Shown: piece by piece, positions 1 to 38,193 of the stretch
Layout of the letters: every line of letters begins with the position of its first letter
Position numbering within the stretch: the first letter of the stretch is position 1
NCBI GenBank assembly: GCA_012730035.1
Contig: JAAYBQ010000204.1
Location: forward strand, 1-38,193
DNA length: 38,193 nucleotides
Direction of reading: 5' to 3'
Source: Spirochaetota bacterium
Lineage (GTDB): Bacteria; Spirochaetota; UBA4802; UBA5550
Notes under the pieces: generated by a model
The model's database searches: none
Told to the model about the DNA's origin: nothing
The model's input: the letters and a program-made list of their open reading frames with translations, nothing else
Translations under genes and position numbers: made by a program

Positions 1-2159
1 AAACCAACGACGCTTTTCTGCTGAATGTACTTTCACATCCCTCTTTTATAAAGGGCCAGTGTTCCACTGACTTCATCGAAAAGACACCTGAACTTTTTGA
101 TATTACCCCCAAGGAAGACAAGGAAGCAAAACTCCTGAGGTTCTTCGGTGAAAAAGCTGTTAACGAGTCAAGCGCAGTTCGGCGCGAATTTGACATACCG
201 CGGGTACCCGGACATGGAGATCCATTTACCATGTCCGGCACAAGGCAGCTCCTCGAATCAAAGGGGCCCAAAGCGGTTGCAGACTGGGTAAAATCACAGC
301 AGAAACTACTTATAACAGACACCACGTTCAGGGACGCGCACCAGTCATTGATGGCAACACGTCTGCGCACTTACGACATGCTTAAAATTTCCGAGGCTAC
401 AGCTGCTCTTGCAGGCGACCTCTTCTCGCTTGAAATGTGGGGCGGTGCCACATTCGATGTAGCATACAGGTTCCTTAAAGAGGACCCATGGAAAAGGCTC
501 GAGGAACTGCGCAGGCACGTACCGAACATAATGTTCCAGATGCTTCTTCGCGGCGCCAATGCAGTGGGCTACACAAACTACCCGGATAATCTTATACGTG
601 AATTTATACAGCAATCCGCACAGAGCGGCATAGACGTTTTCAGAATATTTGACTCGCTCAACTGGCTCAGGGGTATGGAGATTGCCATAGACGAGGTTCT
701 GCAGACAGGTAAAATCGTCGAAGGCTGCGTCTGTTATACCGGCGACATACTTGACGAAAGTAAGACCAAGTACGACCTTAACTATTATGTACAGACGGCT
801 AAAGAAATTGAAAAGATGGGAGCACATATACTGGGCATCAAGGACATGTCCGGGCTGCTTAAACCTTATGCCGCCCAGATGCTGATCAAGGCGCTCAAGG
901 AGTCCATATCCATCCCGATACACCTGCATACCCATGACACAAGCGGTAACGGCGTAGCCACACTTCTTCTCGCTGCCGAAGCCGGTGTTGATATCGTGGA
1001 CAGCTGCTTTAACAACATGTCAGGGCTTACAAGCCAGCCGGCGCTCAACTCCGTTGTTGCCGCGCTCCAGCACACAAAACGCGACACCGGGTTAAACATT
1101 GACGGAATCCAGGAACTCTCGGACTACTGGGACGATATCAGGCCGATATACGAACCTTTTGAATCCGGCCTCAAGTCCGGAACTGCCGATGTATACAAGT
1201 ACGAAATCCCCGGAGGCCAGTATTCAAACCTTAAGCCTCAGGTGGAAAGTTTCGGCCTTGGCCACAAGTTTAAAGAGGTCAAGGAGATGTACATGAAAGT
1301 AAACGCAATGGTCGGCGACATTGTCAAGGTTACTCCTTCGTCAAAAATGGTCGGTGACCTTGCAATCTTCATGGTTAAAAACGACCTGACCCCCGAAAAC
1401 ATAGTGGAAAAAGGTAAAGACCTTGCGTTCCCCGACTCGGTTGTATCATACTTCGAAGGGATGATGGGACAGCCTGTGGGCGGTTTTCCCGACGGCCTCC
1501 AGAAAATTGTGCTCAAGGGAAAGGAACCCATAACGTGCAGACCCGGCGAGCTTCTCCCGCCCGTCGATTTTGAAGCCATAGGGAAACAGATAGCACAGAA
1601 GCACGGCATAACACCAGATATGCGCGACATACTCAGTTATTCGCTCTACCCGAAGGTAATTGACGACTACATCGTCTTTAAAAAGCACTACGGTGACCTG
1701 AGCAGGATGGAGAGCCCGCTATTCTTTTACGGCCTTAAACGGGGTGTTCCCGCAGAGGTCGAAGTCGAAGAGGGTAAGATCTTCATAATACAGCTTGTAA
1801 GCATGGGCAAAGTGGACTCAGAGGGTTACAGGCAGGTTGTGTTTGAAGTTGACGGCAACAGGCGCGCCATGAACATCCTTGACAAAACATACAGGTCCGA
1901 AAAGGCTGTATCTGCCACGGCCATGGCCGATCCTGCCAATCCTGATGAAATCGGAGCGAGCATACCAGGCACGGTTTCAAAAATACTTGTTAAAGAGGGC
2001 GACATTTTTACCGCAGACAAAAGTCTCATAGTCATTGAAGCGATGAAGATGGAGACCAGCATCAAGCCGCAGGGAAATGGCAAAGTAAAAGAAATTCTCG
2101 TTAAAGAAGGCCAGGCCGTTAAAGCAGGTGAGCTTCTGATGAGACTTGACCTGGAATAA
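1..2159 (+). CDS. pyc: Pyruvate carboxylase, C-terminal two thirds (5' truncated by window edge)
   Basis: Biotin-dependent carboxylation of pyruvate to oxaloacetate, an anaplerotic cytoplasmic reaction. The frame is open from base 3 to the stop at 2157-2159, so about 718 residues are present of a usual 1150. The first 75 codons read as the end of the biotin carboxylase domain (FLLNVLSHP...TPELF). The carboxyltransferase domain follows: TTFRDAHQS metal-site motif, LFSLEMWGG, LLRGANAVGY, GIKDMSGLLKP with the lysine normally carbamylated, and the HLHTHD metal-binding histidines. The C-terminal biotinyl carrier domain carries EAMKME, with the biotinylated lysine codon at 2046-2048. The ATG at 231 is internal, because the upstream codons match the family. 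The FLLNVLSHP segment separates pyruvate carboxylase from stand-alone oxaloacetate decarboxylase alpha subunits. Confidence 0.93.
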   Translation, partial: TNDAFLLNVLSHPSFIKGQCSTDFIEKTPELFDITPKEDKEAKLLRFFGEKAVNESSAVRREFDIPRVPGHGDPFTMSGTRQLLESKGPKAVADWVKSQQKLLITDTTFRDAHQSLMATRLRTYDMLKISEATAALAGDLFSLEMWGGATFDVAYRFLKEDPWKRLEELRRHVPNIMFQMLLRGANAVGYTNYPDNLIREFIQQSAQSGIDVFRIFDSLNWLRGMEIAIDEVLQTGKIVEGCVCYTGDILDESKTKYDLNYYVQTAKEIEKMGAHILGIKDMSGLLKPYAAQMLIKALKESISIPIHLHTHDTSGNGVATLLLAAEAGVDIVDSCFNNMSGLTSQPALNSVVAALQHTKRDTGLNIDGIQELSDYWDDIRPIYEPFESGLKSGTADVYKYEIPGGQYSNLKPQVESFGLGHKFKEVKEMYMKVNAMVGDIVKVTPSSKMVGDLAIFMVKNDLTPENIVEKGKDLAFPDSVVSYFEGMMGQPVGGFPDGLQKIVLKGKEPITCRPGELLPPVDFEAIGKQIAQKHGITPDMRDILSYSLYPKVIDDYIVFKKHYGDLSRMESPLFFYGLKRGVPAEVEVEEGKIFIIQLVSMGKVDSEGYRQVVFEVDGNRRAMNILDKTYRSEKAVSATAMADPANPDEIGASIPGTVSKILVKEGDIFTADKSLIVIEAMKMETSIKPQGNGKVKEILVKEGQAVKAGELLMRLDLE

Positions 2160-2210
2160 AATTGTATTTACCCGGGCGTCCCCTTCGCTCATCTTTTAAA
2201 TCATGAATGC

Positions 2211-2235
2211 GGGCAGGCTCAGGCCTGCCCTTTCT
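2211..2235 (+). terminator. Stem-loop terminator after pyc
   Basis: A perfect 8-bp stem (GGGCAGGC / GCCTGCCC, 2211-2218 and 2223-2230) with a TCAG tetraloop is followed by TTTCTGT. It lies 52 bases past the pyc stop. The T tract is short, so termination strength is uncertain. Confidence 0.6.
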
Positions 2236-2263
2236 GTGCACCGCTTAATCACATAGAAATAAA

Positions 2264-2413
2264 TTATTGCCGTACCACCGCGAAGGTCGGGCTCTCGGCT
2301 ACAATAAAACGACCAGGCTTATGTGTGCGGAATTTCCATCCCGCTCCTGTAACTGTAATAGCAATAACCTGCAGATCATCCAGTCTTGACGCAACGCGCA
2401 GTGCAATTTTCAT
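2264..2413 (-). CDS. Possible 49-residue small protein
   Basis: This is an open frame from ATG at 2413 to TAA at 2264-2266, beginning MKIALRVASRLDD and ending SPTFAVVRQ. It sits in the otherwise empty stretch 2160-2483, downstream of the flagellin-like gene on the same strand. The amino-acid pattern is protein-like, with alternating hydrophobic residues and a GAGWKF segment. There is no convincing ribosome binding site, and the frame is closed only 8 codons upstream. It could be a real small gene, the remnant of a longer one, or chance. I recognise no family. Confidence 0.22.
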   Translation of the reverse strand: MKIALRVASRLDDLQVIAITVTGAGWKFRTHKPGRFIVAESPTFAVVRQ

Positions 2414-2452
2414 CTGCTCGGGAAAAAGTAAGGGTCACAGGGTCGTTTTATT
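2303..2452. repeat. 12-bp perfect inverted repeat spaced 126 bases apart
   Basis: AATAAAACGACC at 2303-2314 is exactly complementary to GGTCGTTTTATT at 2441-2452. The arms lie in the interval between pyc and the flagellin-like gene, with the possible small frame between them. Function unknown. Confidence 0.5.
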
Positions 2453-2483
2453 CCGCCTCCATCCCTGACGCGACTGCTGCCAA

Positions 2484-3287
2484 TTATCTGCCCCGCATCA
2501 GAACGCCATACCTGGTTTTAACAAGCACCCCCTGCCTTGAGAGTTCCATGATACCCTCTGCCATGTCAAGGTCTGTGATCCTGGCTGAAGCAGCCTGAAG
2601 GTTAAGGTAGTAATAACTCCTCCCCTCTATCCTTAAAGTGAGCACGTTAGCCCTTACACCCTGCATTACTCTCTTAAAGGTGAGCGCTCGCAACGCAACG
2701 TCGCAGAGGCCGACCGCACCTCCAGGGTCACGCACAACATTGATTTTGTCTAATCCAAGTTTTTCAGTAGTAAGGTCTGGAATTACCGGCAATGTGTTAA
2801 ACTGGCTGAACCTTGCATTCATGTTTATCTGGGCAAGCATCTGGTCAACCTCTACCTGTATAAGCTCCCGGTCTTCAGGCCCAAGTATTCCACCGGTTGC
2901 CCTGAGCGCCAGTTCCCTGATGCGCTTTATTATATCCTGGTCTGATGCTATTGAAGATTCGATAAAATTGTAAAGGTTGCGCATGTCCGCGTCGTTCATA
3001 GATTCACGTTTAATCTGTTCAAGCATTGAGTCCATTTTTTCGGCAACTGCAAGCCCGGCGGGATCATCGCCTGCAGAATTTATTCTTTTTGCAGATGCGA
3101 GCCTGTTTATTACAGTATTGAATTCTCGTTCTCCAATACGTGCGCGGTTTACAATGAATGAGTCAGTTCCCCTGTTATAAATAAAGAAATCGGCCCCGTC
3201 GGGCACAAAGAGAGACCCACTGTTACCTGCATTAAGGTACACAGATGCAGAAAACAGAAAAATAAAAAAAATGATAAATCTTTTCAT
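2484..3287 (-). CDS. Secreted flagellin-domain protein
   Basis: A 267-residue protein with a Sec signal peptide (KR start, then a hydrophobic run to about residue 20, likely cleaved near LNAG). The segment at about 55-160 resembles the flagellin N-terminal D0/D1 helix, with LASAKRINSAGDDPAGLAVAEKM being a near-canonical match. The segment at about 195-260 resembles the flagellin C-terminal helix (NLQAASARITDLDMAEGIMELSRQ). The variable D2/D3 region is missing. Spirochaete FlaB flagellins are exported by the type III apparatus and have no signal peptide, while FlaA has one but is unrelated to flagellin. This protein therefore mixes features of both. No flagellar genes are adjacent. The start ATG has no clear Shine-Dalgarno. 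It follows the DUF3332 gene by 54 bases on the same strand. Its role in filament, sheath or periplasm is inference. Confidence 0.8.
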   Translation of the reverse strand: MKRFIIFFIFLFSASVYLNAGNSGSLFVPDGADFFIYNRGTDSFIVNRARIGEREFNTVINRLASAKRINSAGDDPAGLAVAEKMDSMLEQIKRESMNDADMRNLYNFIESSIASDQDIIKRIRELALRATGGILGPEDRELIQVEVDQMLAQINMNARFSQFNTLPVIPDLTTEKLGLDKINVVRDPGGAVGLCDVALRALTFKRVMQGVRANVLTLRIEGRSYYYLNLQAASARITDLDMAEGIMELSRQGVLVKTRYGVLMRGR

Positions 3288-3305
3288 AATTTTTATCGAA
3301 GCCTT

Positions 3306-3328
3306 CCGCGCTGCACCGGGCAGCGCGG
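3306..3328 (-). other. Stem-loop between two minus-strand genes
   Basis: A perfect 9-bp GC-rich stem (CCGCGCTGC at 3306-3314, GCAGCGCGG at 3320-3328) with a 5-base loop. It sits between the stop of the DUF3332 gene and the start of the flagellin-like gene. No T tract follows on either strand, so it may be an mRNA stability or processing element, or a weak attenuator. Confidence 0.45.
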
Positions 3329-3341
3329 ATAAAGGATAAAT

Positions 3342-3896
3342 CTACCTTGTAATACCAAGTTCTGCGTAGATTTCATCGGGAGTTGCATCTGCCTTTACTG
3401 TTACAAATTCACCCGATGGTTTAAAAATGTTCACCTGCTGAGACTGGTCCATAAACTGAGCAACCTTTCGAAGTTCATTACCCTTGCCTGCAAGCCATGT
3501 GTTTGTTTCCGGATTAAACACCAGGTCTGCTGATTCGCCCTGCTCCGGTCCTGCAACCTGTACTATGTGGAAACGGTTCTGTGTTGCTTCAATCTTATAG
3601 ATCTTGCCGTCTTTATTTACATACTGCACCTCTATGTCTCCGGGCTGCATGGCAAGCGGATTCGATCCTGTCCAGAACTCAAGGGAATTAAATATAAGCG
3701 CATCAACAAGAATAGCAACTCCGTAAACCGGGATTATATTCATAACAAGAAATACAATCTCCTGGATGAATTTATTCCCAAGACCCCTGTTGAAATTGAG
3801 CACCTTGCCAGTCAGTTTGAATGTTCCGATACATCCCTGGAGAGAGGCGAGTCCAAGCGCAAGTGAAAGCGCAACTGCAATACTTTTTTTCTTCAT
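3342..3896 (-). CDS. DUF3332 family lipoprotein
   Basis: A 184-residue protein starting at ATG 3896, chosen because AAAGGAGAT lies 6-8 bases upstream; the longer in-frame start at 3992 has no such support. The N-terminus is a lipoprotein signal (MKKKSIAVA..., lipobox SLQGC at about residue 22), so it should be an envelope lipoprotein. The sequence TFKLTGKVLNFNRGLGNKF followed by a hydrophobic segment (VYGVAILVDALIFNSLEFWTG) is the pattern I know as DUF3332, a family of unknown function. The C-terminal half has beta-strand character (IYKIEATQNRFHIVQV). It is transcribed away from sulP. Confidence 0.75.
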   Translation of the reverse strand: MKKKSIAVALSLALGLASLQGCIGTFKLTGKVLNFNRGLGNKFIQEIVFLVMNIIPVYGVAILVDALIFNSLEFWTGSNPLAMQPGDIEVQYVNKDGKIYKIEATQNRFHIVQVAGPEQGESADLVFNPETNTWLAGKGNELRKVAQFMDQSQQVNIFKPSGEFVTVKADATPDEIYAELGITR

Positions 3897-4050
3897 GTGA
3901 ATCTCCTTTAAAATTATTTTTTTACTGCGCGGGCTTAAACATAAATTAAATACCATCAAAAGTACTTTGCAATTTTTTTTTAAAAAATACACAGGTTTTG
4001 TGAGTTAATGCAGGCTTAAAGTAAAATATTTTTTATTAAAAGGAATTTCA

Positions 4051-4077
4051 TTGACACGGGTACAAACGGTTTATTAT
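4051..4077 (+). promoter_or_regulatory. Predicted promoter of sulP
   Basis: TTGACA (4051-4056) and TATTAT (4072-4077) are separated by only 15 bases, followed 22 bases later by the sulP ribosome binding site. The spacer is shorter than the usual 17. The boxes match the sigma-70 consensus well, but the assignment is inference. Confidence 0.5.
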
Positions 4078-4111
4078 GGAGCCGATTTTATTTCCCCATG
4101 GAGGTGTGTAA

Positions 4112-5800
4112 TTGTTTAAACCCAAGTTTTTCTCTCTGTACAGTACCTATACGCGTGAACAGGTAACCAGAGATATTATTTCCGGTATCGTAGTGGCAAT
4201 AATAGCCCTTCCGCTTTCAATAGCATTGGCCATTGCCTCGGGTGCAACCCCCGAAAAAGGCCTGCATACAGCGATAATCGCAGGTTTCCTTATCTCATTT
4301 CTCGGCGGCAGCCGCGTACAGATAGGTGGTCCCACGGGCGCATTTGTAATAATCGTCTTTAACATAATACTTAAGCATGGTTATGACGGCATGCTGATTG
4401 CCACGATTATGGCAGGTTTCTTTCTTATTATTTTCGGCCTTCTCAGGTTCGGAACATTCATCAGACTTATTCCATATCCCATTACAACCGGTTTTACGAG
4501 CGGAATTGCAGTGGTAATTTTTACCACCCAGGTTAAGGATTTCCTGGGACTTAACATTGATAAATTACCAGCCGGTTTTTACTCAATGTGGAAAATATTT
4601 ATAACCAATATAAACAGCATAAATCCCTGGGCTACGGGCATTGCTGCAATTTCACTGTTAATAATTCTTTTCTGGCCAAGGATTACCACAAAATTGCCGG
4701 GATCACTGGTTGCAATAATTGCCGCATCACTGGCAGTGTATTTTTTCCAGATACCTGTTGAAACAATAGGTATAAAATTCGGAAGCATTTCATCATCGCT
4801 GCCGGTCCCTTCGCTTCCCGTAATATCACTTGAAAAGATTGAACACCTTATTACTCCGGCACTTACCATCGCTCTCCTTGCGGGAATCGAATCTCTGCTC
4901 TCTGCAGTTGTTGCCGATGGCATGATAAGCGGTTCGCACAGGCCTAATGCCGAGCTTATCGCGCAGGGTTTTGCAAACATAGCATCGGGATATTTCGGGG
5001 GACTGCCCGCAACAGGAGCAATTGCACGTACCGCCGCAAACGTAAATAACGGCGGCAGGACACCAATCGCGGGAATGACACATGCAATAGTGCTTCTCGT
5101 AATGCTTGTGGCATTAATGCCCCTTGCAAAATTTATACCGATGTGCGCACTTGCAGCTGTACTTGTATTCGTTGCATACAACATGAGCGAATGGCACAGC
5201 TTTAAGGCTCTGCTTAAAGCGCCAAAGAGCGACATGACCGTATTACTTGTTACATTCTTCCTCACAGTATTTATTGACCTGGTTATAGCTATCGAAATAG
5301 GTATGGTTTTTGCAGCCCTCCTGTTTATGAAAAGGATGGCAGATGTTACCTCCGGAGCCTTTAAATTTACCCATGACAGAATAGCAGACGATGACACCGA
5401 ACTAAGGTACTACCTGGAAAGAGAGCAGACCAACCTGCCCAAAGGGATAGGCATTTACGAAATAAACGGCCCCTTCTTTTTCGGAATAGCTGACCGGTTC
5501 CTTGAAAACGCGCTGCAGTACCGCAGGCTTGTACCTGTACTTATCATCAGGATGAGAAATGTTCCTGCAATGGATGCGACTGGCCTGCACGCGCTGACAC
5601 GACTGTTCAATAAATGCGTTGAGGTCGGAACAAGGATGGTGCTTTCTGGAGTAAATGAACAACCCCGGAAGGTTATGACAAAATCCGGATTTGTAGACCT
5701 TATAGGCGCTGAGAATGTATGCCCCCATTTTGACCTAGCGGTAAAAAGGGCAACAGAGATCAGAATGAAGGATTTTGAACTGGAGGCATTAAAAGCGTAA
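4112..5800 (+). CDS. SulP family anion transporter with STAS domain
   Basis: A 562-residue inner-membrane transporter of the SLC26/SulP family, which moves sulfate, bicarbonate or dicarboxylates. The start is TTG at 4112, with GGAGG 7 bases upstream; no ATG fits the frame nearby. The membrane domain (about residues 20-400) shows the family motif region (ALAIASGATPEKGLHTAI, GGSRVQIGGPTGAF) and GGLPATGAIARTAANVNNGGRTP near residue 295. A STAS domain covers about 445-555 (GIGIYEINGPFFFGIADRF, MDATGLHAL). The substrate cannot be told from sequence. It stands alone, with its own predicted promoter and a terminator shared with uvrA. Confidence 0.9.
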   Translation: MFKPKFFSLYSTYTREQVTRDIISGIVVAIIALPLSIALAIASGATPEKGLHTAIIAGFLISFLGGSRVQIGGPTGAFVIIVFNIILKHGYDGMLIATIMAGFFLIIFGLLRFGTFIRLIPYPITTGFTSGIAVVIFTTQVKDFLGLNIDKLPAGFYSMWKIFITNINSINPWATGIAAISLLIILFWPRITTKLPGSLVAIIAASLAVYFFQIPVETIGIKFGSISSSLPVPSLPVISLEKIEHLITPALTIALLAGIESLLSAVVADGMISGSHRPNAELIAQGFANIASGYFGGLPATGAIARTAANVNNGGRTPIAGMTHAIVLLVMLVALMPLAKFIPMCALAAVLVFVAYNMSEWHSFKALLKAPKSDMTVLLVTFFLTVFIDLVIAIEIGMVFAALLFMKRMADVTSGAFKFTHDRIADDDTELRYYLEREQTNLPKGIGIYEINGPFFFGIADRFLENALQYRRLVPVLIIRMRNVPAMDATGLHALTRLFNKCVEVGTRMVLSGVNEQPRKVMTKSGFVDLIGAENVCPHFDLAVKRATEIRMKDFELEALKA

Positions 5801-5805
5801 CAGTT

Positions 5806-5882
5806 AAAAAGGGGGCTTCTTGAACTAATAAATCTCACGTGAATGCGTTGAAATGCTTTAAGCTTCGGGAGCCCTTTTTTTA
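5806..5882. terminator. Bidirectional terminator between sulP and uvrA
   Basis: AAAAAGGGGGCT (5806-5817) can pair imperfectly with AGCCCTTTTTTT (5870-5881), leaving a long loop. The A tract on one side and T tract on the other suit convergent genes, and both stops lie within a few bases. Confidence 0.55.
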
Positions 5883-5883
5883 T

Positions 5884-8694
5884 TTACCTGAGCATTTTGG
5901 ACAGAAACTGCCCGGTATAAGAAGTCTTAACCCGGCAGATCTGTTCAGGTGTTCCCGCAGCAATAAGAGTTCCACCGGCGTCGCCACCGTCAGGCCCAAG
6001 ATCAATTACATAATCAGCGGTTTTGATTACGTCAAGATTATGCTCAATAACTATAACACTGTTCCCCTTTTCAACCAGTGAATTGAGCACCTCTATCAGT
6101 TTCTTTATATCGTCAAAATGTAGACCGGTTGTAGGTTCATCCAGTATGTAAAGAGTCCTGCCCGTTCCCCTTTTCGAAAGTTCGGTCGCCAGCTTTATAC
6201 GCTGTGCCTCGCCGCCCGAAAATGTAGTAGCAGGCTGGCCTAATTTTATGTACCCAAGACCGACCCTGGCCAGTGTTTCAAGCTTATTATAGACTGAAGG
6301 GATGCTTTCAAAAAAAGGTATAGCTTCGTCCACTGTCATATCAAGTACTTCAAATATGTTTTTACCTTTGAATCTGACCTCAAGTGTTTCATGGTTATAT
6401 CTTTTACCCTTGCACACATCGCAGGTTACATATATATCAGGAAGGAAATGCATCTCGATTTTTTTTACACCATCCCCTTCGCAAGTCTCGCACCGACCAC
6501 CCGAAATATTGAATGAAAAACGCCCGGACTTATATCCCTTCAGCTTTGATTCTGGCAGTTTCGCAAAGAGTTCCCTTACCGGTGTAAATAGCCCGGTATA
6601 GGTGGCAGGATTGGACCTTGGAGTACGGCCTATGGGAGACTGGTCAATATCAATAACCTTGTCTATGTGCTCAACTCCAAGTATCTTTTCAAAATGTCCC
6701 GGCCGCTCCTTTGACTTCATAACAAGGGCAGAGAGTGCACGATAAAGTATTTCAATTACAAGTGAAGATTTGCCTGAACCCGAAACTCCGGTCACCGCAG
6801 TAAACAGCCCCAGGGGAAAATCAACGGTAATGTTTTTAAGGTTATTTTCCCGTGCGCCCTGTATTGTTAAAAATTTTTCAGGCCTGCGTCTTTCAGATGG
6901 AACAGGTATTTTTTTAAGGCCACAAAGGTACTGGCCCGTAGTCGAAGAGGGATGTTTCATTATCTCTTCAGGTGTTCCCGCAGCAACAACGTATCCGCCG
7001 TGAACTCCGGCACCGGGCCCAAGGTCAACAACATAATCGGCCTGCATAATCGTGTCCTCATCATGTTCAACAACGATAACCGTGTTACCTATGTCACGCA
7101 GGTGCTTCAACGTCATAAGAAGCCTGTTATTGTCTCGCTGGTGCAGGCCAATACTCGGTTCATCAAGCACGTACAGTACCCCGGTAAGGCTTGATCCCAT
7201 CTGCGTGGCCAGCCTTATTCTCTGTGACTCTCCGCCCGAAAGGGTGCCTGCAGCGCGGTCAAGGGTCAGGTATTCAATACCGACGTCATTAAGAAATTTC
7301 AGCCGTGCGCGTATTTCTTTCAAAACCTGCTCGGCGATCTTCTGCTGTGTCGGTTCAAGTTGTATGTTCTTAAAAAAATTCCAGCATTCAGATATCGACA
7401 TAGATGATACCTCGTGTATACCTCTTTCGGCAACACGAACAGCAAGGCTTTCAGGCCTCAGCCTTAATCCACCGCATGATGAACATGAATCGTTCTTCAT
7501 GTATTTCTCCATCCAGATGCGCATATCTTCGGAACCGGTCTCCCTGTACCGGCGCTCAAGGTTCGGGAGCACACCTTCAAAGGACCTTGAGAATTTAAAC
7601 TCGGAATCCTTCCTTTTAATGTTAAAGTTGACCTTTTCACCGGCTGTACCATGAAGAATAACATAGCGCACATGGTCGGGCAGGTCCTTCCATGGAGTGT
7701 CCGGTTTAAAGTTAAGACTTTTTGCCAGCGCCTGAACTGTTTCAAGGTACCAGTAGCTTGTGCTCTTGCCCCAGACTTCGAGCACACCATCATTAAGTGA
7801 AAGGTTCGGGTCGCTGACTATTCTGTCAGGATCAAACTGCATTACAAATCCAAGTCCGTCACATTCGCTGCATGCACCGTACGGCGTATTGAATGAGAAC
7901 ATCCTGGGTGAAAGTTCGGGTATAGATATGCCGCAGTCAGGGCATGAAAGCTCAGAGGAGTATATCTGCTCGTAATCATCCGTATTTATAAGCACCAGAC
8001 CCGAAGCGATGTCCATTGCAGTTTCGATAGAATCAGCAAGCCTGGGCCTTACCCCGTCCTTAAGAACTATCCTGTCCACGACTATCTCTATGGAATGTTT
8101 TTTTGTCTTCTCCAGGACTATGCTGTCATCAACGCTGACAAATTGACCGTCAACACGCAGGCGCACAAATCCTTTTTTGCGGGCCAGTTCAATACTCTCG
8201 ACGTGCTCACCCTTTTTGCCCCTCACAAGTGGTGCCATAACCTGAAGCTTTGATCCTTTTTTCATGGTCATAACAGATTCAACAACCTGGTCTATTGACT
8301 GGGAAGAGATCTTTTTGCCGCACCTGTGACAGTAGGGTGCGCCTATCCGCGCCCAGAGCAGCCTGAAATAATCATAAATTTCTGTTACCGTACCAACCGT
8401 GGAACGGGGATTACGATGCGTGGTTTTCTGTTCAATGGATATAGCCGGTGAAAGGCCATCAATAAAGTCAACATCAGGTTTTTCCATGAGCCCCAGAAAC
8501 TGTCGGGCATAAGCGGAGAGCGATTCGACGTATCTTCTCTGTCCTTCGGCATATATGGTATCAAAAGCAAGCGAGGACTTCCCTGATCCGGAAAGTCCCG
8601 TTATTACTACAAGCTGGTCACGGGGAATCTCAAGGGATATGTTTTTAAGATTGTGCTCCCTTGCCCCCTTGATAATTATTTTCCGGTCTTTCAT
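5884..8694 (-). CDS. uvrA: Excinuclease ABC subunit A
   Basis: DNA damage recognition ATPase of nucleotide excision repair, acting with UvrB and UvrC. It has 936 residues, a normal bacterial length. Two ABC modules are present: Walker A GLSGSGKS at 33-40 and GVSGSGKSS in the second half; signatures [14 protein letters not shown] and [15 protein letters not shown]; Walker [14 protein letters not shown] and [13 protein letters not shown]. Zinc-binding cysteines appear as CHRCGKK (122-125), CPDCG...[17 protein letters not shown] and CETCEGDG...CDVCKGKR. The DNA-binding insertion lies between. The ATG at 8694 overlaps the stop of the upstream zinc-ribbon gene as ATGA, so translation is probably coupled. 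Confidence 0.98.
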
Positions 8695-8987
8695 ATCAGG
8701 GTTACATTAACTGATCCGCACATAGGGCAGACTATATCCCTGTCATAATCCTCCTCTTCTATCTCCCTGCGCTTTTTAATAATTATATCATCCCACCTGT
8801 AATCGCAGTCTTCACACGCGTAGCTTATATGTATTTTTCTCTCACCGTTTTCATCGCTGAATTCATCATCATCGTCCTCAAACACATCTTCTGAATCAGT
8901 AAGTTCCTCTTCGTTATAGTTCTCTTCATAGTAGTCATCTTCATAGACTTCGTCGTCGTAATCTCTTTCTTTATAATCGTCGCCCAT
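8691..8987 (-). CDS. Small acidic zinc-ribbon protein, upstream partner of uvrA
   Basis: A 98-residue protein from ATG 8987, chosen because AGGAAAGG lies 7 bases upstream; the longer in-frame ORF adds an unsupported N-terminus. Residues 1-55 are almost all D, E, Y and N (very low complexity, strongly acidic). The C-terminal part is a likely zinc ribbon, CEDCDYRW ... CPMCGS, with two CxxC knuckles about 25 residues apart and a lysine/arginine patch between them. The stop TGA overlaps the uvrA start (ATGA), so the two are co-translated. I recognise no named family. A role in repair or nucleic-acid handling is inferred only from the linkage. Confidence 0.72.
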
Positions 8988-9024
8988 AGTGTAACCTTTC
9001 CTGCTGTTTTTGTAGACAAATTGA

Positions 9025-9036
9025 CTGTGCACACAG
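9025..9036. promoter_or_regulatory. Dyad CTGT-N4-ACAG upstream of the uvrA operon
   Basis: CTGTGCACACAG lies 38 bases upstream of the acidic zinc-ribbon start. It has 4-base arms around 4 bases. LexA operators vary in form among phyla, and uvrA is a common SOS gene, so this is a candidate operator. It does not match the E. coli spacing of 8, so the call is speculative. Confidence 0.25.
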
Positions 9037-9065
9037 CAAATTAACCGGCCGCATTGCACATTCAC

Positions 9066-9096
9066 ATACCAGAAAAAACGGGGAGATATTTGTCAA
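9066..9096 (-). promoter_or_regulatory. Weak predicted promoter for the uvrA operon
   Basis: On the minus strand, TTGACA (9096-9091) is followed after 19 bases by TGGTAT (9071-9066). The -35 box is perfect, but the -10 and spacing are poor. It lies about 80 bases ahead of the acidic zinc-ribbon start. Confidence 0.3.
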
Positions 9097-9109
9097 AATA
9101 TTTTATGGC

Positions 9110-9775
9110 TTAATTGAAAATTTTTGCACCTGAACCCTTCAGACCGGGCCCGGTTTGCGCTTTAATCACGTCAATTTCACCAATATTCTTCGAGGTAACT
9201 ATTATATCCCAGATACCCCGGTTACCCGTTTTCATTGAATACTCATGAATAATTATAGTGAAACTGCCGGGATATGACAAATTAAAGGGGATCTCTGCAG
9301 CGAATATTTTATCAGAATAGAATACCCGGTCATCAGCAGTACCTACAAGCTGTTCATTCCCGTACGCGTCTCTGATAAATATTTTAAGTATACCGTCGAA
9401 GGGAACTTTTCTGCCACGATACCTTACAAAATCTATAAAAAGATTGTAGCGTCTACCCTTTTCAAGTCCTGTCACAGGAAACTCGATCCTGGGGTGCAAA
9501 AGAAAAAAGGCTGTGTTATCGACGTATGGTTCTGCATCAGCCACTGCTGTTAGTTTCATGGATCTGGCGCGGCCATTTATAGCGCGGTAATCAATATATT
9601 TTACAGATGCGTCGCTTGAAGTATCAGGAGGTCCAGATACTTCATTTATAATAAAAGTATCAACTCTCTGCGGCAGTACTGACTGTACAGAATCTGCTGC
9701 GGGGAGCGGAGTATGCAATATCAACATGAGGCATACAAAACGCATATATGATAATGACCAGGAACTCAAGTTCAT
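9110..9775 (-). CDS. Exported hypothetical protein
   Basis: A 221-residue protein from ATG 9775, with GAGGGG about 8 bases upstream. The N-terminus is a signal peptide with a long n-region (hydrophobic run around residues 13-27, likely cleavage after PLPAA). The rest is beta-rich, with alternating strands such as RYNLFIDFVRYRG, GILKIFIRDAYG and SFTIIIHEYSMKTG. This suggests a periplasmic or surface beta-sandwich. There are no cysteines after the signal and no recognised catalytic motif. It is followed on its 3' side by the uvrA operon promoter region. Family unknown. Confidence 0.65.
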   Translation of the reverse strand: MNLSSWSLSYMRFVCLMLILHTPLPAADSVQSVLPQRVDTFIINEVSGPPDTSSDASVKYIDYRAINGRARSMKLTAVADAEPYVDNTAFFLLHPRIEFPVTGLEKGRRYNLFIDFVRYRGRKVPFDGILKIFIRDAYGNEQLVGTADDRVFYSDKIFAAEIPFNLSYPGSFTIIIHEYSMKTGNRGIWDIIVTSKNIGEIDVIKAQTGPGLKGSGAKIFN

Positions 9776-9835
9776 GAAAAATCCCCTCAGGCATCCTGCA
9801 TAATTATACCCGCAGAACAGATCCAGGTACCTTTG

Positions 9836-10396
9836 CTACCTAATGAGCTTCATTACCTTTTCTGCATCAAGATTAGATATGGTATCAACACTTGACGGAT
9901 TACCCTTAACGAACTCTGTAAGTCCCGCCATGAGGTTTTCAACCTTTCTTGTACCTGCAAGGTCAGAGGCTATTATATTATCAAGTTCCACCTGTACCCT
10001 TGTAAGGCTGGCAATGTCATTTTTAACCAGCTCCCTGATCTCATCTCTTTTCAATTTGATAATTTCAGGAGTTATTTCAGGCCCCATGAAATCCTTTAAT
10101 GCCTGTTTGCCGTTGAATGTATTTTTTTCAAGGATCTCAGCCGTATTACCACCCGAGGCAAGGGTTTTATCAAGCTGGTCTGTTCCATTGCTTATTGACT
10201 GGTTTTTAGCCAGTGAAGTCTGCAGTTCTCTTATCTCTTTCTCAATGGATTCGACGCGGGAATTGACAATTTTGCCAATTGAAACCGAATCAGTTCTGGA
10301 TTCTTTAATCCCCGAGGCAGAGGATTCTGTTTCTGTTTTTTTCTGGTTGTTGATCTTCTGCGCCTGTCCCAGAAGGCCGTCTGCTGTTATTTTCAT
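9836..10396 (-). CDS. Hypothetical helical protein, weakly FlgM-like at the N-terminus
   Basis: A 186-residue protein. I chose ATG 10396 over the upstream frame start at 10474 because GGAAGGTG precedes it at normal distance, and because the upstream codons would overlap a predicted promoter. There is no signal peptide. The sequence is mostly helical with a coiled-coil stretch (VESIEKEIRELQTSLAKN, about residues 48-65) and a second helical domain ending DAEKVMKLIR. The start MKITADGLL and the SDSVSI-type stretch before the helix faintly recall FlgM anti-sigma factors, but the protein is about twice as long. I would not assign a function. Confidence 0.6.
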   Translation of the reverse strand: MKITADGLLGQAQKINNQKKTETESSASGIKESRTDSVSIGKIVNSRVESIEKEIRELQTSLAKNQSISNGTDQLDKTLASGGNTAEILEKNTFNGKQALKDFMGPEITPEIIKLKRDEIRELVKNDIASLTRVQVELDNIIASDLAGTRKVENLMAGLTEFVKGNPSSVDTISNLDAEKVMKLIR

Positions 10397-10447
10397 TTTT
10401 ACACCTTCCATTGTGTTTATATTTGCACGTGACACTCCTGTGACAAA

Positions 10448-10474
10448 TTTATACTTATTATGCTGATTTGTCAA
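10448..10474 (-). promoter_or_regulatory. Predicted promoter for the helical hypothetical gene
   Basis: On the minus strand, TTGACA (10474-10469) and TATAAA (10453-10448) are separated by 15 bases, 51 bases ahead of the start at 10396. Both boxes are close to consensus with a short spacer. Confidence 0.45.
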
Positions 10475-10642
10475 TTATTTACATCAAAACAGGAATAAAA
10501 AACAGAGTTAGTACTTTTATGTTTTCAGGAGTAAACTATTCGATTACTTTTAGCAACTTCGGAACCGGCAGGAGTTAAACATCACTTTTAAACAAAACTT
10601 ATATCAGGGAATAATTATTGCGAAAAACAAGGAGTGTATGAT

Positions 10643-11593
10643 TTAAATAAGCAGATAGGTAATATATGCGCCGTAGATGGCAATAAAGATAACCCCCTCT
10701 ATCCTGTCTACAATATGCTGTTTGAATGTTATTGTTACGATAAAAAGCATCAGGCTGGCAAAAATTGTTATAAAAATATCCACATTAACCGGCTGTACGG
10801 GCGCAAGGGGTGCTATTAAAGATGTTGTCCCCAAAACCAGGAATATATTAAATATATTGGAACCTATCACATTACCCACGGCTATATCGGTTTTGCGCTT
10901 GAATGCAGCAACGGCAGAGGTGGCAAGTTCAGGCAGAGATGTTCCCACTGCTATAATGGTAATCCCTATGACCTTTTCGCTGATTCCTATTATCCTTGCA
11001 ACGCTCACAGCACCGTCAACCAGGAACCTGCCTCCTGCGAAAAGTCCCGCAAGACCTGCTACCACAAGAAGCGTGCTCTTCCACGCGGGAAGTATTTTTA
11101 TATCTTCACCTGTATCAATCCCCCCCCTGAATGCTATGGCAAATGTATATGCCAGAAAGATCGTAAAGAAACAGAAAAGCAGAAGCCCGTCCGACCTTGA
11201 CACAGAATCAACAGCACCGGAACCGGTCATGCGGTCATTAATCATAATAAAGATAACAACTGCGGCAAGCAGACTGAATGGTATTTCGCGCCACCTGGTG
11301 TTATTGCTTATAGGCAGCGGATGAATTACGGCCGAGATGCCAAGAATAAGAAGAATATTGCATATATTGCTGCCGAAAACATTCCCCAGCGCAATCCCGC
11401 TTGATCCCTTAATAGCTGAAAATATATTAACCGAGAGTTCAGGAGCAGATGTTCCGAAAGCCACAACGGTAAGCCCCACGACCATATCCGGGATGCCGGC
11501 CCTTTTGGCAATCGAAGAGGCCCCGTCCACCAGCCACGAGGCGCTGAAGAGTATAAGTGTAATTCCTCCGGCAAGGTACAGGGCATCCAGCAT
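10643..11593 (-). CDS. Calcium/sodium antiporter, YrbG-type CaCA family
   Basis: A 316-residue inner-membrane cation antiporter exchanging Ca2+ for Na+ or H+. The two inverted halves each carry the alpha-repeat signature: GTSAPELSVN with GNVFGSNICNILLILG in the first half, and GTSLPELATS with GNVIGSNIFNIFLVLG in the second. The conserved acidic residues in both PEL motifs are present. About ten membrane segments are visible, with a short cytoplasmic loop near the middle. It starts 9 bases after the smc stop, and its ribosome binding site (GGCAGG) overlaps the end of smc, so the two are probably one transcript. The functional link to SMC is not obvious. Confidence 0.9.
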   Translation of the reverse strand: MLDALYLAGGITLILFSASWLVDGASSIAKRAGIPDMVVGLTVVAFGTSAPELSVNIFSAIKGSSGIALGNVFGSNICNILLILGISAVIHPLPISNNTRWREIPFSLLAAVVIFIMINDRMTGSGAVDSVSRSDGLLLFCFFTIFLAYTFAIAFRGGIDTGEDIKILPAWKSTLLVVAGLAGLFAGGRFLVDGAVSVARIIGISEKVIGITIIAVGTSLPELATSAVAAFKRKTDIAVGNVIGSNIFNIFLVLGTTSLIAPLAPVQPVNVDIFITIFASLMLFIVTITFKQHIVDRIEGVIFIAIYGAYITYLLI

Positions 11594-11602
11594 AAGGGTC
11601 TT

Positions 11603-14353
11603 CTACCTGCCCCCTGATTCTACCCTGTCAAGCCTGGCTGATATCAGTTTTGAAATACCGGGCTCCTCCTGGGTTACACCATAAATAGACTCGCTTATCG
11701 CCATGGTCTTTTTGTTATGAGTAACAATTATAAACTGCGTGCTGCGGGCGAATTCTTTGAGCATTTTTACGAACCTTCCGATATTCTCTTCGTCAAGGGG
11801 AGCATCGATCTCGTCAAGAAAACAGAACGGTGAAGGTTTTACCATATATGTCGCAAAGAGTAGAGCAATTGCCGTGAGCGCCCTCTCACCCCCGGACAGC
11901 AGGTTGATATTCTTGAACTTTTTGCCGGGAGGCCGCACCATAATATCGATCCCGCTTTCGAGCACATTCTCAAGGTCTATTATTTCAAGGAAGGCCTCAC
12001 CACCCTCGAAGAGTCTTTTAAAAACTTCTGCAAAATTTTTCTGTATATCCTGGAACGTATTCATGAACATGTCAACGGAGGTCTTGTTAATGTCCTCAAT
12101 AACAGAGATTATATCCTGCCTGGCCTTCTCTATATCGCTCTTCTGGTCAATGTAATATTCAAATCGCTTTTTTAAATCGCGAAATTCCTGTATGGCAAGA
12201 TTGTTTATGGGGCCCAGATCCTGTATCTTTTTCTTGAAGTCCTGTATCTCATTCTGGAGATCGGGAATCATAGACTCGTGAAGCTTGACTTCGCTGAAAT
12301 CGTCAATCTTCTTTTCATATTCAGTCCATAGGTAATCCTGGATACCGTCCCGTTTAAAGGAAAGTTCAACCGCAGCACGTTCAAGAACACCGGCGCGCTC
12401 AAGAACTTTTGCAAGCTCCTCCTCGTCCCTGCGCGTTTCACCCCTTCGCTTAACAATGTTATTTTCCAGTTCGCTTCTACGCGCGACAAGTTCGGTAATC
12501 TCTTTTTTAAGGGCCTCACTCTTTTCATTGAACTGGATAAGCTTATCCTCGGATTCCCTGATCTCTTTCTGCAGATCCTCCAGTATCCTGTCGGTCCTGG
12601 ACTGGTCCTCGTCAAAATTATCAATCTGTTTTTTTATATCATCCATCTGCAGCACAAGTGATCCAAGCTGCTTGTCTATCCAGTTGATGTCATTTTCAAA
12701 TTTCGCAAGATCGCGTTCTATTCTTGTGATCATGCTGTTGACGTTTTCCAGTTCTGCCTGTTCATTGCGTATAAGTTCGTCCAGCATAAGGTTGCTGGCG
12801 CGCAGATCATCTATTGTAATGACCATCTCACGAATACGTTTGTCAAGGTTCTCTTTTTCGGCATGTATCCCGGTTTTGTCAAAGAGTATGGACCTGAACC
12901 CGTCCTCGTAGCTTTCAAACTTGAGAATGTTGTTTTTAAGAGACGCAATATTTATCTTTTCAAGGAACATCCAGGCCCTGTCAACAACACGCTCCTTCAG
13001 TTCATCAATGGCGTTATTAAGATTCATCTCGATCGAGCTGAGTTCATTTTCAATAAGACGCTTGACCTCCTGCCTTTCGGTCTCGGAGTCCTCAAGTTCA
13101 AGCTTTCTTTTTTCGATAGCGTCGACAAGTTTTTTTATTACAACCTCGAGGGCCTCCCTGAATTTTCTAAGCCCGGTCTCGGTCTCCTTTATTTCTTTGT
13201 TGTTCTCTTCAATCCTGTCGCGTGCCGAATGGATTGCATCCAGCTTTCTTTTTCGTGTTTCAAAAAATTCAGCAAGCTTCTGCTTATCAACTGCTATTCG
13301 TGACCTGAGCTCAACAGCAGATTCCTCACTCTTTTTCTTCTCTGTCACAAGGCGTTCAAGGCTTTCGGCACGTTCTTCTATCTTTTTGAGTATGCTCTTC
13401 TTTCTGTTCTGGTTCTCTTCAACAAGTCTGCGGTTCTTTTCGGTCGATATGTCTATGGTTTCACGCCTTACGCGGTAGGCATCAAGATTTTTCTCAATTT
13501 CGAAAAGCTGGTACTGAAGGTCGTTCTTCTTTTTTTCATCCTTCTCGTTCTCGGCTGAAATCCTTGAAACGCGGCCTGCTATCTCCTCTCGGTTTTTTTT
13601 AAGTTTCTCGATGTCTTCCTGGTTTTTGTCGAATCTGCGCGCGAAGTCCCTGTACTTAAGAAGGTTAAGCCTTATATCCACGTCCGAAAGCCGGCCCTTA
13701 AGGTTCAGAAAGTCCTTAGTCTTTTCAGCCTGTTTTGACTTAAGGTCCTTCTCCCTTTCGATTTCCCTGATAATATCATTTATACGGTTCAGGTTTTCAC
13801 CCGTATCCTGCAGTTTTTTAAGGGATTCCTTTTTCTGCAGCTTATACCTGGATATGCCCGCAGCCTCTTCAAATAGGTAGCGCCTGTCCTCGGCCTTGGT
13901 GGAGAGTATAAGGTCCATCTTGCCCTGCTCGAGTACGGAATAGGCTGACTTACCTATACCGGTATCCATGAAGAGCTTGTCGATATCCTTAAGGCGCACC
14001 GGGGACTTGTTGATAAGATACTCAGATTCGCCGTCGCGGAATATTCTTCTGCTTACGGTAATTGTATCAGAATCAAAATCGAGTACCCTGCCCGTATTGT
14101 CTATGGTAAGCGAAACCTCTGCCAGGGAAAGAGCCTTGCGCTGGTCAGTACCGGAAAATATTATATCCTCCATCGTCTGGCCGCGAATATTTTTAGCCTG
14201 TTTTTCGCCAAGCACCCATTTTACCGCGTCAACAACGTTGGACTTGCCGCAGCCGTTTGGCCCCACAATAGCAGTAATCCCGGATTCAAACTCAACGTTT
14301 GTTTTATCCGCGAAAGACTTGAATCCGAACATTTCCATCGATTTAAGAAACAT
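11603..14353 (-). CDS. smc: Chromosome segregation protein SMC, short form without a normal hinge
   Basis: ATPase of the SMC condensin family that organises and segregates the chromosome. It has 916 residues against about 1180 usually. The N-terminal head has Walker A GPNGCGKSN (31-39) and the conserved EEAAGISRYK near 165. The C-terminal head has signature LLSGGERALTAIAL (about 818-831) and Walker B FCFLDEIDAPLDEEN (843-857). Long coiled coils cover about 175-445 and 500-770. In between, only about 50 residues (450-500, around VVDRAWMFLEKINIAS and YEDGFRSILFDKTG) are not clearly coiled. A usual hinge is 150-200 residues and has conserved glycines. The frame is intact and both heads are complete, so this is not a pseudogene. 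Confidence 0.95.
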   Translation of the reverse strand: MFLKSMEMFGFKSFADKTNVEFESGITAIVGPNGCGKSNVVDAVKWVLGEKQAKNIRGQTMEDIIFSGTDQRKALSLAEVSLTIDNTGRVLDFDSDTITVSRRIFRDGESEYLINKSPVRLKDIDKLFMDTGIGKSAYSVLEQGKMDLILSTKAEDRRYLFEEAAGISRYKLQKKESLKKLQDTGENLNRINDIIREIEREKDLKSKQAEKTKDFLNLKGRLSDVDIRLNLLKYRDFARRFDKNQEDIEKLKKNREEIAGRVSRISAENEKDEKKKNDLQYQLFEIEKNLDAYRVRRETIDISTEKNRRLVEENQNRKKSILKKIEERAESLERLVTEKKKSEESAVELRSRIAVDKQKLAEFFETRKRKLDAIHSARDRIEENNKEIKETETGLRKFREALEVVIKKLVDAIEKRKLELEDSETERQEVKRLIENELSSIEMNLNNAIDELKERVVDRAWMFLEKINIASLKNNILKFESYEDGFRSILFDKTGIHAEKENLDKRIREMVITIDDLRASNLMLDELIRNEQAELENVNSMITRIERDLAKFENDINWIDKQLGSLVLQMDDIKKQIDNFDEDQSRTDRILEDLQKEIRESEDKLIQFNEKSEALKKEITELVARRSELENNIVKRRGETRRDEEELAKVLERAGVLERAAVELSFKRDGIQDYLWTEYEKKIDDFSEVKLHESMIPDLQNEIQDFKKKIQDLGPINNLAIQEFRDLKKRFEYYIDQKSDIEKARQDIISVIEDINKTSVDMFMNTFQDIQKNFAEVFKRLFEGGEAFLEIIDLENVLESGIDIMVRPPGKKFKNINLLSGGERALTAIALLFATYMVKPSPFCFLDEIDAPLDEENIGRFVKMLKEFARSTQFIIVTHNKKTMAISESIYGVTQEEPGISKLISARLDRVESGGR

Positions 14354-14423
14354 ATATTTCCACTTGTAGATTATTTACTTATAAGTCTGTTGAAACAGCC
14401 GGTAATTTTATCTCTGCCTATGA

Positions 14424-14492
14424 CTGTCATTTCGAACCGGAGTCAACGCTCCGGTTGAGAAATCCCGATAAGCTTATGAGATTTCCATGCCA
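14424..14492. repeat. REP-like intergenic hairpin element
   Basis: TGTCATTTCGAACCGGAG, loop TCAACG, then CTCCGGTTGAGAAATC. The 8-bp core stem is perfect (14435-14442 with 14449-14456), and the flanks (ATTTC / GAGAAAT) extend it with a bulge. The form TCATTTCGA...GAGAAATC is familiar from intergenic repeats dispersed in many bacterial genomes. Only one copy is in this window, so dispersal is inference. Confidence 0.55.
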
Positions 14493-14565
14493 CAGTTTTT
14501 ATCATTTCAGGAAGGATTTACTATTTACCTTCGAAATGTCCTGCTATGATATTTTAAGGAAGTTT

Positions 14566-14622
14566 CAGGGATTGAGTAAAATGTACAAAAACATTTTTTT
14601 GAACAGAAGAATCAATCCCCTG
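14566..14622. repeat. Imperfect inverted repeat in an AT-rich intergenic region
   Basis: CAGGGATTGA (14566-14575) pairs with TCAATCCCCTG (14612-14622) with one bulged base. The interior contains a small AATGT/ACATT hairpin. Possible structured RNA or protein site; nothing more can be said. Confidence 0.35.
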
Positions 14623-14686
14623 ATGATCATATACTTAAAAATATACGCTTAACTTTAAGCAAGAAGATTTTTAAAGGCAGATATAA

Positions 14687-14760
14687 AAAATAAGCCCCGT
14701 AGAAGCCGGTAAATCATGTATAACAGAATAACATCAGCTCTTTACAGAAAAATACGGGGC
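14687..14760 (-). terminator. Terminator-like stem with a long loop, minus strand
   Basis: GCCCCGTA (14694-14701) and TACGGGGC (14753-14760) form a perfect 8-bp stem with a loop of about 51 bases. On the minus strand the stem is followed by TTATTTTTTATA. No minus-strand gene ends just upstream, so it may end an antisense or small RNA. Confidence 0.4.
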
Positions 14761-14854
14761 AACTGTCAGATATTCAGGTATTATGTGCTTTTGAAGTCAC
14801 TGTAGATATAAAAAATTATTGCCACACGGGCATATCAAAGTATATAGTTTATTT

Positions 14855-15409
14855 ATGAAATTGCACAATCTGTCCGGAATAATGGTATTGCTTTTACTCT
14901 CTGCGCTTAATTTTAACTGCGCCGGTAACAACATTACCGTTGAAAAGGATGAAAATCGCCACGAGTACATAAATTCCACAACAAACCTGAACATATCAAA
15001 AGACAAGCTCGGTGAATCACCCGCATACGAGGTATACTTTACCCTTGACAGAACAGTCGACTGTATGGGAATTTCCCTTGAAACTTCATCCGTACCAGAA
15101 AGAACCAGGGGCGAAACCATCCCGGTAAAATCATACTTTCTTGTGGAGAAAATCATCGATCTAAAGACCGGCGGTGATAAAAAACGCAGGTTCAATATAC
15201 AACTGGGCAAAAACTACAACAGCAGATGGGAAACACATAACCCGATAAAAATCTGCGTTAATACCGCAGACCCGGTATCCAGGCTCGACAGTTCATTATT
15301 CAGGGTAAGATTCACAACGTTCGATACCGGCACTTTTTACTTTACCCTTACGGTCTACACCCCGGCAGGTGTGGTTTTCAGCACCACACCTGTTGAGCAG
15401 ATCAAATAA
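14855..15409 (+). CDS. Small exported protein, probable lipoprotein
   Basis: A 184-residue protein from ATG 14855. A longer frame begins at a TTG (14819), but its first 12 residues are hydrophilic and would precede the signal. The N-terminus (MKLHNLSGIMVLLLLSALNFNCAG) is a signal peptide with a cysteine at position 22. FNC is an unusual lipobox but acceptable for spirochaetes. The mature part is beta-rich (VYFTLDRTVDCMGISLE, FDTGTFYFTLTVYTPAGV). No family is recognised. No clear ribosome binding site is seen. It overlaps the convergent QueG-like gene by 8 bases at the 3' ends. Confidence 0.6.
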   Translation: MKLHNLSGIMVLLLLSALNFNCAGNNITVEKDENRHEYINSTTNLNISKDKLGESPAYEVYFTLDRTVDCMGISLETSSVPERTRGETIPVKSYFLVEKIIDLKTGGDKKRRFNIQLGKNYNSRWETHNPIKICVNTADPVSRLDSSLFRVRFTTFDTGTFYFTLTVYTPAGVVFSTTPVEQIK

Positions 15410-16532
15410 TCCCCGAAGCCATTTTAATGGCTGATTCAATCTCTGTACGCAGATTACCCCGGGCAACCGGAAGGTATTTTTCAAGTTCGGCCACTGCTCC
15501 CTGCCCGCCTATGCGTCCCAGAGCCCAGGCCGACATACATTTTACCCGTTCATCCTCTTCATTGTTCAGTGCCCGCGCAAGGTCAGGGATAGAGTCAGGG
15601 TCCAGGGAATTACCAAGTGCACGGGCTGCGTTCATCTTCCAACGCCACATATCCGCAGGGGACATGTAGAACATCCTGGGCCAGATGTGAGTAACAAAAT
15701 ATTCTCTGTCCATTGAAAGTATTTTACGCGCACTGAATTTTTCGGCCATATCATCAAGCATAACATCATGGTGATGATCTGATGAAATCCACGCCTGGTT
15801 CCTGGGGCACACGTTCTGGCACCTGTCGCATCCGTAAATATACATTCCCATGGGCTCGCGAAGTTCAAGCGGTGTAAGTCCGTCGCCATGATACGTCAGG
15901 TAAGATATGCATCTTGTTGAATCTATTTTACCGTTGCCTGCAAGCGCCCTTGTTGGGCATGCTGCGACACAGGCGCTTCTGCACCAGTCCGGGCAGCCTG
16001 TTTTAACACTCGGGCTGTCAGGTTCAAATTCACGGTCAACCACCATTACAACCGGGGATATCCACGAACTTCCCCTGACCGCTCTTGAAGCGAAGAGAAG
16101 ACAGTTTTTCCCGAAGGTTCCCACACCCGCCCTTGCAGCGGCCAGTTTATCGGGCATGGACTTTGAGAGCTTTGAATCTATTCCGTTGTCACGAAGATAA
16201 TTGCGGAAAGCCTTTATGCGAAGGGCCAGCCCGTCCTTTGTAACCCTGTCATCCGTAAGGTAACATCTGCCATAGTTCGCAGAAAGACTGTGTGGAACCT
16301 TTTTTGTAAAGTAGCCATGGAGCAGCACAATGATGCTTTTGCCGTTCTCCATTACTTTAAGTGGATCAGTACTCTCCCTGAGAGTAAGGCCAAGGGTGCC
16401 TGTCCAGTCATAATGGGCATTTTCATTATCCAGGTATGCCAGCTGTGAGTCAAAGGGTTCAACACCGGTAAAACCTATATCGTCAAATCCAAGTTCCCTG
16501 GCCTTATCGATTACGTCATTCTTTGCTATCAT
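15402..16532 (-). CDS. QueG-like double [4Fe-4S] protein with HEAT-like C-terminus
   Basis: A 376-residue protein. ATG 16532 is chosen because GGGGAG lies 7-8 bases upstream. The family holds epoxyqueuosine reductase, which uses cobalamin and two [4Fe-4S] clusters in the last step of tRNA queuosine synthesis. Supporting motifs are PDKLAAARAGVGTFGKN (near 127, with the conserved acid), CISYLTYHGDG (from 208), YIYGCDRCQNVCPRNQ (second cluster, C235, C238, C242), and HEAT-like repeats at 300-370. The first cluster reads C180-x3-C184-x3-C188-x3-C192-P rather than the C-x2-C-x2-C-x3-CP I expect, and the N-terminal catalytic part is divergent. Overlap with a TetR gene also suggests a paralogue with another substrate. 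Confidence 0.75.
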   Translation of the reverse strand: MIAKNDVIDKARELGFDDIGFTGVEPFDSQLAYLDNENAHYDWTGTLGLTLRESTDPLKVMENGKSIIVLLHGYFTKKVPHSLSANYGRCYLTDDRVTKDGLALRIKAFRNYLRDNGIDSKLSKSMPDKLAAARAGVGTFGKNCLLFASRAVRGSSWISPVVMVVDREFEPDSPSVKTGCPDWCRSACVAACPTRALAGNGKIDSTRCISYLTYHGDGLTPLELREPMGMYIYGCDRCQNVCPRNQAWISSDHHHDVMLDDMAEKFSARKILSMDREYFVTHIWPRMFYMSPADMWRWKMNAARALGNSLDPDSIPDLARALNNEEDERVKCMSAWALGRIGGQGAVAELEKYLPVARGNLRTEIESAIKMASGII

Positions 16533-17133
16533 TTTCGTCTCCCCTGTATGCAGAACGTTCACTGATTGCTGACTTAATAAAATCCCTGCACTGCCTGAAA
16601 TGTTCCGTGCTCCCTGAAATCTTTGAAAGCATTATTCCCCCTTCAATCGAAGCAAGGATCATCTTTGCGAGTACCGCGGGTTCTTCGCGGGGGATAAAAT
16701 CACCTGACCTGATTCCTTTTATTATATGCTTTTCAAGCATATACTCCCACCTGGCAAAAAGGCTCCTGACAAAACTCTCCAGCTCCGTACCGCTGCCGCC
16801 CGTCTCAAGTGCCATGTTGCCGAAAAGACAACCGTAAAACTTTCCGGTCTGCGTGTTAAAATCAAATACAGCATCTATAATATCATGAAGCTTCTGCACG
16901 GTTGATGTACCAGTTATGCACGAGTTTATGTAGCGCGCGTACCTGTCCACCGCGTCCCTTAGAACTTCAATAAAAAGCTCCTCTTTTGAACCATAGTGAA
17001 AATAGAGGTTCCCCTTTTTAACACCGGTATTATCAACCACATCGTTCATGCTTGTGTTGTGATAACCCCTGCTGCGAAGCAGCTCAAATCCCGCTTCACG
17101 TATCCTGTTTTTAGTCTCTTCACCCTTTAACAT
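16516..17133 (-). CDS. TetR/AcrR family transcriptional regulator
   Basis: A 205-residue repressor. The N-terminal helix-turn-helix (about 8-55: TKNRIREAGFELLRSRG, SMNDVVDNTGVKKGNLYFHY, KEELF) is typical. The C-terminal ligand domain includes FNTQTGKFYGCLFGNMALE, which recalls the YcdC/NemR-like subgroup (TetR_C_6-like). The start at ATG 17133 has TGGAG 6-7 bases upstream. The 3' end overlaps the QueG-like gene by 17 bases, so the two are co-transcribed and probably both controlled by this regulator. A candidate operator lies 24-40 bases upstream. Confidence 0.9.
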   Translation of the reverse strand: MLKGEETKNRIREAGFELLRSRGYHNTSMNDVVDNTGVKKGNLYFHYGSKEELFIEVLRDAVDRYARYINSCITGTSTVQKLHDIIDAVFDFNTQTGKFYGCLFGNMALETGGSGTELESFVRSLFARWEYMLEKHIIKGIRSGDFIPREEPAVLAKMILASIEGGIMLSKISGSTEHFRQCRDFIKSAISERSAYRGDENDSKE

Positions 17134-17156
17134 GAAAACTCCACATTACTACAACA

Positions 17157-17173
17157 TACTGACCAGTTGGTAC
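17157..17173. promoter_or_regulatory. Candidate TetR operator
   Basis: TACTGACCAGTTGGTACA contains ACCA-GT-TGGT, a dyad of the type bound by NemR/AcrR-like TetR repressors. It sits just upstream of the tetR start, consistent with autoregulation. The binding is inferred. Confidence 0.45.
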
Positions 17174-17437
17174 ATTTAGAATTATTATGCAAGTAAAAAA
17201 TGAATAACATTCAACATTAATTCCAGTATTGCTCTGTTATACAAAATTCCTTAAGCTGGAACTGTTTTTTTAAGATGAATTTTATTTAATGTATTGGCTT
17301 TTATTTAGAAAAATACTATTTATAGAGCAGGATTAGTCTTACTATATCACTGATTTATGACTTTTTAATTTATTTTTATTGATTAAAATTATATATTAAT
17401 TATTAATAATACAAACATCATTTTCGGGCATATTAAC

Positions 17438-17461
17438 TGAGATATTCTCATTTAATATAAA
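17438..17461 (+). promoter_or_regulatory. Dyad overlapping the predicted promoter of the OmpL47-like gene
   Basis: TGAGA-TAT-TCTCA (17438-17450) is a perfect dyad placed directly before TATAAA (17456-17461), about 30 bases ahead of the start at 17493. It could be an operator between -35 and -10. The rest of 17134-17492 is very AT-rich, with no coding region seen. Confidence 0.4.
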
Positions 17462-17492
17462 TAAGATCTAATAACAGACCAGGAGGGTTTAG

Positions 17493-18551
17493 ATGAAAAA
17501 ATTATCATTACTGATGATATGTCTATTTTCTGCTTTTGTATTTTTCTCAAACGCAGCGGTTTCCCAGGATACGGGCACAACTGAGCACGTAACCGCAGAG
17601 GATTCAACAGTGGATCATGCTGAGAAAGTTTATGAAAGCACAGACATACAGTCACTTAAAGGCACACCAAAAGCTTACACAGACGGCTACAACACCTACA
17701 TCAATGACAGGGTAAAATTCCAGATTTCTGACATTGACAACATCATGCAGGATTCAATTTTCTACAAGCTTGACGACGGTGAAGACGTAAAATACACAGG
17801 ACCTTTTTCAATAACTGAAGAGGGAAGCCACCTTGTTCAGTACTATAGTGTTGACAAAATGGGCAACAAGGAAGCTGTAAAGAATATTAACGTAATAGTT
17901 GATAAGACAGCTCCCGAAGTTGTAGTAACAATAACAGCACCTTTTGCCAAAACAAATGAGAAGATATGGGCATCTGAAAAATTCACCTACGAATACGCAA
18001 TTTCTGCAAAGGATAACCTTTCAGGCGTAGCGGGCATAGCTTATTCAGAAGGAACATCTGAATACAGGGAATACATGAAGCCTTTTATTATCAATTCGAT
18101 TACCCCTGTTAAAATTGCGGTAAACGCGGAAGACAAGGTGGGCAACCTTACTAAGAAATACACAACCAGAATTCTTGACGAAAACGGCGTTCTTGTTGCA
18201 GAGAGCCTTGATGATGTTGCAATCGCAGTGGACAAGACCGTACCCACAGTTGAAATTAAGGCTGACAGGGAATTCTTCGTGAAAGATAACGTTAAAATCG
18301 CTTCAAAAGATTACAAATACTCAATAACTGCAGCAGACCAGGAATCGGGCGTTAAGGCTATCTATTACAGGATAGACAGCAAGAGCGAATTCATCCTCTA
18401 CACAGGCGAAATTCAGTTCAGCAGTAACGGTATGCACAAAATCGAAGCCATAGCAAAAGACAATGTCGGCAACGTGAGCAGCACAGCTGTTCTTGACGTA
18501 TTTGTTGACATTATTCCTGCAGACAGCTCAATCAAGTTTGTTACCGAGTAG
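17493..18551 (+). CDS. Exported OmpL47-type repeat protein
   Basis: A 352-residue protein with a Sec signal peptide (MKKLSLLMICLF..., likely cleaved near SNAAVSQ) and a strong ribosome binding site (AGGAGGG). The mature part has three Ig/OmpL47-like units of about 90 residues. Each has the pattern of a short strand, YxLDxG, YTG, then GxHxVxxxxxDxxGN: YKLDDGEDVKYTGPF...VDKMGNKE; a divergent second unit ending VNAEDKVGNLTKK; and YYRIDSKSEFILYTGEI...AKDNVGNVSS. The units are joined by VDKTAPEV and VDKTVPTVEI linkers. In Leptospira the name OmpL47 refers to surface proteins with these repeats. Adhesive or envelope function is inference. It is followed by a GC-rich hairpin and a MORN lipoprotein gene. 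Confidence 0.8.
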   Translation: MKKLSLLMICLFSAFVFFSNAAVSQDTGTTEHVTAEDSTVDHAEKVYESTDIQSLKGTPKAYTDGYNTYINDRVKFQISDIDNIMQDSIFYKLDDGEDVKYTGPFSITEEGSHLVQYYSVDKMGNKEAVKNINVIVDKTAPEVVVTITAPFAKTNEKIWASEKFTYEYAISAKDNLSGVAGIAYSEGTSEYREYMKPFIINSITPVKIAVNAEDKVGNLTKKYTTRILDENGVLVAESLDDVAIAVDKTVPTVEIKADREFFVKDNVKIASKDYKYSITAADQESGVKAIYYRIDSKSEFILYTGEIQFSSNGMHKIEAIAKDNVGNVSSTAVLDVFVDIIPADSSIKFVTE

Positions 18552-18568
18552 CAGCGTACTGAACAGGC

Positions 18569-18587
18569 GCAGGCCGGCCCGGCCTGC
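18569..18587 (+). terminator. GC-rich hairpin after the OmpL47-like gene
   Basis: GCAGGCCG, loop GCC, CGGCCTGC: a perfect 8-bp stem 18 bases after the stop codon, with partial outer pairing. No T tract follows closely (ATTATTTAAT about 8 bases on), so it may be an mRNA 3' stabiliser or attenuator before the MORN gene. Confidence 0.45.
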
Positions 18588-18649
18588 CGGCGCCATTATT
18601 TAATCCTTTACTGGTAATATTTAACTGTAAAGGGAAAAGGAGGAAATTG

Positions 18650-19216
18650 ATGAAAATCAGAAAAATCATATTAACATCCGTAGCCGCGGCTGCAGCATTT
18701 GCAGCGGTTTCGTGCTCATCGGGTGACGAGAATCTAAGGGTACAGTCATACGGAGAGGGTGTAAAATGCACTGAAGGTGACTGCCTGAAAGGTTCCGGTA
18801 AAATTGTATTCCCGAAGGGCGAGGAATACACCGGCGAATTCAACAACAATGTCATAGCCGGCAGCGGTGCAATGCTCTGGCCTAACGGTGCAAAGTATAA
18901 TGGCGCCTACGATGCTAACCTTCGCAACGGCGAAGGCACATACGTGTACCCCAACGGTGATACATACAAAGGATCATTTAAAAACAACAAAAAAGATGGC
19001 AAAGGGGAATACAGGTGGAAGGACGGCGACGTTTACAACGGCGAATGGAAAGACGGCCAGCAGAATGGAGTTGGTGTCTACACATGGGCAAACGGTGTTG
19101 TATATGACGGTGAGTGGAAAGACGGAAAACTTAACGGCAAGGGCAAACTGAAATGGACCGACGGTTCAGTGCTCACAGGTGTTTTTGAAAACAATAAACT
19201 TGTAAGTGAACAGTAA
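18650..19216 (+). CDS. MORN-repeat lipoprotein
   Basis: A 188-residue protein from ATG 18650, with AGGAGG 8 bases upstream; an adjacent in-frame TTG is less likely. The lipoprotein signal ends AAVSC (cysteine at about residue 23). From about residue 60 to the end there are six MORN units of 22-23 residues with the core YxGxxxxGxxxGxG: YTGEFNNN, YNGAYDANLRNGEG, YKGSFKNNKKDGKG, YNGEWKDGQQNGVG, YDGEWKDGKLNGKG and LTGVFENN. MORN repeats form extended beta-hairpin sheets and mediate protein or lipid contact. A terminator follows directly. Specific function unknown. Confidence 0.85.
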   Translation: MKIRKIILTSVAAAAAFAAVSCSSGDENLRVQSYGEGVKCTEGDCLKGSGKIVFPKGEEYTGEFNNNVIAGSGAMLWPNGAKYNGAYDANLRNGEGTYVYPNGDTYKGSFKNNKKDGKGEYRWKDGDVYNGEWKDGQQNGVGVYTWANGVVYDGEWKDGKLNGKGKLKWTDGSVLTGVFENNKLVSEQ

Positions 19217-19238
19217 GTCCCGCTGCAAAAAATACTTT

Positions 19239-19272
19239 AAAAAAGGGCTGTCTAAAAAGGCAGCCCTTTTTT
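19239..19272. terminator. Strong bidirectional terminator
   Basis: AAAAAAGGGCTG (19239-19250) and CAGCCCTTTTTT (19261-19272) form a perfect 12-bp stem with a 10-base loop and T tract. It lies between the convergent MORN gene and corA. Confidence 0.9.
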
Positions 19273-19286
19273 ATAATACCCGGTAT

Positions 19287-20351
19287 TCAAAACCACCTCT
19301 TTTTTCTGAAATAAAAAAGCATCATAACAGCTATTAAAAGCATCAGTACCATTATTGAGTAATACCCGAATCTCCATTCAAGTTCAGGCATTACCCTGAA
19401 GTTCATGCCGTAAACCCCGGCTATAAAGGTGAGAGGTATAAATATTGTCGATATTAGCGTCAGCACCTTTACAATTTCATTCATCCTGTTGCTCATTCTT
19501 GAAAGGTTAATATCAAGAAGGCCGGATATAAAGTCCCTGTACACCTCAACTGTTTCAATCGCTTCAACGGTATGGTCGTAGGCATCACGCAGAAAGAGTC
19601 GCGTCGAATCGGTTATTATGGTATTATCCGGTTTAAGCATAAACCCGAGAATATCCCTTATGGGCCAGAGACTTTTTCTAATGGCAAGGGTGTCACGCTT
19701 CAGCGAGTGGAGTTTCTGTATAGTCTGTTCCTCGGTATCTCCAAGAACCTCCTCCTCGAGTATATCAATCCTATCTCCGATCTTTTCGAGAACTATAAAA
19801 TAATTATCTATTATAAAATCGATTATGCTGTAGCAGAGAAAATCCGGCCCGGATCTGTGAAGCTTTCCCTTCTTTTTGCGTATCCTCTCCCTTATGGATT
19901 CAAAATCGTCCGATTCCTTCTCCTGAAAAGTGAGCACCTTATCGTGGTTAAGGATAATACTTACCTGTTCACTCTCGGTCTCGTTTTTGGCTTCGTCATA
20001 TTTAAGCATACGGAGTACAATGTAGACATAATCGTCGTAATCCTCGAACTTGGGCCGCTGGCTTGAATTCACAATATCCTCGAGCACCAGCATGTTAATA
20101 CCGTAGTGCGAGCCTATGCGTTCCACCATTTCGACATCGTGTATGCCGTCAAAGTTTACCCATTCAACATTAAACCCGGGATGCGGTGTAAAAAGTTCAT
20201 CAACGCTTATATCTTCTTTTTCGGAATAGTTATTCTCGTCGTAGTTAACCCGGGTAATTTTAACCCTGTAGGTTTTATGTTCACCAAGATGCATTATTGT
20301 ACCGGGAGGCGCACCTGCCTTTTTGCCTGTTTTACGAACTGGTATTTTCAT
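19287..20351 (-). CDS. corA: CorA family Mg2+/Co2+ transporter
   Basis: A 354-residue inner-membrane divalent cation channel. The family mark YGMNF sits at about 314-318, between two C-terminal membrane helices (LISTIFIPLTFIAGVYG and YYSIMVLMLLIAVMMLFYF), with a basic tail KKRW. The long cytoplasmic N-terminal funnel has EDIVNSSQRPKFEDYDDYVYIVLRM, characteristic of CorA. The start ATG at 20351 has AAGGGGAT upstream. It is last in the minus-strand run and 39 bases after the thioesterase gene, so co-transcription is likely but not certain. Confidence 0.95.
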   Translation of the reverse strand: MKIPVRKTGKKAGAPPGTIMHLGEHKTYRVKITRVNYDENNYSEKEDISVDELFTPHPGFNVEWVNFDGIHDVEMVERIGSHYGINMLVLEDIVNSSQRPKFEDYDDYVYIVLRMLKYDEAKNETESEQVSIILNHDKVLTFQEKESDDFESIRERIRKKKGKLHRSGPDFLCYSIIDFIIDNYFIVLEKIGDRIDILEEEVLGDTEEQTIQKLHSLKRDTLAIRKSLWPIRDILGFMLKPDNTIITDSTRLFLRDAYDHTVEAIETVEVYRDFISGLLDINLSRMSNRMNEIVKVLTLISTIFIPLTFIAGVYGMNFRVMPELEWRFGYYSIMVLMLLIAVMMLFYFRKKRWF

Positions 20352-20390
20352 AACAGATCCCCTTTTTGATCCCGGTTATATTATTGAAGA

Positions 20391-20798
20391 CTATTTATGA
20401 TACGCAAGAGCGTCAGCCGCGGCTATCAGCTTATCCGAAGTACCCCTTACTTCAACACGCCACACACTCACCTTTTTCCCGCTGTTTACAGGAACCGCTT
20501 CGGCAAAAATCTTTTCGCCGTCTATTGCACCTGCAATAAAATTTACTGTGATATTAATTGAAACAGCAATTCTTCCGGTCGAATTTGAAGCAACTGCAAG
20601 TGCCTGGTCAATTACGGAAAATATAATAATACCATGGGCCCTTTCAACCGCGTTAAGATATTCCGGTTTAACCGTAACAGAACACCTTGCGTAGCCTTCA
20701 CGGACCTCCTCGACCTCAATGCCCAGAAACCTGGCCATGGGGTCTTTGCCCACAACCTCCCTTGCGTATGCTACGGGATTATTTACATATTCACTCAT
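20391..20798 (-). CDS. PaaI-family hotdog-fold thioesterase
   Basis: A 135-residue hotdog protein that probably hydrolyses acyl-CoA thioesters. The central helix region YLNAVERAHGIIIFSVIDQALAVASNS carries the family pattern (HG and the acidic residue of the catalytic helix). The first strand GIEVEEVREGYARCSVTV and later strand VSINITVNFIAGA match too. Family members are usually 130-150 residues and tetrameric. It starts 11 bases after the radical SAM stop with AACGAGG as ribosome binding site. Its substrate is unknown. Confidence 0.85.
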   Translation of the reverse strand: MSEYVNNPVAYAREVVGKDPMARFLGIEVEEVREGYARCSVTVKPEYLNAVERAHGIIIFSVIDQALAVASNSTGRIAVSINITVNFIAGAIDGEKIFAEAVPVNSGKKVSVWRVEVRGTSDKLIAAADALAYHK

Positions 20799-20809
20799 AA
20801 TTTACCTCG

Positions 20810-22084
20810 TTATTGTTTAATTGCCGGGTTATAATAGCCCAGCCTCATCGCCGGGTAGTTTTCCCGCAGCATTTTTATTAAAGCACTAATACCAATCGCG
20901 TCACGGTCGGTAAACCCCACCCTGTCAAAAAAATAGTCCGGGTCAATATTCAGGTTCCTGGTCTGAATCATATTTACCGGAAATTTTTCGAGAAAAGAGA
21001 TCAGGCTGCTCACCTCGCTGTCCGAATCGGTAAATCCGGGCATAAAGAAAAGGTTAATTGAAACAAAAATTCCAGCATCAAGAGCAAGCCCCACGCTTTT
21101 GATTACATCGCTGTATGAATAATTTACAGGCCTGTGATAGGCAGTGTAGAACTGCTCGCCGGGCGAGCAGAGGCTTATGCGTACAGAATCGAGCCCGGCC
21201 TTAATCATCTGCGCGAGTATGTCCGGCCTTGATCCGTTGGTGTTGCAGTTAATTGTACCCTTATCAGTAACTTCACGCACAAGACTTATTGCGGCGGCAA
21301 GATCCTCCCCCCTGAGAAGAGGCTCGCCCTCGCAGCCCTGCCCGAAACTGGAAACCGCGTGCTCCACCCTGCTGAAATGATCTGTTATTACACCGGATAT
21401 CTCGCGCGGTGTGGGGGCAAAATCCAGCCTGGGCTGCGACTGGCAGAAGCCTGAACCCTCGTCCTGGAAAGAAAGGCAGCCTATACAGTCTGCGTTACAT
21501 GCGGGTGACGATGGAACCGGGCACTCATACCTGCCCAGAAAGAAATTCCTGGCGCAGAGACAGTTGTATTCAGTTGAACACGTTGCAAGCTGTGCCACAA
21601 GCCTGTTTTCCGGATGCCGTTCCCTTAATTTTTTTACAGCTGATTTGAGCTCCCTGTGGTTTTCGTGCAGGGCAGGATCAGACCTGGGGTCATCATCAAT
21701 ACGCATCGCAGGGATGTAAAAATCCTCGTCGGCAAAAACAAGGCCCGTATATGCCCACAGGGGCAGTACGGCTCCATTTACCTTTTTTTCGTACGCAGGC
21801 AGGTATGTTCGCAGATATGCAGATGCCGGGAATGCGGCAACTGCTGTTATATCGTCATTATCAGGCGACTTTTTTATTGTTTTAAAACCAGTACCGGTCG
21901 CTGATACCGGGAATCTTTCCTGCAGCGAAAAAAGGTAACTGCCGTACGGAAGCTTTATAAGGTCAATATTTTCAGCACTAATAAACCTGTGGCCTGATCT
22001 GAACGCAGGCATCAGTCCCGGATAATCATACACATTACCTTCACTGTCCGCAAATGCCATGGAGGCTTCATATATCTTTTTCAT
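20810..22084 (-). CDS. Radical SAM protein
   Basis: A 424-residue enzyme. The [4Fe-4S]/SAM motif CNADCIGC (C196-x3-C200-x2-C203) is canonical, followed by FGQGCEGEPLLR (the usual GGGEP motif in altered form), INCNTNGSRPD and [19 protein letters not shown]. The first 175 residues form a separate N-terminal domain of unknown role, containing a CSTEYNCLC cysteine cluster just before the core. The start ATG overlaps the stop of the upstream ThiE-like gene by one base (TGATG), so translation is coupled. The substrate cannot be told. Confidence 0.88.
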   Translation of the reverse strand: MKKIYEASMAFADSEGNVYDYPGLMPAFRSGHRFISAENIDLIKLPYGSYLFSLQERFPVSATGTGFKTIKKSPDNDDITAVAAFPASAYLRTYLPAYEKKVNGAVLPLWAYTGLVFADEDFYIPAMRIDDDPRSDPALHENHRELKSAVKKLRERHPENRLVAQLATCSTEYNCLCARNFFLGRYECPVPSSPACNADCIGCLSFQDEGSGFCQSQPRLDFAPTPREISGVITDHFSRVEHAVSSFGQGCEGEPLLRGEDLAAAISLVREVTDKGTINCNTNGSRPDILAQMIKAGLDSVRISLCSPGEQFYTAYHRPVNYSYSDVIKSVGLALDAGIFVSINLFFMPGFTDSDSEVSSLISFLEKFPVNMIQTRNLNIDPDYFFDRVGFTDRDAIGISALIKMLRENYPAMRLGYYNPAIKQ

Positions 22085-22953
22085 CAGTCAATCCTGTCAT
22101 AATCTGAACTGCCAAAATTTAATGTTTCAATGTTTACCGAACCATCTTCGGTGAAGATAAAATCGGCAGCAGAAAAAATAGTGTCACGCGCTGCATCGTT
22201 TACCGTGGCGGCAGTGCCGATTAACATTTCAGGGCCTGCTATTATCCGGGCATCGGCCACTGACATATCACGGCGGGTCAGGCAGAGGCCCCGGGCTTTT
22301 GTAAGTATCGCAATATCAGGCCTGCTGAAAATAAAATATAAAAGATTATGCTCGGCGCAGAATTCTTCAACACGCCCGGCCTCACAGAGCAGGTCGCTGT
22401 CGCAAAGAGACCCGGGCCTTAAAATAATAATTCCCGCACCACCAGACACCGCAGATGAACACGCTTCGCTAATGCTTCCTGAACCGCCGGCACCGCATTC
22501 AATAATTGCGGGCCTCGACTGTTTAACCCGTTCAGCAAGCTCACTGCGCTTTAATATAAACCAGCATCTCTTTTCGATCTCGTAGATTCTGAACCGTATT
22601 GACTGGAATTGCGCCCCTGTCGCAGGATCCTCTGTTTTAAAGAGCTCCTCGAGCGATCTGGCCGCCTCTGCGGCGCGCCTTATGTTCGCCCTGAAAACAT
22701 CGAGAAGCCCGTCCCTGCGGCCTTCAGCTTCGGTATCAATAAACTTCTGCGAATCGGCCACTATATCACGGGCGCCAAGCAGAGAAGATACCGGGATGCC
22801 CGACAGCGCATCCCTTATACTATGACGCAGGTTCTTTAACTCAGATGATACGGGATTGTGCAGGGCGAACCTGAAGATATCCTCACACACCCTGAGCCCC
22901 TCCATTGCCCTGTTGACGCAGGCATCTACGGCAGTAAGTATATTCCCGTTCAA
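22084..22953 (-). CDS. ThiE-like two-domain protein with degenerate catalytic domain
   Basis: A 289-residue protein. Residues 1-140 form the helical domain found before thiamine phosphate synthase in some bacteria (cyanobacteria among them): NRAMEGLRVCEDIFRFAL, NLRHSIRDALS, NIRRAAEAARSLEELFKT. Residues 148-289 resemble a TenI/ThiE barrel, but catalytic motifs are changed: the expected NDRxDIA is SRPDIA, DGVHLGQxD is RGLCLTRRD, and the protein stops after AADFIF, where ThiE continues with GPxFPTxTK. The start is a TTG (22953) overlapping the rsmE stop as TTGA; GGTGG lies upstream. thiC is 2.7 kb away on the other strand. Catalysis of thiamine phosphate formation is doubtful. Confidence 0.72.
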   Translation of the reverse strand: MNGNILTAVDACVNRAMEGLRVCEDIFRFALHNPVSSELKNLRHSIRDALSGIPVSSLLGARDIVADSQKFIDTEAEGRRDGLLDVFRANIRRAAEAARSLEELFKTEDPATGAQFQSIRFRIYEIEKRCWFILKRSELAERVKQSRPAIIECGAGGSGSISEACSSAVSGGAGIIILRPGSLCDSDLLCEAGRVEEFCAEHNLLYFIFSRPDIAILTKARGLCLTRRDMSVADARIIAGPEMLIGTAATVNDAARDTIFSAADFIFTEDGSVNIETLNFGSSDYDRID

Positions 22954-23675
22954 AGTTTGCCACCGTTAAAGATAACAAGCGCGGGGATTACAACAGCCGC
23001 GGTCTCGGCCCTCAGGTGCGTAAAACCGAAATTTACCGTTGACCAGCCTGCACCGCATGCAGCTTCAAGTTCGACGGCAGAGAAGCCCCCTTCCGGACCT
23101 ATGATTATGCCCGCGGAACTGTATGCACCGCAAGAGACAAGGTGCTCCCTTATGCCCGTAGAGGCACCGGGATGGCCGATAATTTTAACCTGCGAAATGT
23201 CTATAGTAATGGCATCGGCAAACGGTAGTGGAAGACCGACATGCACCGTTGAGCTGCGCATGCACTGTTTGCAGGCTTCTGCTGCTATCCTGTTCCAGCG
23301 TTCCCTCTTCTGTTCAAGCTTTCTCTCAGGGTCGGGTACGGTGCGTTCGGATATAACGGGTATAATCCTGTTAACCCCCACCTCGGCAGCCTTCTGTATG
23401 GCAAACTCAAAGTTTGCTCCTTTGATAAGGCACATGTAGAGTGAAATGTTCAGGCCGGGCAATGGACGTTCGTATGATCCGGTGATGCTGACCTTTACAT
23501 GGTCACGGGCTATCTCTGTAACCGGCCCGTAATACATGGTTCCGGTCTCGTCAGTAAGATAAAGTATGTTGCCGCTTTTTATCCTCCTGACACGCACAAG
23601 GTGGCGGTAATCATCCCCCTCGACACGGGCAATGCCCTGCCCCATATTCTGCTGTTTAATAAAGAACTGGGGCAA
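22950..23675 (-). CDS. rsmE: 16S rRNA m3U1498 methyltransferase
   Basis: SPOUT methyltransferase that methylates N3 of U1498 in 16S rRNA. I place the start at TTG 23675 (PQFFIKQ..., 241 residues, the family length), because GGGGGA lies 6 bases upstream and the N-terminus then matches the RsmE pattern. An in-frame ATG at 23732 would overlap the upstream gene by 56 bases. Motifs are HLVRVRRIKSGN (N-terminal PUA-like domain), EFAIQKAAEVGVNRIIPV, the SAM-knot IIGPEGGFSAVE, and LRAETAAVVIPALV. The start follows the upstream stop by one base (TGATTTG), and its end overlaps the ThiE-like start, so the operon is tightly coupled. Confidence 0.92.
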   Translation of the reverse strand: MPQFFIKQQNMGQGIARVEGDDYRHLVRVRRIKSGNILYLTDETGTMYYGPVTEIARDHVKVSITGSYERPLPGLNISLYMCLIKGANFEFAIQKAAEVGVNRIIPVISERTVPDPERKLEQKRERWNRIAAEACKQCMRSSTVHVGLPLPFADAITIDISQVKIIGHPGASTGIREHLVSCGAYSSAGIIIGPEGGFSAVELEAACGAGWSTVNFGFTHLRAETAAVVIPALVIFNGGKL

Positions 23676-23676
23676 A

Positions 23677-24441
23677 TCAGTCCCCCAGCCTTTCGGGCCT
23701 GAATATGTCCGCAGGGAAGGCAGCGCCTTCATCTATCTTTATAAAGCTTGTGATTGTAACGGTGCCCTCTTTAAGATTTAGCATATCGTAACGCGAGGGG
23801 ATTATCCGGTCCCCCTTCTCCATTGTCTTTGCGATGGTAAGAAACTTGAATATTACCCTGTCCCTGTCGTGGTAGTCTATCCTTATGGGGATGTACTTGT
23901 CAACAGTGGCGTAGAGCACAATCATTCCATACATGCTGTTAGGGAAGATAGGGTCAAGCTGAAGCCTGTAGCACTGGATACCCTTGATAAGGGTCTGCCC
24001 CGTAATCCTGGCATTATAGTTACTCTGGAAATCAGCATTGGAAAAATCTACAAAAGAAAAATTGGTACCCATCAGTGAACCGTATTTGTCAACATCCTGC
24101 TTGTGGTACATCTCCCTGGCATGAAGGTCATAGACCCATATATCCTCACCGCCCATGGTGTAGAGCACTTTAAGGCTCTCGCCGCGCGAAGGGCTGCTGT
24201 ACACAAAAAGATAATTATTCCTGGAGATACTCCCCGTAAAATCGATGGTAACCGAATTACCGTCCGGGTATATATGCTTTATCCTGCCTTTAATACCACC
24301 TTCGGGATACTGCATTATCCTGTCCACGCGGGCAAGAATACTCTGGGCCGTAATCTCAACCTCCGAGCTGCCCTGTGAAAAAAGAGAGTCCCAGGAAGCG
24401 GCAGCGAGAAATACGAAAATTAATACTGATAATTTTTTCAT
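23677..24441 (-). CDS. Outer-membrane lipoprotein-sorting-like periplasmic protein (LolA-like fold)
   Basis: A 254-residue exported protein with signal peptide MKKLSVLIFVFLAAAS.... The pattern ITAQSILARVDRIM, then SLKVLYTMGGEDIWVYD, SLMGTNFSFVDFSNADF and the late strand TVTITSFIKID matches the family annotated as outer membrane lipoprotein-sorting protein. It has a LolA/LolB-like half-barrel and is often encoded with RND-type lipid exporters. No such exporter is adjacent here. A role in carrying a lipid or lipoprotein across the periplasm is inference. It starts 10 bases after the methyltransferase-like gene. Confidence 0.8.
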   Translation of the reverse strand: MKKLSVLIFVFLAAASWDSLFSQGSSEVEITAQSILARVDRIMQYPEGGIKGRIKHIYPDGNSVTIDFTGSISRNNYLFVYSSPSRGESLKVLYTMGGEDIWVYDLHAREMYHKQDVDKYGSLMGTNFSFVDFSNADFQSNYNARITGQTLIKGIQCYRLQLDPIFPNSMYGMIVLYATVDKYIPIRIDYHDRDRVIFKFLTIAKTMEKGDRIIPSRYDMLNLKEGTVTITSFIKIDEGAAFPADIFRPERLGD

Positions 24442-24451
24442 TAACCTTTTT

Positions 24452-25228
24452 TTATACCCTGATTTTTCTTCTCATAAAAAGCCCCGTAAAATAGGGGATC
24501 TTCACACTGTTGTCAACAAGCTCGTACAGCTCTTCGAAGACGCTCCTGTTCTGTTCAACAAATGAATCCGGGTCTGACGAAGGATCCCCATACAGCTCCT
24601 TCATGTGCGCTTTAATCTCACCAAGGCTGTAGCTGAACTCATCGGACTTTCCCTTTATGAACGAAAATTCTTTCAGGTCAAGAAAAGTCTTAAGGTCATC
24701 CTTGAGGTAATAGTCATTATGCAGCGGAGAAATAATCCTCATGTAATCGTCAAAAACGCCGTCAAGATCCTCGTCGTCAAGAACTATCCCCGCGAAAAGA
24801 AGGTAGGCGTCAAACTGCAGCGCGCGCCTGAATTCATCAATAACAGGCGCTGTCTCCTGAACATCAAGGTTATCAACTGAAATAATAAGGTCGGCCGCGT
24901 AATAATCAACCGGGAACTGCCTGAATTCACCGTTTATAAATCTCAGATCGCGCACTTTCTCATTTTCAGGATTATCGCTTATGAACTGTTCTATAACCTT
25001 TAACGAGGGCTCAACTACAACCAGGGTTATATCCCTGTTCCAGGCCAGCATGTCAAGAATGATCCTGCCGCTACCCAGGCCGGCCTTTACCACAACAGAT
25101 GGCTTGTATGTTTCGATCACGTCACTTATTTTATTCAAAACAAGTTCGTGCCTGTCAACCGGTTCTATAAAATACTTTTTACCATATTCATATATACTCA
25201 GTTCCTGAAGTCTTCGCAGTCTTTCCAT
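24452..25228 (-). CDS. Class I SAM-methyltransferase-like protein
   Basis: A 258-residue protein, first gene of the minus-strand run. The glycine-rich motif VVVKAGLGSGRIILDMLAW (about 45-63), then VVVEPSLKVIEQF and DLIISVDNLDVQE (motifs II and III), indicate a Rossmann-fold methyltransferase. The rest diverges, with a tail DNSVKIPYFTGLFMRRKIRV. AAAAGGAT precedes the ATG. The substrate is unknown. Confidence 0.7.
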   Translation of the reverse strand: MERLRRLQELSIYEYGKKYFIEPVDRHELVLNKISDVIETYKPSVVVKAGLGSGRIILDMLAWNRDITLVVVEPSLKVIEQFISDNPENEKVRDLRFINGEFRQFPVDYYAADLIISVDNLDVQETAPVIDEFRRALQFDAYLLFAGIVLDDEDLDGVFDDYMRIISPLHNDYYLKDDLKTFLDLKEFSFIKGKSDEFSYSLGEIKAHMKELYGDPSSDPDSFVEQNRSVFEELYELVDNSVKIPYFTGLFMRRKIRV

Positions 25229-25652
25229 TTTTTATCCTTTTCTGTTTTCGATTAAACCGGCTGTCCATAACCATTTAATGACAATTCAGTCGCAGTCCAC
25301 TAAATTGTATATTACAGCCTTCAACCTTTTAAATATACCAAAAACATCTATATTTTTCACCGGATTATATTCAATAAAAATATATATGCTTCCAGTAATT
25401 ATTACTTAAAATAGATCTTAGAGTAATATTTTAATTTTTAATCAATATTAATACCTTAACATTAAGCGGAATGGTTAAACAGTTACGGCAGATTCGCGCT
25501 TTAAAACCATATCTTTGCAGAAGGTGTCAGGAATTATTATTGACACTCAGGATTGATGATTTCTAATACCCTAAACTTGAAAAAACAGTCATCCTCAGCA
25601 TCAAAGACGTACTGTACACATTAAATCAAAAATACCGGGAATAAAACTTATA
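25229..25652. promoter_or_regulatory. Intergenic region upstream of thiC, with a possible promoter at 25540-25567
   Basis: A 424-base AT-rich region between divergent genes. TTGACA (25540-25545) with TCTAAT (25562-25567), spaced 16, is a possible promoter for thiC, leaving an 85-base leader. I looked for a TPP riboswitch (CTGAGA and the GATCTGG-type motif) and saw neither. No coding region is credible here. Confidence 0.4.
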
Positions 25653-26918
25653 ATGAACATTTTTTCGCAGGCCCGCAGGGGAATAATATCAGACGAAGTT
25701 AGAACAGTTGCCGGGACAGAGGGTGTTGATCCCGAAGAACTCCTGCGCGACTTTGCAGTCGGCCACGTAACCATCGTAAAGAACAGCAGGCGCAACATAA
25801 AACCCGTTGGAGTGGGCCGCAACCTTACGACCAAGGTAAACGCGAATATAGGCACATCACCCGACCTCTTCAGCGTTGAAACCGAACTTGCAAAGCTCGA
25901 TACTGCTGTCAAGGCCGGGGCCGATGCCATAATGGATCTCAGCACGGGCGGCGACCTTTCACTCTTCCGTAAAGAGATACTGGCACACTCACCCGTACCG
26001 CTCGGTACAGTCCCCATCTACGAAGCAGCAGTGCTGATGTCCTCAAAGAAAAAGAGTATATGCGAAATGGAGATCGGGGATTTTCTTGAGATAGTAAAAA
26101 AACAGGCAGAAGAGGGTGTGGACTTTATGACCATACATTCCGGCGTAACACGCGCATCTGTTCAGTCCCTGCACTCTCAGCAGAGAATCACAGGGATAAC
26201 AAGCCGCGGCGGTTCCATGCTCGGCGAATGGATGAAAAAGAACAACAGAGAGAATCCCCTGTTTGAACACTACGACGAAATACTCGATATACTTGCTCCG
26301 TACAATGTTGTAATAAGCCTTGGAGACGGGCTCAGGCCAGGATCAATTCACGACGCGAGCGACAGGGGCCAGGTTCACGAAATGCTCATACTTGGCGACC
26401 TGGCAAGACGCGCGCGTGAAAAGAATGTACAGGTAATAATAGAGGGCCCCGGACATGTTCCGCTGGACATGGTGGCCGACAACATAAAGCTTGAAAAGAA
26501 GCTCTGTGACAACGCGCCGTACTACGTACTGGGCCCACTTGTGACTGACATAGCCCCAGGATACGACCATATAACATCCGCCATAGGGGGCGCGATTGCC
26601 GCCGCGGCTGGAGCAGATTTTTTATGCTACGTTACACCTGCCGAACACCTGAGGCTGCCCGATGCAAACGACGTAAAAGAGGGTGTAATAGCCGCAAAGA
26701 TAGCAGCGCACGCCGGTGATATAGTCAAACTTGGAGCAAGAGCCTCGCGACTTGATGACGCCATGTCAAAGGCGAGAAAGGAACGCAACTGGAAAGAGAT
26801 GTACAGCCTTGCGATAGACAGGGAAAAGGCCGAGCAGTACAGAAAATCTGTGCCGTCTTGCGAAGATGACCAGTGCTCAATGTGCGGTGAATTCTGCTCA
26901 ATGAAGCGCGATTACTAA
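25653..26918 (+). CDS. thiC: Phosphomethylpyrimidine synthase ThiC family protein
   Basis: Radical SAM enzyme converting aminoimidazole ribotide to HMP phosphate for thiamine. It has 421 residues, the short form without the extra N-terminal domain. Conserved segments include VNANIGTS, DLSTGGDL, PLGTVPIYEA, SRGGS, GDGLRPGSIHDASD, IEGPGHVPLD, LGPLVTDIAPGYDHITSAIGGA and TPAEHLRLPD. The C-terminal cluster is C-SM-C-GEF-C (CxxCx3C) against CxxCx4C in E. coli-type ThiC. This shorter spacing occurs in some anaerobic and archaeal homologues as I recall, and the paralogous 5-hydroxybenzimidazole synthase (BzaF) is an alternative. No cobalamin genes are seen. The next gene starts 19 bases downstream. 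Confidence 0.9.
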   Translation: MNIFSQARRGIISDEVRTVAGTEGVDPEELLRDFAVGHVTIVKNSRRNIKPVGVGRNLTTKVNANIGTSPDLFSVETELAKLDTAVKAGADAIMDLSTGGDLSLFRKEILAHSPVPLGTVPIYEAAVLMSSKKKSICEMEIGDFLEIVKKQAEEGVDFMTIHSGVTRASVQSLHSQQRITGITSRGGSMLGEWMKKNNRENPLFEHYDEILDILAPYNVVISLGDGLRPGSIHDASDRGQVHEMLILGDLARRAREKNVQVIIEGPGHVPLDMVADNIKLEKKLCDNAPYYVLGPLVTDIAPGYDHITSAIGGAIAAAAGADFLCYVTPAEHLRLPDANDVKEGVIAAKIAAHAGDIVKLGARASRLDDAMSKARKERNWKEMYSLAIDREKAEQYRKSVPSCEDDQCSMCGEFCSMKRDY

Positions 26919-26937
26919 TAACTGAACGGAGGGCTGC

Positions 26938-27753
26938 ATGCCTGAAAATAAAACTTTTTACGAATCCTCCAAAGAGGACAGGGATCTGATACTTGAATAC
27001 AACCAGGTTTCCCTTGAAGGTACCGGCATTGTTAACATTCTTGACATAGGAATAGACAACCTGACGCGCCAGCAGGCAGTTTACAGGGTTACACGCATGA
27101 TCGAGGAGAAGGGCGTACATCACGTCATAATACTTAACCCGTACAAACTGCACAGGCTACGAACCAACAGTGACCTTAGACTTATAGCCGACAGGTCGAG
27201 CATGAAGATCGCAGCCGGGGCCGGACTGCAGTGGGCAGCCAGAAGGCTCAAAACTCCGCTTGTCGAAAGAATCGGCACCCTGAGCTTTATGATGGAACTT
27301 GTGCGCCTTGCAGAAATAAAGGCATATTCAATATTTTTAGTCGGCGGAAAACCTGAAACCGCTGAACAGGCATTTTTTAACATAAAAAAATCGTTCCCCG
27401 GCATACGCATAGTGGGAAGGCACGGCGGATACTTTGACAGCGACAGGGAAAAATCGGTAATAGAGGCAATCCGCAAATCAGAAGCAAACATAGTATTTGT
27501 GGGCCTGGGCTTTCCCAAAGAGGATAAGTGGATCAATACCATACGCCACGAATTCAAGAACACCGTATTTATAGGTGTGGGCGGAAGCCTTGACACAATA
27601 TCGGGCGCCGAAAGAAAAGCGCCGCCATGGTTCATGGAGAACGGAATGGACTGGTTCTACAGGATAATAACAAGGCCCTGGAGAATCGGAAGACTTTTAA
27701 GAGTAATGGTCTTTTTTTTGATGGCCACGGTAAAGGGGCTGCTCAAGAAGTAG
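26938..27753 (+). CDS. WecG/TagA/CpsF family glycosyltransferase, divergent
   Basis: A 271-residue membrane-associated enzyme of the GT26 family, which adds a sugar to a lipid-linked precursor in envelope polysaccharide synthesis. It has a ribosome binding site (GGAGGG) 19 bases after thiC. Family motifs seen are NPYKLHRL (about 67), FLVGGKPETAEQA, VVGLGFPKEDKWI-type motif near 190, FIGVGGSLDTISGAERKAPPW, and the basic amphipathic tail RPWRIGRLLR. The usual pDGxG motif reads AAGAG (92-96), so the aspartate taken as catalytic base in TagA is replaced by alanine; the following GsDl is also changed. It may be inactive, or use another residue. Confidence 0.8.
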   Translation: MPENKTFYESSKEDRDLILEYNQVSLEGTGIVNILDIGIDNLTRQQAVYRVTRMIEEKGVHHVIILNPYKLHRLRTNSDLRLIADRSSMKIAAGAGLQWAARRLKTPLVERIGTLSFMMELVRLAEIKAYSIFLVGGKPETAEQAFFNIKKSFPGIRIVGRHGGYFDSDREKSVIEAIRKSEANIVFVGLGFPKEDKWINTIRHEFKNTVFIGVGGSLDTISGAERKAPPWFMENGMDWFYRIITRPWRIGRLLRVMVFFLMATVKGLLKK

Positions 27754-27773
27754 CGGGGACAGCCCTTTATTTT
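27732..27773. terminator. Terminator embedded in the 3' ends of two convergent genes
   Basis: AAAGGGGCTG (27732-27741) pairs with CAGCCCTTT (27760-27768) with one bulged G, followed by ATTTTT. The stem begins inside the glycosyltransferase gene and ends inside the last codons of the convergent zinc-ribbon gene, which are only 13 bases apart. Confidence 0.65.
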
Positions 27774-27982
27774 TCGAATTCGTTTCTCTTTGCAGAGGTG
27801 TTGCGTGCTATCTCGAGTTCCTTGCGGGTAACGGCGCACCTGCCCAGGGTAAAGCCCCCCAGCTCCATTTTGTAACTGCAGGTTCTGCACACAGCCACGG
27901 GATTGCCGTTCTCCCAGTGGGTAATTTCAACATACCTTGACCCGCACCTTCTGCAGAAAATTACAGAAATATATTCTGACAT
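27767..27982 (-). CDS. Small zinc-ribbon protein
   Basis: A 71-residue protein with two CxxC knuckles (CRRCGSRYVE, CRTCSYKME) about 20 residues apart, giving a zinc ribbon, and a basic/acidic C-terminal helix (TRKELEIARN). Its ATG overlaps the stop of the pseudophosphatase gene by one base (TAATG), and GGGGAGGAT serves as ribosome binding site within that gene. Translation is therefore coupled, which hints at a functional pair. No named family. Confidence 0.7.
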   Translation of the reverse strand: MSEYISVIFCRRCGSRYVEITHWENGNPVAVCRTCSYKMELGGFTLGRCAVTRKELEIARNTSAKRNEFEK

Positions 27983-29283
27983 TACATATCCTCCCCGAAC
28001 GTGAATGCAAGCACCGACATATCCTTTCTTCTGTCAAATCCTCCCGTGTACTTTTCGGTAAACGAGAGAAGTGAATCGATTATTGCCGGCGAATCCCCCT
28101 GGCAGCTTTCAAGGAATTTTGCAACGCGCGCAAGACCGGCCTTTTTACCATCAGAGTTTTTAAGCTCGCGTATGCTGCCGGAGAGCATAACAAACCTGTC
28201 ACCCGGTTTAACCTGTATTCGCACGCACCCCGACCTGAAATCGCTGCGGCCCATATCGCCGCGCGACCTGTCGCTGAACCTGAGGTACCTTGCCACGCCA
28301 TCCCTTATCATAACAGGGCAGATGTCCCCGGCGTTTACAAAGTCGATCCTGCGGTTGGGAATATCTACAAAACATATAAACAGGGCAAGCGGTGAATCGT
28401 CGAACTTTTCAGAAACGCAGAGCCTGTTTGTCATCTCAATAATCTCGGCAGGGTCGCGCACGTCAAGCTCGGTCATAACCCTTATTATTCCGGAGATTGC
28501 CGACGCACGCAACGCTCCCGGAATACCCTTGTGGTCAACAGATCCCATGGTGACAAGGTAGACCCCGTCACCGTATTCGCGGAACATGTGGAAAACACCT
28601 CCCACCTCCCTCGCGGGTATTGACCTTGCCGCAGAGGTGAATCCGTTATCAGAGATGTGAAGATCGGGCGTGAGGGATTCCTGTATATTTTTAGCAGCCT
28701 TAAGCTCGCTCTCGAGCCGCTCATCCTCGATAGCCTTCTGGAAAAAAATGGCATTCTGCACAGCCAGCGCGGCCTGGTTAGAAAAGAGAAGAAAGAGGTT
28801 CATGTCATCATCGTCGAACTCTCCCCTTTTGACGGGATTGATCGCCTGTATAACACCCAGCAGCTTGCCTTTAAACAGGAGCGGCGCGCAGAGTATGGAT
28901 CTTGTGGTAAACCCCGTACTCTTGTCGTACATGGGATCGAACCTGCTGTCGCTGTAAACATCATTAACCAGCAGGCTCTTTCGGTGAAGGGCAACCCAGC
29001 CTGCAATCCCCTGCCCCAGTTTAACCCTGTATTTTTCCTTCAGCTCCTGTCCCGCCTCGCCAAGGGCTACCTTGAAAACAAGCTCCATGTTTACATCATC
29101 GTAAAGCAGCAGTGAGCTTGCCTCTGCGGACATAATATCCTTTATCATCTCCATGATAATTGAAAGGAGCCTGTTAATATTAAGGGTGGAATTTATAATA
29201 CCATTGATTTCAACAAGCCTGGACAGGTTTTCGACCTGCTTTTCCAGGTAATCGGTTTTTGATATAGAGGGCATATTATTCAT
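27982..29283 (-). CDS. GAF-domain, SpoIIE-type phosphatase-like protein lacking metal-binding aspartates
   Basis: About 433 residues from ATG 29283; the frame extends two codons further to a TTG. Residues 10-28 form a coiled coil, about 30-180 a GAF sensor domain (GIAGWVALHRKSLLVNDVYSD), 185-205 a signalling helix, and 215-430 a SpoIIE/RsbU PP2C-like domain. Family motifs that should read GGDxYD, xGDVSGHG and TDGVxE read GGVFHM, MGSVDHKG and SGSIRE here; only the last acidic site (KDMS) is kept. Active enzymes use these aspartates for two metal ions, so this is likely a pseudophosphatase or a divergent enzyme. No anti-sigma partner genes are adjacent. There is no ribosome binding site. Confidence 0.82.
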   Translation of the reverse strand: MNNMPSISKTDYLEKQVENLSRLVEINGIINSTLNINRLLSIIMEMIKDIMSAEASSLLLYDDVNMELVFKVALGEAGQELKEKYRVKLGQGIAGWVALHRKSLLVNDVYSDSRFDPMYDKSTGFTTRSILCAPLLFKGKLLGVIQAINPVKRGEFDDDDMNLFLLFSNQAALAVQNAIFFQKAIEDERLESELKAAKNIQESLTPDLHISDNGFTSAARSIPAREVGGVFHMFREYGDGVYLVTMGSVDHKGIPGALRASAISGIIRVMTELDVRDPAEIIEMTNRLCVSEKFDDSPLALFICFVDIPNRRIDFVNAGDICPVMIRDGVARYLRFSDRSRGDMGRSDFRSGCVRIQVKPGDRFVMLSGSIRELKNSDGKKAGLARVAKFLESCQGDSPAIIDSLLSFTEKYTGGFDRRKDMSVLAFTFGEDM

Positions 29284-29292
29284 GTACAAAAT

Positions 29293-29318
29293 ATTTTATA
29301 TGTGAGGCCTGGTGTCAA
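29293..29318 (-). promoter_or_regulatory. Possible near-leaderless promoter of the GAF pseudophosphatase
   Basis: On the minus strand, TTGACA (29318-29313) is followed after 14 bases by TAAAAT (29298-29293). The start codon is only 9 bases beyond, and no Shine-Dalgarno is present. This would give a nearly leaderless transcript. Confidence 0.35.
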
Positions 29319-29363
29319 TACTTATTCATAATGTGCATACATAATTACGGTATGGGTGGACAG

Positions 29364-30269
29364 TTACACCTGCTTATACCGCCCTGACCTTATAAAATCT
29401 ATAAAGTTGACTGCGCTGTCATTAAGAGGCTTAACCCTGGACGTTACCAGGTAAAAGGGTCTGCGGATTTTAAACTGCCCGGTATCGCATATTTTAAGTT
29501 TGCCCGGCACAAGATCGCGTTCAACAGCCAGGGACGAAATAAAGGCATAGCCGTTACCGCTGATAACAGCCTCTCTGAGCCCCTCAGAGGTTGTGCACTC
29601 CATGACAATATTAAGCTCGGCAGGCTGAATACCCTCTTCGATAAGGGCGTTTTCAACAACGTTCCTGGTGCCTGACCCCGGTTCGCGCGATATAAGGGGG
29701 ATCTTTTTAAAATCATCAATCCCTATCTTAGTTTTTTCACCCGGCGAAGTGACAAGTAGAATTTGGTCGCTCAATATTTCGCTGTAAACAAGGGACGGGT
29801 GCTTGATTTCACGCCCGGTTACGGCAAGGTCAACCTCCCCCTGCTTGATCTTTTCAATGGATTCACGGCTGTTGCCTATTTCGAGCTTGTAATATATGCC
29901 CTGGCTGACCCTGCGGTGGCCGCTAATAATAGATGGCAGAATATAAGTTCCCGGAATGGAACTGGATATAATGCTTATGACGCCGCCGAAAGTACCGGCC
30001 TGCATGTCAGACCTGAGGCTGTTAATATCCTTCATAAGCTTTTCGCAGAACCTGACAAAAACACGGCCCTCTTCGGTAAGTGAAAAGTCCTGGCTGTTCC
30101 GGTTAATAAGCCTGAGCCCTAACATCTTTTCAAGCTGCGCCACCTGGTGGCTTATTGAGGCCTGGCTCATTTTTAAATTCCGCGAAGCATTGGTGAAGCT
30201 TTTTTCGCTCACAACGGTCAGAAAGCTGCGAACCTGCTTCAGGTCAAAATTAAAATCTTTGAATGACAT
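29364..30269 (-). CDS. LysR family transcriptional regulator
   Basis: A 301-residue regulator. The N-terminal winged helix-turn-helix (about 10-70: VRSFLTVVSEKSFTNASRNLKMSQASISHQVAQLEKMLGLRLINR) is typical, followed by a substrate-binding domain (SSSIPGTYILPSI, GNSRESIEKIKQGEVDLAVTG, GSGTRNVVENALIEEG). GGAG precedes the ATG. It follows the ferredoxin-nitroreductase gene by 14 bases and probably shares its transcript. LysR proteins usually act on nearby genes and often bind a small metabolite, which is not identifiable here. Confidence 0.92.
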   Translation of the reverse strand: MSFKDFNFDLKQVRSFLTVVSEKSFTNASRNLKMSQASISHQVAQLEKMLGLRLINRNSQDFSLTEEGRVFVRFCEKLMKDINSLRSDMQAGTFGGVISIISSSIPGTYILPSIISGHRRVSQGIYYKLEIGNSRESIEKIKQGEVDLAVTGREIKHPSLVYSEILSDQILLVTSPGEKTKIGIDDFKKIPLISREPGSGTRNVVENALIEEGIQPAELNIVMECTTSEGLREAVISGNGYAFISSLAVERDLVPGKLKICDTGQFKIRRPFYLVTSRVKPLNDSAVNFIDFIRSGRYKQV

Positions 30270-30283
30270 GGGGGCTCCTTAAA

Positions 30284-31189
30284 TCACATAAACTCGACTG
30301 TATAATCTTTGCGGAGCGAATGTTTTGAAAACTTCACCGCGGGCTTACCAAGTGCAATAACGGCATGCACCCTGTTCTTTTCGTAAATATCAAGATAATC
30401 TTTAAGTTCGTCGCTGCGGTTGACAGCCTCGACAGCAAAACCTATAAGGCATGTGGCCAGGCCCATGTAATGCGCAAGCATACATATATTATACGCCGCG
30501 TAAGTTCCATCCTCGACCGGGGTGCTGCCGTTCATGCCGCTGTGAATAACAATAACACATGGAGCACCATGAAAAAGCCTGTCTATGCCCATGCTGCTCT
30601 CACGTATGGCGCGCCTGACAGTCTCGTAATGGTCCCTGTAATAATTTAGAAGTTTGCGCCCTGTGAAAGGTATCGAAAGAATACGCACAAGGGGATTAGC
30701 GGCCAGCCTGTTGATTTTGACAAAGAAGGACTTTACCTGCAGCGCCAGGTCCCAGACCTTGTCGCGGCCGTTAACCACGGTGAATTCCCATTCCTGGCAG
30801 TTGCTACCGGAAGGTGCGGTAACGGCAAATTCGACCAGGTCGCGTACACAATCATCGTCAACAGTATCCTTGCTGAATTTACGGACGCTCCTGCGTGACC
30901 TGAAGATATTAACAATCTCGGACGGGGAATGGTCCTTTGAAGAGAGAATTTTTTCTCTGTATTTGAATGAACTGAACTTAACCTGCTTAAGGAACCAGGG
31001 GAAGCTGATGGCGCCAGGCGAGCAAACGGCATAGCAGTGGGAACAAAGCATGCAGTCGTCATTTACAGTTACAACTTTTTTATCTTTTACAAGCAGAACA
31101 TCCTTGGGGCAGACAGAGTCACACCTGCCGCACAGAGTGCACTTGGATGGATCGATTTGAGGCCCCGTCACTATTGATTCACCAGGCAT
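30284..31189 (-). CDS. Ferredoxin-nitroreductase fusion protein
   Basis: A 301-residue protein; I chose ATG 31189 (AAAAGG nine bases upstream) over the longer frame starting GTG at 31213. Residues 10-70 hold a 2[4Fe-4S] ferredoxin domain with CTLCGRCDSVCP and CMLCSHCYAVCSPGA. The C-terminal domain (about 95-285) is a nitroreductase-like flavin domain (FRSRRSVRKFS, APSGSNCQEWEFTVV, ALGKP). Such fusions are common in anaerobes and are thought to pass electrons from the clusters to FMN; the substrate is unknown. A TATAAT box lies at 31245-31240 upstream with a weak -35. Confidence 0.9.
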   Translation of the reverse strand: MPGESIVTGPQIDPSKCTLCGRCDSVCPKDVLLVKDKKVVTVNDDCMLCSHCYAVCSPGAISFPWFLKQVKFSSFKYREKILSSKDHSPSEIVNIFRSRRSVRKFSKDTVDDDCVRDLVEFAVTAPSGSNCQEWEFTVVNGRDKVWDLALQVKSFFVKINRLAANPLVRILSIPFTGRKLLNYYRDHYETVRRAIRESSMGIDRLFHGAPCVIVIHSGMNGSTPVEDGTYAAYNICMLAHYMGLATCLIGFAVEAVNRSDELKDYLDIYEKNRVHAVIALGKPAVKFSKHSLRKDYTVEFM

Positions 31190-31312
31190 ATTATGCATCC
31201 TTTTAAGCCGCACCCGGGAGTTGAACGGGGGACTTTATTATTATAGAACTTTTAACCGTCTTTAAGAATTTAATGATCCTACTATTTATGTCAAACCCGA
31301 TTTGAAAAAATA

Positions 31313-31338
31313 TTGACACAAACAGTGATACTTATAAT
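31313..31338 (+). promoter_or_regulatory. tRNA operon promoter with short spacer
   Basis: TTGACA (31313-31318) and TATAAT (31333-31338) are both perfect consensus boxes, but only 14 bases apart. The first tRNA begins 18 bases after the -10. No other candidate is nearby. Confidence 0.55.
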
Positions 31339-31356
31339 GTGACACCGTTCCTGATA

Positions 31357-31430
31357 CGGGGCGTGGCTCAGTCCGGTAGAGCGCGTGGTTTGGGACCATG
31401 AGATCGGAGGTTCGAATCCTCTCGCCCCGA
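31357..31430 (+). tRNA. tRNA-Pro (anticodon TGG)
   Basis: 74 bases. The acceptor stem CGGGGCG pairs with CGCCCCG plus discriminator A. The D arm is GCTC...GAGC, the anticodon stem CGTGG/CCATG with loop TTTGGGA (anticodon TGG, codon CCA), and the T arm GGAGG-TTCGAAT-CCTCT. The 3' CCA is not encoded. Confidence 0.96.
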
Positions 31431-31443
31431 AGAAGTACAATAT

Positions 31444-31517
31444 GCGCCCGTAGCTCAGCTGGATAGAGCAACAGCCTTCTAAGCTGTGGGCCAGAGGTTC
31501 GAATCCTCTCGGGCGTG
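31444..31517 (+). tRNA. tRNA-Arg (anticodon TCT)
   Basis: 74 bases, 13 bases after the tRNA-Pro. Acceptor GCGCCCG pairs with CGGGCGT plus discriminator G. The anticodon stem ACAGC/GCTGT has loop CTTCTAA (anticodon TCT, codon AGA). The T arm is AGAGG-TTCGAAT-CCTCT. The 3' CCA is not encoded. Same transcript as tRNA-Pro. Confidence 0.96.
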
Positions 31518-31520
31518 CAT

Positions 31521-31559
31521 AAAAAAGACGCTGCCGGTTAAAGGCAGCGCTTTTTTTTT
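31521..31559 (+). terminator. Terminator of the tRNA operon
   Basis: AAAAAAGACGCTGCC, loop, GGCAGCGCTTTTTTTTT: stem CGCTGCC/GGCAGCG plus an A/C mismatch and an A/T-paired base, with a nine-T tail. It begins 4 bases after the tRNA-Arg. Confidence 0.93.
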
Positions 31560-31605
31560 ACATACTTCACCTAAAAGAGGCATTAACAATTACGCAATTA
31601 TTCTG

Positions 31606-31630
31606 AACTGCTGCAAAAAATGCAACAGTT
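31606..31630. other. Hairpin downstream of the small membrane-protein gene
   Basis: AACTG-C-TGCA, loop AAAAA, TGCA-A-CAGTT (31606-31630): a 9-bp stem with one mismatch. It lies between the tRNA terminator and the minus-strand membrane-protein gene. No T tract follows the stem on either strand. Confidence 0.35.
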
Positions 31631-31673
31631 GCCTCCTGATAGTTCACCGGGTGTTGCGGTGTGCAGTCTTAAG

Positions 31674-32057
31674 CTATTTAATCACGATTTTTAAAAACAG
31701 AAAAAATAACAAGGCATGAACCATACCCGAAACGATGAACACAATAACCTGGTTATCGATTAATTCATAGAAACAGAATGCGACAGGTGAGACTTGTCCG
31801 AATCCAGCCAGAAAAATTACCGGGCCATTAGCAATCATCAGATAAATACGTTTATTCGCCGGTAAATTTGTCCGGTCAAAAAAAATTATAAGAATATTTA
31901 AAAGCACACTGAATATTAAAAAAACCACCTCAATAAAAAACATGTTTAACATTGTACCAATAATATCGTCAGAACGATATAATACCGGGAAAAACCAGAA
32001 CAAGACCCACGGGATCAAATTAAATAAAAAGAAAGATCTATAAATATATTTATTCAT
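31674..32057 (-). CDS. Small four-helix membrane protein
   Basis: A 127-residue protein from ATG 32057 (AAGGGG 5-10 bases upstream). Four hydrophobic segments are visible: SFFLFNLIPWVLFWFFPVLY, MFFIEVVFLIFSVLLNILII, YLMIANGPVIFLAGFG and VIVFIVSGMVHALLFFLFL. It is AT-rich, unlike the housekeeping genes to the left. It is downstream of the lipoprotein gene on the same strand (23-base gap). No family is recognised. Confidence 0.6.
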   Translation of the reverse strand: MNKYIYRSFFLFNLIPWVLFWFFPVLYRSDDIIGTMLNMFFIEVVFLIFSVLLNILIIFFDRTNLPANKRIYLMIANGPVIFLAGFGQVSPVAFCFYELIDNQVIVFIVSGMVHALLFFLFLKIVIK

Positions 32058-32079
32058 ACAACCCCTTAATTCAACCAGT

Positions 32080-32451
32080 TTAATACAGTTTAAAAACAAA
32101 TCTTATACTGCCCGTGGTATCTTTATCTTCAGGCTTTATCAATATTTTACACCTGTTATCGTACCAGTCTGCCCTGATATTTTTGTCTGTTAAACCGTTA
32201 AGTTTTATTTTATTCATTATTTCGAAAGGATAATGACTGTAATAAAAAATACAACCTTTATCTATGTTCCCTTTTATCTTTATCTCAAGAACGCATGGAT
32301 TCTTTAGACCTGGGAATAATACAATCTCTTCGATTGGATTTCCTTTCAGGATATATTCTTTTTCAATACCTGTTTGACTTTCGGAACAGTTCGAAAAAAT
32401 AAACGAGAGTATTATAAAATAAACAACCGTGATGTTCCTTTTATTTATCAT
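32080..32451 (-). CDS. Small lipoprotein
   Basis: A 123-residue protein from ATG 32451 (AAGGAA upstream; the longer frame from 32484 has no support). Signal MINKRNITVVYFIILSFIFSNC ends in a cysteine, making it a likely lipoprotein. The mature part is beta-rich and acidic-basic mixed, with VLEIKIKGNIDKGCIFYY and CKILIKPEDKD. It is AT-rich. An internal stretch (32135-32255) exists as a second, frameshifted copy at 37662-37783. No family recognised. Confidence 0.6.
   Translation of the reverse strand: MINKRNITVVYFIILSFIFSNCSESQTGIEKEYILKGNPIEEIVLFPGLKNPCVLEIKIKGNIDKGCIFYYSHYPFEIMNKIKLNGLTDKNIRADWYDNRCKILIKPEDKDTTGSIRFVFKLY
32135..32255. repeat. Intact copy of a 121-base direct repeat
   Basis: This part of the small lipoprotein gene matches 37662-37783 in the same orientation, with about four substitutions and a one-base difference. 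The two copies are 5.5 kb apart. Confidence 0.85.
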
Positions 32452-32606
32452 AAGAATTATTTCCTTACCTCCAGCCAACACCATACATTACCAAGGCAAT
32501 CGAGTGACTCATCATCTGAAGAAAGACTGTTTAATCTGTTACGCAGCATCCCGATACAACATTTTTAACATTACCGGTTTCAGGATTCAGGCGGGCAATA
32601 ACCCCA

Positions 32607-35600
32607 TCACCCTCCGTAAAACCTTTCCAGCAGCCTCTCCGCGATAAAGGTTTCACTCCTTGCAGGGTCAGCAACAACAATAGCCTCGCTGTACGATGCT
32701 TCGGAATAAAGAAGAGAGAGCCCTGCCGCGTCTCTTACCTCCACTCCGTTGAACTTTCTTTCAAAGGCAAGTATAAGGTCAGCAAAGGATGAGTCGTTTG
32801 ACACAATCCCCCATGAATGGATACCTGAAATAACAACGGGGATTCCGCTATGGCTGCACACCCTTTCAAGCACGCGCCTGAAGTTAAGGTAAAGGAACAG
32901 CTGCTGCCGCCTTGTCATTTTATGAAGCAATGAGGGTATGGGGTTAAACGCGAAGCTGTGCCAGAACGGCACCCTCTTTCTCATGCAGGAGGAGAGCCCG
33001 CCGCTGGACCTGTACATAAGCATTACACCCTTAATCTTCCGGTCGGAATCTGAAGCAAGCCTGAACACCTGAAGCGCCGGGTCACTTACAGCTTCCGGGA
33101 TTCCTGAAAGACAGATACTCCCCATATCGCCGTAATAGGCGTCAACAGCAGACCTTGAGGCGTATATCCTGTATGGCTCAAAAAACCTCTTACCCTGTTC
33201 ACTGAAGGACTCAAGAATCTCCTGCCACTTTCCCCTCTCTGCCGTGAGGCGGGCAAAACCTGTAAGCTTACGGAGAGCCGCATCAATAGCCTCCATCGAA
33301 AGCTTCTTCGATTTAAGCAGAATAAACGGCGCGAGAAGCTTCTCCACCTCTTCATTCCGGGAGATCAATGACTCAAGTGCGCCCTTCAGATCACTGTCCC
33401 CTGCAACAGCCCTACCCAATGTGTCAATTGTTTCAACAAGCATCTCAAGCTGACCTAAGTGTATAAGGTCAATGGCAACGTCGTTCCTGAGGACTTCAAG
33501 CCTCCCCTGAAGCGTTGCGTCACCGCTGTACCGGTCAAGGAGAAGCGCGGCGGCATAACGGGCAAAGTCATCACCTGTCTCTGCCTGTTTACCTGCCACT
33601 ATGAGGGCAGTTATAATCTTCTCTTTTGCGTTCATGTAACCGGTTTCACGGAGAAGGGATTCAAAAAGCTCCATCTGTGACTTTATATGGGCCGATGCTT
33701 TTTCAAGGGAGCGCACCTTTTTTTCAAGCTTCTGCTTCTCAGCACCTTCGGTGAGCGAAGCCATCACACTGCCGTATTTAAAAAGCTCCCTCTCCTTCGG
33801 GGAGTATGCCTCTTTCAGTTTCTCGAACTCCATATTTATGAAATAGGTCACATTATCAGGGGATACCGCTGCCTCAGACTCAATGCAGCTCCATGCCTGC
33901 TTTATCACAGTCATGTTAACCTGTGAGCGCACCTCCGCGCTGAGGAGTTTGTCGAAGGATGAGACTTCACGCACAGGGACTCTGAACTCATGAGAAACGG
34001 GAATCGGTTCTATCTGCGCAACAGACCTGTACTGATGCATGAGCCCGGCAAAGGTGTTCGACTTGTACGAAATTGCGCCTGAAAGCCCCGGTATTACTGA
34101 ATGGAGCAGAGGGCGATGAAGCGGAATACCCAGGGCATCCAGCTCTCTGACACGCTCATCATCCCAGCTGCGGTCATCACCTGCCACAACCTCACTGCGG
34201 TATCTGTCTATATCCACTCTTCTATCGGGGTAGTGTTTCAGATAAGCGGATATCCATGCGTGGTGCGGTACAGTAATCTCCCCCCTGCCGGCATTAAGCT
34301 GTGAAATCACCTGCGGGTCAAAATCCTCTTTTGTTATGCCAAGGGCCTTCAGCTTCGCGTTAAAGGATTTTTCGCTGTAAAGCTCAAGTTCAGCCCCGTC
34401 AAAGTACCTTTGAGCAACAGGGTAGGACGGGTCCACTCCCCCATTGGTCTCCACCATCTCAATATAGGCTTCCCGTTCATCGGGAGAGTGAGAGAGCATA
34501 CGCCTTGTGTGCCATACATATATGTTCTTTCCTCCATCATCCTCAATAGCAAGAATAAGCCGTTCAAAGAGGCTCGCAGCATCGGGGCTCTTCAGAGCGG
34601 AGAGCCGGGCCGCAAAGTATCCGCACAGGAAGATCCCTGAGCCAGTGCCCAGCAGCGCCACTATTATCGAAAGGTAGGCACGCAGCTCCACAACAAAATC
34701 GTAGTTCGAGAACCCCTTTCTCTTTCTCTCATACACAGAGCGGGATATATCATATTTATACAGGCTCATCTTCAGCGTCTTAACATCAAGGTTAAAACAC
34801 CGCTCCGGGAAGTTCTCCCTGAAGCCTGTTTCAATGGCAGGCATATTTTCAATTATGGCCACAAGCTGCACAAAGTCAATGCGCCCTGACATTGTGTACA
34901 TAAAGTGAAGCAGGTTTGTCTTCATAAAGAGGATGGTAAAGGGATTGTCAACCTTGAGCATCTGCCAGGCCTCCCTGTATCTTTCAAGAAGGTCCTCTTT
35001 TTTAAGTTCACTTAGAGTGAACCCTGAAAGGGGCCTCCCCACGTACTTTACAAGCACCACATCCCTCAGAAGGCGCGTATCACCGCTCCCCAGGAACTCC
35101 CTGTCAAAGGGGGGTGCCCCCTTCATGGTAACAAGGAACTCCCCTATGAGTTTCAGCGCATCAAGGTGGTGTTCATTCCACCTGCGCCAGTCATTGTCGT
35201 TCTCAATTCGGGGGAGAATGATATACTGAAGAAACGCAGCGGGGTTTATGCCCTGCTCTGCAAGTTCAGTAAGGAGTACTGTGAGGGGTGAGAGCACGGC
35301 GCTCCTCTCAGCCCCGGAGCATAAAAATTTTTCAAGTATGGCGTCAAGTTTGTTAAGGTATTGCGCGGGGTTCAGCCATGATTTATTCCCGATGCGGCAG
35401 CAGGCTTCAAAGAGGGGCTGAAGGTTCAGCCTCTCATCAGGGGGCCTCAGCAGGTCAAGTTCAACCGAGGCAAGGAAGCGGCTGCACTGCCCCTCTGACA
35501 TAAGAGAGCATTCAGCAAGGCGGAGCAGCGCTCTCTTAGGCCTGTGCCCATCAGGGAGAAGAGGCGCTTCACCGGGATCATCGCCTCCATCATCGCTCCT

Positions 35601-35663
35601 CTCCTCATCAAGGAACTCGCTGTCATCGTCACTGTATGTTATTTCATTATCTGTTAATGGCAT
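32607..35663 (-). CDS. Unrecognised 1018-residue protein
   Basis: A single uninterrupted frame of 1018 residues. Residues 1-40 are very acidic (DDDSEFLDEERSDDGGDD). Residues 41-320 are helical. There is one strongly hydrophobic stretch at about 329-353 (YLSIIVALLGTGSGIFLCGYF), possibly membrane-inserted. Residues 640-670 look like a short coiled coil, and 680-830 are helical repeat-like. The C-terminal 180 residues (from AYYGDMGSICLSGIPEA) look like a separate globular alpha/beta domain. No signal peptide and no motif I can tie to a known enzyme. The start has no clear ribosome binding site. GC content is higher than the AT-rich genes beside it. It lies 118 bases downstream of fic on the same strand and may share its transcript. 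Confidence 0.8.
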   Translation of the reverse strand: MPLTDNEITYSDDDSEFLDEERSDDGGDDPGEAPLLPDGHRPKRALLRLAECSLMSEGQCSRFLASVELDLLRPPDERLNLQPLFEACCRIGNKSWLNPAQYLNKLDAILEKFLCSGAERSAVLSPLTVLLTELAEQGINPAAFLQYIILPRIENDNDWRRWNEHHLDALKLIGEFLVTMKGAPPFDREFLGSGDTRLLRDVVLVKYVGRPLSGFTLSELKKEDLLERYREAWQMLKVDNPFTILFMKTNLLHFMYTMSGRIDFVQLVAIIENMPAIETGFRENFPERCFNLDVKTLKMSLYKYDISRSVYERKRKGFSNYDFVVELRAYLSIIVALLGTGSGIFLCGYFAARLSALKSPDAASLFERLILAIEDDGGKNIYVWHTRRMLSHSPDEREAYIEMVETNGGVDPSYPVAQRYFDGAELELYSEKSFNAKLKALGITKEDFDPQVISQLNAGRGEITVPHHAWISAYLKHYPDRRVDIDRYRSEVVAGDDRSWDDERVRELDALGIPLHRPLLHSVIPGLSGAISYKSNTFAGLMHQYRSVAQIEPIPVSHEFRVPVREVSSFDKLLSAEVRSQVNMTVIKQAWSCIESEAAVSPDNVTYFINMEFEKLKEAYSPKERELFKYGSVMASLTEGAEKQKLEKKVRSLEKASAHIKSQMELFESLLRETGYMNAKEKIITALIVAGKQAETGDDFARYAAALLLDRYSGDATLQGRLEVLRNDVAIDLIHLGQLEMLVETIDTLGRAVAGDSDLKGALESLISRNEEVEKLLAPFILLKSKKLSMEAIDAALRKLTGFARLTAERGKWQEILESFSEQGKRFFEPYRIYASRSAVDAYYGDMGSICLSGIPEAVSDPALQVFRLASDSDRKIKGVMLMYRSSGGLSSCMRKRVPFWHSFAFNPIPSLLHKMTRRQQLFLYLNFRRVLERVCSHSGIPVVISGIHSWGIVSNDSSFADLILAFERKFNGVEVRDAAGLSLLYSEASYSEAIVVADPARSETFIAERLLERFYGG

Positions 35664-35781
35664 CTGATTATTAAATAAAACGGTTTTGATGTTGCTTCAA
35701 TTGATTTCAATGCAATTTCAGTTAAAGATGATGCAAACTGATCAGGTTCAGAGAGAGCTGCCGCTCCATTCACCTTATTGA

Positions 35782-37305
35782 TCAATTAAGAGGAGATTCC
35801 ATCTCCTGTAAAATAAACCTTGTAAAATGTTTAATATCTTTATCAGTTGCCACAAGATCGAGTGATTTCATATACTCAGTTCTTTCTGTTACACGAAGTA
35901 TTGTCCATGGATAACCGGCAGACACAAGCATGAGGTTCATAAGAAATCGTGCGAGCCTGCCGTTACCATCCATGTAAGGATGAATATAAACAAAGAAATA
36001 GTGTCCAAGAACAGCCCTCACCGCACCATTCTCCTCCTTCTGAAGCAAGTCAAAGAGTGTCTCCATCGTATCAACAACAAATTCATAAGGCGGGGGTATA
36101 TGCATCGCATCTTTTATATAAACCGGATTTCTCCTGTAACCAACAAGATCTGAAGCTTTAATAATACCTGCCTGAACCATAGGCATAAACAATTCACGAT
36201 ACCAGTCAGATAAACTGTCCCTGAACGTGCTGCCGGGATCTTTTCCATTTAATGCAGCGACGATACTTGTTAAAACAGAATCACAGGAAAGAGAATAACC
36301 TTTCGCCGCCAGAGCATCACGCAGATTACTGTCGGAGTTTTCCTTATCAGGGTCCCAGTCACCGGACCTTACTCTTTTAATCAGATCATCCGTAACTCTG
36401 AAACCCTCTATTGAGAGAGAATGATAGGCATCTTCATTGATCTTCTCCCTGCTTCTGCTTATTATACTCCCCGTATCGATGCTCCTTATGTCGATAAAAG
36501 GCCCGGGAAACAGTCTAATCACATCATCCCTGAAATTATTCCACATCGAAATTATTCGTGGAACAGATGGAGAACTAAACCTTCCCGATCCAATTGACGG
36601 AACAAACTTGATAAAAGGATTTACCGGTTTCACAGAATACCCGGCGAGTTTCATATCTTTTATTATAGTCAGTGATGCTGAACTGTTTCCAATCTCGATA
36701 TACGCTCCGGCAACCCTCTCTGCCGCCGCGATGCTGCCGATATTAATAAGCGCTCTTGTGATATCGGAGACAGATTCAACCATTGACAAAGCAATTTCAA
36801 TATTCTGCGCTTTATTCTGATAATATAACGCAGGAGCCTTCGCGACAGCATAAGGTAGAGGCATAAGGCTTAAACCGTGTATATCGCTCAATACATCAGG
36901 GATCGATTTATCATCCTGATAAAGCAGAAGTGAAACACCATGAGGCAGATGAACTGTGGTATTACTGTTCTTTCTCGTGAGGACAATCATCTGTGCCGGG
37001 ATTGTTGTCTCCCCTGTATATATATCAAGAGAAGATTGCGGTGATAAGCAGTATCCTTCTTTACCGAAACGTTCAGCCAGATACTGCCTGACAAAAGGCC
37101 AGAACATACTGAACCAGGCGGTACTGCTGCCTGACGATACAGAAGAAACAAGCATATACCAGCCCCGGACAATCCTTTCGAGAAATCCGGAATTTGTTAA
37201 TATCTCTCTTGATTTAACAGAAAGTTTATCTGAAGAGATAACTCCTTCATTGCTCACTTTACCTGCTTCTTCAAGAGCATCTGCTATTCTATCATTCAGT
37301 TCCAT
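35782..37305 (-). CDS. Fic-domain protein with AbiEi-like N-terminus and built-in inhibitory motif
   Basis: About 507 residues from ATG 37305; an in-frame GTG at 37314 is also possible, and neither has a good ribosome binding site. Residues 20-60 resemble the AbiEi/DUF6088-type winged helix of type IV antitoxins (LTNSGFLERIVRGWYML). Residues 290-310 hold SLSIEG (S299-x3-E303-G304), the inhibitory [ST]xxxE[GN] helix of self-restrained Fic enzymes. The Fic core is HPYMDGNGRLAR (H445), matching the AMP-transferase motif HPFxDGNGRxxR with all key residues kept. It may modify proteins by AMPylation and bind its own promoter. Upstream lie repeated ACTATA sites. Fic proteins with this layout occur in other bacteria. 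Confidence 0.9.
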   Translation of the reverse strand: MELNDRIADALEEAGKVSNEGVISSDKLSVKSREILTNSGFLERIVRGWYMLVSSVSSGSSTAWFSMFWPFVRQYLAERFGKEGYCLSPQSSLDIYTGETTIPAQMIVLTRKNSNTTVHLPHGVSLLLYQDDKSIPDVLSDIHGLSLMPLPYAVAKAPALYYQNKAQNIEIALSMVESVSDITRALINIGSIAAAERVAGAYIEIGNSSASLTIIKDMKLAGYSVKPVNPFIKFVPSIGSGRFSSPSVPRIISMWNNFRDDVIRLFPGPFIDIRSIDTGSIISRSREKINEDAYHSLSIEGFRVTDDLIKRVRSGDWDPDKENSDSNLRDALAAKGYSLSCDSVLTSIVAALNGKDPGSTFRDSLSDWYRELFMPMVQAGIIKASDLVGYRRNPVYIKDAMHIPPPYEFVVDTMETLFDLLQKEENGAVRAVLGHYFFVYIHPYMDGNGRLARFLMNLMLVSAGYPWTILRVTERTEYMKSLDLVATDKDIKHFTRFILQEMESPLN

Positions 37306-37311
37306 ATCATT

Positions 37312-37521
37312 CACTATAAATTAAATACAGGTTTTACCAGAAATTACATTATCTATTTCTTTGCAATAATCAATTAAAGAACAAATTCACCGCTAATAAC
37401 CGTTGATTTTACGATTCTGTTCGATATTTTACTATATTTATAACCCTTTATAGTCAAAATATTGTATTTACTATAAATTACAATCATAATTCAGTAGAAA
37501 TTAAATTATTGATTTACTATA
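37312..37521. promoter_or_regulatory. Cluster of ACTATA repeats upstream of fic
   Basis: TTTACTATA occurs at 37428-37436, 37467-37475 and 37513-37521, with an inverted TATAGT at 37449-37454 and CACTATA at 37312-37318 against the fic start. Such spaced repeats suggest operators, perhaps for the winged-helix part of the Fic protein. The AT-rich region holds no other gene besides the fragment at 37662-37783. Confidence 0.45.
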
Positions 37522-37661
37522 TATTAAATACATTTCAAATAAATGATGTGTCATGCTTTTCCAATTACAGTACACGACCTTCGGTGAGAAAATTTGTATC
37601 GATTACTTTTATTTATATATGAGTGAGTCACTGGTTCGCAGGATACGCTATTGGCCCTGAA

Positions 37662-37783
37662 TTTATCAATATTTTACACCGGTTATCGTACCAGTCTGCC
37701 CTGATACTTCTGTCTGTTAAACCGTTAAGTTTTTATTTTATTCATTATTTCAAAAGGATAATGACTGTAATAAAAAATACAAC
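37662..37783 (-). pseudogene. Frameshifted fragment of the small lipoprotein gene
   Basis: About 96% identical to 32135-32255, in the same orientation. It has one extra T in a T run (AGTTTTTATTTTA instead of AGTTTTATTTTA), which breaks the frame. It covers only the middle of the gene, with no start and no signal peptide. It lies downstream of the SEC-C gene and just left of it in the window. Confidence 0.85.
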
Positions 37784-37816
37784 ATCTCTCTTCAGGTATG
37801 GGCAGAAAAAAGGTAT

Positions 37817-38193
37817 TCATTCCCCAACTCCGCAGCACTTCTTGTACTTCTTTCCGCTGCCGCAGGGGCATGGATCATTTCTTCCCGGTTTATCAGGATT
37901 AGCCTTTGCAGCCCCGGACTGGAAAAGACTAACTTTATCTTTATTGTATTCATTGATAAAAGATTCAATCTGATTTTTATCTGAAATATCGATGCCTTTT
38001 CTTTCAGCTTCTTTAATGAGCTGTTTTCCAGGGCTCCAGTTTTCTTCATTATTTGATTCTTCAATAATACTTTCTGAAATACCAAGCAATCGCCGCGCAA
38101 TTATTTTCCCGTCGGTTACATAACCTTTATCGCCGCAAAATGTTAAAAAGGCAGTCATTACAGGTTCGACAGCTTCAAAATATGAATTATCAG
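37817..38193 (-). CDS. SEC-C domain protein, 5' truncated by window edge
   Basis: The frame is open to the window end: codons upstream of the internal ATG (38158) continue with no stop, reading [15 protein letters not shown]. The C-terminal SEC-C zinc motif [18 protein letters not shown] (CxC...CC) is intact. The preceding 90 residues are helical and charged ([16 protein letters not shown]). SEC-C motifs bind zinc and are found at the end of SecA and in many stand-alone proteins of unknown role. The full protein cannot be identified from this end. Confidence 0.85.

What the first reader, a model, noticed from the sequence alone, without database searches (positions are those of the whole stretch)
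32135..37783. Large gene plus Fic module bracketed by two copies of a lipoprotein fragment
A 121-base segment of a small lipoprotein gene recurs 5.5 kb away in the same orientation, with about 96% identity and a one-base insertion. Between them sit the 1018-residue gene and the AbiEi-like/Fic gene. This is what is left when a block inserts by homologous exchange or duplication. The block follows two tRNA genes, a common boundary for accessory DNA, though no integrase or att repeat is seen.
Basis: partly seen in the sequence, partly recalled or inferred. Interest (0 to 1): 0.72.

Follow-up and report, generated by a model that had tools for sequence, protein, structure and literature searches.

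The report
Accessory genes beside a tRNA cluster
The repeated lipoprotein piece is real but is only a broken leftover copy; the genes between the two copies have different origins and do not travel together, so this is an ordinary patchwork of acquired genes next to tRNA genes, though the Fic gene in it carries an apparently undescribed, widely conserved control array.

Summary
The repeat is real: 32135-32255 and 37662-37783, 4 substitutions plus 1 inserted base (~96%), E ~1e-53, and only two places in the genome. The left copy lies inside an intact small-lipoprotein ORF. The right copy is an internal piece with both gene ends missing and no similarity beyond its edges. The 'mobile block' reading fails on geometry (the lipoprotein's own 5' part lies inside the supposed block), on composition (the 1018-aa gene has native codon usage, z 0.4; the Fic, lipoprotein, membrane-protein and SEC-C genes are atypical, z 2.8-5) and on comparison (relatives of the 1018-aa and Fic genes are never neighbours). 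The tRNA hunch is good: four related genomes (three genera) have tRNA Pro-Arg-His in that order, and in three genomes a serine-integrase gene, prophage-borne in two, abuts tRNA-His. The window lacks tRNA-His exactly where atypical DNA begins. So: an accretion zone at a phage-used tRNA site, with a dead duplicate fragment. Side results: the 1018-aa protein is a scattered, mainly spirochaete, family with a GNAT-like C-terminal fold (structure only). The Fic subfamily, carried on plasmids and viral contigs, has direct repeats spaced 23-24 bp upstream in 22 of 24 promoters, which suggests self-regulation. I found no description of this.

The parts
31357..31430 (+). tRNA-Pro (TGG)
   Evidence: ARAGORN; Rfam
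31444..31518 (+). tRNA-Arg (TCT); last element shared in order with relatives, where tRNA-His follows
31528..31550 (.). terminator-like hairpin after the tRNAs (bidirectional)
31674..32060 (-). small membrane-protein ORF, 32% GC, strongly atypical codon usage (z 5.0)
32080..32484 (-). intact small ORF, probable lipoprotein (start likely at the internal ATG of MINKRN; Cys after a hydrophobic N terminus); no convincing relative found
32135..32255 (-). repeat copy 1, inside the lipoprotein ORF (codons ~77-117)
32607..35663 (-). 1018-aa protein of a mainly spirochaete family; native codon usage
32607..33206 (-). its conserved C-terminal domain (YGDMGGIC, FNPxxS, YLxxR), GNAT-like in the predicted model only
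   Evidence: no sequence-profile support
35782..37314 (-). 510-aa Fic protein; atypical codon usage (z 3.6)
   Evidence: Pfam Fic 1.6e-13
35956..35982 (-). Fic catalytic motif HPYMDGNGR
36403..36420 (-). class II inhibitory motif SLSIEG, (S/T)xxxE(G/N)
   Evidence: class definition PMC9755527
37467..37526 (-). three ~14-base direct repeats with 23-base period (37467-37480, 37490-37503, 37513-37526) upstream of the Fic gene
37662..37783 (-). repeat copy 2: isolated internal fragment of a lipoprotein gene, frameshifted, no start or stop
37817..38191 (-). SEC-C motif protein, 5' end open at the contig end; atypical codon usage

Best explanation
The region after tRNA-Arg is a stepwise accretion zone at a tRNA cluster that related bacteria use as a prophage integration site. 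Small AT-rich acquired genes (membrane protein, lipoprotein, Fic, SEC-C) surround an older, native-looking gene for a 1018-aa protein. The second repeat copy is the dead remnant of a partial lipoprotein duplication, trimmed on both sides; it is not an attachment site and not the edge of a transposing unit. The Fic gene is a separate mobile cassette: a self-inhibited (class II) putative AMPylase with its own upstream array of direct repeats, probably bound by its N-terminal domain to hold expression down. Shown: repeat anatomy, composition, unlinked distribution, tRNA synteny, integrases at tRNA-His, repeat arrays. Inferred: order of events, foreign origin of the AT-rich genes, array binding, AMPylation.
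For: Sharp repeat edges and no flank similarity; the copy lacks gene ends and has a frameshift. Codon-usage z: 1018 gene 0.43, Fic 3.6, lipoprotein 2.8, membrane protein 5.0, SEC-C 2.8. The 1018 family is in 18 of 393 phylum genomes and 13 named loci, in differing neighbourhoods without Fic, and absent from plasmids and viral contigs. Fic relatives are on 76 plasmid records at E<=1e-60, 74 of them near full length, and on 2 viral contigs. tRNA Pro-Arg-His order in G005, G014, G016, G002; serine integrase touching tRNA-His in G005, G016, G003; G014 and G016, same genus, show the empty and the occupied site.
Against: No relative of the same genus was available, so no direct empty-site allele of the window region. 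The contig ends 400 bases after the second copy. The missing tRNA-His may just be unassembled: the MAG also lacks Phe, Trp, Tyr and Ile tRNAs among the 31 found. A spirochaete donor could share codon usage with the host, so a native look does not prove residence. No integrase remnant or tRNA-His 3' end is in the window or bin.
Confidence: 0.68

Rival explanations
1. A single 5.4-kb block (1018-aa gene plus Fic gene) integrated by homologous exchange through the lipoprotein sequence, leaving a copy at each end.
Against: A simple crossover would split the gene between the two sides; here one side has the whole gene and the other a piece with neither end. The genes inside differ in codon usage and are unlinked elsewhere.
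Confidence: 0.1
2. Everything after tRNA-Arg is the left part of one degraded integrative element or prophage that used tRNA-His and carried all these genes, including the 1018-aa gene.
For: tRNA-His is a demonstrated integrase site in relatives and is missing here; Fic relatives sit in viral contigs.
Against: No integrase or phage structural gene in the 6.7 kb seen; the relatives' integrase is absent from the genome; the 1018-aa gene is unknown on plasmids and viral contigs and has native codon usage.
Confidence: 0.18
3. An ordinary tandem duplication of the lipoprotein area, later separated by insertion of the Fic cassette and eroded by deletion; the tRNA plays no role.
For: Copies in the same orientation, both substitution types present (2 silent, 2 replacement) plus a frameshift, as in a decaying duplicate.
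Against: No trace of duplicated flanks on either side; the native-looking 1018-aa gene also lies between the copies.
Confidence: 0.2
4. Assembly chimera in the metagenome bin joining unrelated DNA after 31.5 kb.
For: Contig from a 442-contig bin; abrupt composition change; loss of synteny after tRNA-Arg.
Against: The 1018-aa gene, to the right of the change, has host-like codon usage and a 72% relative in the same family.
Confidence: 0.05

Closest known systems
tRNA-flanked genomic islands / prophage integration hotspots
   Same: Accessory, compositionally atypical genes begin right after a tRNA cluster; relatives carry an integrase gene at the adjacent tRNA-His.
   Different: No integrase, att repeat or second boundary is visible in the window; the known integrases here are large serine recombinases.
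Class II Fic AMPylases (SoFic, FICD, CccR of Yersinia)
   Same: HPxxDGNGR catalytic motif and N-terminal-side (S/T)xxxE(G/N) inhibitory motif; CccR also represses its own promoter through bound repeats (PMC9755527).
   Different: About 290 residues precede the inhibitory motif, most of them with no family match; CccR has a C-terminal HTH and two inverted repeats 26 bp apart, here the array is direct repeats every 23-24 bp.
AbiEi antitoxin of type IV abiE systems
   Same: Promoter repeats extend to about 23 bp and are bound for autorepression (PMC3985639).
   Different: AbiE has inverted repeats and a separate AbiEii toxin gene; no AbiEi profile match to the Fic N terminus.
GNAT acetyltransferases (TacT, AtaT2, GmvT, Hat1)
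   Same: Predicted fold of the last ~200 residues of the 1018-aa protein (probability up to 1.0, TM about 0.5 to targets).
   Different: Foldseek E 0.03-1 only, no sequence-profile support, canonical acetyl-CoA loop (Q/R)xxGx(G/A) not seen at its expected place.

Membership tests
Transposon or integron-like mobile block bounded by the repeat | Both ends carry the same terminal sequence and the empty site has one copy | tested here: not met
   The intact gene with both ends is at the left; the right copy is internal only; no relative with an empty site was available
Transposon or integron-like mobile block bounded by the repeat | Cargo found together elsewhere | tested here: not met
   Relatives of the two genes have unrelated neighbourhoods
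tRNA-integrated genomic island | Breakpoint at a tRNA gene used by integrases | tested here: met
   Synteny with relatives ends right after tRNA-Arg where tRNA-His should follow; serine integrases at tRNA-His in three relatives
tRNA-integrated genomic island | Integrase and flanking att repeat present | tested here: not met
   No tRNA-His 3' end in the window, no relative of the integrase in the genome; right side not assembled
Fic/AMPylase, class II | HPx(D/E)GNGRxxR catalytic motif | tested here: met
   HPYMDGNGRLAR, HPYMDGNGR invariant in the aligned relatives; Pfam PF02661 1.6e-13
Fic/AMPylase, class II | Inhibitory (S/T)xxxE(G/N) motif on the N-terminal side | tested here: met
   SLSIEG at residues 299-304, conserved
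Fic/AMPylase, class II | AMP transfer to a protein target | not testable with these tools
   Needs biochemistry
AbiEi-fused Fic | AbiEi-type N-terminal domain | tested here: inconclusive
   No profile match at E<=1; fold model too poor in residues 24-148 to judge
GNAT | GNAT fold | tested here: inconclusive
   Many GNAT hits by fold, none significant; none by sequence

The most novel reading that the evidence does not exclude
The window's Fic gene belongs to a broadly mobile Fic subfamily (Spirochaetota, Pseudomonadota, Bacteroidota; plasmids and viral contigs) that is a one-gene self-controlled toxin: a self-inhibited AMPylase whose uncharacterised N-terminal domain binds a fixed-pitch array of three or more direct repeats every 24 bp upstream of its own gene. 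The unit sequence drifts between hosts while the pitch stays fixed, as expected if protein and operator coevolve.
Probability: 0.6. Interest if true: 0.55.

Novelty: new member of a known kind. Interest (0 to 1): 0.34.

Why it matters
It shows how a direct repeat that looks like the footprint of a mobile block can be a dead duplicate, and which tests tell the two apart. It adds a spirochaete case of a tRNA cluster used by serine-integrase prophages. The by-product, a conserved 24-bp array upstream of a widespread Fic subfamily, is a simple, testable prediction about how a common class of mobile Fic genes is kept in check. The scattered 1018-aa family is an unexplained protein with a possible acyltransferase-like domain.

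Tried and rejected
Campbell-type integration through the lipoprotein: rejected on geometry. Extended decayed duplication: no flank similarity beyond shuffles. Dispersed lipoprotein family: no other copy in the genome and only two weak hits in 393 phylum genomes (E 5e-4 and 8e-4, near chance for that many genomes). Viral or plasmid home of the lipoprotein or the 1018-aa gene: none found. Sec7 (E 0.07) and ovoA (E 0.04) hits: treated as chance. tRNA-His elsewhere in the genome: not found, with 16 of 17 relatives ringing as positive control, but the bin is incomplete. AbiEi identity of the Fic N terminus: no support. Fold of the Fic model: recovers Fic structures but the N-terminal part is low confidence. 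Structure search of the 1018-aa model against viral proteins: mostly helical tape-measure look-alikes, no significant match.

Full report
Observation. The 121-base segment is real. Copy 1 is 32135-32255 and copy 2 is 37662-37783, same orientation, 4 substitutions and one inserted base. The flanks of the two copies show no similarity beyond it. In the window's own assembly (86% complete, 442 contigs) there is no third copy. Copy 1 lies inside a complete 134-codon ORF on the minus strand (probable lipoprotein, start likely at the internal ATG of MINKRN). Copy 2 covers codons ~77-117 only, with a frameshift and no start or stop.

Why it is not the edge of a mobile block. If a block had entered through the lipoprotein sequence, the gene's two ends should be split between the sides. 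Instead the gene's 5' part (32256-32484) lies between the copies and the whole gene is on the left. Losing 32256-37661 would leave a gene without a start. The DNA between the copies is also not of one kind: the 1018-aa gene is 51% GC with codon usage indistinguishable from 19 other genes of the window (z 0.43), while the Fic gene (z 3.6), the lipoprotein (2.8), the membrane protein (5.0) and the SEC-C gene (2.8) are atypical.

Distribution. Relatives of the 1018-aa protein occur in 4 of 59 near relatives (the tally includes the window's own genome) and 18 of 393 genomes sampled across the phylum (72% identity at best, in a genome of the same family), and in 13 named records: Treponema, Leptospiraceae, other Spirochaetota and one Margulisiibacteriota bin. 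Their neighbourhoods differ and never include the Fic gene. None was found on plasmids or viral contigs. The Fic protein has full-length ~40% relatives on many plasmids (Alpha-, Beta- and Gammaproteobacteria, Bacteroides) and on two viral contigs, beside a terminase-like gene and beside a long tape-measure-like gene. The two genes are therefore independent; only the Fic gene behaves as mobile.

The tRNA boundary. In four relatives of three genera tRNA-Pro, tRNA-Arg and tRNA-His stand in this order; in G005, G014 and G016 the nitroreductase gene lies beside them as in the window, in G005 with the LysR gene too. In G005, G016 and G003 a serine-recombinase gene (Pfam Resolvase and/or Recombinase, PHROG integrase) overlaps or abuts the 3' end of tRNA-His, with tail-protein genes following in G005 and G016. 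G014, same genus as G016 with near-identical flanks, has the site empty. In the window tRNA-Arg is followed by a terminator-like hairpin and then AT-rich genes. tRNA-His is not found in the bin although the same query finds it in 16 of 17 relatives. Among 31 tRNAs found, other types are missing too, so the absence is suggestive, not proof.

The Fic gene. Pfam Fic 1.6e-13, HPYMDGNGR intact, inhibitory SLSIEG upstream: a class II arrangement by the definition in PMC9755527. Its ~240-residue N-terminal region is conserved in 13 relatives but matches no Pfam or NCBIfam family and no relevant PDB sequence, so 'AbiEi-like' is unproven. Upstream of it, three ~14-base repeats stand 23 bases apart (0 of 200 shuffles at 15 bases; 1 of 60 in the 14-base test). 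In 24 upstream regions of this subfamily, 22 show a best triple with 23-24-base spacing that at most 1 of 60 shuffles reaches. Mean autocorrelation z is 4.0 at lag 24, 2.6 at lag 48 and 0.6 at the next best lag. Of 54 control upstream regions, 5 passed, three of which were the same Fic promoters reached from other start points; the two true ones had other spacings. The repeat sequence differs among hosts. The two exceptions are the Bacteroides p5482 relative and L094 (best lag 33 in 280 bases, though a 24-base triple appears). Inference: the protein, probably through its N-terminal domain, binds its own promoter. The literature searches made here found no description.

The 1018-aa protein. The AlphaFold2 model (pLDDT 78, pTM 0.42) is about 820 residues mostly of helices followed by a mixed domain. 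Foldseek places that domain among GNAT acetyltransferases repeatedly but without significance (E 0.03-1, probability up to 1.0, TM to target about 0.5); sequence profiles do not support it. Function remains open; an acyltransferase-like domain is the best lead.

Verdict. Real repeat, ordinary explanation: a dead partial duplicate inside a mosaic accessory zone beside a tRNA cluster that relatives use for prophage integration. The Fic promoter array is the most interesting by-product.

Noticed in passing
window 37467-37526; L024, L025, L026, L093, L150-L154, L156-L167 upstream of the Fic gene: Direct repeats with a fixed 23-24-base pitch upstream of this Fic subfamily in 22 of 24 cases, unit sequence varying between hosts.
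   Followed up: yes
L074:4735-6376, L073:2292-3956, L142:325-1994: Large serine recombinase genes convergent with and touching the 3' end of tRNA-His in three spirochaete genomes; tRNA sites are better known for tyrosine integrases (own knowledge).
   Followed up: partly
window 32607-35663; L080-L091: Scattered family of ~1000-aa proteins, nearly all spirochaete, with conserved YGDMG and FNP motifs and a GNAT-like C-terminal fold in the model; one copy in a Margulisiibacteriota bin (possibly misbinned).
   Followed up: partly
L073:2359-3956: The serine integrase of G016 is split into two ORFs (frameshift or decay), unlike the intact one in G005.
   Followed up: no
L153:2989-4526: In a Mesorhizobium plasmid the Fic relative is broken into two ORFs and flanked by two IS5 transposases.
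   Followed up: no
L154:1592-4527: Two Fic-family genes in tandem on an Aminobacter plasmid.
   Followed up: no
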